In this document: positions 1-47,439 of the stretch, in pieces
Position numbering within the stretch: position 1 is the first letter of the stretch
Layout: each line of letters begins with the position of its first letter
NCBI GenBank assembly: GCA_027064525.1
Contig: JAMOPJ010000022.1
Span: 1 to 47,439 of the forward strand
Reading direction: 5' to 3'
DNA length: 47,439 nt
From: Archaeoglobaceae archaeon
GTDB taxonomy: Archaea; Halobacteriota; Archaeoglobi; Archaeoglobales; Archaeoglobaceae
Program-made: the position numbers and the translations under genes
Notes under the pieces: model-generated
What the model was told of the DNA's origin: nothing
Database searches by the model: none
Seen by the model: the letters and a program-made list of their open reading frames with translations, nothing else

Positions 1-115
1 AATGAGAAGAATAAAGAGAATAAATAATCCACTAACCAACCCTAAAAATTTTATCCAAATTCTAAATAAATTATCAAAGATTGGAGATATAACTGACCAT
101 TAAATTCCAAATTTA

Positions 116-131
116 CCGAAAATTTTATATA
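116..131 (+). promoter_or_regulatory. Thermosome promoter (BRE/TATA)
   Basis: A purine-rich BRE-like stretch (CCGAAAA) runs into the TATA box TTTTATATA, about 40 bases before the chaperonin ATG. The spacing implies a short 5' leader that still includes the strong SD. I could not identify a heat-shock operator with certainty. The first 115 bases of the window are AT-rich and hold no gene I can support. Confidence 0.6.
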
Positions 132-171
132 GAACTTTTCTCCTACTCTTCCACACAAGGAGGTGATAAGA

Positions 172-1815
172 ATGGCTACGCTGCAGGGAACTCCGATTCT
201 GATTCTTAAGGAAGGGACGCAGAGGACGGTTGGAAGAGATGCGCAGAGAATGAACATAATGGCTGCGAGAGTTATCGCTGAGGCGGTAAGAACCACCTTG
301 GGCCCAAGAGGTATGGACAAGATGCTTGTCGACAGCTTGGGAGATGTTGTGATTACGAACGATGGAGTTACGATCCTCAAGGAGATGGATGTAGAGCACC
401 CCGCTGCGAAGATGATCATAGAGATCGCCAAAACGCAGGAGAATGAGGTAGGAGATGGAACCACCACAGCGGTTGTTTTGGCTGGAGAGTTGCTCAAGAG
501 GGCTGAGGAACTCCTCGACCAAGACATCCACCCGACGATAATCGCGAGAGGTTACAGATTAGCTTGCGAGAAGGCTATGGAAATTCTCGACCAGATCGCA
601 ATAAATATCGACATCGAGGACGAAGAGATTCTCAAGAAAGTTGCAGCTACGGCAATAACAGGAAAGCACGCTGAGTATGCTGTAGAGCATCTAGCCAGCT
701 TAGTCGTTCAGGCCGTGAAGAAGGTGGCCGAGAAGACAGACTCTGGCTACAAGGTGGACGAGGACAACATAAAGCTTGAGAAGAAGCATGGCGGCGGTGT
801 TGAGGATACACAGCTCATAGACGGTATCGTCATCGACAAGGAGGTCGTTCATCCAGGAATGCCTAAGAGAGTCAAGAACGCGAAGATAGCAGTGCTCAAG
901 GCTGCTCTCGAAGTTAAGGAGACTGAGATCGATGCGGAGATAAACATAACCAATCCAGAGATGGTTCAGAGGTTCATCGAGCAGGAGGAGAAGATGATCA
1001 AAGAGATGGTCGACAAGATCGTCGAAGCTGGAGCTAACGTAGTGTTCTGCCAGAAGGGTATCGACGACTTGGCTCAATACTACTTGGCTAAGGCCGGCGT
1101 ATTGGCAGTTAGAAGAGTTAAGCAGAGCGACATCGAGAAGTTGGCCAAGGCCACTGGAGCGAAAATAATAACGGATATCAGAGACATCAAGCCTGAAGAC
1201 TTAGGTGAGGCAGAGCTTGTCGAGGAGAGGAAAGTCGGCGATGAGGAGATGGTGTTCGTAACAGGCTGCAAGAACCCGAAGGCTGTAACGATACTCATCA
1301 GAGGTGGAACTGAACACGTCGTCGACGAGGTTGAGAGAAGCTTGACCGATGCCATCAAGGCTGTCAAAGCTGCTGTTGAGAGTGGAAAGGTCGTTGCTGG
1401 TGGTGGTGCCCCAGAGATCGAGCTCAGCCTGAAGCTCAAGGAGTGGGCGCCCACATTGGGTGGAAGAGAGCAGTTAGCTGCTGAAGCCTTTGCCTCAGCA
1501 TTGGAGATCATTCCGAGAAGCTTGGCAGAGAACGCTGGACTCGATCCTATCGACATCCTCGTAGAACTCAGGAGAGCACATGAAGAGGGCAAGGTTACAT
1601 ACGGTATCGACGTGTTCGAGGGCAAGGTAGTGGACATGAAGGAGAAGGGTGTCCTCGAGCCGCTCAGGGTAAAGAAGCAAGCGATCAGCAGTGCTACAGA
1701 GGTTGCGATAATGATCCTGAGAATCGATGACGTCATAGCTGCCAAGGGCTTGGAGAGGGAGAAAGAGAAGGAAACTGGTGGAGAGGAATCTGAGTCCGAA
1801 TCCGATAACGAGTAA
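172..1815 (+). CDS. thsA: Thermosome subunit (group II chaperonin)
   Basis: This is an ATP-dependent protein-folding chaperonin of the archaeal thermosome/CCT family, forming double-ring cytosolic complexes. At about 547 residues it is full length. The equatorial nucleotide site is seen near the N-terminus ([11 protein letters not shown], then [10 protein letters not shown] and GDGTTT). [11 protein letters not shown] and a Glu/Ser-rich acidic tail mark the C-terminal part. The ATG is preferred to an in-frame GTG nine bases upstream because the SD AAGGAGGTGA overlaps that GTG. The subunit letter (alpha or beta) cannot be set from this window, so the symbol is tentative. Confidence 0.95.
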
Positions 1816-1937
1816 TTAAACTATTTTTTATCTCTTCGAGATCTCGATTAATTCTCTAATCCCGTCGAGTTGTCCTATCCTGCAATTCAACTCTGCCAAT
1901 CATAAACGATTTTAAAAGCACCGTCCCATTCGATACG

Positions 1938-2996
1938 ATGCTACTCGTCAAAACCCTCAGGGAGCTCGAATACGTTGCAGCTGACCACATAAGGGAAAGG
2001 CTGGGAGATGTAAAGCTCGAAATCCGACCTTCGGGCTACTTGGGCCTTATAATAGTCCATTCCGATGAGATCGATAAGATAAGGGATATTCCGGAGATAG
2101 AGACAATAATCCCTATCTCAATAGTCTGCAAAGCCGATCCAGATGAGATAGCTTCGCATGCGGAGGATATAGTTAGAATAGCGGGAGATTTCAAGACTTT
2201 CGCGATTAGAACGAAGAGGAGGGGGAAGAAACACGACTTCACGAGCACCGACGTGAACGTCAAGCTTGGAGCGAAGATCAAGGAGCTTACGAACGCGGAT
2301 GTGGATCTCAACTTTCCCGAAAAGGCCATATACGTCGAGATAATAGGCGATACGGCATACATCGGAATTATAGACGGTAGCGAGGAGAGGAAGAAGTATA
2401 CTCCAGAGAAGGTGGACATAAGGAAGCTCCTAGAGAAGATATCAATCGTTCAGCTTCCTTACTTAGAGGATATAAGCGCGGCGAAGGAGATGGGGGAGAG
2501 GATAGGCAGAGCCGCTCAATCCTTTGAGGTGAAGGAATTGATAATCGCCCCGTTCGGCTACGTCGATGCTTTTGAGCTCGAAGCCTTTCTTAGGGGAGTG
2601 AGAAAGGGTAGATGGACTCGACTCGAAATCCAGAAGAAGGCGTATTCGAGGGAAGTTAGAGAGGTGCCCGTTTACGTCCAAGACCTCTATCAGACAGCAA
2701 GAGACAAGCGCAGGAAGAACTTCGTGCTGATCGTAACCGATCCGACTGGCAAGCAGATAGCGGATGTGAAGGATCAGCTAAAGAAGGATCTGAAGTTCGC
2801 CAAGGAGATCGTGGTGTTCATAGGGAGCAGGGTGGGGATCCCGAAAGGCGTTTTCAGGCTCGCAGATTACGTGATCGATCTGGCTCCATACATAACCTTC
2901 GCTACGGAGCAAGCAATTCCCGCAACTTTAATCGCTCTCATAGGTGTCTATGAGGAAGCTGAGCTCAAATCGGCAGGTTCTGATGAGGAGAAATAA
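1938..2996 (+). CDS. THUMP domain / SPOUT-type RNA methylase
   Basis: This 352-residue protein has a THUMP-like RNA-binding N-terminal half. Its C-terminal region resembles a SPOUT knot: VVFIGSRVGIPKG followed by a hydrophobic segment with YITFATEQAIPATLIAL, as in archaeal SPOUT RNA methylases. A role in tRNA or rRNA methylation is inferred from the family; the target base is unknown. A TATA-like GATTTTAAAAG lies about 25-30 bases before the ATG and there is no SD, which suggests a leaderless mRNA. The 3' end overlaps the convergent thiE gene by about 49 bases. Confidence 0.75.
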   Translation: MLLVKTLRELEYVAADHIRERLGDVKLEIRPSGYLGLIIVHSDEIDKIRDIPEIETIIPISIVCKADPDEIASHAEDIVRIAGDFKTFAIRTKRRGKKHDFTSTDVNVKLGAKIKELTNADVDLNFPEKAIYVEIIGDTAYIGIIDGSEERKKYTPEKVDIRKLLEKISIVQLPYLEDISAAKEMGERIGRAAQSFEVKELIIAPFGYVDAFELEAFLRGVRKGRWTRLEIQKKAYSREVREVPVYVQDLYQTARDKRRKNFVLIVTDPTGKQIADVKDQLKKDLKFAKEIVVFIGSRVGIPKGVFRLADYVIDLAPYITFATEQAIPATLIALIGVYEEAELKSAGSDEEK

Positions 2997-3604
2997 CTTC
3001 TCACGATCTCAACCAACTTTTTAGCCTCTTCCTTAGGATCTTCCGCCCCGGCTATGGCCGAAATTACGGCAACTCCAGCGACTCCAGCCTTTAGGACTTC
3101 GAGGACGTTGTTCCGATTTATCCCCCCAATCGCAACGACAGGAACAGACACAGATCGAACGATCTTTCTCAGCCCCTCGATTCCTATAGGCTCCTTCGCA
3201 TCTCTTTTAGTCTTCGTTCCGAAGACAGGGCCGACTCCTAAATAGTCAGCAAATCTCTCAGCTTTCTTCGCCTCCTCAACCGTATGAGCGGAAACTCCGA
3301 CTATACCGTCAAATATCTCTCTAACAGCCTCAGCGGGCAAATCTTCCTGTCCAACGTGAACTCCATCAGCATCGACAGCCAAAGCCAAATCAACGCGATC
3401 GTTGATGATGAGAGTGGCGTCATATTCTTCGGTAAGCCTTCTAAGCTTCTTCGCTATCTCGAACATTCTCCTCGTGCTCATCCTCTTCTCTCTGAACTGG
3501 ATGACCCTCACTCCCGCTTCGAGCGCAATCTTGGCGAGTTCCTCGTGAGTTCGGCCAAATTCGGAGGATGTTATGAAGTAGACATCGAACCTCAGCCTCT
3601 TCAT
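2948..3604 (-). CDS. thiE: Thiamine-phosphate synthase
   Basis: ThiE condenses HMP-pyrophosphate with the thiazole phosphate to make thiamine monophosphate. The protein is about 218 residues, normal for this TIM-barrel family. Family signatures are the N-terminal VRVIQFREKR, IINDRVDLALAVDADGVHVGQ in the middle, GVGPVFGTKTK, and the phosphate-binding VVAIGGIN near the C-terminus. ATG is chosen over a TTG one codon earlier. It converges on and overlaps the methylase gene. A truncated and chimeric second copy of this gene lies at 17232-17641, so this copy is the likely functional enzyme. Confidence 0.95.
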   Translation of the reverse strand: MKRLRFDVYFITSSEFGRTHEELAKIALEAGVRVIQFREKRMSTRRMFEIAKKLRRLTEEYDATLIINDRVDLALAVDADGVHVGQEDLPAEAVREIFDGIVGVSAHTVEEAKKAERFADYLGVGPVFGTKTKRDAKEPIGIEGLRKIVRSVSVPVVAIGGINRNNVLEVLKAGVAGVAVISAIAGAEDPKEEAKKLVEIVRSYFSSSEPADLSSASS

Positions 3605-3683
3605 CAAAAATTAGATGTAGCATAATGAGTAATAATGGCATCGATTTCTCCAAAATATTGAAAGGAAAATTCAAATTTTTGGT

Positions 3684-3899
3684 ATGGTAATATCTATGGA
3701 TCTGCAGGGAAGAATATACATTCCAGCAGAGATCAGAAGCAAGATAAAGTCGAAGAGATTTAAATTGACGATTTGAGGAGATAAGATCGTTCTCAGACCG
3801 ATTAAGAAGATCGATGAATATTACGGCATTGCGAGTGTTAACAAACATCTGTCGATCGAAGAAAAGACTAAGGAGCTAACGGTAAAAGCGGTGATGTGA
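3684..3899 (+). pseudogene. AbrB/VapB-type antitoxin remnant
   Basis: One frame reads as a small swapped-hairpin AbrB-like antitoxin beginning MVISMDLQGRIYIPAEIRSK, but an in-frame TGA breaks it near codon 29. The rest still reads sensibly (GDKIVLRPIKKIDEYYGI...) and ends just before the toxin remnant. A homologous copy is found near 17.7-19.1 kb. The pair probably derives from a VapBC toxin-antitoxin operon that has lost function. Confidence 0.75.
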
Positions 3900-3902
3900 G
3901 CT

Positions 3903-4253
3903 GTGATCTACGTTGACGTCAACGTGCTCTATTAATATCTCACAGCTCATCCCGAGTTCGGAGAGGAAGCCAAGAGATATCTCGAAGAGTTCGAGGGTCT
4001 CTGCACGTCCGCCCTGACCGTTTGGATACTCCACGTTCTAACGAGGCTCGATATCATACCCGAGATCCTGAAGGACATCAGCGTAGATGTCATGCCGTTA
4101 ACGTTCGAAGTTCTCGAACTTGCTATGGATATTGAGGAGCTCGATTTCGAAGATGCAATCCATTACGCAACGATGAAGTTGAGCGGAATCGACGTAATAA
4201 TATAGAACGATACCGACTTCGATAAAGTCGGTGATATTAAAAGGATCTTCTAA
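3903..4253 (+). pseudogene. VapC-like PIN toxin remnant
   Basis: Beginning with a GTG just after the antitoxin remnant, this frame reads VIYVDVNVLY, then a TAA, then YLTAHPEFGEEAKRYLEEF and onward through DFEDAIHYATMKLSGIDVII, a TAG, and NDTDFDKV. The Asp of the first strand, the central E/D...D positions and the NDxDF motif are PIN-domain features (metal-dependent RNase toxins). Two internal stops make it a pseudogene. It is homologous to the copy at 19126-19467. Confidence 0.8.
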
Positions 4254-4287
4254 GAGGTCGATGTCGAATGGGCAACAGTAAGGGGTT

Positions 4288-4825
4288 CCTCAAGATCTGA
4301 GAGCTATCGTCTTGGAGAGGGATGGATACAGATGTCAGCGTTGTGGGCATGCATTTTTGGAGATACATCACATCGATGGAAACAGATGGAACAACGATCT
4401 CGATAACATTGTGCAGATAAAGTCATTTTGAAATCCATGCCATGGAGTATCTGAAGATAACGTCATACTATCAGCAGGAGAGAAAGTTTATAGAAATGGG
4501 AATTTCAAATCAAAAATATATAAATAAAATATTAATTAATATTTTGAACAATATAAATATTAACATAAAAATGGAGATAAAGAGAAAGTCTAAGAGGTCT
4601 CGATCAAATATCACGATAGAGCTTGAAGAAGATCCATCCACACTCGAAAATAGTGAAATTCAGTTCAATCTACTCGCACAATTGAGATCGAGGTTACTAA
4701 ATAGAATATAAAGATTGTTTAAAAATGAAATAAAAGGCATTCTCGTATATGAACTTTCAAAGGATATAGCCAAAGAACTTGAGTTGGAGAAGTTTTCGAT
4801 AACCTTCAGCAGAAAACGGGTGTGA
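4288..4825 (+). pseudogene. HNH endonuclease-like remnant
   Basis: The first part reads LRAIVLERDGYRCQRCG, then LEIHHIDGNRWNNDLDNIVQ, the zinc-ribbon and His-His-Asn core of an HNH nuclease. A frameshift precedes the second Cys-His (SCHAMEYLK), where another frame continues from about 4437. An in-frame TAA near 4709 follows. The end reads LVYELSKDIAKELELEKFS and stops at 4825. That C-terminal piece recurs at 17085-17228. The gene is broken at several points and is probably an old mobile or restriction-type gene. Confidence 0.65.
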
Positions 4826-4826
4826 A

Positions 4827-5480
4827 TTATCTTCTGATCAGCTTGACCGAACCGTTCTCTATGGCTACGATTCCCAAATCTTTCAAATCAGTCACGTGCC
4901 TGTAAGCGGTGTGGTAGCTAACGCCTAAGAGATCCGCAAGCTCCTTAATAGACAAATTATCTTTCCTGCTAAGCAGTTCAATTATCCTCCTCTTTCTATC
5001 GGATTTGACATCGATGCGAACATCTTGACCGTTTGCGAACAAGAGCTTATGTTTACCTATCCTAATCGAACGAATCCATCCCTCCCTCTCCAAGGAATCG
5101 ACATGAAATCTGAGCGTGCTCCTGTTCATTCCCGTAACCTCCTCAAGCTCCTTAAAGCTTATTCCCGGGTTTTTCATCACAATTCTAAGGATTTTCCTTC
5201 TCTTGGCGTTTTCAAGCGCGGATTTTACCTTCGTTACTACTATCGGCAGAAACTTCCATATTCCCAAGATTCCCAAAATCGTAGTCACGATGTAGTGTAG
5301 CTTGATCCACCAAGGCAACTGCCAGAAGGTTATCTTTATTTCATCGGGCTTATCGTTCTTTATCAGCTCTTGAAGTTGCTTGTCCGTTAAGTTGGCCGGC
5401 TTCCACTTGAAAGCATAGCATACTTGTAGAGAGAAAGATAACAGCATTAATAGAGCTAAAACTGCTTTAAGAGTTCTCAT
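4827..5480 (-). CDS. Membrane-anchored regulator, two winged-helix domains
   Basis: The 217-residue protein begins with a signal-like hydrophobic segment (residues 1-23), a short polar stretch, and a transmembrane helix at about 57-82 (WIKLHYIVTTILGILGIWKF). Two winged-helix DNA-binding domains follow, at about 90-145 (ISFKELEEVTGMNRSTLRFH) and 158-215 (LSIKELADLLGVSYHTAYRH). The layout resembles archaeal regulators with two HTH domains. Its start overlaps the stop of the upstream secreted-protein gene (ATGA), so the two are translationally coupled. I infer that it senses an outside or membrane signal and acts on the nearby ATATGGTCAGAA promoters, including its own. DNA binding is inferred, not shown. 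Confidence 0.8.
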   Translation of the reverse strand: MRTLKAVLALLMLLSFSLQVCYAFKWKPANLTDKQLQELIKNDKPDEIKITFWQLPWWIKLHYIVTTILGILGIWKFLPIVVTKVKSALENAKRRKILRIVMKNPGISFKELEEVTGMNRSTLRFHVDSLEREGWIRSIRIGKHKLLFANGQDVRIDVKSDRKRRIIELLSRKDNLSIKELADLLGVSYHTAYRHVTDLKDLGIVAIENGSVKLIRR

Positions 5481-5857
5481 GTTACCGTAAACGAGTAAGG
5501 TTGAATTTCTCTAACCTTAGCTCCGTAGACTTTGAAGAGCCAGTAGCCGGGTGTAGCATCGTAGATCGTTATTACAATCTTTCCATCGATTGATCCGTCT
5601 GATGAGTCCGTAAATGTCGTCCAGCTACCGTCTGGTGAATAAACGGTTGGAGTTAGGCTGTTTGAAGGGTTGTTCCAAACCAAGCTTACCGTGAACGTTG
5701 ACGATTTTATATACTTGCAGTACCAATCCACTTCTCCCTGAGTAATAGTGTCGTGCACGGTTTGAATTGAAACCTTCCTATCGATCTTCTTAGCATTAGC
5801 TGTTGATATACTTACCAGCAAAATCACAAGCAATAACAATAATTTTGTAATCCTCAT
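5477..5857 (-). CDS. Secreted PPC-like beta-sandwich protein
   Basis: This is a 126-residue protein with a clear signal peptide (about residues 1-22, ending STANA). The rest is a small beta-rich domain like the prepeptidase C-terminal (PPC) fold: alternating strands with YIKSSTFTVSLVWNN, TVYSPDGSW and a final GYWLFKVYGAKV. It contains one Cys. It is the first gene of a two-gene operon with the membrane-anchored winged-helix regulator and is driven by the leftward half of the divergent promoter at 5881-5976. A sensor or ligand-binding role for the regulator is inferred from coupling. Confidence 0.65.
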   Translation of the reverse strand: MRITKLLLLLVILLVSISTANAKKIDRKVSIQTVHDTITQGEVDWYCKYIKSSTFTVSLVWNNPSNSLTPTVYSPDGSWTTFTDSSDGSIDGKIVITIYDATPGYWLFKVYGAKVREIQPYSFTVT

Positions 5858-5880
5858 ATTTTCGTCTCATGTTTATTTCA

Positions 5881-5976
5881 CATATAAAGTTTCTGACCAT
5901 ATCTTGAGAATTATATTTTTAGTTATTTATTCTTATAAATATTATTTGCATTATATGGTCAGAAGATACTTATAGG
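5881..5976. promoter_or_regulatory. Divergent promoter module, copy A
   Basis: TTCTGACCATAT lies at 5891-5902 and its exact inverse ATATGGTCAGAA at 5953-5964, 62 bp from start to start. Each half-site sits directly upstream of a TATA box: leftward TTTATATG for the PPC/winged-helix operon, rightward TTATAGG for the secreted 389-residue protein. Between them is the shared segment CTTGAGAATTATATTTT. The same module recurs four more times in the next 10 kb. The position suggests an activator or BRE-adjacent operator. Confidence 0.85.
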
Positions 5977-6014
5977 ATTGGGTCTTATGTAATTTGAGGG
6001 AAAAAGGTGGTTGG

Positions 6015-7181
6015 ATGAAAATGTGGAAAAAATTAATTGGTGCGTTGCTGGTTTTAGTGATAGCAGCGAGTGCAGTAAGTCTATCGCTGGCGGTGGAACA
6101 AAAGTCAACTATACAACAAAGAACACAGTTTCCAGCTAACATACCAACTTCTAGCTCTGTATATGTGATAAATGATACTCTAATGAAAAATACTAATATT
6201 AAAACGTTATACAATATGCTACGCAATAAAATTGCAAAAGAGCACAGATTTCAAATAATTTTAGTTAAGTTGAATGAAAATGAGAAAAGAACGGTTTTAA
6301 AAGCATGGTTTAAGGCGTTGGGTGAATTTGGACATAAGCTAAGCGTCATACCCGTTAAAAGAGTTAGCCACGACAAGAGGTCGATTGAAATTGACGATAG
6401 ATTGCTTAAAGCTGACATCGTTGCTTTGTCTTGTAATCCCGACGGTATTTTCGTCGCAGAGAAAACGAACGATCCGACTAAAGATATAGCTATGATCATA
6501 AAAACGTTTGATGAAGTTAGAGCGGAATCAACTAACATTAAGAACTTCAACTATATCGGTTACGTTGGCTGGATTACCAAAGATCAAAACAATGTAGGAA
6601 AGGAAACTGTTAAGGTGGACTACTATATTGCAAAGACGACCGTAGGTGGAAAAACTTACAGATTCTTCTTAGCGTTGCCCCAACATTCCGCACTCGGTTA
6701 CGATGGCTATTCGCCGAAAAAGTTTACTACGATAACCGACTGGAACACAGACATTTGGGAGGGGCAGGTTCTGCACGATTGGGGTCCGAAAAACGAGGGT
6801 TCTAACACCCAAGTTTCGTATACCCTAACAGCTTCGGCAGGATTTCAAGGGGAAGAACCTGTAGCTATAGCTTCTGCGACGATAAGTTACAGCGTTCAGG
6901 GAGGTCTCAAAATCAAGTGGATAGATCAAACATCCCCTGATACAGGATGCGTAAAGACAATCCATGAAATTCCGGATTCTTCAAGCGGTGTAACGTATAC
7001 GGTCGAACCTTCCTCCATAGGTCTGCTTGATCCCAATAAACCCGGCGGATTTCTTCCTATGATTGTGGATCACGATTTCAAAGTAGAACTCCAAAAGCCA
7101 GTATGGTGGTGGACTGATACAAAAACTATTGACATAAATTTCAGTGTTGCACTATACGATAATAGTGTAAATAAAATATAA
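6015..7181 (+). CDS. Secreted protein of unknown function
   Basis: The protein is about 389 residues and I do not recognise its family. A signal peptide (WKKLIGALLVLVIAASAVSL) is followed by an alpha/beta N-terminal region of about 180 residues and a beta-rich, Trp-rich C-terminal half. The N-terminal region has NENEKRTVLKAW, which weakly resembles the NGIEKN...LAKAL region of the halocin-like precursor downstream. The start is the ATG placed after the SD AAAGGTGG; a TTG 21 bases upstream is discounted. It is expressed from promoter copy A. A role as an exported effector is inferred only from its regulon partners. Confidence 0.7.
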   Translation: MKMWKKLIGALLVLVIAASAVSLSLAVEQKSTIQQRTQFPANIPTSSSVYVINDTLMKNTNIKTLYNMLRNKIAKEHRFQIILVKLNENEKRTVLKAWFKALGEFGHKLSVIPVKRVSHDKRSIEIDDRLLKADIVALSCNPDGIFVAEKTNDPTKDIAMIIKTFDEVRAESTNIKNFNYIGYVGWITKDQNNVGKETVKVDYYIAKTTVGGKTYRFFLALPQHSALGYDGYSPKKFTTITDWNTDIWEGQVLHDWGPKNEGSNTQVSYTLTASAGFQGEEPVAIASATISYSVQGGLKIKWIDQTSPDTGCVKTIHEIPDSSSGVTYTVEPSSIGLLDPNKPGGFLPMIVDHDFKVELQKPVWWWTDTKTIDINFSVALYDNSVNKI

Positions 7182-7258
7182 TTAAATTTTATTCTTTTAT
7201 TAAAATATTAATGAACTATTTTAGATATAATTATATAAGTGTTCAATCCTGTGTATAT

Positions 7259-7606
7259 GTGCCTGACACTGCTGATGATATATATGAGGAACTTGTAAGG
7301 ATTAAAGGCGACAGGAGTTTTTAGAAATTATTTATAGGGGATTTAATAGAACTCGATACCTTCTATTATAGTACTTCTCTCTTCGAATTATACTGTGGGC
7401 TGAAGGAAAGTACTTCTTGAAAAAATTCTAAAGCTTGATTTTGACGAGAAATCAGTTAAGCTCGCTGAAAAATCTGCAAGACGTTTAGAAAGAAGTGTAA
7501 AATTCTAGAAGCAATGTTTCCATTGGTACTTCCATCAGCAATAACTCATTTCTAAATCTATAGATAGAGACTTCAAAGCTTTCAGAAGATTTAAATTAAG
7601 TTTGAA
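7259..7606 (+). pseudogene. Decayed VapBC remnants (second family)
   Basis: The first part reads VPDTADDIYEELVRIKGDRSF, then a stop, then KLFIGDLIE, matching short archaeal VapB antitoxins whose core is YE.L.R.KGD.SFS.LI. Past about 7362, pieces in shifting frames read TSLFELYCGLKES, EKILKLDFDEKSVKLAEKSA and DRDFKAFRRF, which are the order and style of a VapC PIN toxin. Several stops and frameshifts are present. The sequence is unrelated to the VapBC copies at 3.7 and 19 kb. Confidence 0.6.
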
Positions 7607-7716
7607 AAATAAAATAAATTTACTTAAATAGTTTTAAGGTTAAAAATTACTACTAAAAATTTTTTATTTATGTAATCTGAAAATTAATATTTATTTAGTT
7701 TTGTATATAAATTTAT

Positions 7717-7790
7717 ACATTAAGAATTATAATTTAAATTATTTAATCTTTTAAATATTATTTTTAATATATGGTCAGAAGATACTTATA
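7717..7790 (+). promoter_or_regulatory. Promoter module, copy B (right half kept)
   Basis: ATATGGTCAGAA is at 7769-7780, followed by a TATA-like ACTTATAGG, as in copy A. At the corresponding distance upstream a relic of the conserved internal segment is seen (TTAAGAATTATAATTT), but the left half-site is lost. It precedes the broken halocin-like precursor gene. Confidence 0.75.
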
Positions 7791-7835
7791 GGAATGATGT
7801 CTAAGTTATTTTCAGATTGGAGGGAGGTTGGTAGA

Positions 7836-8620
7836 ATGAAGTGGATTAGGTCGTGGTCTTAATAATGCTTGGAAGTATGGTTAATCACGCATTAGCTACA
7901 AGTGTTCCAGCTTGTCCGAGTTGCTCGAAAGTTGCAACTGGAAAATCGAAGGTTAAGGTTGTCAAAATCAATGGTATTGAAAAGAATTAGATTTTAGCTA
8001 AGGCTTTGAAGAATGAAAACGTGAAAAAACTCAGAACCACATTGGCAGCTAAAGGATACAAAATAGATCTGATGAAAGTAAAAGCTTTCAGGGTGGTGAT
8101 GCAATATTGTTGATGGGGGTATTTAAACATTCCACAATGTGGTATCGCAACCGCTTTCAGTATAATTGACCATAGAGGAATTGTCAGAGCAGTAGTTATA
8201 CCCGCAAAATCAGATACTGGAAACCTAATGCTTGTTTATATCTCTGGAAAGAATTCCGTAAAAGTAGGTGCGGTGGAAATTGTTGAAAATGGAAAATTTA
8301 AACAAACAAAGGTATACTATGTTGACTATGATGGCAAAGTAAAAAGTAAGACTTATACAATTCAGGACTTCTCAGGATGTAGTGAGTGTGTATGATCATA
8401 TACATTTGAATGCATTCTCCAAAATTGTGTAGTGCCAGAACCGCCAAGCGTATGTTCGCTTTGCCAACCACTTCTAGAATGTTGTCTACCAGCGCCAATA
8501 CCTGATAACCCGTGTTGCGCTGGAGCAATAATTTGTTACGGAGCCATGGCAACGGGTTGCCATTTGTGGTGCATATATGATTGTGGTCAAAAAGGCGAAG
8601 GTGAAGCGAATGAATGCTGA
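7836..8620 (+). pseudogene. Halocin C8-like archaeocin precursor (broken)
   Basis: The start follows an AGGGAGG SD. The signal peptide needs a one-base shift to read VVLIMLGSMVNHALA; the precursor then runs through CPSCSK, a TAG near 7988, LKNENVKKLRTTLAAKGYKI, a TGA near 8113, and a strand-rich region ending DYDGKVKSKTYTIQDFSG. The last about 80 codons form a Cys-rich module with about 15 Cys (GCSEC, SVCSLC, ECC, PCC, TGCHLWC), split by one TGA at 8392. A D..GCS.C opening and Cys-rich tail after a long precursor are features of halocin C8-type peptides from archaea. The assignment is by pattern, not by search. Confidence 0.6.
8108..8151. repeat. Short dispersed repeat, copy 1
   Basis: TGTTGAT, a spacer with TATTTAAACAT, and a closing GTATCGCAAC match the pattern seen at 11393, 32293 and 42345. 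This copy lies inside the halocin-like precursor and coincides with one of its in-frame stops, so it may be an insertion. Confidence 0.4.
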
Positions 8621-9188
8621 GAAAGACGATGCTAAGAAAAATGTAGCATATGAACTATTCAAGAGAGAACTTTTTGCCAGCTTTAGCATATACTACTTCC
8701 CGTTAATGATCTTAATGTGTATAATCGTTCTTAAAGTGAACATGCTTAAACGTAATATAGCGATAACTTTTCCTCTTCTCTGCCTACTATTCCCAGCAAT
8801 TGTATCGGTTACAATAGCCTTCGTTAGGGTTAAGATCGTATGGGGTATCGAATACAAACCGAACTGGAAAAATCAAGCCCTGTTCCTCGCAATAGTTTCG
8901 TTCATGTTTCTTCTTGAGAAGGTACTTTATTCCATACTACAACAACCCGATTTTATGGGAATCGCATGCTTTTCATTCTTACTCTTAGTGGCATTAATGT
9001 GGTACAAGATCTCAAAGCAAAGAGTTGAATACAAAACGGTAGCTCAGATGATAGCACTCGTGGCAATTCTTTTCATCTTCGCATGGTCTGTGTTTACCAT
9101 CGTATTTAAAACGATCCATTCGGCAGTAGTGCTCCTAAGCTGGATTATATTGTTTCTGATCAGCATACGTGTTATTTTTAAAAAGTGA
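8610..9188 (+). CDS. Multi-pass membrane protein; candidate immunity protein
   Basis: This is a 192-residue protein of about six hydrophobic helices ending IRVIFKK. The ATG is preferred to a GTG-led extension because AAGGTGA lies five bases before it. It overlaps the last 11 bases of the halocin-like precursor, so the two are translationally coupled. No family is recognised. Its position fits a self-protection or export protein for the Cys-rich peptide. Its own frame is intact although the precursor is broken, which fits retention of immunity after loss of toxin. This is inference from context. Confidence 0.65.
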   Translation: MNAEKDDAKKNVAYELFKRELFASFSIYYFPLMILMCIIVLKVNMLKRNIAITFPLLCLLFPAIVSVTIAFVRVKIVWGIEYKPNWKNQALFLAIVSFMFLLEKVLYSILQQPDFMGIACFSFLLLVALMWYKISKQRVEYKTVAQMIALVAILFIFAWSVFTIVFKTIHSAVVLLSWIILFLISIRVIFKK

Positions 9189-9340
9189 TTAGTAAAGCTC
9201 AGGAGTAGTAAACTTATGCCGCTAAATTTCAAAGGGTTGAGGAATTCCTAAGATTCTCTGAAAGGGAAAGAGTCCGATGATATGTTCTCTGATTAAAGGA
9301 GAACTTAGAACTGCCCAAGATCAAAACCCTGCAAAAATTA

Positions 9341-9746
9341 TCAATGTAATGCTACAAAATCTTCGGGGATGTAAGCCCTTTCAGTCCACTTAAAGTCATC
9401 CACATTATAAGTTAGAAGGTATCCCTTTCGATTGACTACTGCAGCTCCTATGAAGTAGTCTCTGATTTTGCTCTTGCTTCTGCAAAGCTTTGAAGCCAAT
9501 TCTACATTCTCCTTTGTGAGTGGAACTATTTCGATCTCAAATTCCTTAATAATCCTCCAATACTTTCCAGTATCCCCACCGTACAGCTCGAATCCCAAAA
9601 GGATTTCAAAGTGGACGATGCATGAGATTCTAAATTTCCAGTCTCGCTCTTTAATCCATACCAAGCTCTCAATAGTTTTTCTCATATCCTTCTTCAGCGT
9701 TGAATATCCTGATGAAAACGTTCGAGTCTATGAAAACGTTAGACAT
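9341..9746 (-). pseudogene. VapC-like PIN toxin, frameshifted at an A-run
   Basis: The true start is the ATG that overlaps the antitoxin stop, reading MSNVFIDSNVFIRIFNAEEG with the PIN Asp and a following Asn. The frame ends at a TGA after YEKNY. Removing one A from the five-A run there restores the frame YEKTIESLVWIKERD, which continues through an intact PIN body (CIVHFEILLG, KSKIRDYFIGA, YLLTYNVDDF) to the stop. The single indel is the only defect I see. It may be a recent mutation, a slippage site or a sequencing error. Confidence 0.75.
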
Positions 9747-9981
9747 GGAAGCTTTCCCCTATCGCCTTCTGAATTTCCTTAAGTTGCTTCTTGCTAATTT
9801 TTAACGCTCCTACAGCATCTCTGAGAATTTCCTCGTATCGCCTTCTCCTCTCAACTTTCCTGATTACGAACTCGCCTCTCTCGTTCTTAACGAACTCAAC
9901 TTCATCACCTAACTCGATGCCGAGCTCTTCTCTGACCTCCTTCGGAATCGTCACCTGATACTTTCTCGTAACTTTAACCAT
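9739..9981 (-). CDS. AbrB/SpoVT-type antitoxin
   Basis: This 80-residue protein starts MVKVTRKYQVTIPKEVREEL and has the swapped-hairpin AbrB DNA-binding motif (GDEVEFVKNERGEFVIRKV), followed by a basic linker and a helical C-terminus that would bind the PIN toxin. The ATG at 9981 is chosen because the fold begins there. Its stop overlaps the toxin start. The gene is transcribed from the leftward half of promoter copy C, which ties a toxin-antitoxin pair to the island's promoter family. Confidence 0.8.
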   Translation of the reverse strand: MVKVTRKYQVTIPKEVREELGIELGDEVEFVKNERGEFVIRKVERRRRYEEILRDAVGALKISKKQLKEIQKAIGESFHV

Positions 9982-10030
9982 AGTACTACTTCTATGCAGT
10001 AGAACTTCATTAAGTTTCTGACGAAAAATA

Positions 10031-10128
10031 CTGTATATAAAGTTTCTGACCATATCTTGAGAATTATATTTTGATATATATTTTACTAAACATATTATTC
10101 TCATTATATGGTCAGAAATATTAAATAG
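10031..10128. promoter_or_regulatory. Divergent promoter module, copy C
   Basis: TTCTGACCATAT at 10044-10055 and ATATGGTCAGAA at 10106-10117 repeat the exact 62-bp spacing of copy A. The leftward TATA (TTTATATAC) serves the AbrB antitoxin, and the rightward A/T box (TTAAATAG) serves the broken secreted-protein gene. The internal CTTGAGAATTATATTTT is identical to copy A. Confidence 0.85.
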
Positions 10129-10168
10129 TAGAAAGGTTTATAGCAGAGAAATCAGAAGGTGATGGAAT

Positions 10169-10923
10169 GTGAGAAGGGTATGGGTTATTGGGATCTTGTT
10201 GGCCATGATGCTGGTAATGAGTGGTGCTATGCCTGTGTTGGGTGCACCAGTGGAAGAAAAACCAAAAGGGGAAAAACAAAGAATCGTCGTTGAAGTTAGT
10301 AAGCGTGTTCATACAAATAGTCCCGTAGAAAAGGGTAGCAAAAAGATAGACGATCTTATCAGCAACGCAGTTAGCACGACTGCTTTAACCACTGAAAACG
10401 TTCAGTACATCCGTACGGACACACTCAGCGCAGAAACAGCCTATGCCACCGCTTATGCCAGCTTCAAACTTTACAAGGTACTCGTTGACGATCCTAACTA
10501 CGATTACTACATCGTATGGACTACATCGTATGGATGAAGGGCACTGGAATCAGTAAAGAGGATGTACTGCTTGGCGATGACGGAAACGTTTATGAGGTTA
10601 GAGTTGGAATCCAGCTCAACAGAGATGCCGATGTAGTAACAGACTGGGAGCCAGTTTCGGACGTAAGTACTGGTACACCGGTCACTATTACTGCCAGCCT
10701 ACAAGTCGAACATAATGGTGTTAGTGCTGGAATATCGGAAAGTTATACACTTTATCCGGGACACGTTGGTCCCCAGTCGCTGACAAGCAATCTATTCAAA
10801 GCACACTGGAATGGAAACTATGAGGGCTCTGTCGGAGTTATTGCTGGTGTAGAATTTAGAGTTCCTAAAGGAACTGGGTGGGATTATACATACTCACTAT
10901 ACTTGGATAGCGGACAGTTCTGA
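10169..10923 (+). pseudogene. Secreted protein gene broken by a 14-bp tandem duplication
   Basis: The GTG start follows AAGGTGATGG and gives a signal peptide (VIGILLAMMLVMSGAMPVLG). The frame runs to YDYYIVW and then stops at about 10537. CTACATCGTATGGA occurs twice in tandem at about 10506-10533; removing one copy fuses this frame with the next, giving YDYYIVWMKGTGISKED. The intact ancestor would be about 246 residues with a beta-rich C-terminal half. VTITASLQVEHNG...SESYTL weakly resembles the C-terminal half of the 6015-7181 protein. No known family is recognised. The short duplication looks recent and could revert. Confidence 0.8.
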
Positions 10924-10935
10924 AGGGGTCTAAGA

Positions 10936-11331
10936 ATGAAAGCGGATAGAATATTCTTATGTTGTGTGGGTGGTGTTGCAATCACCACCCTTGCCATTAT
11001 TTTTGCAATCGCAATTGGACATAGCTCGGAGATGTATCATTCTGACTACCCTATGTGGGCCTGTATTGGCTTGATTCTGCTTTTTTTCCCTACCACACTG
11101 ATATATATAATATGTATGAAAAAAAATATTAAAGATGTGAGAAAATTAATCGCATTGATGTTTAGTATAGGACTGATAGGAATTTTCATCCAATACTTCC
11201 TTGTTGTCGAAATAGTTAGTTGTAGGTATGCTATGTACTTTTACTGGTTTAGGGGCCCAATACTACTAGGTGGTTTGTTTGCTTTCGCCCTAACAACGAT
11301 TTTCCTTTGCATTCTGCATATATTCGACTAG
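10936..11331 (+). CDS. Four-helix membrane protein; candidate immunity protein
   Basis: The protein is 131 residues with about four transmembrane helices and short polar loops; the longest loop is KKNIKDVRK in the middle. Its ATG lies 12 bases after the upstream secreted-protein stop with AGGGG in front, so both are likely on one mRNA. No family is recognised. The pairing of a secreted protein with a small multi-pass membrane protein repeats the layout at 7836-9188. Confidence 0.6.
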   Translation: MKADRIFLCCVGGVAITTLAIIFAIAIGHSSEMYHSDYPMWACIGLILLFFPTTLIYIICMKKNIKDVRKLIALMFSIGLIGIFIQYFLVVEIVSCRYAMYFYWFRGPILLGGLFAFALTTIFLCILHIFD

Positions 11332-11392
11332 GATGAGTTAAATAAATGATGTAAAGAGAATATTAAACGTGAAATGAGTGGTGATGCAACAC

Positions 11393-11450
11393 TGTTGATG
11401 GTATTATTTAAATCATAGTAAAGTCACGACCCGTGAAATGTGTTTGCAAC
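11393..11450. repeat. Short dispersed repeat, copy 2
   Basis: TGTTGAT, then ATTTAAATCAT, an interrupted centre and a closing TTTGCAAC. It shares TGTTGAT and the TTAAATCAT core with the copy at 32293, and sits in the noncoding gap before promoter copy D. Confidence 0.4.
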
Positions 11451-11500
11451 AATTATCATTTTTCCCATTATGATGGGTTTTTCACACTCTGAAAAACTAC

Positions 11501-11595
11501 CATATAAACTTTCTAACCATATCTTGAGAATTATAGTTTTAATGATATTTTCTTAAAGATATTATTTGTATTATATGGTCAGAAAATACTTATGG
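11501..11595. promoter_or_regulatory. Divergent promoter module, copy D
   Basis: TTCTAACCATAT (one mismatch) at 11511-11522 and ATATGGTCAGAA at 11573-11584 again start 62 bp apart. The rightward ACTTATGG box serves the following secreted protein. The left half also has a leftward TATA (TTTATATGG) but no minus-strand gene follows it, so that side may be a relic or an antisense promoter. Confidence 0.8.
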
Positions 11596-11634
11596 AATTG
11601 AGTCTAAATAACTTCTAAGTTAAGAGGTGGTTAA

Positions 11635-12765
11635 ATGAGAGTTTGGAAAGGTTTAGTAGGTTTGTTAGTGGTATTAGTTACGATCAGTAGCATGGCAGGG
11701 GCTGCAAATTTAGAAATTAGGAATGCCGACGGGGCACATATTTTCATTTCAGCATTGTATCCAGATGGTTTTAGGCACATAGCAGATTACGATATTAGTA
11801 GCAATGACTATAAAATTGTGCTTAATCTTGCAGATCTAAAAAATGCATGGCAGGAGGAGTATAGAAAGAATGGAACAATGGCTGAACCACTAATTTCTGT
11901 GACGATCGTAACTAAAGATGGTAGAATTGCCGTGGAAAATGTGAACTTTAGATGGGATAAGCTACCCTCATCAAAAGTTATTTATCCAAAGTTTAAGAGT
12001 GTATCGCCAGCTAAGAGCAACGATGTTCATGTAATGGTTCCCGAATACTATGAGTGGCTTGATGATTCGTATGAATGGAGCGGAAACGTTATATTGACAA
12101 AAGTTCAACCAGATAATACCTCGTGGGGAACAGTAGACTACTCATACTTTAAAAATAAAAATGTCGGGTTTAAAGTATACGTTTTTGTGGACACAGACTG
12201 GACAGGAAAAGGATATCACATTATTAGTAAGAACGATGCTGGTGCCCACACTGGCTCCTTCGCAACTGGTCAGAATTATTATGTTTGGATGAAGGTCAAA
12301 TATAGATACGAAAGATGGGGTGTATACTGTGCCGGTGATATATATTACAAAGAATACATATATGTAATAGATTTCTATCCGAGCACAATCAATGGTGGAA
12401 CCTCAAAACCAGAGGACGCTCAAACCGTTCCTGTAGATGACTATATTTATGAAGGAACGAAAACTTCAACTTCCCACGATATACCATACTACACATTTAC
12501 ACTGTGGAATCTTGACCAAAAAGAGGTCGCCATAGACTGTTTGAAGTTTATTGAGGTTCTTAAAACACTTGGTAAAATTAGTTCAAAGGCTGCTAGTGCT
12601 GCAGACGCTATTGGGTTGTTTATAGGTGTAAATTTTGAATACGACGACACCTGTGGATTTTACTGCTCCGTGCGATTATATTCGAATCCAAATATAGCTC
12701 ATCCCGTTTACAGGGCAGTAACTCAAGCGGTTGACACCACCCCAGCAATATACATTTCAAACTAG
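11635..12765 (+). CDS. Secreted protein of unknown function
   Basis: This 376-residue protein starts at an ATG with AGAGGTGG in front and has a signal peptide (LVGLLVVLVTISSMAGA). The body is beta-rich and aromatic-rich (YYVWMKVKYRYERWGVYC, YYKEYIYVIDFYP). The C-terminal part has a small helical, Ala-rich segment (ISSKAASAADAIGLFIGVNF) that could be membrane-active or amphipathic, followed by a CGFYC pair. No family is recognised. It is expressed from promoter copy D. An effector role is inferred from its regulon membership only. Confidence 0.65.
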   Translation: MRVWKGLVGLLVVLVTISSMAGAANLEIRNADGAHIFISALYPDGFRHIADYDISSNDYKIVLNLADLKNAWQEEYRKNGTMAEPLISVTIVTKDGRIAVENVNFRWDKLPSSKVIYPKFKSVSPAKSNDVHVMVPEYYEWLDDSYEWSGNVILTKVQPDNTSWGTVDYSYFKNKNVGFKVYVFVDTDWTGKGYHIISKNDAGAHTGSFATGQNYYVWMKVKYRYERWGVYCAGDIYYKEYIYVIDFYPSTINGGTSKPEDAQTVPVDDYIYEGTKTSTSHDIPYYTFTLWNLDQKEVAIDCLKFIEVLKTLGKISSKAASAADAIGLFIGVNFEYDDTCGFYCSVRLYSNPNIAHPVYRAVTQAVDTTPAIYISN

Positions 12766-12862
12766 AACTATAATTAATAAATTTTAATTTTTATGATATG
12801 ATTAAATCAATCAATATATTCGATCTTCGCTGAAGATGTTTAGCGAGAAAAGAGGTGACAGA

Positions 12863-14077
12863 ATGAGACAAACTAGACTGTTAGTGGGTGTGTTGTTAGT
12901 GGTAGTCGTGATTGGTAATATAGCTGGAACGGCCATGGCCGTGAAGACAGAAACGATTTCGAAGACGGCAATATGTATTCACTTCCATTATCCCTCAGGA
13001 TGGAAAGCTGGAGATCCCCTACCTCAAAAAGATGTTCAGATGATCGAGAAGGCTAAAGACCTCAATGCAAGATACATTAGGTTTGATATATGGTGGAAAG
13101 ATGTTGAACCACAGAGAGATCAATTTAACGAAAATGCGTTCGAATATTACAGAGCAACTATAAATAGGATTCATCAGGAAGGCATGGACGTGATCGTGGT
13201 TTTGGGAAGCAGTGGAGGATTCCCATCGTGGGTTAATGACTTGCTAGAGGACTCCGGGACAGAATATTATATTGCCAAGGTCAACGACAAGACTGTAAAA
13301 ATCCCTACGGGTCGTGTAGACGTAAAAACATTCTTAAAGATCGCTAAAGAGAACCACATTCCCGTCAGGAATATATACGTAGTGAATGGCAAAGTAGTCA
13401 TACAGGCAAGAGTTACGCCAGGGTTCCTTGAGGAAGCAAAGGAATATGCGTCAAAAGTTGCTCAAGAGTTAGGTTATATGATAACATACTACCAGCTTGG
13501 CAACGAACTGAATCATCTGGCGGATCCCATTCAGATGTGGGATGATCCCAAATACATAAAGGCTCTTTATGACGGTATCTCAGAGCACGATTATTACTTT
13601 AAGACTATCGTGAACGCATTTGCCGATTGGGCTCAGTGGGATTACTGGCTAAAGTATTGGCTCGACAATGTTGGAAGTTGCATAAACATAGTTGCTATCG
13701 ATCATTACCCAGGAACTTGGGCTTTTGGTGAATCCTATGATCAATGGAGCGAGCTTGATACCCTGTTCAGTATAGCAGATCAGTATGGAAAACGGGCTGC
13801 TATAATGGAAACTGGATATTCTACATACTCTGATTTAATAAGCCACGGGGAGGATGAACAGAAAGATTTTATTAACTCTGCGCTACCAGTAATAAGACAG
13901 AAAGCTCAGCAACACCATTTAGCCTTTGTCACATGGTATGAATTGGTTGATGAACCGGGAAATATTCCAATCTGGCCATGGGTTGTAGAATATCACTTTG
14001 GAATCTGCAATAGCGACTTAACTCCCAAACTTGGCTACAACGACTTAGAGTACCAATTTAGTCTTTTTGGAGGATGA
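12863..14077 (+). CDS. Secreted glycoside hydrolase-like (clan GH-A type) protein
   Basis: After a signal peptide (residues about 1-27) the 404-residue protein has a TIM-barrel layout typical of clan A glycosidases: ARYIRFDIWWKDVEP near residue 70, an Asn-Glu pair in YYQLGNELNHL (Glu about 215, candidate acid/base), and METGYST (Glu about 316, candidate nucleophile). A segment at about 135-190 (KIPTGRVDVKTFLKIAKENH region) looks like an inserted lid. ATG at 12863 is preferred to an in-frame ATG 27 bases earlier because AGAGGTGA lies before it. Substrate is unknown. It has no promoter module of its own and may be co-transcribed with the upstream secreted protein. Confidence 0.7.
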   Translation: MRQTRLLVGVLLVVVVIGNIAGTAMAVKTETISKTAICIHFHYPSGWKAGDPLPQKDVQMIEKAKDLNARYIRFDIWWKDVEPQRDQFNENAFEYYRATINRIHQEGMDVIVVLGSSGGFPSWVNDLLEDSGTEYYIAKVNDKTVKIPTGRVDVKTFLKIAKENHIPVRNIYVVNGKVVIQARVTPGFLEEAKEYASKVAQELGYMITYYQLGNELNHLADPIQMWDDPKYIKALYDGISEHDYYFKTIVNAFADWAQWDYWLKYWLDNVGSCINIVAIDHYPGTWAFGESYDQWSELDTLFSIADQYGKRAAIMETGYSTYSDLISHGEDEQKDFINSALPVIRQKAQQHHLAFVTWYELVDEPGNIPIWPWVVEYHFGICNSDLTPKLGYNDLEYQFSLFGG

Positions 14078-14081
14078 ATAG

Positions 14082-14622
14082 ATGAAAAGCAATAATTTTT
14101 TACTTTTTTTTTAATAAAATTATACTCTACGGATATTTTGTAGGACTCTTTAATTTAGTGGTATGCCTGTGTCCTTACATCGTACTGGACTATATGTTGG
14201 TTATTCCACCTTTAGTATCCTACGTATTTCCTCTTGGAAGCTTTGTTGGTATGATTCCATATATATTCTTTCGTTTGGATTATCCTATAATTATTATAAA
14301 ATATAATTATAATTTATATTTATATTATTTATTGCTTGTATCTGCCATTGGTTTGCAGACTTACATAATATTGCAAGTTCTCAAAAATAGAATATATAAA
14401 ATCTACAAAATGATTATACTACATCATTTTAGTGTAGGTTTATTTTATTTAGTACATTTAACTATATATCCGTTAATATTATATAGGAATAATTTGCATT
14501 TACTAATGGAGCATGAAGCAAACTTACTCGTAATATTACTAGGAATGTACGGGTTTCTTCTGAACATCTTGGCTGTGGTTTCCTTAACTAAAGATACAAG
14601 AAGTGATATTTATGAAATGTAA
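14082..14622 (+). pseudogene. Multi-pass membrane protein, frameshifted at a poly-T tract
   Basis: An ATG (MKSNNF) after the SD GGAGG opens a frame that fails after nine consecutive T's near 14104-14112. With eight T's it would continue as FFNKIILYGYFVGLFNLVVC and join the long open frame that ends KDTRSDIYEM. The joined protein is about 179 residues with four to five helices. It aligns with the protein at 14910-15437 (both have an HH...G turn and G.YGF.LN near the C-terminus). It could be a slippage on/off switch, a dead gene or a sequencing error. Confidence 0.7.
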
Positions 14623-14643
14623 TTATTTTTAAAATTTATTTTT

Positions 14644-14907
14644 GTGGAATATATTCTTGGGTTAACTTACATTATTGGATATCCAATTTTTGGTGGCATG
14701 CTTTATATCGTGTTTCCTTCCGTCGTTATAATGTACGCGCTCGGATTAGCCGGTTTTTTCGGTATAATCCCACAGGAACTTTCATATAAGCTAATGCAAC
14801 CTTTGGGCATAATAACAATAATGACGGTAAACGTTGTTTTTCAGCTGTGTATTATTTACAAAGTGTATAAACTTGTACTTAAAAATGAATGTGGTTCGGG
14901 CGTATAA
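14644..14907 (+). CDS. Short membrane protein, N-terminal-half paralogue
   Basis: This 87-residue protein has about three hydrophobic helices and matches only the N-terminal half of its neighbours (Y.IG......FP.....GLAGFFGIIP, then KVYKLVLKN). It lacks the HH and YGF motifs, so it is a truncated paralogue or a pseudogene. The GTG start is uncertain because no SD is evident and the frame is open a little further upstream. It is the middle member of a tandem trio. Confidence 0.45.
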   Translation: MEYILGLTYIIGYPIFGGMLYIVFPSVVIMYALGLAGFFGIIPQELSYKLMQPLGIITIMTVNVVFQLCIIYKVYKLVLKNECGSGV

Positions 14908-14909
14908 TC

Positions 14910-15437
14910 ATGAACGTGAACGAGATGCTGACAAAACTGGCGGTATATAGCTATCTCGTTGGCTTAATGATATACTTGATTCTAATATTTACTCCGTTTG
15001 CTTTAGCTTTGATATGGCCTGTGGGAATGCTACCGCTACTCTTACCATTGGCGGGATGCTGGGGTGTAATACCATATCCTGCGATTACATACTTAGGATT
15101 ATCATGCACTACAGGATTTAAGGGGACAATTGCTCTAATTCCGTATTATATCGTTCTTACGGTCTCAATAATTGCCCAAACACTCATCTTGATAAAGGCT
15201 CTAACCGCTATGAAGGCTAACAATAGGGATTCCATCTTTAGAGTCTTACAATTTCATCATATGTTTGCAGGAATATTTGTAGGTGTATTTTTTGCAGGCT
15301 ACCCGCTAATGAGGGATATAAGAATGGGAATTAATATATTTAATTTTGAACATATTATCTTAATATTAATCGGAGCCTACGGATTTATCCTTAATCTAAT
15401 CGTGTCCTTAGCCATAGGACAAAATCGTAAGTTGTAA
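14910..15437 (+). CDS. Multi-pass membrane protein, tandem paralogue
   Basis: The protein is 175 residues with about five transmembrane helices. Motifs shared with the first member are FHHMFAGIF and GAYGFILN. Its ATG overlaps the TAA end of the preceding gene, so the two are coupled; an in-frame ATG 21 bases earlier is possible. The trio follows a secreted glycosidase-like gene, so a self-protection or transport role is inferred. No known family is recognised. Confidence 0.6.
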   Translation: MNVNEMLTKLAVYSYLVGLMIYLILIFTPFALALIWPVGMLPLLLPLAGCWGVIPYPAITYLGLSCTTGFKGTIALIPYYIVLTVSIIAQTLILIKALTAMKANNRDSIFRVLQFHHMFAGIFVGVFFAGYPLMRDIRMGINIFNFEHIILILIGAYGFILNLIVSLAIGQNRKL

Positions 15438-15487
15438 TGTATTGAACTTTTTCGACTAACAGTCATAACATGTCCTAAACAGATGTG

Positions 15488-15575
15488 ATTTTACCATGTC
15501 TTGTAAATTATATTTTCAATTATTTAATCCTATAAATATTATTTTGAATATATGGTCAGAAGATATTTATGAAAT
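15488..15575. promoter_or_regulatory. Promoter module, copy E
   Basis: ATATGGTCAGAA at 15550-15561 is followed by GATATTTATG, the rightward TATA. A decayed left half (ATTTTACCATGT, 8 of 12 matches) lies exactly 62 bp upstream. The internal segment (CTTGTAAATTATATTTT) is recognisable. It drives the secreted metzincin gene. Confidence 0.8.
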
Positions 15576-15613
15576 GAAGTTCTAAATCATTTCTAAGTTA
15601 AGAGGTGGTATGA

Positions 15614-16711
15614 ATGAAATGGGTTAAACCGTTAGTAGGTATATTCTTAGTTTTAGTGATGTTAGGAATGGTTGTGAGTGCGGTAATTATACCAAAGCAA
15701 AGTGACATACCATTAAAGCCACCAGAAAAGCTTACGGAAGGTGAACTACAAATGATATACAAAAAGTATGGGATAACTGAAAATGACATCAAATTTGCAA
15801 AGGGTGTGTTACCAAGTTACTTAAAAGGAACAATCTTAAATGGTAGTAAAAGAGTCATAGTTACAGAGAACGGTAAGGTTCCAGAGAATATAGCTAAAAA
15901 GCTGAAAGGGAAGGGTATAGACTATATCGTGATAAGTTATGAAGAAATGAATAAAATAATTGAGAATGCAAGAAAGAGATATATTAAAAAGTATGGTGTC
16001 GATCCGGCAAATCCGAGAGTTGAAGTGGTTGATGGAGTTGTATTGCCGAAAGAATACGTTAAAATACTTGTTGAACACAGATTGTTAAAACTAGAACAAC
16101 CTACATATACTACTACTGTAAGTAGTTGCGGAAATCCTTCAAACGGGCCGCATGCAATAGATGGTCAGATTGAAGTCCATGTCTTTGTAGCAAAGGATGG
16201 TAAACATGTCCCAACAGAACCTTTTGAGTCAGACACTAAAAACGCTTTAGAAAGATTCGAGAACTTTAACGTAAATGTGCAAGTAACGTTTTACTATGGG
16301 TTCTGGAATGCAAGTGACGTTTCGGACTGGGATGATGCTGGTAAACTTCTTGACGATCTTGCCAAGGATACATCATGGGTCATCGATAGTAAAAACGATA
16401 TCGTAATCGGTTGGGTCAATTACGCTAACCACAATGGCGTTGCATACCCAGATGGAATGTGGGATTTAAACAATGACGGAACCCCAGATTTTGCACCATA
16501 TGCTTTGTGCGCAGTTGAAGCATCTACACCCGACTGGCCACATGACAGCATAGTTCAACATGAAGCATCACATCTCTTTGGAGCAGACGATCAGGGATAT
16601 TGGTGGTGGGAACATCCACCGTGCATAATGAATTATGGTTGGGCATACTTAGGTGTCGATTGTTGGTGCGACGATTGTGGGTCGTGTGTAGCAAGTAACA
16701 TAAATCCATGA
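15614..16711 (+). CDS. Secreted metzincin-type zinc metalloprotease
   Basis: After a signal peptide (LVGIFLVLVMLGMVVSA) there is a propeptide-like region of about 150 residues rich in Lys and Glu, then the catalytic region. The zinc site is HEASHLFGADD at about 316-326, matching HExxHxxGxxD in which Asp serves as third ligand, and a Met-turn follows (CIMNYGW, Met about 339). A Cys-rich tail (DCWCDDCGSC) probably forms disulfides. The start has AGAGGTGG eight bases upstream, and the gene uses promoter copy E. It is probably an extracellular protease made as a zymogen. Confidence 0.85.
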   Translation: MKWVKPLVGIFLVLVMLGMVVSAVIIPKQSDIPLKPPEKLTEGELQMIYKKYGITENDIKFAKGVLPSYLKGTILNGSKRVIVTENGKVPENIAKKLKGKGIDYIVISYEEMNKIIENARKRYIKKYGVDPANPRVEVVDGVVLPKEYVKILVEHRLLKLEQPTYTTTVSSCGNPSNGPHAIDGQIEVHVFVAKDGKHVPTEPFESDTKNALERFENFNVNVQVTFYYGFWNASDVSDWDDAGKLLDDLAKDTSWVIDSKNDIVIGWVNYANHNGVAYPDGMWDLNNDGTPDFAPYALCAVEASTPDWPHDSIVQHEASHLFGADDQGYWWWEHPPCIMNYGWAYLGVDCWCDDCGSCVASNINP

Positions 16712-16724
16712 TGAGGTGACTACG

Positions 16725-17084
16725 TTGAAATTTCACAAACTTTTTATTTGTTTATTGGTATTTTTATTATTTTTGATAATTTCATTCGCATATCTATCGT
16801 CGATCGCAGGGCCAAGAGCTATAGTAGATGTCAGGATCGAAAAGGTGGGTTGTAACGGTAGTTTCACTAACGTTACGTGGAGCGAATTGAGGGACAAACC
16901 GACCTTAAAGAAAATATTTCTATTATTTCTAAAAAATAAAAATAGCTCAGATAAATACAGATATGAAACCACTCAAGAAGAGTGGAAGCGCATTAGAGAG
17001 TTCATAAATGAGAAAGGAAAGTGCTTTAAGATCAATGGAACTTGTTTAAGAATAAAATACATCAACGCAATGTTTGCAGATTGA
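16725..17084 (+). CDS. Small membrane-anchored or secreted protein after the protease
   Basis: This 119-residue protein has one N-terminal hydrophobic helix (FICLLVFLLFLIISFAYL) and a charged extracellular domain with three Cys (GCNG, GKCF, GTCLR). The SD GAGGTGA overlaps the end of the protease gene and points to the TTG start; an in-frame GTG lies inside the SD. Tight coupling to the protease suggests an inhibitor, immunity protein or partner, but the family is unknown. Confidence 0.6.
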   Translation: MKFHKLFICLLVFLLFLIISFAYLSSIAGPRAIVDVRIEKVGCNGSFTNVTWSELRDKPTLKKIFLLFLKNKNSSDKYRYETTQEEWKRIREFINEKGKCFKINGTCLRIKYINAMFAD

Positions 17085-17228
17085 ATGGCTTGCATTATGT
17101 GGCAGAAAACATTAAAGAAAAATATACTCACATACGAACTCACAAATAAGATAGCTAAAGAACTCGAATTGGAAAGGTTTTCCATACTATTAGAGAAAGA
17201 AAAACTTTATATAAACAATAAAAACTAA
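17085..17228 (+). pseudogene. 47-codon remnant related to the HNH gene tail
   Basis: The frame starts with an ATG directly after the preceding stop and contains LTYELTNKIAKELELERFSI, which matches LVYELSKDIAKELELEKFSI at the end of the HNH-like remnant near 4.8 kb. It has no signal or membrane segment. It is probably a surviving 3' fragment of the same kind of gene rather than an independent protein. Confidence 0.5.
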
Positions 17229-17231
17229 TCG

Positions 17232-17641
17232 ACCTTTTGCCACACCCAAAGGCAAAATTCTCGCGACGAGCTTCGACATCATCGCCGAGCTTGTATGCCT
17301 CGGGAGCTTCCCCAACGGTATGAGCAGAAAACACCTACTATGCCATCAAATATCTCTCTAACAGCCTCAGCGGGCAAATCCTGTCCAACGTGAACTCCAT
17401 CAGCATCGACAGCCAAAGCCAAATCGACGCGATCATTGATTATCAGAATAGCATCGTAATACTCAGTGAGCTTTCTCAGCCTTTTTGCAATCTCGAACAT
17501 CTGTTTTGTGCTCATCCTCTTCTCTCTGAACTGAATAACCCTTATACCAGCTTTTAGTGTTGTCTCAGCAAACTGCTCATGGGTCCAGCCAAAGTTCAAG
17601 TCGGTTATGAAGTATACGTCGAACTTCAGCTTTCTCACCAT
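17232..17641 (-). pseudogene. Chimeric thiE / rtcB remnant
   Basis: Reading leftward, the first part is a ThiE N-terminal half (IRVIQFREKRMSTKQMFEIA, VDADGVHVGQ, REIFDGIVGV) closely like thiE at 2948-3604. A one-base insertion follows, then the sequence changes at a HTV(E/G)EA stretch into the 3' end of an rtcB gene (APEAYK..DDV and, in another frame, the bases for PLGVAK), compared with rtcB at 21158. The junction uses a short similarity between ThiE HTVEEA and RtcB EEAPEA. The rtcB piece has an internal deletion. It is a non-functional fusion of two chromosomal gene fragments. Confidence 0.8.
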
Positions 17642-17717
17642 CAAACTTAACGCAACATAGAGAATAATAATCGATTATACCAAAATGATTAAATTTTGGA
17701 AAATTTAAAAAATTGGT

Positions 17718-17768
17718 ATGATCGTATCCATGGATCCACAAGGGAGAATATACATTCCAGCCAAAGTA
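17718..17768 (+). pseudogene. AbrB antitoxin, N-terminal piece
   Basis: The frame reads MIVSMDPQGRIYIPAKV and then breaks. It matches the start of the antitoxin remnant at 3684 and, like that one, lies just behind a divergent thiE copy. The rest of the gene is found 1.2 kb away at 18945-19129, so the antitoxin has been split by inserted DNA. Confidence 0.75.
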
Positions 17769-17970
17769 TGCTGTTCACGGCCATCAAAGCTATTGCACAT
17801 CTGTGCAAGTTTCTCTCTATCTTCAGCAACTCCGACAATCGTGAGAATGCCCGGCAACAACAATCCACTGAAGTCCCAAATTATCAACATTTCACTTTCT
17901 ATCGATTTTTAAAAATAAAATTAAAATAAATTTTTGGAGAAATTCTGCCTTCCTGCCTCTTTGAACTTTG

Positions 17971-18567
17971 CTACCATGAAACTAGGCCACTGTAGGTTAT
18001 TGTTTGAGTGCCGGCGTTTCCTATGAGTACTCCATAATTTCCTGCTGTAGAGGGTGTAAAGGAAGCAGTTACCGAGCCACCGCTAATGATCCATGCTGCT
18101 ACTACCTTCCCGCTGTCCCAGTCAACAAAACCCAAGAGAATTGGCTGATCGCTTGGATACCAGCTGAGGGAAACCGTAAGAGTTTCACCTGCGTTTAGGA
18201 ATATCGGCCCATAAAGGTCAGCTTCGCAGGGGTTTAGTGTGCCTGATATTGGAAATGCCCCAAGAGTCCCAACTTCATCCAGAACCTTTGTCCCTACCTT
18301 GAATTCCTCACCCTCAACGTTGAACCCATCCCTAATTTTACCGCTAACTGTAACCGTTCTTTCGATCTTTCCACCGTTCGTTAGAATATTTGCCCTTCCA
18401 AAGTCAGTTTTGTAAGATTTCTTCTCAGGTTCAAGTTTTACGGCTTTTTCGATGCTAAAATCAAGGTCGTCAAGCTTTACTGTTTTCTTGCCGAATGATT
18501 CTACAGCTCCAGCCACTGTTGCTAGTGCAAGCAGTAACAGTACTGCAACAGCGATTCCACTCTTCAA
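17971..18567 (-). CDS. Secreted beta-rich (PPC-like) protein
   Basis: The protein is about 198 residues. It has a signal peptide (SGIAVAVLLLLALATVAGA), a Lys/Glu-rich middle and a C-terminal beta domain (LNAGETLTVSLSWYPS, SVTASFTPSTAGNYGVLIG) resembling PPC-like sandwiches. I prefer the TTG start because GGGGGTGA lies five bases before it; a GTG three codons earlier falls inside that SD. It is driven by a promoter and leader identical over 105 bp to that of the gene at 19644. Function is unknown. Confidence 0.65.
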   Translation of the reverse strand: MKSGIAVAVLLLLALATVAGAVESFGKKTVKLDDLDFSIEKAVKLEPEKKSYKTDFGRANILTNGGKIERTVTVSGKIRDGFNVEGEEFKVGTKVLDEVGTLGAFPISGTLNPCEADLYGPIFLNAGETLTVSLSWYPSDQPILLGFVDWDSGKVVAAWIISGGSVTASFTPSTAGNYGVLIGNAGTQTITYSGLVSW

Positions 18568-18573
18568 CTTTCT

Positions 18574-18678
18574 CACCCCCGTTCAGCTGGGTATTTGTGT
18601 CATTGCGCCCCTCCTCGGCGCTCGTTAATTATTACGATTGAACAACAGAAATGCCTTAGTTTTGAACTGGTTTTGAAC
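18574..18678 (-). repeat. 105-bp inverted repeat, left arm (promoter and leader)
   Basis: I compared this arm base by base with 19534-19638 in inverse orientation and found no mismatch over 105 bp. It contains the operator-like GTTCAAAACC/AGTTCAAAAC tandem, an A/T-rich promoter region, a hairpin with an SD in its loop, a six-codon open frame (MTQIPS) and the SD of the secreted-protein gene. This arm drives the minus-strand gene at 17971-18567. Confidence 0.9.
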
Positions 18679-18753
18679 ATTAGTTTTGCCAATACCAATC
18701 TAAAACAAACATTTAGGATATACCCAAAATTCAGGATCACAACCACACACACG

Positions 18754-18941
18754 TCATCGCCTTTTCCTAGTGCAGTGATATCTCACGTTTTTATTTATCC
18801 TATCCAACAGCCCTATGTCGTACTTCTCGATCGAAGCACACACTTTAGGAGTCCAGCCCTTTTTATTCTTCCATAGGCACTCTGTTGCGTGGATTACAAC
18901 CTTGCTATCTTTTTCCCTCACTATACGACTCTTTTTCCAAA
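18754..18941 (-). other. Unassigned coding-like fragment
   Basis: The minus strand has an open stretch reading KVVIHATECLWKNKKGWTPK and KYDIGLLDRINK. The composition looks protein-like but I recognise no family. It lies at one edge of the inserted segment and is probably a truncated foreign gene. Confidence 0.3.
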
Positions 18942-18944
18942 ATA

Positions 18945-19129
18945 GAAATAAGATCAAATCGAAGAAGTTTGAACTGACAGTTAAAGGTGACAAGATCATT
19001 CTGAAAACGATTAAGAAGAAAATAGAGGAATATTACGGCGTTGTAAAGGTTGATAGACATTTAACGGTAGAAGAAATAGAAGAAAAAGCTAGGGAGCTAA
19101 CTGCAAAAGCTGTGAGGGGCGAGTTATGA
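18945..19129 (+). pseudogene. AbrB antitoxin, C-terminal piece
   Basis: The frame reads RNKIKSKKFELTVKGDKIIL and then LTVEEIEEKARELTAKAVRGEL, matching the second part of the antitoxin remnant at 3684-3899 but without its stop. It lacks its own start and the first 17 residues, which are at 17718-17768. Its stop overlaps the toxin start (ATGA). Confidence 0.75.
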
Positions 19130-19467
19130 TTTACGTTGACGTTAACGTGCTATACTATTATCTAACAGCTCATCCAGAATTTGGTGAAAAAGCCAAGAAG
19201 TATTAATTCGATAACCTTTGCACATCCGCTTTGACAGTCTGGATACTCTACGTTCTGACAAGATTGAGGAACTTACCAGAAGTTCTCGGAGAGATAGGTA
19301 TTACTATGCTTCCTTTAACCTCTGACGTTTTGAGCTTCGCAATGAACGTTGAAAAATTGGATTTTGAAGATGCGATTCATTACGCAACGATGAAGCTGAA
19401 CGGGATTAATAGAATCATCTCAAACGATAGTGATTTCGATAAGGTAGATGTTGAAAAGATATTTTAA
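19126..19467 (+). pseudogene. VapC-like PIN toxin, broken by one stop
   Basis: The frame reads MIYVDVNVLYYYLTAHPEFG to KKY, then a TAA at 19204, then a body that is otherwise intact (CTSALTVWILYVLTRL, DFEDAIHYATMKLNGI, SNDSDFDKVDV). Compared with the copy at 3903 there is a two-codon deletion at the stop. PIN acidic residues are present. A downstream GTG could give a shortened product lacking the first catalytic Asp. Confidence 0.8.
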
Positions 19468-19533
19468 TTTAAGTTTTTAGATCAAACTTAAAAGTATCTC
19501 TCAAGATAACTGTTATAATTCTCATAATTCAGC

Positions 19534-19638
19534 GTTCAAAACCAGTTCAAAACTAAGGCATTTCTGTTGTTCAATCGTAATAATTAACGAGCGCCGAGGA
19601 GGGGCGCAATGACACAAATACCCAGCTGAACGGGGGTG
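19534..19638 (+). repeat. 105-bp inverted repeat, right arm (promoter and leader)
   Basis: Exact inverse of 18574-18678; 855 bp lie between the arms. GTTCAAAACC and AGTTCAAAAC are direct 10-bp units at the start, with TTGTTCAA further on. GCGCC-GAGGAGG-GGCGC (19591-19607) can fold with the SD in the loop, and ATG at 19609 opens a six-codon frame ending TGA at 19629. The SD GGGGGTGGGAG, which starts at the end of the arm, then serves the GTG of the gene at 19644. Confidence 0.9.
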
Positions 19639-19643
19639 GGAGC

Positions 19644-20195
19644 GTGAGAAAGAGAACAGCAAGTGTAGCAATAGCAACAATATTAGTGTTAGCTATCAGT
19701 ATTTTTACAGCCACTGCAAATGATAAAACGTTAAATGGCTATCGTAACAATGTAATATTCATAGATGCCAGCAAAGTCAAGGTTATAAATGTGTCAGATT
19801 ACGTTAAGGATGGGGTATATCCAAAGGCTATCGAGATCTGTGTAGGTTCTTTGTATTTCAATGAATCTTGGGGTAATCCTGCATTGGCATACATACGGGA
19901 TGTAACTCTCAAAGGAGTACCAGAAGAAGGTATATATGTTAAACTCTGGGTTAGCTATGACTTTGACGACACCGACTGGTGGGCATCTGGTGATGTAAAC
20001 TTCGAATTTAGAGATGACGGTGGAACGAGCAGTAAGGTGATACACGACAGTATATGGGGTGACCAATCTCAGAGTGGTTGGCTAAGTCCATCCGTATTTA
20101 AGATATATCCAGGCCATACATACGACTACCACGGAAAAGTCTGGCGTGGATCAGAGTCGGATGAAAGTTCTGGAACACTTTATGTTTATTCTTAA
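19644..20195 (+). CDS. Secreted protein of unknown function
   Basis: The protein is 183 residues and begins with a GTG. The signal peptide is VAIATILVLAISIFTATA. The mature part is beta-rich with acidic and Trp-rich strands (YVKLWVSYDFDDTDWWASGD, KVWRGSESDESSGTLYVYS). The VDTDWTGKG stretch of the 11635 protein has a similar D-T-D-W motif, a weak resemblance. It shares its promoter and leader exactly with the secreted protein at 17971. No family is recognised. Confidence 0.65.
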   Translation: MRKRTASVAIATILVLAISIFTATANDKTLNGYRNNVIFIDASKVKVINVSDYVKDGVYPKAIEICVGSLYFNESWGNPALAYIRDVTLKGVPEEGIYVKLWVSYDFDDTDWWASGDVNFEFRDDGGTSSKVIHDSIWGDQSQSGWLSPSVFKIYPGHTYDYHGKVWRGSESDESSGTLYVYS

Positions 20196-20213
20196 ATTGT
20201 TTATTTTTTAATT

Positions 20214-20294
20214 TTTGAACCAGTTCAAAACTAAAACATTAGTGTTGTTCAAGAGAATTATCACAAGAGAATTAACAGAAGGGAGGTGAGAGTT
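20214..20294 (+). promoter_or_regulatory. Third GTTCAAAAC-type operator promoter
   Basis: TTTTGAAC-CA-GTTCAAAA forms a perfect palindrome here, followed by CTAAAACATTAGTGTTGTTCAA, which matches the leader repeats at 18.6 and 19.5 kb in spacing and most bases. The rest of the leader differs, and a GGGAGGTGA SD leads the next gene. The three sites define a second operator family. Confidence 0.75.
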
Positions 20295-20723
20295 GTGAGA
20301 AGGAAAGGGATGTTGATACTAATGCTGGTAATTGTAATTTCTGGAATTGTCGTAGGTAACATCGTTGCATCGTTTGTAAAACCTAAAAAAGTTTCAAATC
20401 TCAGAGGAGAAGCTGTAGCAATGGATATAGAAGCCTTAAGAAAAATCGAAAGTGAAGCGTTAAAAGTAGCAAGGAACAACACAACGTTTATGAAACTTCT
20501 GAACGAAGGCTACATGATAAAGGAGATAAAGCCAGTTATCGAAGCTGAAGTTGTAAAAATTCCTATCGAAGTAAACAACTCCGACAACGTGAGACAGTAT
20601 GAGCTTACTACAAAGATTTTACCACTTAAGCTCGTGAAAATAGTACTTCAGAAGAATAACGAAAGCATAAGTGTTCTTGTGAGAGTAGATTTAAAGAAGG
20701 TGGTGAATTATGATCATCAATAG
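20295..20723 (+). CDS. Exported or membrane-anchored protein, partner of wHTH
   Basis: This 142-residue protein starts at the GTG after GGAGGTGA; an earlier in-frame GTG lies inside the SD. It has one hydrophobic N-terminal segment (MLILMLVIVISGIVVGNIV) and a mixed alpha/beta domain without Cys. No family is recognised. Its last 14 bases overlap the start of the membrane winged-helix gene, the same arrangement as the PPC/winged-helix pair at 4.8-5.9 kb. A sensor role is inferred from that. Confidence 0.6.
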   Translation: MRRKGMLILMLVIVISGIVVGNIVASFVKPKKVSNLRGEAVAMDIEALRKIESEALKVARNNTTFMKLLNEGYMIKEIKPVIEAEVVKIPIEVNNSDNVRQYELTTKILPLKLVKIVLQKNNESISVLVRVDLKKVVNYDHQ

Positions 20724-21168
20724 AAAGTATCTTGCGCTGCTCCTATTTTTTATCTCTGTTGTATTTATATCCTTCAAGCTTTCTACACCCTCAAATGTTT
20801 GGTTTATAGTCGTTGATAGTAAAATTCAAATAAAACAGCTTAACGGATTCTACACATTTACGGATGCTGTTTTACTGATTTCCTTTGCAGTAATTTTGGG
20901 AGCTACTGGTGTATACCTGATGATGTTATCAGTTGAAGAACGACCAATGTACACTGTAGATTTAAACAGCTTAAAAGACAACGAAAAGAAGATCGTTGAA
21001 ATTTTAACTGAGAATGGTGGAGTTATGTTCCAGAGCGAAATAGTTGAAAAAAGTGGATTGCCCAAGAGCACAGTTAGCATAATCCTCGATAAACTCGAAG
21101 CTAAAGGTATAGTAGAAAGAAGAAAATATGGTATGAGTAACGTGGTAATTTTAAAATTTAACCCTTAG
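20710..21168 (+). CDS. Membrane-anchored winged-helix regulator
   Basis: The 152-residue protein has two transmembrane helices (about 8-23 and 50-74) with a short external loop between them, then a cytoplasmic MarR-like winged helix (residues about 85-150: [40 protein letters not shown]). It probably regulates the GTTCAAAAC promoters of this cassette, by analogy with the regulator at 4827. Its 3' end overlaps the convergent rtcB gene by 11 bases. Confidence 0.75.
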
Positions 21169-22609
21169 CTACACCCAAAGGCAGCAATCTTGCAACCAAT
21201 CTCGATATCCCAGCCCTATGCACGACATCTACAACGTCATCGCTCGACTTGTATGCCTCTGGTGCCTCCTCGGCCAGCAAAGCTCCATGTGTGGCTCTAA
21301 CGTAAATACCCCTCTGCTCCAGCTTCTGCTTGACCACATTACCTCTAAGCTTTCTCTTAGCCGCAGCCCTGCTCATAACTCTACCGCTTCCATGGCATGT
21401 AGAGCCGAAGGTCTCCTCCATAGCCTTTTCCGTTCCAACGAGAACGTAGCTCGGGGTTCCCATTGAACCGGGAATCAACACCGGTTGTCCGATGTCTCTG
21501 TAATCCTTCGGAATGTCCGGATGTCCCGGGCCGAACGCTCTCGTTGCACCCTTCCTGTGGACACAGACTTTCTTCTTCTTGCCATCCACCCTATGAACTT
21601 CGAACTTTGCGATGTTGTGAGCAACGTCATATACAAGCTCCATTCCCAAATCCTCTTCACTCATCTTGAATACCTTCTGGAAAGTCTCTCTGACCCAATG
21701 GGTGATTATCTGTCTGTTGCACCAAGCGTAGTTTGCACTTGCAGCCATTCCTCCGAAGTAATCCTGACCCTCCTTGCTCTTAATCGGAGCGCAAGCAAGC
21801 TGTCTGTCTGGCAATTTTATCCCATACTTCTTCACAGCCCTATCGAGGACTACGAGAAAGTCTGAACAGACTTGATGTCCAAGCCCTCTACTCCCGCAGT
21901 GAACCATCACGGTCACTTGCCCCTCCTGAAGCCCCATAGCCTTAGCGGCTTTTTCATCGAATATCTTATCAACATACTGAACCTCCAAGAAGTGGTTTCC
22001 ACTGCCCAAAGTGCCCAATTGAGGCCTCCCTCTCTCCCTAGCCTTCCTGCTCACGACTTCAGGCTTAGCACCCTCAAGCGCTCCGTTCTCCTCACAGTGC
22101 TCTAAATCTTTCTCGTAGCCGTAGCCGTTCTCTACAGCCCACTTAGCACCTTCAACAAGCACCTCATCTAATTCGTGATCTTTAACCCTCAGCCTTCCCT
22201 CACTTCCAACTCCAGAAGGCACGGCAACGAAAAGCTCGTCTATAAGTTCCCTGATTTTGGGTCTAACTACATCCACAGTCAGATTCGTCCTGATAAGCCT
22301 AACACCGCAGTTTATATCAAAACCGACACCTCCGGGACTTACTACACCCTCTTCAGCGTCGAAAGCAGCCACACCGCCAATCGGGAAACCGTAACCGACG
22401 TGAACATCAGGCATAACCAATGAAGCAACCTGAATACCCGGCATCGTAGCTACATTCGCAGCTTGCTCGACAGCATCTTTCTCAAGTATTTGCATTAGCT
22501 TGCGGTTGATGTAGAATATAGCCGGAACCCTCATTCCCGGCTTGTAACCCTTAGGTAATTCCCACTTGTAATCGGTAATCTTTCTGAAAATACTCTCAAA
22601 TCCTGCCAT
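21158..22609 (-). CDS. rtcB: tRNA-splicing ligase RtcB
   Basis: RtcB joins 2',3'-cyclic phosphate and 5'-OH RNA ends in a Mn- and GTP-dependent reaction and seals spliced archaeal tRNAs. The protein is 483 residues, the family's normal length without an intein. Metal and guanylylation motifs are all visible: GFDINCGVR (Cys about 101), [20 protein letters not shown] and [11 protein letters not shown] partial copy of its 3' end survives at 17232-17315 fused to thiE. It has no visible operon partner. Confidence 0.97.
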
Positions 22610-22718
22610 GTTGTAAATCTAAAGCAATGGATTTTTAAAACTTTAGTAATCGCCAAAACAGATTAAGGATTGCAAACCTTCAAAAAGCCTTTTAAAAAGA
22701 TCGTGATTATGGCTGAGC

Positions 22719-24425
22719 ATGAGTGAACTGATGGAAATGCTCATCAGAAGGGGATTCCTGTGGCAATCATTTGAGATATACGGTGGAATGGCTGGGTTTA
22801 TAGATTATGGTCCTCTTGGAAACGGTTTGAGGAGAAGGCTCGAAAATCTTTGGAGAGAATTTTTCGTAATAAATGAGAGGGCTGTCGAGATCGACACGCC
22901 AACGGTGAATATTGAAGAGGTTTTTATCGCTTCTGGACATGCTGAATCCTTCACAGACGTTGCGATCGAGTGTCAGAAGTGCGGTAAGGTTTTCAGGGCT
23001 GATCACTACATAAAGGAAAAGCTGAACATCGAAGCGGATTGCACGATTGAAGCTGTTAAGGAAATAATAGAGACTTACGACCTAAAGTGCGACTGTGGTG
23101 GAAGCTTTGGGGAGCCGTTTCACTTCAACCTGATGTTTACCACTTCAATTGGTCCGGGCAAGGGCAAAAAGGGTTATCTACGCCCCGAGACAGCCCAAGG
23201 TATATTTATTGCCTTTAGGAGGTTACTTGACTACTTCAGAGGTAAGCTCCCGTTCGGTGTAGCTCAGATAGGAAGGGCTTACAGAAACGAGATAAGTCCA
23301 AGGCAAGGTGTTATAAGGCTCAGAGAGTTCAATCAGGCGGAGCTCGAATACTTCGTTCATCCTGCTGAGAAGACGCATCCCCAATTCGAACGGTATGCAA
23401 ACGATGTCGTCAAACTCGTCGATAAGTTCGACAACGAGTATGAAATAACGCTAAAAGAAGCTGTAGATAAAGGAATCATCGCACACGAACTTTTAGCATA
23501 CTTCATAGGAAAGACGAGGAGATTTCTGCTGAAAGCTGGAATTAGTGAGGATAAGCTAAGGTTCAGACAGCACAAGGACGATGAGAGAGCACATTATGCG
23601 GTGGATTGCTGGGATGCCGAAGCTTTAACGAGCTACGGCTGGATCGAGATAGTGGGAATCGCCGACAGAACGGATTATGACTTGAAAAAACATATTGAGC
23701 ATAGCGGAGAAGATTTGACAGTTTTTGTCCAGTTTAAAGAACCGATTAAAGTTAAGAAGTTGAAGATCGTTCCAGATTTGAAAAAGCTTGGTCCGGTTTA
23801 TAGAAAGAAAGCAAAGGCGATTGCAAAAGCTTTAGAAGAGTTTGAAGTTAATGACAAGAACATCGAAAAGGTTATCGTAGAGGTTGACGGAGAAAAGATA
23901 GAGGTTAGCAACGAGTTCTTCAAGGTTGAAGAGTTTGAGGAAGAGATCCACGGTGAAAAGATCATTCCACACGTAATAGAGCCTTCGTTTGGGCTCGATA
24001 GAATCACATATACGATCTTGGAGCACTCATTTGAAAAGGATACAGTGGATGGAGAAGAAAGAAAGGTTCTAAGACTTAAGAGGTGGATGGCACCAGTGCA
24101 GGTTGCAGTTCTGCCGTTACTTTCAAAGGATGAGTTCATCAAGGTCTCACTGGAAATAGCTGAGATGTTAAGGAATGCGGGAATATACACAGAATACGAC
24201 GATTCAGGTAGTATAGGAAGAAGATATAGGAGGTTCGATGAAATAGGAACACCATTCTGCATAACGGTGGATCATCAGACGCTTGAAGACAGAACAGTCA
24301 CGATAAGAGACAGAGATACGACAAAGCAAGTTAGAGTCAAGATTGATAGGCTTGTGGATGTTTTAAAGGAGTTGTTAAGCTCAGAAAAGGATATAACAGA
24401 ATTTGGAGAGATCTTCAGAGCTTGA
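22719..24425 (+). CDS. glyS: Glycyl-tRNA synthetase
   Basis: This is an archaeal/eukaryotic-type alpha2 class II glycyl-tRNA synthetase of 568 residues. Motifs are the N-terminal RRGFLWQSFEIYGG and FIDYGPLGNGLRRRLE, a zinc-binding CQKCGKVF, motif 2 around AQIGRAYRNEISPRQGVIRL, motif 3 near IEPSFGLDRITY, and a C-terminal anticodon-binding domain (VAVLPLLSKDE, YDDSGSIGRRYRRFDEIGTP). A TATA-like run (TTTTAAAAAG) lies about 30 bases upstream. It is clearly functional. Confidence 0.97.
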   Translation: MSELMEMLIRRGFLWQSFEIYGGMAGFIDYGPLGNGLRRRLENLWREFFVINERAVEIDTPTVNIEEVFIASGHAESFTDVAIECQKCGKVFRADHYIKEKLNIEADCTIEAVKEIIETYDLKCDCGGSFGEPFHFNLMFTTSIGPGKGKKGYLRPETAQGIFIAFRRLLDYFRGKLPFGVAQIGRAYRNEISPRQGVIRLREFNQAELEYFVHPAEKTHPQFERYANDVVKLVDKFDNEYEITLKEAVDKGIIAHELLAYFIGKTRRFLLKAGISEDKLRFRQHKDDERAHYAVDCWDAEALTSYGWIEIVGIADRTDYDLKKHIEHSGEDLTVFVQFKEPIKVKKLKIVPDLKKLGPVYRKKAKAIAKALEEFEVNDKNIEKVIVEVDGEKIEVSNEFFKVEEFEEEIHGEKIIPHVIEPSFGLDRITYTILEHSFEKDTVDGEERKVLRLKRWMAPVQVAVLPLLSKDEFIKVSLEIAEMLRNAGIYTEYDDSGSIGRRYRRFDEIGTPFCITVDHQTLEDRTVTIRDRDTTKQVRVKIDRLVDVLKELLSSEKDITEFGEIFRA

Positions 24426-24440
24426 TGGGATATTTATATA

Positions 24441-24467
24441 CCCCCTCCCCCCTTTGTTTCCTGTGGA
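24441..24467. repeat. 27-bp inverted repeat, left copy
   Basis: A C-rich run (CCCCCTCCCCCC) continues into TTTGTTTCCTGTGGA. Its inverse occurs at 25948-25974 with one mismatch. The two enclose the two small genes between glyS and the synthetase remnant. The gap from 24468 to 24744 is AT-rich, with a GGGTT/AACCC hairpin near 24.5 kb and no gene I can support. Confidence 0.85.
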
Positions 24468-24744
24468 ACTCCGAAAAGGGTATGTTAGGTTTGTTGTGGG
24501 TTGATGGAAGTAACCCAAATAAAGTGAAAATTAAAAGTAAAGTATGATAAAAGCTTTATTAAATATTCCACAGTTCTTACAAGTTTATCTCCGTAAGAGA
24601 TCACATAAAACAATATATTAATAATAATTTATAAAAATAGAAGATTATCTATTTCTCTTGGAAATGTAGATTCACGATTGCAGCAACACAATTTAATGTA
24701 TAAAATATAATAAAAATGTCGAAAGAATAGTATTTTAAAAATGG

Positions 24745-25005
24745 TTACTCTTCGACTGCAATTCTTTCGAGCTGGCTGGATACGTTCCAAATTAAGGTTC
24801 TAACGTGCATTGGCAAGTTTGGATCTGAGGATAGTTCTTCAAGAATAGAGATCGCTGTTGCCGCTCTTACAGCTAAGCTGTCTTTTCCGTGCAGTAAACT
24901 CTCTTTAATTTCACTTGCAGCCTTTCTTATATTTCTTGGCACAGTATCGTCTTGGATGATCCTATCTAAAGCCTCTAAAATACTATCTGGCACCTTTTCA
25001 GCCAT
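24745..25005 (-). CDS. UPF0147 family protein
   Basis: A small helical protein of 86 residues that matches the archaeal UPF0147 pattern (LDRIIQDDTVPRNIRKAA, SLAVRAATAISILEELS). The fold is a helical bundle of unknown function, widely conserved in archaea. The ATG is preferred because GAGGTGA stands just before it on the minus strand; an ATG 24 bases further upstream is discounted. It is divergent from the zinc-ribbon gene with about 56 bases between starts. Confidence 0.8.
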   Translation of the reverse strand: MAEKVPDSILEALDRIIQDDTVPRNIRKAASEIKESLLHGKDSLAVRAATAISILEELSSDPNLPMHVRTLIWNVSSQLERIAVEE

Positions 25006-25061
25006 GCACATCACCTCGCAGAACTGCAACGTTTTAATATCGTATCATTGGACATAATAAC

Positions 25062-25478
25062 GTGGAGGATAAAAAAATTTCGGAAGCTGTAGAACTGTTA
25101 TTTAAAGGTGCGAAGATGTTGGCTTACCACTGTCCTCAGTGTAATATGCCACTTTTTAAATATGAAGATAAAATCATCTGTCCAGCTTGCAAAAAGGAAG
25201 CTGAAATAATAGGTGAGGGCAAAAATGCAGTAGTCAAATTGAAAGAAGATAAGGTTGAAGAAAAGAAGAATGAAGGAAAAATTCCAGAAGAAACAGTTTC
25301 AGATGTCAAGATTGAAAGTATTGATGTGGAAACTATTCTAAAACAAACCATACAAATTATAGCAAGGAGGTTGATGGAGATTTCTACTGAGGAAGAAATT
25401 TCCACAATAAAAGAGTATGTGGATGTTTTAAAGAGCTTAATTGAACTTTTCGAAAAAGTAAGATGTTTAAAATTATAA
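25062..25478 (+). CDS. Sjogren's autoantigen 1-family zinc-ribbon protein
   Basis: This 138-residue protein has an N-terminal helix (ISEAVELLFKGAKMLAYHC), a four-Cys zinc ribbon (CPQC...CPAC, residues about 26-45) and a Lys/Glu-rich linker with a C-terminal helix. It matches the archaeal homologues of the Sjogren's syndrome/scleroderma autoantigen 1 family. Function is unknown; a nucleic-acid or protein-binding adaptor role is possible. The start is a GTG. Confidence 0.7.
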   Translation: MEDKKISEAVELLFKGAKMLAYHCPQCNMPLFKYEDKIICPACKKEAEIIGEGKNAVVKLKEDKVEEKKNEGKIPEETVSDVKIESIDVETILKQTIQIIARRLMEISTEEEISTIKEYVDVLKSLIELFEKVRCLKL

Positions 25479-25947
25479 TACTATAATATTTATAAAAATT
25501 ACCTTAGAATAAGTTAATCAATTGATTTATTCAACTATTATTTAATATTAAAATATAATACAATAATTTGAAGATTAATTATAAAAATCGATTTTAAATT
25601 TTGAATAGAAAATTATAAATAAGGTTACTTTTAAATTACTCTGGGGGATTATCGTTATGAATATAATAATATATTATAAAATTAATATTATATGTCTCTA
25701 AAAATAATACATGCTAATAATAATCAACACATTCCAAACGAAAAATTTGTGGAGTGTATTTAGCATAATTTTTATATTTACTAGCTGATATGTTTTAGCA
25801 TCTTTGAATATGCGATTTGCTTATTAATTTGGCTTATTTCAACCAAAATCTATTACCTGTGGTATTTAATTTCGAAATACTACCATTTTTTAAAGTTTTG
25901 TAGTTTCAAATTATTACAGCCTGTATTAGGTTCCTCTTTCCAAATCT
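25479..25947. other. AT-rich intergenic gap without a clear gene
   Basis: This stretch is strongly AT-rich with many A/T runs. ACACATTCC and GGAGTGT near 25.73-25.76 kb can form an imperfect stem. I see no open frame, tRNA or sRNA with confidence. Confidence 0.5.
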
Positions 25948-25974
25948 CCACAGGAAATAAAGGGGGGAGGGGGT
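25948..25974. repeat. 27-bp inverted repeat, right copy
   Basis: Reads TCCACAGGAAATAAAG then a G-rich run ending GGGGG, the inverse of 24441-24467 with one difference. It borders the acyl-CoA synthetase remnant on its outer side. Confidence 0.85.
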
Positions 25975-25991
25975 TTAAAATCATGATAGAT

Positions 25992-26190
25992 TTAACGCAT
26001 GATGTCTGAATAGCAGTATTCGTATTTGCCCTTTTCACCCTTCTTTTTCCTCTCTTCTTCGAGAATTCTCAACTCTTTTCTCTTTATTTTTCTACTTATC
26101 GTTTTTGGTAGATGCCAGAATGTTTTCTGGCAAGTTTACGAGTTCTATAAACCTTTTAAACATCTCTTTCATCTTCTCCCTTTTGACGTT
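25992..26190 (-). pseudogene. AMP-forming acyl-CoA synthetase C-terminal remnant
   Basis: On the minus strand, LPKTISRKIKRKELR is followed by LEEERKKKGEKGKYEY and a stop after DIMR. This matches the extreme C-terminus of AMP-forming acyl- and acetyl-CoA synthetases, where the Lys in LPKT.SGK takes part in adenylation. Immediately upstream, in another frame, KRFIELVNLPE may be the preceding strand. A TGCCAGAA/TTCTGGCA hairpin lies at the frame change. The rest of the gene is absent. Confidence 0.6.
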
Positions 26191-26262
26191 TTCAAAAAAC
26201 TTACTGTTATGTAACCTCCATACCGTAGCAAAAGTTTTAACCGATCTTGGTAAATTAGGCAT

Positions 26263-27153
26263 ATGCCATTGATAATCCCCGCCACTCAGGGTGTTCTCGC
26301 GATTAAAGTTTCTCGTCTTACTAATTTTCCTTTGGGCTACGCACAGCTTGAGAAATTACCCGACGGCGAGAAATACGTTAGAATATCCGCAGATGTCGAA
26401 GGTGAGGATGTTATCGTCGTAAATTCGTTCGCTCACAACCCCGATGAGATGCTAATCGAAACTCTATTTCTCATAGAGACTCTGAAAGATTACGATGCAA
26501 AATCGGTTACCGGTGTTTTCCCATACTTTCCGTATTCAAGACAGGATGGTAGGTTCATAAAAGGCGAGGCGTTCTCGTTGAAAATCGTTGCAGATCTGCT
26601 CAGAAGTGCGGGAATAGATAGGATGATCGTCGTCGACTTTCACCTCCACAGATTGAAAGATCTGACATCATTCTTCGGATTTGAAGTGAAGAATCTGACA
26701 GCAATGCACAAGCTTGCTGAATTTGCGAATAAGAACTTCGAGATGAATGATCCGGTCGTAGTTGCTCCGGATGAGGAGGCTATCCAGTGGGCGAAGATCG
26801 TTGCCGATGATTTAGGCTTGAGCTACGTTGCACTGCAGAAGATAAGGATCGATGCGGAAAACGTGATCATAGATTCCGCTCCAAAGGAAGTGGAGGGTAA
26901 AGATGTTTTAATCGTGGACGACATGATATCTACGGGCGGAACGGTGATCCAAGCTGTCAAGGCTTTGAAGAGGGCTGGATGTGGAAAGATATTCGTCGCT
27001 TGCACGCATGCTATCCTTGCAAAAGACGCTTTGAAGAAATTGCTTGAGTGTGGTGTTGAGGGTTTGGTTGCTACGGACACCGTTTTGAGTCCGATAAGTC
27101 ACGTCAGCGTTGCGGATATTATCTCCGAATGCCTTCTGAAGATGTTCGGTTAG
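26263..27153 (+). CDS. prs: Ribose-phosphate pyrophosphokinase (PRPP synthetase)
   Basis: The enzyme makes PRPP from ribose 5-phosphate and ATP for nucleotide and His synthesis. At 296 residues it is the typical archaeal length. Motifs are KLPDGEKYVRI near the N-terminus, YFPYSRQDGRF, the metal-binding VVDFHLHRL, and the PRPP loop VLIVDDMISTGGT. A TATA-like element (AAAAGTTTTAA) lies about 30 bases upstream and there is no SD, so it may be leaderless. Its product feeds the PyrB/PyrI and PurP pathways that lie further along. Confidence 0.95.
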   Translation: MPLIIPATQGVLAIKVSRLTNFPLGYAQLEKLPDGEKYVRISADVEGEDVIVVNSFAHNPDEMLIETLFLIETLKDYDAKSVTGVFPYFPYSRQDGRFIKGEAFSLKIVADLLRSAGIDRMIVVDFHLHRLKDLTSFFGFEVKNLTAMHKLAEFANKNFEMNDPVVVAPDEEAIQWAKIVADDLGLSYVALQKIRIDAENVIIDSAPKEVEGKDVLIVDDMISTGGTVIQAVKALKRAGCGKIFVACTHAILAKDALKKLLECGVEGLVATDTVLSPISHVSVADIISECLLKMFG

Positions 27154-27188
27154 CAAACTATTTAGCATCAACGCGCAAATGAAATCGT

Positions 27189-27701
27189 GTGAGAATTGCA
27201 GTTACCGGCAGACCGGGCGTAGGAAAGACAACCCTCTGCCTGAAGGTTTACGAAGCATTGAAGGATAAGCTCAACATCAGGGGATTCATAACCAAGGAAG
27301 TAAGGGAGAAAGGCGTTAGGATCGGTTTTAAGCTTATCGATTTGAAGAGTGGAGAGGAAGCTTGGCTCGCTAAAGTAGGGTATAGTAGTCCGTTTAAAGT
27401 TGGAAAGTATGGTGTTATCGTGGAATCCATCGACAGGTTTGCCGAAAAGATAGAGGGTTACGCTGATGCTGATCTCATCATCTTGGACGAGATCGGTCCG
27501 ATGGAGCTCAAGAGTCGGAAGTTCGTTGAAGCCGTTGAAAGCATATTGGATCGCGACAACCTCCTCTTTACGATCCATCTGAAGTCTCAGCATCCTCTTT
27601 TGAAGAGAATACGTTCCGAGTTCGAGGTTATCACGCTAACTGAAGAAAATAGGGATGCTATTGCAGAGGAAATCGTGAGGAGGTTCGCGCATGATCGTTG
27701 A
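27189..27701 (+). CDS. THEP1-type nucleoside-triphosphatase
   Basis: The 170-residue P-loop NTPase has Walker A GRPGVGKTT near residue 7 and Walker B IILDEIGPMELKS near 95, in the order and length of THEP1 nucleoside triphosphatases. The RGFITKEVREKG segment is a family hallmark. It hydrolyses NTPs in vitro in characterised homologues; its cellular role is unclear. It starts with GTG and overlaps the following trm1 gene by 11 bases, so it is in an operon with it. Confidence 0.9.
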   Translation: MRIAVTGRPGVGKTTLCLKVYEALKDKLNIRGFITKEVREKGVRIGFKLIDLKSGEEAWLAKVGYSSPFKVGKYGVIVESIDRFAEKIEGYADADLIILDEIGPMELKSRKFVEAVESILDRDNLLFTIHLKSQHPLLKRIRSEFEVITLTEENRDAIAEEIVRRFAHDR

Positions 27702-28785
27702 GGAGGGAAAAGCCAAGATCAAGCTGAGCAAAGATGTCTTCTACAATCCTCGAATGACGTTCTGCAGGCATTTAGATGTATTAGCTTACAAAGTTATATC
27801 TAATACGGAAGACGGAGAAGTCAAATCGCTCGACGCTTTGTCGGCTACTGGCATAAGGGGGATAAGAGCTTGCTTGGAAGCTGGATTCCTGCCAACTTTC
27901 AACGACAAGAACCCGAAAGCTGTTGAGCTTATAAAAGAGAACCTCAAGCTTAACGGAATTGAAGCGGATGTCTTCAACAGGGATGCTGTAGCTCTGATGA
28001 GAGAGAATAGATACACTCACATAGATTTAGATCCCTTCGGGTCTCCGGCTGAGTTCATTGATACAGCATGCCTATCAGCTCTGAAATACCTGAGCGTCAC
28101 CGCAACAGACACCGCCGCTTTATGCGGTTCAGCTCCAGTGGCTGGTTTGAGAAAGTATGCGATCTACGCTGAAAAGACGGAATTCTATCCAGAGTTGGGC
28201 TTGAGAACGCTTATAGGCAAGATAGTTAGAGAAGCAACAAAATACGATAAAGCAATAGAAGTTCTCGTTTCTTGGGCTAAGGAGCACTATTACAGAGTTC
28301 ACATAAAGCTTAGAAGATCCGTAGCGTTGGCTGGGAAGATCTACGAAAAAGTAGGATACCTTTTCTACTGCTTCAACTGCGGGAACAGAGCATGGGTGCC
28401 GATGGATGGTTCAGCATTCGAGAGATGCAAGTGCGGAAGCAAATTTAAGATGATCGGACCGCTCTGGCTTGGGAAATTACATGATAGGGATTTTGTTAGA
28501 TCTATGATTAGTAAAGTTGAGGAGATGGATGTCAGTGATGATACGAAAAACAAGCTCAAAAAATTCTTGCAGTCAATATACGAGGAGATAGACGTTCCGT
28601 TCGGATACACAACGCACCACATCGCGAGGATGCTTAAAACGTCTCCGCCGCAAGTGGTCAGAATAATCGAGGAACTAAAAAAGATGGGATATAAGGCATC
28701 AAGGGTTCACTACTCTGGATTTGGATTTAAAACAGAAGCAAGCGTAGATGAAGTAAAAAAGATCGTGTTAGCTCTTAACACCTAA
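27691..28785 (+). CDS. trm1: tRNA (guanine26-N2)-dimethyltransferase
   Basis: Trm1 makes N2,N2-dimethylguanosine at position 26 of tRNA using SAM. The protein is 364 residues. The SAM region SATGIRGIRACLEAG and the catalytic DLDPFGSPAEFID motif are clear, and a C-terminal zinc-like CFNCG...CKCG pair and winged region (GYTTHHIARMLKTSPPQVVR) are present. It overlaps the THEP1 gene at its start and the small minus-strand gene at its end. Confidence 0.96.
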   Translation: MIVEEGKAKIKLSKDVFYNPRMTFCRHLDVLAYKVISNTEDGEVKSLDALSATGIRGIRACLEAGFLPTFNDKNPKAVELIKENLKLNGIEADVFNRDAVALMRENRYTHIDLDPFGSPAEFIDTACLSALKYLSVTATDTAALCGSAPVAGLRKYAIYAEKTEFYPELGLRTLIGKIVREATKYDKAIEVLVSWAKEHYYRVHIKLRRSVALAGKIYEKVGYLFYCFNCGNRAWVPMDGSAFERCKCGSKFKMIGPLWLGKLHDRDFVRSMISKVEEMDVSDDTKNKLKKFLQSIYEEIDVPFGYTTHHIARMLKTSPPQVVRIIEELKKMGYKASRVHYSGFGFKTEASVDEVKKIVLALNT

Positions 28786-28950
28786 GATTGACTTCGGCTT
28801 CCTCGGAATTCTCCTTCTCTTCTTACCATCTGAGGTGTATTTCTGGTTTGGGCCGGGCTTCTTGTAGTTCTGCCACTTAGTTGGAACGAGTCTATATCCA
28901 CCTCTTCTGTTCTTGATCTTAACCCAAGTTACACTACCGGTCTTACCCAT
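28768..28950 (-). CDS. Small basic conserved protein (DUF5350-like)
   Basis: This 60-residue, very basic protein reads MGKTGSVTWVKIKNRRGGYR and then a Lys/Arg/Pro-rich tail (KKPGPNQKY, KRRRIPRKP). It resembles the short archaeal DUF5350-like proteins that start MGKTGSV. The charge suggests a nucleic-acid or ribosome-associated role, which is inference. It overlaps the end of trm1 and lies 42 bases downstream of the 3'-ward TtuA-like gene's start side. Confidence 0.65.
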   Translation of the reverse strand: MGKTGSVTWVKIKNRRGGYRLVPTKWQNYKKPGPNQKYTSDGKKRRRIPRKPKSILGVKS

Positions 28951-28992
28951 GTTTCTTGCTTTCGACAGCCAACTTAAAAAGGTTGTGGTGTC

Positions 28993-29883
28993 TCAACGTT
29001 CGATCGATTGCCCATGCTTTTTGAATTTCTCAACGTATCTACAGAAGGCACAGATCTCTGAGCTTGAAGTTTCACCACAAATCCTGCATTTCTTGAACTC
29101 CCATTCTTTCTTAACCCTCACACTCTTTGCAAGCTTGATCAATCCCCTAACGAAGTTCTGCTTGAAGCCCGGCTTTTTAGCTTCAATATCATATAATATC
29201 TCCTTCCAGACATCTCTTGGAGCGTGGGGACATTCATCCATAAGGAACGGGATGTTTAGCGAGAGAACGAATAGCATGTTTTCCTTTTCACTTCTCTCAA
29301 AGAGTGGACGTGCCTTGGCAATCAATCCGTTGAAGCCTTCAGATCTTGGGATAAGCTTAGGGATCCACTCAATTCCACCGCTGAGAACGTTCTTAAAGAA
29401 GAACAGAATCAAATCTTCAGCTGTATGCCCGGTAACAATAACATCAAATCCGTTTAACCTTGCAAATCTGTTCATAAGATACCTCTTAGCAGTTCCGCAG
29501 ACGGAGCAAACTTTCTTTACATCGACATCATCGATCGTAAACCCGTATTCCGATAGTTCAACTACATGAATTGGAACATCTATTTCCTCTGCAAGCTCCT
29601 CCACAACTTTTTTCGATTTAACGGAGTATTCTCCAATCCCCAAATCGATGTAGAGAATCTCGATGTTATAACCAAGCTTTTTTAAAGCAAAAGCCATTGC
29701 GGAACTATCTTTTCCACCGGAAACACAAGCTAAAATCTTCTCGTTCTTCCTGATGATCTTGTATTTCTTTATGCTCCTATTAACGAGATTTAAATAGAAG
29801 TCGGGATAGCAGTTCTTGCACAGTGCGATCCTGTAGGGCTTGAGGTATGTTATGGCTTTCTCCTTGCACTTCGAGCATTTCAT
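28993..29883 (-). CDS. TtuA/Ncs6-like tRNA 2-thiolation enzyme
   Basis: This 296-residue PP-loop ATPase has an N-terminal zinc finger (CSKC...CKNC), PP-loop CVSGGKDSSAMAFAL at about 53-67, a central CSVCG at about 130, and a C-terminal zinc finger (CRICG...CAFC). This order is that of the TtuA/Ncs6 group of enzymes that thiolate uridine in tRNA with a Fe-S cluster. It may act on U54 or wobble U34; I cannot decide from sequence. It is divergent from proS. Confidence 0.88.
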   Translation of the reverse strand: MKCSKCKEKAITYLKPYRIALCKNCYPDFYLNLVNRSIKKYKIIRKNEKILACVSGGKDSSAMAFALKKLGYNIEILYIDLGIGEYSVKSKKVVEELAEEIDVPIHVVELSEYGFTIDDVDVKKVCSVCGTAKRYLMNRFARLNGFDVIVTGHTAEDLILFFFKNVLSGGIEWIPKLIPRSEGFNGLIAKARPLFERSEKENMLFVLSLNIPFLMDECPHAPRDVWKEILYDIEAKKPGFKQNFVRGLIKLAKSVRVKKEWEFKKCRICGETSSSEICAFCRYVEKFKKHGQSIER

Positions 29884-29957
29884 TGTTTCAACTCTCTATT
29901 CTTTGCTGTTAAGCGTTTTGCAAAAAGTTTAATAACAAACGTTCGTTGCTCAATTTG

Positions 29958-31391
29958 ATGCTACCACCGAAGCAGAACTTCTCAGAGTGGTTCCACGAGA
30001 TCATTCAGCAGGCTGAGATAATGGACATAAGATATCCTGTCAAGGGGTTATACGTCTGGTGTCCGTTTGGTTTTAAAATCCGTCAACTAGTTTATTCGAA
30101 ACTGAGAGAGCTCTTGGATAGAGATCACGATGAAGTCTATTTCCCAGCTTTGATTCCCGAGACGGAATTAGGTAAGGAAGGTGAGCACATAAAGGGTTTT
30201 GAAGACGAGGTTTTCTGGGTTACTCACGGAGGTTTGGAACCCTTAGATGTTAAACTCGCTTTAAGGCCTACAAGTGAGACGGCTATGTATCCCATTTTCA
30301 AGCTGTGGATCAGAAGTCACGCAGATCTACCTCTTAAAGTTTATCAGATCGTGAACACGTTTAGATACGAAACGAAGCACACCCGTCCCCTGATAAGGCT
30401 TAGGGAGATCACATCGTTCAAAGAAGCTCACACCGCTCATCGCAGCTATGAGGAAGCAGAAGAGCAAGTCAAGGAGGCTGTTAAGCTCTATAAAGAATTT
30501 TATGACTTCTTGGCTATTCCATACCTCATCTTCAGACGTCCTGACTGGGACAAGTTCCCCGGAGCGGACTACACGATCGCTTTCGATACGATAATGCCTG
30601 ATGGCAGAACTCTACAGATTGGAACCGTTCACCATTTAGCGGACAACTTCGCGAGGACGTTCGACATCAAATACGAAACTCCCGACGGTGATCATGCTTA
30701 CGTCCACCAGACATGCTACGGAATCTCCGAAAGGTGTATAGCATCGCTTATCAGCATTCACGGTGACGATTTGGGCTTGATTTTGCCATTCGAAGTGGCT
30801 CCGGTTCAAATCGTGATAATCCCAATCCTTTACAGGGGTAGGGAAGCTCAAGTTGAGGAACTTTCAAGAAAGCTCTTTGAGAAGTTGAAAGATTACGGTT
30901 ACAGAGTCTTGCTCGACGATAGCGATGAAAGACCGGGAGCTAAGTATTACAAATGGGAGCTCAAAGGAGTTCCGGTAAGATTCGAGATCGGTCCCAAGGA
31001 GGCCGAAACCGGAACAGTTGTGATATCGTTCAGAGATGAAAAGAAGAAATTCAGCCTGAGCTTTGAGGAGATAACAAAAGAGAAGATCGAAGAGTGGGCT
31101 AAGGAGCTCAAGCAGAGGCTGAGAAATAGGGCTATTGAGATGGCTAAGTCTAAGATCAAGTTCTTTGACAATTTGGATGATCTGGCTAATTGGATTGAGC
31201 AAAGAGGTGTTGGGTTCGTATACCTCTGCAGTTCAACTGAATGCGGTGAGGTTGTTGAAGAGAATACGAAAGGCTCTGTTTTAGGAAGGTTCGAGGAGTT
31301 GCCGGATTGGCTCGAAGGTTTTGAGTATAAGGGTAAGTGTATAGTCTGTGGTGGAGAAGGTTATCTGACTGGAGTCGCTAAGACCTATTAG
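29958..31391 (+). CDS. proS: Prolyl-tRNA synthetase
   Basis: An archaeal-type class II ProRS of 477 residues. Motif 2 ([20 protein letters not shown]) and the HTAH Pro-binding loop, the [12 protein letters not shown] region, and motif 3 ([11 protein letters not shown]) are all present. The C-terminal zinc/Tyr domain ends in TGVAKTY, a hallmark of the archaeal form. ATG ([11 protein letters not shown]) is chosen over an in-frame TTG 12 bases upstream. A TATA-like TTTAATAAC lies about 25 bases upstream. Confidence 0.97.
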
Positions 31392-31512
31392 CGATTTTGA
31401 TGATTTATAAATAATTTTTGATTTACAATATTTTTCTAAATTATATTTTTGAAATATTCTTAACTAAACAATTAAGTAAACTTTAAATATTATTTAAATA
31501 GATCAATGGAAC

Positions 31513-31821
31513 ATGGGGACTATAACGATCTCGTTGGACGATGATATTGAAAGGAAGCTCAGAGAGATTGCAAGGGTTAAGTTCGGAGGTAGCAAGGGAG
31601 CGATATCGAAGGTCATCGAATCTGCCTTAAGAAACTACTTCTCGCAGTTGGAAGCTGATGTTACGATCTTCCGCGCCTATAAGGATGGGAAGATGATAGC
31701 AGAGGCGAAATCGCTTGACGAACTGGCAAGGATTCTACGTGAGAAGAAGATCGATCCAAGAGGTGTTGAGATAGTTTCGACCAGACAGATCAAGCCGATC
31801 GTTAGGAGAGGGTGGAGATGA
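31513..31821 (+). CDS. Ribbon-helix-helix DNA-binding protein
   Basis: This 102-residue protein opens with an RHH fold (ITISLDDDIERKLREIAR, then GAISKVIESALRNYF) and a C-terminal segment that ends in basic residues. It overlaps by four bases (ATGA) the gene for a clan AA aspartic protease-like protein. The pair has the layout of a toxin-antitoxin or regulator/effector module. An AT-rich stretch of about 120 bases precedes it and contains TTTAAATATTATTTAAATAG, a likely promoter. Confidence 0.8.
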   Translation: MGTITISLDDDIERKLREIARVKFGGSKGAISKVIESALRNYFSQLEADVTIFRAYKDGKMIAEAKSLDELARILREKKIDPRGVEIVSTRQIKPIVRRGWR

Positions 31822-32207
31822 GCAATCTTTTGGATGGTATTCCGGTAATTGAAGTCATTTTGGAAAATCCTTTCTTCGATGTTAAATATCCAAAGAATGA
31901 ATCCGTATTAGGGGTGTTCGATACTGGCTACGAGGGTTTTGCGATAGTTCCCGAAAGGGTATTCGAAGAGCTGAAGATGAACGAGTTACGTTTGCATAGG
32001 AGAAAGATTATGCTTCCAAATGGCGAACTGGAAGAATCTGTCGGTACTTACGGTAGAATACGGATTGTAGATCTGAATATTACCAAAGATGGATTTATTG
32101 AAACATCTAAGGGTGTTAACGAAATAGTTTTGGGTATAGAATTTGCAAACGGTTTGATGCTAACGTTAGATTACTGCACCAAACGTTTTGAGATTTCTAT
32201 ATGCTAA
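31818..32207 (+). CDS. Clan AA aspartic protease-like protein
   Basis: This 129-residue protein carries the aspartyl-protease DTG motif in VLGVFDTGYEGFAIVP, followed by strand-rich segments and ANGLMLTLDYC near the end. It fits the small archaeal single-domain clan AA family that includes A. fulgidus members next to an RHH gene. A dimer would form the active site. The substrate is unknown. The ATG is preferred to a GTG six bases upstream because it overlaps the RHH stop. Confidence 0.75.
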   Translation: MSNLLDGIPVIEVILENPFFDVKYPKNESVLGVFDTGYEGFAIVPERVFEELKMNELRLHRRKIMLPNGELEESVGTYGRIRIVDLNITKDGFIETSKGVNEIVLGIEFANGLMLTLDYCTKRFEISIC

Positions 32208-32292
32208 TTTTTGCTTAAGTTTAGAGTGATTATGGAATGTTTGAGTAAAACCGCTCGTATTTATTATTAAAAAATAGGTAGTGGGGTAACAG

Positions 32293-32334
32293 TGTTGATA
32301 AATACTTAAATCATGCACAGTATGATATCACAAC
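32293..32334. repeat. Short dispersed repeat, copy 3
   Basis: TGTTGAT, ACTTAAATCATGCACAG, TATGAT and ATCACAAC. The ATCAT and ATGAT parts can pair as a small stem. It lies in the 138-base gap between the protease and the PurP-like gene, where I see no other gene. Confidence 0.45.
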
Positions 32335-32345
32335 CAAAAAATAAA

Positions 32346-33482
32346 TCAAGTGACGATCTCGCTCAATCTTCCAGTTTCTAAAGCCTTTTTGATTTCCATC
32401 ATGCTTAAGTCGAGCGGATCCTCAATTCTGACACCGTGCTTCAGTGTTAGATTTCTCATCTCCGGAGATGTAGGTCCGATACAAGGATCTCCTGGCACCC
32501 TCATCGAAACATCGAAGACGACAAACTCAAGCTTCGTATCGTCTTCCGGCGAATAGGCAACAGCTCCCTGTAAACCGAAGAGTCCGATCATTCCTGGCGG
32601 ATATTCCTCTTCGCAAACTCTTAGGAATTTCTCTGCGGTTTCGTAAACCATATCCTGCTTGCTTTCTCTCATAGTTACACCGAAGTGACCGATTTCCTCG
32701 TTCTTCACAGGCACATCGATCTTAAGCTGATCTTTCGCTGGTAAATTCAGAAATCCCTGTAAGTTCACCTGTCTCCTATCGCTAAAGCCTACGAAGTCGA
32801 AATCTCCGAAGATATCCTTCAAAGCGTAGCTGTGGAAATTGGCGTTGAATCTTGCTCCTAAAACGTATTCCTCAATCCTTGCCTTCTTCAAACCTTCTTC
32901 ATTGATTACGCCAGCCTTGATCAGTTCTTCAGCCTGCTTATAATAATCTTCTGGCGATTTAGCATAGAAGAACGCCCTCTCCAACGGATTCCTAGCCTGC
33001 TGAACCTTAACAACTACTAAGCGATCGATCTCCTCTGGGCTCTTAAACTCCTTAGGAATCCTGATTCCCGCCTTTTTAAGCAGGTAATACTGTCCTCTTT
33101 CAAAATCTCTCTCTTCAGCCCTTAGTAGATACCTATTGCCGTAGATAGGGACTACAAACTCATTCTCAATTCCATCGTAGCCCACATAGACCGCAAAGCT
33201 TCGATTTGGAATGAAGATTGTATTTAGCTCCCTCAATCTTTCCTGAATCTCCTCGTTAAGCATATCTTTAAAGCGATCGACTACTATAAATTCATCGTAA
33301 AGGTGGCGGTTGTACTTCGTGTAGAGCCTGTCTCTTCCCTTTTGCACGACTATGACTGTTCTGAATCCCCATGCTTTTGCGGACATTCCAATCTCCTTTG
33401 CTGAATGAGATCCAAATATTCCGATCGTTACGTCTTTGTAGTCGTCTACAAGTTTTCTAACCTTTTCAGTCATTCTTGCCAT
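32346..33482 (-). CDS. purP: PurP-type FAICAR synthetase
   Basis: This ATP-grasp enzyme of 378 residues resembles archaeal PurP, which uses formate and ATP to make FAICAR in purine synthesis. Family features include GSHSAKEIGMSAKAWGF at the N-terminus, PNRSFAVYVGYDGIE, RQVNLQGFLNLP, and the C-terminal PGDPCIGPTSPEMRNL. Paralogues of unknown activity exist in many archaea, so a PurP2-like role is possible. It lies 46 bases downstream of ppcA on the same strand. Confidence 0.88.
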   Translation of the reverse strand: MARMTEKVRKLVDDYKDVTIGIFGSHSAKEIGMSAKAWGFRTVIVVQKGRDRLYTKYNRHLYDEFIVVDRFKDMLNEEIQERLRELNTIFIPNRSFAVYVGYDGIENEFVVPIYGNRYLLRAEERDFERGQYYLLKKAGIRIPKEFKSPEEIDRLVVVKVQQARNPLERAFFYAKSPEDYYKQAEELIKAGVINEEGLKKARIEEYVLGARFNANFHSYALKDIFGDFDFVGFSDRRQVNLQGFLNLPAKDQLKIDVPVKNEEIGHFGVTMRESKQDMVYETAEKFLRVCEEEYPPGMIGLFGLQGAVAYSPEDDTKLEFVVFDVSMRVPGDPCIGPTSPEMRNLTLKHGVRIEDPLDLSMMEIKKALETGRLSEIVT

Positions 33483-33528
33483 GATTCAAGTTGGTTGGGA
33501 TTTGATAATATTTACTGCCATTGAATTG

Positions 33529-34965
33529 CTAACCTAAGAATTTTCTTATGTAAGCTGCTCTGACGATCTTTTCCTCATCCAGCTTGTCCAGATTTTGAAT
33601 AATCTCATCCGTAACCCCTTTGTGCTCTTCATGCATCTCAAATTCGAATCTGTCTACAACTAAATGCTTTGCCACTTCATTTGGGATTATTTGAAGAACC
33701 TTCGGATTGTAGAACTGCAAAGCGTCGATTATATCCTCACCGCAGATTTCCATTACGAAATCCAATTCGGATTCGTTCAAACAGCTCAAGCCTAATATTT
33801 CTGGTGGCAAACCGATCGAATACAGGGAGCAGCAGAAAGGAATTGCCCTCGGCAAAGTTGAACCATTCAAGCTTCTAGGGTAACCGTATAACCCTATGTG
33901 AAGCTTTCTCTCCCTCCTTTTCGGCACGTAATTAGCTATGCGATTTATTAACCCAACAAGAGCAGATATGAGCTTTCTGTATTCATCTGAAGTCTTTCTG
34001 ATTATATTCAAAGCACGATCGATCTCTATACCTTCACTTTTCCTTCTTTTGCTTTTATTTATCTTCTCGATCGCGTTAGCCACATCTCTCTCAGGATGAT
34101 CGTATTTGAAAGCGGATTGGATCGTGAAGGTTTGGACGTTTCTCCATTCGTCCAAAATCCTGTCTACTGTATTTGGTCTCAAATTTCCCCTAAACGGAGA
34201 ACTCCCAAAGCCGACGATCGGATAAATCGGAATCGATAGCTTTTTCTCTAACTCTTCAAGTTTCATGAGTGCGACCTTCAAAGCGAGAGTTGATGCAACC
34301 ATCCCATAATTCAAAGCTAAATCGGACTTCGCTAGAAATACCCTCTGATATTCGACGAACTTATCGCTCAGATAACTCTCAACTATCTTATCGCAGTTCA
34401 GAATGTAAGGAAGGTCTTCGATAAGTGGAATGACGTTTATCTCATGGGGCTTGAACTCTCCGATCCACTCTGCAATCGTTATATCACCATAGAAGAAAGA
34501 TTTGTTCTGCTTTCCGACGACGAAGTTCTTATAGTAGTAGAAAACCCTGTTCAGTTCTATGTGTGAAGTAACCATTGGCAGGATGACTTCGAAGATCGGT
34601 GCGATGTCCTCACCGTAAAATAGCTTCGATGCATCGAAGCTTCGAGGAATACTTTCGAGTGTTTCGAGCAAAACCTTGGCTTCAGCTCTCTCCCAACTTG
34701 GATTTGGAACTCTGAGGGTAAGCCGGACATCCTTACCCAGAATTACGTCCCTGAAGAAGTGTTCATACCTTGAAAGAAGCTTCTTAACTACGAAGTTGTC
34801 GACCTCTTTTCCTTCGTAATCCCACATTTGCTCTTGGCAACTCAAATGGGAGAAAACGTAAAATGCTTCTTTAACTTCATCATCGCCTTTAATGACTGGA
34901 GATTCGGCAAAAAAGGGTGTTATGACGTTATCCGGATGCTGAGTGCTCATCGTTCGTGGAACCAT
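33529..34965 (-). CDS. ppcA: Archaeal-type phosphoenolpyruvate carboxylase
   Basis: PpcA forms oxaloacetate from PEP and bicarbonate. The protein is 478 residues, about half the bacterial length, as in the archaeal family. Its N-terminus (MVPRTMSTQHPDN) and the inner VGFGSSPFRGNLRPNT are family hallmarks, the latter a PEP/metal site region. The C-terminus ends YIRKFLG. It is probably co-oriented with purP. About 120 AT-rich bases separate its start from the pyrI stop. Confidence 0.95.
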   Translation of the reverse strand: MVPRTMSTQHPDNVITPFFAESPVIKGDDEVKEAFYVFSHLSCQEQMWDYEGKEVDNFVVKKLLSRYEHFFRDVILGKDVRLTLRVPNPSWERAEAKVLLETLESIPRSFDASKLFYGEDIAPIFEVILPMVTSHIELNRVFYYYKNFVVGKQNKSFFYGDITIAEWIGEFKPHEINVIPLIEDLPYILNCDKIVESYLSDKFVEYQRVFLAKSDLALNYGMVASTLALKVALMKLEELEKKLSIPIYPIVGFGSSPFRGNLRPNTVDRILDEWRNVQTFTIQSAFKYDHPERDVANAIEKINKSKRRKSEGIEIDRALNIIRKTSDEYRKLISALVGLINRIANYVPKRRERKLHIGLYGYPRSLNGSTLPRAIPFCCSLYSIGLPPEILGLSCLNESELDFVMEICGEDIIDALQFYNPKVLQIIPNEVAKHLVVDRFEFEMHEEHKGVTDEIIQNLDKLDEEKIVRAAYIRKFLG

Positions 34966-35085
34966 CTTACTTAGTTTATCTGAAATTAAATAAAAGAGTT
35001 ACCTTACTTTAAATAGTAGTTAACAAATTCGATGAGTAGTTTGGAGTTTGCACTTAATGGTAAAAATAAATTGGTTTAATATAAA

Positions 35086-35550
35086 TTAAACAATGTATTT
35101 ATCAACATCTTTTATCTTCCTTCCGCAGTAGTAGCACTTAGCAACTACCCTATCATTCTCTACAAAGACGTAGAACCTTGGAATTATCGGCTCTCTGCTG
35201 TTTGTTATGCAGTTCCTGTTCGGACAACTCAGAATTCCTTCGATCATCTCTGGCAAGGTCACCTTAAACTTTTTCTGAATATCGTAATCCTTAATCAGAT
35301 TTATCGTAGCTTTTGGAGCTATCAGAGCAATCTTATTTAGCTCTTCTTCGCCTATGAACTTTCCTTCAACCTTCACGATGTCCTTTTTTCCCATCTTTTC
35401 GCTTGGAACGTTCATGACCATCGAGACAGTCTCCTTGCTTCCGGGTCCTATTCCCAAAATTCTAAGCACGAGTAAGGCTTTTCCAGCGTTTATGTGATCT
35501 ATGACCGTTCCCTCCTTAATCTTACTTATGACAAGCTCCTTTTCAGCCAT
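35086..35550 (-). CDS. pyrI: Aspartate carbamoyltransferase regulatory chain
   Basis: PyrI is the nucleotide-binding regulatory subunit of aspartate carbamoyltransferase. The protein is 154 residues. The N-terminal allosteric domain (GTVIDHINAGKALLVLRIL) is followed by the C-terminal zinc domain with CPNRNC and CYYC, the four ligands. It lies 9 bases downstream of pyrB and is in the same operon. Confidence 0.97.
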   Translation of the reverse strand: MAEKELVISKIKEGTVIDHINAGKALLVLRILGIGPGSKETVSMVMNVPSEKMGKKDIVKVEGKFIGEEELNKIALIAPKATINLIKDYDIQKKFKVTLPEMIEGILSCPNRNCITNSREPIIPRFYVFVENDRVVAKCYYCGRKIKDVDKYIV

Positions 35551-35559
35551 AAAACCACC

Positions 35560-36528
<969 letters not shown>

Positions 36529-36545
36529 TCAACACAAATTCTTTT

Positions 36546-37622
36546 GTGGTTGAAAAGATCGTTTTAGCGATAGATCGAGATAACGATTTGGGTAGGAAAG
36601 CGGGCATCGCTTCTCCTGTCATTGGTAGAGATGCAAACTTGAACGCTGCGATCAAGCTTGCTGAAGCAGATCCTGAGGATTCGGACATAAACACGATTTT
36701 CGGAGCTATAAAGGTCTACGACGAGCTCAAGCAGAAGGGGGAGGATGTAGAGGTAGTAACGATCTGTGGTGATGAGAGAATTGGTGTTATTTCGGATTCT
36801 AAGATAGCGGAGCAGCTTGATGAGATCGCACAAAAACTGGGAGCAAAGAGTGTGATAGTAGTCACAGACGGTTCTGAGGATGAATTCGTTCTACCGATAA
36901 TCTCTTCGAGGTTCAGAATAGACGGTGTTGTCAGAATAATCGTAAAGCAAAGCAAAACGATTGAGAGCACGTATTATCTCATAAAGAAGATGCTCGACGA
37001 TCCAAAGATCGCAAGAGCAACTCTTGCACCTTTAGGAATAATCCTGACAGTATATTCGATCTCTCTAATTTTAAAAAATCCGGAGTGGGGATTGGGAGCC
37101 ATAACACTCGTTTTAGGTGTTTACTTCTTGGTGAAGGCTTACGGATTTGAGGAATCTGTGGAGAATTATCTATCAACGGTAAAGCAATCACTGATGGAAG
37201 GGAGACTTTCGTTCGTCATGTATATTATCGCACTGATTTTATTCATTATAGGTATAATTCAAGGGTTTTACAACTTTTGGATGTTATACAATCAGAAGGT
37301 CATGCCCGGAGTTGTTACACTTATAGTATCCTTCATCTATGGCTCGATCTGGTGGATCGTAGCTTCTGGATTGTCGGCAACTCTCGGTAAGATCTTTGAC
37401 CACATCCTTGAAAAGAAATCCTTCAAAAAGCATATAACCATGATGTTCATGATCGTAGCGGCTGGGTGGGCTTTCTGGGGGGCGAGCGCGTTTTTGCTTA
37501 GCAAGAGCAACGTGATTAATGTCGGAGAATCTCCATTACAGAGCTTGGTGATGTCTATAGTGGCGGCAATACTTATATCTCTGCTTGGAATAATACCGCT
37601 TAAGATTGGACATGAAGGCTGA
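36546..37622 (+). CDS. DUF373 family membrane protein
   Basis: The 358-residue protein has a cytoplasmic N-terminal alpha/beta domain (IVLAIDRDNDLGRKAG, then VVTICGDERIGV and VIVVTDGSEDEFVLPII) and about seven C-terminal transmembrane helices from about residue 160. That is the DUF373 layout, widespread in euryarchaea and of unknown function. It starts with GTG. Its end overlaps the phosphoesterase start by 11 bases, so they are likely co-expressed. Confidence 0.85.
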   Translation: MVEKIVLAIDRDNDLGRKAGIASPVIGRDANLNAAIKLAEADPEDSDINTIFGAIKVYDELKQKGEDVEVVTICGDERIGVISDSKIAEQLDEIAQKLGAKSVIVVTDGSEDEFVLPIISSRFRIDGVVRIIVKQSKTIESTYYLIKKMLDDPKIARATLAPLGIILTVYSISLILKNPEWGLGAITLVLGVYFLVKAYGFEESVENYLSTVKQSLMEGRLSFVMYIIALILFIIGIIQGFYNFWMLYNQKVMPGVVTLIVSFIYGSIWWIVASGLSATLGKIFDHILEKKSFKKHITMMFMIVAAGWAFWGASAFLLSKSNVINVGESPLQSLVMSIVAAILISLLGIIPLKIGHEG

Positions 37623-38241
37623 AATAATTCCAAACGAACCGGCGATATTGCTTAGGGGAAGGAGAAAGATTTTGCTCGTTGCAGACTTACATATAGGTCT
37701 CATCAATTTTTATGATAAAAAAATTATAGAAAAATTGAAAAACTTAGCTGAAAGCGTGGAAGCTGATGAAGTTATCGTGCTCGGAGATCTCAAGCATAGG
37801 ATTGGTAGATACCACAAGCTGGAAAGATTGTTCGATGGATTTGGGATTCCTTTAGCCGTTGTTAAGGGAAATCACGATGGCGGTTTGGATTGCTTCGAAG
37901 TCTTAAGCTCCAAAGGTGTAAGAATCGGAAAGTTCGGTTTGTTTCACGGACATGCTATGCCGGATGATGACGTTATGAAAGCAGATACGCTTATCTTTGC
38001 CCATGCACATCCTTCGGTGCTGATAAGAGATGATGTGGGGGGTAGTAAGGAGAGAGTTTGGGTTTTCGGCGAATTTGATGGTAAAAAACTCGTGATCATG
38101 CCAGCCTTTAACGACCTATGTGCTTCAACACCAATAAATGTTGAAAGGCCAGCTGGAGTTATGTTTAAGAGATGGGATTACAGAAGTGCTGAAGTCATCA
38201 TGCTCGACGGAACCTATTTGGGTTGTCTCAAGCTTTTGTAG
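37612..38241 (+). CDS. Archaeal metallophosphoesterase
   Basis: This 209-residue calcineurin-like phosphoesterase has the metal motifs LLVADLHIG, VIVLGDLKHR, VVKGNHDGG and FGLFHGHAMP with FAHAHP. It matches the archaeal DNA/nucleotide phosphoesterase-like group (COG1407 type). The substrate is unknown. The ATG overlaps the DUF373 stop; an in-frame TTG six bases earlier is less likely. Confidence 0.88.
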   Translation: MKAEIIPNEPAILLRGRRKILLVADLHIGLINFYDKKIIEKLKNLAESVEADEVIVLGDLKHRIGRYHKLERLFDGFGIPLAVVKGNHDGGLDCFEVLSSKGVRIGKFGLFHGHAMPDDDVMKADTLIFAHAHPSVLIRDDVGGSKERVWVFGEFDGKKLVIMPAFNDLCASTPINVERPAGVMFKRWDYRSAEVIMLDGTYLGCLKLL

Positions 38242-38267
38242 TTCAAGTTGTAATGTAATAATAAAAA

Positions 38268-38819
38268 TCAAAGACCGTTCCACCTTTTGTAGTCGATTTC
38301 TAAGCCTAATAGCTCCATAACCCTTGCAACCGTGTGATTTACTATGTCACCGACAGTTTTAGGCTTTATGTAAAACGCTGGAACCGGTGGCATTATTATC
38401 GCTCCAATCTCAGCAAGCCTGCATAAAGTTTTTAGGTGGCCTAGATGCAGAGGCGTTTCCCTGACAAGTAAAACTAATTTTCTACGCTCCTTTAGAGTTA
38501 CATCTGCCGCTCTTGTGATTAGATTGTCGGTGATCCCGTAGGCTATGCTTGAGGCGGTTTTTATGCTGCACGGGGCTATGACCATTCCGTCGTGTCTAAA
38601 GCTACCACTTGAAATCGGTGCGTCAATCTGATCTTCCTCGTAATATTTGGTGGCAAGCTTTTTTACATCGTTTACATCGTATTCGGTTTCGACTTTTAGG
38701 GTGATCTTTGCAGCTTTTGAAACTATTACATGAACCTCGGCAATTTTTCTAAGCTCTTCGATTAACCTTATCCCGTAAATCTGGCCAGAAGCTCCAGTTA
38801 AAGCTACTATAAATCTCAT
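38268..38819 (-). CDS. ubiX: UbiX-type flavin prenyltransferase
   Basis: UbiX makes prenylated FMN for UbiD decarboxylases. The protein is 183 residues with the FMN-binding N-terminus (FIVALTGASGQIYGIRL), a PCSIKTASSIAYGITDNLI loop and RKLVLLVRETPLHLGHLKTL. The start overlaps the stop of the coiled-coil membrane protein (ATGA), so the two are in one transcription unit. A UbiD partner is not in this window. Confidence 0.93.
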   Translation of the reverse strand: MRFIVALTGASGQIYGIRLIEELRKIAEVHVIVSKAAKITLKVETEYDVNDVKKLATKYYEEDQIDAPISSGSFRHDGMVIAPCSIKTASSIAYGITDNLITRAADVTLKERRKLVLLVRETPLHLGHLKTLCRLAEIGAIIMPPVPAFYIKPKTVGDIVNHTVARVMELLGLEIDYKRWNGL

Positions 38820-40021
38820 CTAAGCTCGTCCCACTTCCTCTTCTGTCTCCACTTGGATATCGCAATTGCTGCGATGCTACCTCCAACTATTACAGCAATG
38901 CCGATTCCGATGTATGTGAGGATTTTTGTATCAAACTTGAAACTAAATCCTCCAGATGTTGGTGTCTTTGTTGGTGTTGTCAAAGCCTCCCCTTGGATCT
39001 CGGTAATCATATACTTTACCTTTTTGTTTAGAGGATCCAAGTCTTTTAGTATCTTGTTTGCCAACTTCTTGGCTTCACAGTATTCTTCCTGCTCGATGTA
39101 ATTCTTAATCTTGTCAGATTTATCGATTATGTCCTCATACTTAGACTTAATTTCAGTAAGTTCAATTTCATATGTTGCCATCGTTTTTCCTTCATTTTTA
39201 GCCTGCTGAATTAGGTATTCGAGCTTTACCATTGCTATCTTAAGATCGTCAAGCTTCTCCTTAATCTGATCGTATAGAAATAGTGCTTCGGTTTTGTTCA
39301 GTCCAGATTCAATTTTGTTCAGGTAATTTTCAGCCGACTTGAGGCACCTGTCCGACTTTACATACTCTTTATCGTTGTAATAGCTTTCAGCTAACGTGAT
39401 GTTGTCAGATGCCAATTTGATGTATTTGTTTAGTTCAACTGTGTCTGCACCCATCTCATCGAGCCTAACGATCTCGGACTTGAGTTTGGATAATCTATCT
39501 TTTAGAGTATTTATATCATCCGTAAACTTGGTGGGATTGACTATCGTAACTACAACCGATGGCAAAACGTTATCCTCGGCATCTTGCACATCTATCCACA
39601 AGATCGCTTTTTCTTCGAGTCTGGGGTTTATGGATGGGATCTTCCCAGTTACGCTGATGTTGAGTTCGTATAAACCATAATCCCACTCGTTTACATTTAT
39701 ACTAAAATCGTTTATTCCAACAATACCATCATCCTTATACATGATACGGCCATCGATCTTGGCATCTTCAAGAGCGGTATTTACGTAATAATATCTACCA
39801 TCTATTTTTGTTGCATCGTCATCAGTCTTCGGTTTTATAACATACAATATTTTTATGCTATCTCCTGGTTTTGTTACTATTACCGTCTCATTTGGTATGT
39901 ATGTTTTATCGTTGACTTTTATGATGGGTTCAGCAAAGTTATCTTTCGTTACGGTTTCAGCGGCAAAAGCTGATTTGATGCTGATTAGTAGGACGAGCAA
40001 AAAAATAAACCATCTTTTCAT
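38816..40021 (-). CDS. Membrane-anchored surface protein with coiled coil
   Basis: The 401-residue protein has a signal peptide (WFIFLLVLLISIKSAFA), a beta-rich external domain to about residue 165, a long coiled-coil-like helical region of about 180 residues rich in Lys, Glu and Leu, a Thr/Pro/Ser linker (TTPTKTPTSGG), and a C-terminal transmembrane helix with a basic tail (KWRQKRKWDELR). It resembles anchored archaeal surface proteins. It lies 9 bases downstream of cetZ and has its own SD (GAGGTGATG). A link to cell shape is inferred from that position. Confidence 0.65.
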   Translation of the reverse strand: MKRWFIFLLVLLISIKSAFAAETVTKDNFAEPIIKVNDKTYIPNETVIVTKPGDSIKILYVIKPKTDDDATKIDGRYYYVNTALEDAKIDGRIMYKDDGIVGINDFSINVNEWDYGLYELNISVTGKIPSINPRLEEKAILWIDVQDAEDNVLPSVVVTIVNPTKFTDDINTLKDRLSKLKSEIVRLDEMGADTVELNKYIKLASDNITLAESYYNDKEYVKSDRCLKSAENYLNKIESGLNKTEALFLYDQIKEKLDDLKIAMVKLEYLIQQAKNEGKTMATYEIELTEIKSKYEDIIDKSDKIKNYIEQEEYCEAKKLANKILKDLDPLNKKVKYMITEIQGEALTTPTKTPTSGGFSFKFDTKILTYIGIGIAVIVGGSIAAIAISKWRQKRKWDELR

Positions 40022-40030
40022 TGCATCACC

Positions 40031-41215
40031 TCACACCAGTGGTTCTATATCCTCATCGAATATTGCAAGAGTTTTTTCAATCCTCTCCTTCTCGATCTCC
40101 TCAATCTCCTCTTTAGCTTCAACTGCAAGTCTCTGTAACTGCTTAACCCTCGGAATATCCGTGACATTTGCCAAAACGACTAAAGCGGCGACGTATTTGG
40201 TTCTTCTCGTCGGATAATCTCCGGCTCTAACTTCCACTCCGGCAATCTGCTCTTCAAGCCAGATCTTAGCTTTCTCCAGACCTTTCCTATCCAAATGCTC
40301 TGGAGGACCAGCGACGAGCACCAACGCCCTCTCTGCACTCCTTATATTGCACGGAACGGTAAGTCTTCCCAAGGCCGCTCTCCTAACGAGAGACGCTATT
40401 TTAGTAGCCTTGTCCTCTTCCATTATGTTGGGTTCTTTTTCTTCCTTCTTCTTGAAGAAGGGTAGCTTTATCTTTGCAACCGGCGCCTTCTTCTTTTCTT
40501 CGGCCAAGCTCGTAGCGTAGCCTATTGCGGAAATCCCTCCTCCCCTAAGCGTATTTATAACTTCGGCGCTGTCTATGACCATCTCTCCAATCATTCCTTC
40601 CTCCACCGGCTCACCCGCCCTCGCGAGAACGGCTAAACGCTTGACTATCTCTTCATTGATCTTGGCGAAACTCTCTTTCAAGCTAAGACCTTCAAACTTC
40701 CAGGCGCCGTTATCGACGAGTATTAGATTATCGACGTATTTGAGCAGGGAAACCATGCTTCTCGCAGCGTTTAACGAATACAGCTTACCCTCCTCTGGAG
40801 CTGGCAGAATTCCGACTACATATACCGGTTCTGAATACATCTCAGAAAGATATTTCGCAAGCACCGGAGCCCCTCCACTTCCCGTTCCTCCTCCCAAACC
40901 AGCTATGATTAGAAAAGCATCAATCTCATGCGTTCCCCTCTCATCTATAGCACTCAAGATCGTTTCGATCTCATCCCGAGCTATCTTGGCTCCCAACCTG
41001 TTGTCGGTTCCGACTCCGTGTCCCTTGACTACAGTCTGCCCTATCAGGATTCTGTCCTTCATTGGAACGTGCTTTAGCCCCATCAAATCTGTTCTTGCGG
41101 TATTTATGGCTAAGGTCTTGATCGTGACTCCTGATCCTCTCATCTTCTCATTTTCGAGGAATAAATCGAGTATTTTTCCTCCTGCTTGCCCGAAACCGAT
41201 TACAAAGAACTTCAT
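40031..41215 (-). CDS. cetZ: CetZ-type tubulin/FtsZ homologue
   Basis: The 394-residue GTPase has the tubulin signature GLGGGTGSGGAP at about 106-117 and the N-terminal FFVIGFGQAGGKILD. N-terminal motifs INTARTDL and GVGTDNRLGAKIARDE, and the C-terminal helical tail, are those of CetZ (also called FtsZ3), which controls cell shape in archaea. A Lys-rich insertion lies in the middle (KIKLPFFKKKEEKE). It precedes the coiled-coil surface protein in the same direction. Confidence 0.88.
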   Translation of the reverse strand: MKFFVIGFGQAGGKILDLFLENEKMRGSGVTIKTLAINTARTDLMGLKHVPMKDRILIGQTVVKGHGVGTDNRLGAKIARDEIETILSAIDERGTHEIDAFLIIAGLGGGTGSGGAPVLAKYLSEMYSEPVYVVGILPAPEEGKLYSLNAARSMVSLLKYVDNLILVDNGAWKFEGLSLKESFAKINEEIVKRLAVLARAGEPVEEGMIGEMVIDSAEVINTLRGGGISAIGYATSLAEEKKKAPVAKIKLPFFKKKEEKEPNIMEEDKATKIASLVRRAALGRLTVPCNIRSAERALVLVAGPPEHLDRKGLEKAKIWLEEQIAGVEVRAGDYPTRRTKYVAALVVLANVTDIPRVKQLQRLAVEAKEEIEEIEKERIEKTLAIFDEDIEPLV

Positions 41216-41307
41216 GGTTTCACCGTTAACTTAGCGTTTAAGCAATTTTAATTTAAGCCTTTCTGTAATTGTTAAATTAGCCGTATAAAATTTGTGGAGG
41301 TGGTGCA

Positions 41308-41652
41308 ATGTTCGTCGACGATTACAGCTTCGGTAGAATCGTAATCAACGGTAAGACTTACAGAAACGACGTGATAGTTTCGAGAGATTGGCTCAATTCG
41401 AACTGGTGGCGTAAGGAGGGACATGTCGTTAGCTTAGAGGATATCAGAGAGATCTTGGAAAGAAATCCGGAAGTGGTAGTATTCGGAACTGGAGCTTACG
41501 GTGCTGTTAAGGTTAGGAGAGAAGTTATAGACGAGCTTGAGAGGAGAGGAATCGAAGTCATCTGCGAGCCTACTGCTAAAGCTGTTGAGATTTACAACAG
41601 ACTTCTGAAAGAGGGTAAGAAAGTGGTTTTGGCGGCTCATTTGACTTGCTGA
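41308..41652 (+). CDS. MTH938/DUF498 family protein
   Basis: A 114-residue protein of the MTH938-like (DUF498) family, with conserved IVINGKTYRNDVIV, PEVVVFGTGAYG and CEPTAKAVEIYNRL. The family has a Rossmann-like fold and is of unknown function in archaea; a eukaryotic relative helps assemble complex I. An SD GGAGGTGG lies a few bases before the ATG. It converges on the next gene with 3 bases between. Confidence 0.85.
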   Translation: MFVDDYSFGRIVINGKTYRNDVIVSRDWLNSNWWRKEGHVVSLEDIREILERNPEVVVFGTGAYGAVKVRREVIDELERRGIEVICEPTAKAVEIYNRLLKEGKKVVLAAHLTC

Positions 41653-41655
41653 TAT

Positions 41656-42162
41656 TTATTTTAGTTCTACTCCTCTCATTCTGCTGTATTCTATTTCCGC
41701 GAGTATTATCTCCAGTAGCTCTCTTTCCTCTGGAATTACATCCATAAGCCTGTGTAGCAAGGATCTTATCAGCGAGATGTCTTTTCTACACCTGTCGATG
41801 AGTGGGATCAGGTATGGTATTCTGAATTCACCGTTAGAATAATGGATATCCCTTAAAAGTTCATCATTGACGGGTTTGATCTCTTCCCCTATCTTTGGAG
41901 CGGTTCTTGGCTCATCCAGATTTATCTTGCATAGTGATATGCATCTGGCAACCTTCTTTCCCTCGGAGATATCGGGCATGAACATTTTGATCTCCTCTCT
42001 GTCGAGTTCGCCCAAATACTTAGCATACTCCGGCTCCTCCTGATAGACCGATGCTACTATCGCCAAGATGTCCCCGCAGAGAACGATGTCCCCAACAGAA
42101 ATTTCTTCAACTTCAGCTTCGAATTCGCTGTGACTCAAAACTCTGATCACCCTTCCGAGCAT
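41656..42162 (-). CDS. Conserved archaeal protein with HAS-barrel-like N-terminus
   Basis: This 168-residue protein starts LGRVIRVLSHSEFEAEVE and continues SVGDIVLCGDILAIVASVYQ, a small beta-barrel pattern like the HAS barrel of HerA-type ATPases. The rest is helical (IPEERELLEIILAEIEYS). No ATPase domain follows. A role linked to DNA repair or the Cas4-like nucleases nearby is possible but only by family likeness and location. Confidence 0.5.
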   Translation of the reverse strand: MLGRVIRVLSHSEFEAEVEEISVGDIVLCGDILAIVASVYQEEPEYAKYLGELDREEIKMFMPDISEGKKVARCISLCKINLDEPRTAPKIGEEIKPVNDELLRDIHYSNGEFRIPYLIPLIDRCRKDISLIRSLLHRLMDVIPEERELLEIILAEIEYSRMRGVELK

Positions 42163-42205
42163 CTATGCTTAGCTGTGACAATTCTTATAAAACGCTTGCT
42201 GATTT

Positions 42206-42268
42206 CTCAGTTTAGTGATGATGCCTACGGGGTCTGAGCCGCAGTGATGACCGTGCCCTAAACTGAGT
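42206..42268 (+). ncRNA. C/D-box sRNA 1
   Basis: Box C GTGATGA (42215-42221), box D' CTGA (42234-42237), box C' GTGATGA (42244-42250) and box D CTGA (42263-42266) are perfectly spaced with two 12-nt guides (TGCCTACGGGGT and CCGTGCCCTAAA). CTCAGTTTA and TAAACTGAG at the ends form a nine-base terminal stem. Such RNAs guide 2'-O-methylation. I did not identify the targets. Confidence 0.9.
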
Positions 42269-42269
42269 T

Positions 42270-42321
42270 GTGATGATTCACTCCCCTCCTGAGCGGTGAT
42301 GAAGACGCGCGAGAATGCTGA
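42270..42321 (+). ncRNA. C/D-box sRNA 2
   Basis: Box C GTGATGA (42270-42276), D' CTGA (42289-42292), C' GTGATGA (42296-42302) and D CTGA (42318-42321). The guides are TTCACTCCCCTC and AGACGCGCGAGAATG. It begins three bases after sRNA 1 box D, so both probably come from one precursor. The C'-D' spacer is only three bases, as in compact archaeal sRNAs. Confidence 0.85.
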
Positions 42322-42344
42322 TACTTTTGGTTTGGGGCTAAATT

Positions 42345-42380
42345 ATTGCATGGGTTAAATCATTAAATATGATTTGCAAC
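42345..42380. repeat. Short dispersed repeat, copy 4
   Basis: GGTTAAATCAT, TAAA, TATGAT, TTGCAAC. It shares the ATCAT/ATGAT stem and CAAC end with the copy at 32293, though the TGTTGAT start is weak here. It lies between two sRNA genes. Confidence 0.4.
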
Positions 42381-42460
42381 GATCATGAGCACAACTCTCT
42401 CAAAAAGCTTGGTTTGCATCAGCTAAAAGCTAATATATTTTTCATCAAAATTTTTCGATA

Positions 42461-42515
42461 CCGATGATGATTGGAGGGGTCTCTGAGATAGTGATGAAAA
42501 GCCGCCAATCTGAGG
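42461..42515 (+). ncRNA. C/D-box sRNA 3
   Basis: Box C ATGATGA (42464-42470), D' CTGA (42483-42486), C' GTGATGA (42491-42497) and D CTGA (42510-42513). Guides are TTGGAGGGGTCT and AAAGCCGCCAAT. Flanking ACC and GGT can close the stem. It is followed immediately by the minus-strand Cas4-like gene end. Confidence 0.85.
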
Positions 42516-43085
42516 TCATCTCTTTCTAATCTTGTTCGGGCAGATGACTGCGAAGTGGCAGTATCTGCACTCCCAGTCGTATCTCGGTGCCTTCTTGTCG
42601 ACGATTAGTTTTAGTATATCCTCCTCGCTCGTTCGATCTTCTACGATATACTCCGCAAACCTATCGGGTGTTACGTAAACTAAGACTGTCTTTTCCAAAT
42701 CGTAAAGCCAGTTGTAGATCTTAGCTTGCAAAACGTGGTGCTCGTATGGAATCTCGATATCAGCTCTGGAAGTCTTGATCTCTATTCCGACTCTTCCTAT
42801 GATGGCATCTATCCTTCCCACGATTTTGTATTCTCCTATCTGTTTCTCCGCTCTAACCTCGATTTCAGCGTTAAGCTCTGAAGATAGGAGGTTCTCCAAT
42901 CCCAAATGGACAAGAGATCCCAAAATAGTGTTCGGTGTGAAAACCGTAGCCCGATAAAGCTCGGGATACTTTTCTTCGAACTCTCTTTTTAGAGGACATC
43001 TAATCAAATCGGTGACCCAAATTCCATCCCTTTCGTGCTTCTCAAGCTCCTTCAAACGCCACGAAATAACTATTTCTGTAATCAC
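42516..43085 (-). CDS. Cas4-like PD-(D/E)XK nuclease (1)
   Basis: The 189-residue protein has an N-terminal Cys (LIRCPLKREFEEKYPE), the nuclease core GRIDAIIGRVGIEIKTSRAD (Asp, then Glu and Lys) and three C-terminal Cys in CRYCHFAVICP, which together suit an Fe-S cluster as in Cas4/Dna2-like exonucleases. No Cas1, Cas2 or array is nearby. Start is GTG. It is divergent from the second Cas4-like gene with about 50 bases between. Confidence 0.78.
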   Translation of the reverse strand: MITEIVISWRLKELEKHERDGIWVTDLIRCPLKREFEEKYPELYRATVFTPNTILGSLVHLGLENLLSSELNAEIEVRAEKQIGEYKIVGRIDAIIGRVGIEIKTSRADIEIPYEHHVLQAKIYNWLYDLEKTVLVYVTPDRFAEYIVEDRTSEEDILKLIVDKKAPRYDWECRYCHFAVICPNKIRKR

Positions 43086-43133
43086 ATAATATAATTCAAT
43101 CGAAAAATTTTAAAGTTTGTGTTACAAGCTTTT

Positions 43134-43793
43134 ATGATGTTTGTAAATGTCAGCGAAATTTCCGCTTATGCGATCTGTCCGAGACTGTGTTATTTTAGAA
43201 TGCAGGATAAGATCAAGCCGACAGAGCTTCATGCCGTTAGGGAAATTTATCTCAGTAAGAGAAAGGGGTTTGATGAAAGCTGGGCTTTTGAAAGGTTCAG
43301 CCAGATGTTCAGCGATGATGAACTGTTCGAGAGAGCGTTGAATAATTTCAAGTTTGACTCTTCTCTCGAACTTTTGAAACCGATTGACTGGGAGATAAGG
43401 TTAAAATCGGAAAAGATTAAGCTTAGAGGTGTTTTGGACGAGCTTGTAGAGTTTAAGGATAAAAGATTTCCACTTGTTTTATCTCTGAGATGCCCTAAAG
43501 AGGGAATTTGGTTTAGGGATAGGATCAAGCTTGCCGCTTTCTGTATGTTGCTGAAGTCTAATGGTTTAAACTGTGATAAGGGTTTCATATATCACTGCTT
43601 CGACGGAGAACTTAGAGTTACCGACATTGGGAGGAAGGAGAGATATTACGTTCTAAAGCTGATCGAAAGGGTTCTGAGACTTAAGAAGGGTTTTGTTCCT
43701 GAGAAAACGAAGAACGCCAAGCTCTGCGAGAAATGCGATTACAGAGATGTTTGTGATTCGAAGCCATCCACGTTCGCTTCGAAGTTCCTTTAA
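43134..43793 (+). CDS. Cas4-like protein (2), degenerate active site
   Basis: The 219-residue protein has Cys at AICPRLCYF near the N-terminus and CEKCDYRDVC at the C-terminus, consistent with an Fe-S cluster, as in Cas4. Between, RGVLDELVEFKDKRFPLVLSLRCPKE stands where Cas4 has D...E.K; the Asp is kept but the E-x-K core is altered to L-R-C-P-K. It may be inactive or use shifted residues. A TATA-like AAAATTTTAAA stands 25-30 bases upstream of the ATG, suggesting a leaderless start; the exact Met is uncertain. Confidence 0.6.
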   Translation: MMFVNVSEISAYAICPRLCYFRMQDKIKPTELHAVREIYLSKRKGFDESWAFERFSQMFSDDELFERALNNFKFDSSLELLKPIDWEIRLKSEKIKLRGVLDELVEFKDKRFPLVLSLRCPKEGIWFRDRIKLAAFCMLLKSNGLNCDKGFIYHCFDGELRVTDIGRKERYYVLKLIERVLRLKKGFVPEKTKNAKLCEKCDYRDVCDSKPSTFASKFL

Positions 43794-43836
43794 TATGCTT
43801 TGTCTTTCTTCGGTTTGGAGATAGGTTATTGTAACT

Positions 43837-44322
43837 TTAGCCTGACTTAAAAACATCAAAAAGAGCAATCTTTTCCCGAACGAGCAACGATAGCTTCTCA
43901 ACACCGACGATTTCGAGTTCTTCATCGCTTATATCGAAAAATTTCTTAATTCTATCTATCTTAGCTTTATCGAGCTTGAGCACTGGCTTTTCTTTAAATC
44001 CTAATTCTTTTAACCTCTCAACGCACTCGTCTTCCAGAACAACTACCACCACTTCGTTTCGTCCCTCCTTTAGTCCCATTTCGATTGCATCGGATATCTG
44101 CCTTCTACCCGCGCAGTATAACAGTATCTCCATTGCGAGCGTTTTTGCAACCCTTCTTCCCTCTTTCCATGCTTTGATTGCCTTCTTAGTTGCGAACTCA
44201 ACGTGCTCTCTGTCAACAACGTAGTTGGCATCCAGAAACGTCACCGTGCACTCGATCTCATTTAGTTTGCTCAGGAAATCTCTGATAGATTCGACTTCAA
44301 TGGTTCCCTCGATTATCCTCAT
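43837..44322 (-). CDS. cgi121: KEOPS complex subunit Cgi121
   Basis: The 161-residue protein matches archaeal Cgi121 (TPRKB-like), the tRNA-binding partner of Bud32 in KEOPS, which makes t6A on tRNA. The features are ECTVTFLDANYVVDREHVEFA, KTLAMEILLYCAGRRQISDA and the basic GLKEGRNEVVVVVL strand. It lies 23 bases downstream of the KaiC-like gene and is in the same operon. An SD (GGTGG) precedes the ATG. Confidence 0.85.
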   Translation of the reverse strand: MRIIEGTIEVESIRDFLSKLNEIECTVTFLDANYVVDREHVEFATKKAIKAWKEGRRVAKTLAMEILLYCAGRRQISDAIEMGLKEGRNEVVVVVLEDECVERLKELGFKEKPVLKLDKAKIDRIKKFFDISDEELEIVGVEKLSLLVREKIALFDVFKSG

Positions 44323-44345
44323 GACTCCACCTCTGCTGTCGAATC

Positions 44346-45062
44346 TTATAGAACCCTCATGACTGACTCCATTCTTATACCTCTATCGGTGAGATCGTAT
44401 CTCAAAATTGACTTTGGAACCAAAACTCTCTTAAGCTTTAGAATCTTTAATAATCTTTGAATTTCATTTCCAGATTCATTGATAGTCATCTCGATGATTC
44501 CGTCAGCCATAAACTTTATTGTATTCTCAAGCTTATCGTCCGCTATCCCCTTCGTCATTAACAGGAGGATTACGGAATCATTCTTCTTGGCCGTTAGAGA
44601 CATCTCGTTTATGAGTTCAACAACATCTTCGGCGTTGTAATTCAAAACGAAGTATGCAAGACTATTGAGAATTATCCTCTCATGATTGCAACTTCTGATC
44701 GTCGTCTTTACGTGCTTTAACGGATCGTGCTTCATCTGTTTTAAAAAAGCCTTTACATCAGATGTAGAGTCTGTCTGCTGGATCAGTCTTGAGGAAACGA
44801 GATCGATAAATTCAATCCTGTCTGCCACACCATCCTCCAACGCAAAGTAGAGTTTGATATTTTGCAAAATCTGATCTTTGGTGTCATTCGTCGTGATATA
44901 TAAAACCTTTTCATTATTGTTTATTCCCGCTACTGCGAAGTGAAAAGAGAATACATCAGCTCCAGCTCCCGGTTCTTCCAAAAGTAAAATCACGCTCCCA
45001 GAAGGAAAGCCACCACCAAGCTGAGCGTCGAGTGGTGTTATCCCCGTGCTATACTTTTTCAT
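44346..45062 (-). CDS. KaiC/RadA-like ATPase homologue with degenerate Walker A
   Basis: The 238-residue RecA-fold protein begins TGITPLDAQLGGGFPSGSVI as in KaiC-like archaeal proteins, but the Walker A loop reads EEPGAGADVF rather than GxxGxGKT/S, so ATP binding is doubtful. The C-terminal part has a winged-like tail (YDLTDRGIRMESVM). Sites for signal transduction have been proposed for this family. It is upstream of cgi121 in the same operon. Confidence 0.75.
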   Translation of the reverse strand: MKKYSTGITPLDAQLGGGFPSGSVILLLEEPGAGADVFSFHFAVAGINNNEKVLYITTNDTKDQILQNIKLYFALEDGVADRIEFIDLVSSRLIQQTDSTSDVKAFLKQMKHDPLKHVKTTIRSCNHERIILNSLAYFVLNYNAEDVVELINEMSLTAKKNDSVILLLMTKGIADDKLENTIKFMADGIIEMTINESGNEIQRLLKILKLKRVLVPKSILRYDLTDRGIRMESVMRVL

Positions 45063-45115
45063 GGTAATGAAAATTAGTTCGCAGAATTTATAAAACTTTT
45101 TACAAACGCCTTTCC

Positions 45116-45436
45116 ATGATCAAGTTCGACGAGAGAGGCTTGGTTCCCGTAATAGTCCAAGATGTAAACACTAAAGAAGTTTTAATGCTGGCCTATGCGA
45201 ATAAGGAGGCTCTGAAGAAAACGTTCGAAACCGGCTACGCTCACTACTGGAGTAGGAGCAGAAGGAAGCTCTGGATGAAGGGTGAAACGTCTGGAAACGT
45301 CCAGAAGGTTGTTGAAGTTCGAATCGATTGTGACAACGATGCAATACTTTACATAGTCGAACAGAAGGGTGTTGCCTGCCATACGGGGAATTACAGCTGT
45401 TTTTACAGAACACTGAAACCGGAAGATTTGGAATGA
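45116..45436 (+). CDS. hisI: Phosphoribosyl-AMP cyclohydrolase
   Basis: HisI opens the adenine ring of PR-AMP in His synthesis. The 106-residue protein has the classic motifs [19 protein letters not shown], the DCDNDA metal site and [10 protein letters not shown] (zinc Cys). Monofunctional form: no HisE domain is fused. It lies alone, divergent from the KaiC-like gene. Confidence 0.96.
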
Positions 45437-45485
45437 CTAAACTTTCAACCGCTAAATTTATAACTTTGCAATCATTATTACGATT

Positions 45486-46361
45486 ATGACTTACTATTAC
45501 GATCCCCTCTCATTCTTGGGATCGATGATCTGGTGGCTTCTGCTATTCTGGCTTATCTTGGGACCTCAGCTTCAGTATCGCCGTCTGATGCTGATGAGAC
45601 AATCACTGATGAAGAAGATGGGCGAGAAGCGAGGCTCAAACGTTATAGCGATGATTCATAGGCAGGAGAGTATCGGACTCTTTGGCATCCCGTTCTACAG
45701 GTTTATAAGCATTGAGGATTCTGAGCAAGTTCTAAGAGCTATAAGGAGGACTCCGAAGGATAAGCCGATCGATCTGATCCTGCACACTCCCGGTGGGCTG
45801 GTTCTGGCAGCAACGCAGATTGCTAAAGCGATAAAAGATCATCCTGCAAAGACTACAGTGATAATCCCACACTACGCGATGAGCGGCGGGACTCTGATAG
45901 CTTTGGCTGCGGACGAGATAATAATGGATCCTCATGCTGTCCTTGGACCGGTTGATCCACAGCTGATGAATTTGCCAGCTCCATCGATTCTGAACGCTGT
46001 GAAGAAGAAGGATCCGAATGAAGTGGATGATCAAACACTCATAATGGCAGACATCGCGGAGAAGGCTATAAATCAGGTTAGGGAATTCGTCTACGAGTTG
46101 TTGAAGGATAAGATGGGTGAAGAAAGAGCAAGAGAGGTTGCGAAGATTTTGACCGAAGGCAGGTGGACTCACGATTATCCGATTACCGTTGAAACAGCGA
46201 GAAAGTTGGGGTTAAACGTCTCAACGGATGTGCCTGAGGAGGTCTACGAGCTTATGGAACTCTACCCACAGCCAATGATGCAGAGACAGGGAGTGGAATT
46301 CGTCCCAACGCCAACGAGACAACCAGCGGGATCACAAGAAGTTACGGTCAGATTTCCTTAG
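45486..46361 (+). CDS. ClpP-class membrane serine protease (SDH family)
   Basis: The 291-residue protein has an N-terminal transmembrane helix (SMIWWLLLFWLILGP) followed by a ClpP/crotonase-fold body with LHTPGGLVLAATQIAKAI and the catalytic-type Ser in YAMSGGTLIALAADEI; GPVDPQLM follows. It belongs to the SppA/ClpP-like SDH membrane protease group of archaea. The substrate is unknown. It starts 50 bases after hisI and may be co-expressed. Confidence 0.85.
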   Translation: MTYYYDPLSFLGSMIWWLLLFWLILGPQLQYRRLMLMRQSLMKKMGEKRGSNVIAMIHRQESIGLFGIPFYRFISIEDSEQVLRAIRRTPKDKPIDLILHTPGGLVLAATQIAKAIKDHPAKTTVIIPHYAMSGGTLIALAADEIIMDPHAVLGPVDPQLMNLPAPSILNAVKKKDPNEVDDQTLIMADIAEKAINQVREFVYELLKDKMGEERAREVAKILTEGRWTHDYPITVETARKLGLNVSTDVPEEVYELMELYPQPMMQRQGVEFVPTPTRQPAGSQEVTVRFP

Positions 46362-46616
46362 CTATTTGTATTTTCTAACTATTTTTCTAAGCTCATCCAA
46401 AGTTGGAACCCCTACGATCACGTGTTCATCATTTACTATTATCGCTGGAACGAACTTTATTCCGAACTTCATTGCAGTTTTAAATCCTTCCTCAGTGTTT
46501 ACCGGTAGTTCGATAGCTACTACATTCTTATCCTCTTTAACAAGCCTTTCAACTACTTTCTTGGCTTTTGGGCACATCGGGCATCTTGGCGATGTTAGTA
46601 GCTTTATCACAACCAT
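46362..46616 (-). CDS. Small thioredoxin-like protein (CPMC)
   Basis: An 84-residue thioredoxin-fold protein with the redox motif CPMC in LLTSPRCPMCPKAKK, and cis-Pro in FVPAIIV. It is typical of short archaeal glutaredoxin-like proteins, which act in thiol-disulfide exchange. It abuts the convergent protease gene without a gap. Confidence 0.85.
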   Translation of the reverse strand: MVVIKLLTSPRCPMCPKAKKVVERLVKEDKNVVAIELPVNTEEGFKTAMKFGIKFVPAIIVNDEHVIVGVPTLDELRKIVRKYK

Positions 46617-46648
46617 ATTATTGGTTCATAAACCAAATAAACATAAAT

Positions 46649-47439
46649 CTACCGAATGCTCTTCCAAATCTTTTTGAGCATGATCGCATCCTCTTCTAAG
46701 TTCGGACTTTCGATTATGATTATGCCACGGGCATTGAAGTCCTTTAGGGCTTTTAGGAGATCTTCGAATTTAAAGTCGGACTCCTTTAGATTTAGGTGCC
46801 TTTTTTCTCCTTTCAGCCCGTATTCAATCCCGCTGACGTGAATGTGGAGATCTTTTATAGCATCCTTGCCTAATTTATCTTCAACTCTCTCAAGCAAAGA
46901 CGTGAATTCTTCATAGCTGTTCATGGCACCCCTCATCCTTGCATGTATGTGGCTGAAGTCTATGCACGGTTTTAAGCCGAGTTCTTGGCACAGATTTAGG
47001 GTCTCGTCCAGATCTCCGAACTGCGTTGGTTTTCCGGTTGTTTCTGGTCGAAGTTCGACCCTAAACCCTTTCTGCTCGATGAACTCAAGCACCGACTTTA
47101 GGTTATCTCTTATCCTTCTGTATGCACTCTCCTTCGAAGACTTCAAGTAGTATCCAGGATGGAACACTATATTCCTTGCGAAGATACCACCCACTCTGAT
47201 CGTATCTATCAGTCTCTTTATGCTATCCTCGACTTTCTTCTTCTCTTCAGCATTCAAGTTTATGTAATATGGAGCGTGAACCGAAAGCTCTACACCCAAG
47301 GAGTCTGCAACCATCTTAACTTCTTTGGCTTTTTCCTCGCTCATCTTAACTCCGCGAACGAACTGAACCTCCATAGCATCTAACCCAAGCTCCTTGATCG
47401 TCTTTATACCTCCGATCGTCGATCTATCCTTCGAGCAAT
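46649..47439 (-). CDS. Endonuclease IV-like TIM-barrel protein (5' end beyond the window)
   Basis: The frame is open through the right edge (CSKDRSTIGGIKTIKELGLD then AMEVQFVRG), so the start lies outside. Motifs such as VHAPYYINL, NIVFHPGYYL, VELRPETTGKP, CIDFSHIHAR and LHIHVSG are those of endonuclease IV/xylose isomerase-like TIM barrels (apurinic-site repair). The metal-binding His, Glu and Asp positions are present. Archaeal relatives include AP endonucleases and sugar isomerases, so exact activity is uncertain. Confidence 0.8.
   Translation of the reverse strand, partial: CSKDRSTIGGIKTIKELGLDAMEVQFVRGVKMSEEKAKEVKMVADSLGVELSVHAPYYINLNAEEKKKVEDSIKRLIDTIRVGGIFARNIVFHPGYYLKSSKESAYRRIRDNLKSVLEFIEQKGFRVELRPETTGKPTQFGDLDETLNLCQELGLKPCIDFSHIHARMRGAMNSYEEFTSLLERVEDKLGKDAIKDLHIHVSGIEYGLKGEKRHLNLKESDFKFEDLLKALKDFNARGIIIIESPNLEEDAIMLKKIWKSIR

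Follow-up and report, generated by a model that had tools for sequence, protein, structure and literature searches.

A candidate archaeal co-component regulator: a membrane-anchored winged-helix protein paired with a secreted PPC-like protein and a recurring operator in Archaeoglobaceae

The stretch of DNA analyzed here (the window) spans 47,439 nt and corresponds to contig C22 of an essentially complete Archaeoglobaceae genome of 1.89 Mb in 53 contigs. It contains a minus-strand operon in which a gene for a secreted PPC-like protein precedes a gene for a membrane regulator, facing a divergently transcribed secreted-protein gene across an inverted promoter module. The features at this locus are as follows.

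4827–5480, minus strand: regulator gene (217 aa), identified by open reading frame, Pfam, alignment, AlphaFold2 model, and hydropathy
Domains of the 217-aa regulator: signal peptide, residues 1–23; outside segment, ~24–60; transmembrane helix, ~61–84; first winged helix (wHTH1), ~91–150; second winged helix (wHTH2), ~160–214
5477–5857, minus strand: gene for a secreted PPC-like beta-sandwich protein (126 aa), candidate extracytoplasmic partner, identified by open reading frame, weak Pfam matches, and a fold model
5881–5888, minus strand: TATA box TTTATATG, 2 nt past the operator
5891–5910, minus strand: operator of the PPC-regulator operon, TTCTCAAGATATGGTCAGAA, identified by cassette alignment and site scan
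5945–5964, plus strand: divergent operator for the secreted-protein gene, with an exact 3' half (ATATGGTCAGAA) and a degraded 5' half
6015–7181, plus strand: divergent secreted protein of 388 aa with signal peptide MKMWKKLIGALLVLVIA and no Pfam family

A first-pass annotation of this DNA had described a regulator with a signal-like segment, a transmembrane helix, and two winged helices, overlapping by ATGA a secreted beta-sandwich gene, with both genes read from one half of a 62-bp module. Hydropathy, Pfam, and AlphaFold2 bear out the architecture. The overlap, in which the stop codon of the PPC-like gene runs into the regulator start, is seen in the reading frames at 5477–5480 (minus strand ...GTAACATGAGAACT...), and the half from which both genes are read is the left one of an inverted operator/promoter module.

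The regulator has two hydropathy peaks, at residues ~1–26 and ~61–86. Its signal peptide (MRTLKAVLALLMLLSFSLQVCYA, followed by F) looks cleavable at a signal-peptidase-like site (CYA/F), and the alanine at this site (A23) is invariant in 14 of 14 aligned homologues. The outside segment of ~40 aa carries the family signature FW[DEQ]LP.WIK, of which the FW-LP-WIK positions are invariant. Pfam places HTH_24 at residues 91–137 (E = 5e-22 for the whole protein) and HTH_11 at 162–208 (E = 8e-16). A single-sequence AlphaFold2 model (m436a6f726c0c; mean pLDDT 79) has winged helices at ~109–149 and ~161–214 and a long helix at 57–103, so that the transmembrane helix runs on into a linker helix. PH1932 and Csa3 are among the best PDB sequence matches of the winged-helix part. 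The combination of signal peptide, outside segment, transmembrane helix, and winged helices predicts a single-pass protein with its DNA-binding part inside the cell, and the regulator joins a DNA-binding domain to at least one transmembrane region in one protein, as is general for transmembrane transcription regulators (TTRs). An apparent PPC-regulator fusion in genome G019 proved to be a stop-to-stop artefact (a 398-aa open frame with the PPC in another frame), and Pedobacter and Thioclava were dropped as sources of relatives, their matches being short and generic to HTH domains (33 and 75 residues).

The PPC-like protein has a single, N-terminal hydropathy peak. Support for its assignment is weak at the profile level and of low confidence at the fold level: the PPC family PF04151 matches the window's protein at E = 0.012 (16.9 bits, under the 25.9 cut-off) and 2 of 14 relatives at E ≤ 0.01 (best 4.5e-6), and the fold model (pLDDT 63) resembles subtilase PPC/jelly-roll domains, ColH, GOLD, and CBM35, with top TM-scores of 0.34–0.46. 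A second PPC gene, faced by an operator left half and with a regulator truncated in its second winged helix, lies at the end of contig C42 and the start of C14 (L043, L046); these ends probably join, since the PPC sequence is identical on both. On C51, an operator left half faces a decayed PPC gene.

The promoter region is built around a 12-mer, ATATGGTCAGAA, which occurs as seven exact copies in the window (0.005 expected in dinucleotide-Markov sequences) and 20 copies in the whole genome, where a reversed control gave none. The first inverted pair starts at 5891 and 5953, 62 bp apart. Alignment of cassettes across genomes identified the conserved unit as a 20-bp operator, TTCTCA-AGATATGG-TCAGAA, with a TATA box 2 nt on. 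The 62-bp module of the first-pass annotation is therefore real by its 12-mer counts, while the unit is refined to the operator TTCTCAAGATATGGTCAGAA plus a TATA box, one for each direction. An inverted operator pair lies directly 5' of the PPC-regulator genes in 12 cassettes, and the TATA box is at offset +2 in all 12. The paired operators point away from each other, with a 12-mer spacing of 62 bp in the window's genus and 46–48 bp elsewhere; this difference of 1.5 turns suggests two independently working promoters rather than one phased complex. The PPC-side start codon is 33 nt past the operator in the window and about 31–33 nt past it across cassettes, where the transcription start would be expected, so the PPC-regulator mRNA is probably leaderless. 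Target genes carry a Shine-Dalgarno-like leader. TATA boxes are weaker at targets than at the regulator promoter (mean 5.9 vs 7.2 of 8 matches, P = 0.0006), a comparison among related cassettes that is indicative only. Further operators and predicted targets in the window are listed below.

7761–7780, plus strand: operator with one mismatch, followed by a frameshifted, decayed secreted-protein gene (to 8560)
10044–10063, minus strand: exact operator, left half of the second inverted pair, before an AbrB/MazE-like gene (9739–9981)
10098–10117, plus strand: exact operator, right half of the second pair, before a secreted-protein gene (10169–10537)
11511–11530, minus strand: operator with one mismatch, left half of the third module
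11573–11584, plus strand: exact 12-mer, right half of the third module, before the secreted-protein gene at 11635–12765
11635–12765, plus strand: secreted protein of 376 aa, predicted target
15542–15561, plus strand: operator with one mismatch, fourth module
15614–16711, plus strand: secreted metzincin/reprolysin-like protease (HEASH..GADD), predicted target; PF13688 at E = 4e-4, below the cut-off

In the window's genome, a gene for an exported protein starts ~30–60 nt after nearly every operator site. Among these predicted targets are three proteases, one a C39-like cysteine protease (PF13529, E = 6e-15) and two metzincin-like and related to each other, along with a beta-propeller protein, a protein with a PPC domain, and NEW3-type proteins. 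The protease at 15614–16711 has a paralogue on contig C51 that is 51% identical and has its own operator in front. The first-pass claim that the regulator controls the island of secreted-protein genes and itself is well motivated, because operators lie directly 5' of both the PPC-regulator operon and the secreted-protein genes; its restriction to the island does not hold, as operator positions make the regulon genome-wide. Promoter regions of the targets are 80% identical and the mature proteins mostly unrelated (one related pair among ten), suggesting that promoter/signal cassettes are reused with new secreted proteins.

Other observations concern the makeup of the island. The stretches 5953–6089 and 11573–11704 are alike from the promoter through the signal-peptide codons, and the mature parts that follow are unrelated. 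Several pseudogenes sit behind modules, at 7769–8560 in the window and also on C2, C42, and C51. Behind the left half of the second module, minus-strand genes at 9341–9981 encode an AbrB/MazE-like antitoxin (MVKVTRKYQVT...) and a PIN-like open reading frame of toxin size, and a remnant with an AbrB/MazE-like N-terminus is found behind a module in genome G042 (L191, 1273). The island is flanked by direct repeats (3292–3727 and 17329–17761, ~14,034 bp apart) that consist of segments of 52 nt at 92%, 262 nt at 77%, and 64 nt at 81% identity and contain the end of a thiE-like gene and the sequence after it, the second copy being truncated. These repeats hint at duplication or insertion through recombination. 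An inverted repeat of 108 nt (18571–18678 and 19534–19641, 99% complementary, 855 nt between) is possibly a MITE-like element or an inverted duplication of a secreted-gene start; no transposase was recognized by eye within 18571–19641.

Co-occurrence of regulator and operator was examined in 55 family genomes using the exact pattern TTCTNA-N4-ATGGTCAGAA. The regulator is present in 15, with two of these copies truncated or broken. An exact operator was found in 13 of the 15 regulator-bearing genomes and in 7 of the 40 without the regulator (Fisher P = 4e-6), and at least two sites were found in 12 of 15 and 3 of 40, respectively (P = 4e-7); these P values overstate independence because the compared genomes are related. 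A mis-spaced control with one extra base gave no exact matches in the 55 genomes. The two regulator-bearing genomes with no exact site, G010 and G013, each carry a site with one mismatch close to the regulator gene; in G013, where the regulator occurs without a PPC gene, this site is directly before the regulator itself. The association of regulator and promoter module proposed in the first-pass annotation thus stood, with no regular occurrence of regulator homologues apart from the module. Operators precede secreted genes with no regulator detected in G017, G027, G042, and G039, and in G017 and G027 the site is still 5' of the secreted gene. G032 has operator sites and a broken regulator, and assembly breaks lie near modules in G042 and G031. 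Site-bearing genomes that lack an intact regulator are mostly relic-like.

Regulator homologues were identified in 156 of 393 genomes of the wider phylum (E ≤ 1e-12), a sample that includes apparent methanogens and haloarchaea, and 57 distant loci, drawn mainly from the best-scoring of these matches, were examined. In 46 of the 57, mostly from methanogens, a PPC-like gene directly precedes the regulator homologue in the same orientation, and the two usually overlap or abut. The outside signature is also kept in the distant homologues, as TFW[DE]LPLWI. An unsupervised Gibbs search upstream of the methanogen pairs found T.T.AGTTnGATGATnnGGnCAnAAA followed by a TATA-like box at many loci (information content 15.9 vs 10.3 in shuffles) and no convincing motif at some distant loci. 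The motif is often a perfect inverted pair, for example TGTCCATATCATCCAACTG-N10-CAGTTGGATGATATGGACA in L065, and has ATATGGnCAnAA in common with the family operator. Within one methanogen genus, five genomes carry 4–7 dispersed operator sites each (reversed control, 0), some of them in front of genes near the regulator that encode lipoproteins or membrane proteins. Because the methanogen motif is not symmetric, two unlike halves replaced a pure dyad as the model of the operator. The regulator/PPC pair is ancient.

The gene pair is best explained as an archaeal co-component transmembrane transcription regulator of secreted proteins and of itself, a reading to which we assign a probability of roughly 75%. 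What is read directly from the DNA is the architecture, the coupling of the genes, the conservation of the operator, the set of targets across the genome, and the co-occurrence; the remaining steps are proposed. The regulator would be a single-pass protein with its N-terminus outside after signal-peptide cleavage and its C-terminus inside, and its cytoplasmic tandem winged helices would bind, from the membrane, the 20-bp operator 2 bp upstream of TATA boxes. Where operators form divergent pairs, as most do, one half would serve the PPC-regulator operon (autoregulation) and its counterpart a gene for a secreted protein. Additional copies around the genome would drive secreted hydrolases and other exported proteins. 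The exported PPC-like protein may bind an extracellular ligand or substrate, or report on it, and act on the short conserved outside segment and the long transmembrane-linker helix, changing the dimer state of the regulator. Activation is somewhat favored over repression, since the operator stops short of the TATA box, on its upstream side, and target TATA boxes are weaker than the regulator's own; repression would instead work by blocking TFB. The combination of a conserved half (ATGGnCA) with a clade-specific half (TTCTCA or AGTTnGA) suggests that the unlike winged helices read one half each. Tentatively, and at slightly less than even odds, the pair may represent an undescribed, phylum-wide signaling system with a dedicated secreted PPC-like sensor and control over the program of extracellular hydrolases and other secreted proteins, in which wHTH1 reads ATGGnCA and wHTH2 reads TTCTCA in the family and AGTTnGA in methanogens. 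Counterpoints to the co-component explanation are the operators in a few genomes with no detected regulator, the regulators that have no PPC gene beside them, the distant loci with no convincing motif, and one left half in the window that faces the AbrB-like gene.

The first-pass annotation had called the system one-component, which is probably wrong: the regulator is almost always accompanied by the secreted PPC-like protein, and this argues for a two-gene co-component system. A partner predicted to reside on the outer face of the membrane is co-encoded, as a PPC-like gene with a signal peptide, in family cassettes and in the 46 distant loci. The pairing nevertheless has exceptions, and the PPC is not strictly required, because G010, G013, and 11 of the 57 distant loci have the regulator without it. 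These exceptions favor a true one-component regulator, in which the membrane winged-helix protein senses alone, through membrane state or its outside segment, and the PPC-like protein is only secreted under shared control, for example as an adhesin, an inhibitor, or an accessory to hydrolases. In line with this, the outside signature FW[DE]LPLWI varies less than the winged helices, and PPC domains usually serve secreted enzymes. We consider this unlikely given that operonic pairing is near-constant across the phylum and that PPC-like profile matches in the 55 family genomes (E ≤ 1e-6) are confined to regulator cassettes or decayed and contig-edge remnants; no PPC-type domain of this family turned up as a secreted gene on its own. 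Beside the 10 generic winged-helix loci of the window's genome, no PPC-like gene was found.

The similarity of the promoters among unrelated mature proteins, together with the decayed copies in an island between direct repeats, would also fit a mobile element or an island for inter-microbial antagonism, with the secreted proteins as variable effectors that the regulator serves. This has a lower standing still: no integrase or phage genes were noticed in the cassette, the PPC-like protein and three secreted targets gave no informative PHROG or PADLOC matches, and many targets resemble nutrient-scavenging hydrolases. A viral origin was rejected with no relative among 2.9 million viral contigs, as was a defense function, for which PADLOC and PHROG scans of the regulator gave only generic HTH or CARF-wHTH matches. 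Least probable is that some other factor, for example a TFB/TBP variant or a soluble regulator, reads the operator as a promoter element, with the membrane protein just a target. Sites do persist in some genomes where no regulator was detected, and the motif borders on the BRE and may extend into it, but it co-occurs with and adjoins the regulator strongly in Archaeoglobaceae-like genomes, has a related form in methanogens, and is constantly linked to no other gene found.

ToxR/ToxS, VtrA/VtrC, and PsaE/PsaF are bacterial co-component transmembrane transcription regulators in which an outer-face partner has the proposed role of sensor and driver of assembly, and exported proteins are controlled (PMC10269533, PMC13042144). 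The archaeal pair resembles them in that a membrane-anchored winged-helix regulator adjoins a gene for a small outer-face partner. It differs in topology, with the N-terminus outside and the C-terminus inside, whereas ToxR has a cytoplasmic N-terminal OmpR-type wHTH and a periplasmic C-terminus; in having two winged helices (HTH_24/HTH_11) rather than one of OmpR type; and in its partner, a PPC-like sandwich encoded before the regulator rather than a lipocalin-like barrel. No sequence relation to ToxR/ToxS-type systems was found, and the differences place it outside the ToxR family by descent. Among archaeal proteins, ArnR and ArnR1 of Sulfolobus acidocaldarius are membrane-bound, have inverted-repeat boxes upstream of the BRE/TATA of surface-structure genes, and activate archaellum and pili genes (PMC6396743). 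The regulator described here shares the membrane location and the position of the boxes; ArnR and ArnR1, however, have one N-terminal HTH, a HAMP-like and sensor part, two C-terminal transmembrane helices, and no PPC partner, and the ArnR boxes (TCGAC-N5-GTCGA) differ from the present operator. With its domain order reversed, the regulator falls outside the ArnR family as defined by an N-terminal HTH and two C-terminal transmembrane helices. The part of a 2023 TTR census considered here finds Methanomicrobia enriched in TTRs and includes archaeal TTRs that, like this regulator, combine a transmembrane region with an HTH domain; the associated (cocomponent) proteins named in that part are bacterial, and it does not describe archaeal partners, operators, or regulons (PMC10269533). 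Csa3 and other solved archaeal wHTH proteins are soluble, with no transmembrane region or PPC partner, and Csa3 carries a CARF sensor. We found no description of the pair or its operator in the open-access literature searched; an earlier mention in subscription papers is possible.

To our knowledge, few routes are known by which archaea relay an outside signal to a promoter, and we know of no partner, operator, or target for most archaeal transmembrane transcription regulators. The present case gives a candidate sensor, a 20-bp operator, and a target list from sequence alone, and it recurs in methanogens, some of which are genetically tractable. How archaea decide to secrete hydrolases becomes directly testable, as does the possibility that co-component signaling arose independently outside Gram-negative bacteria.
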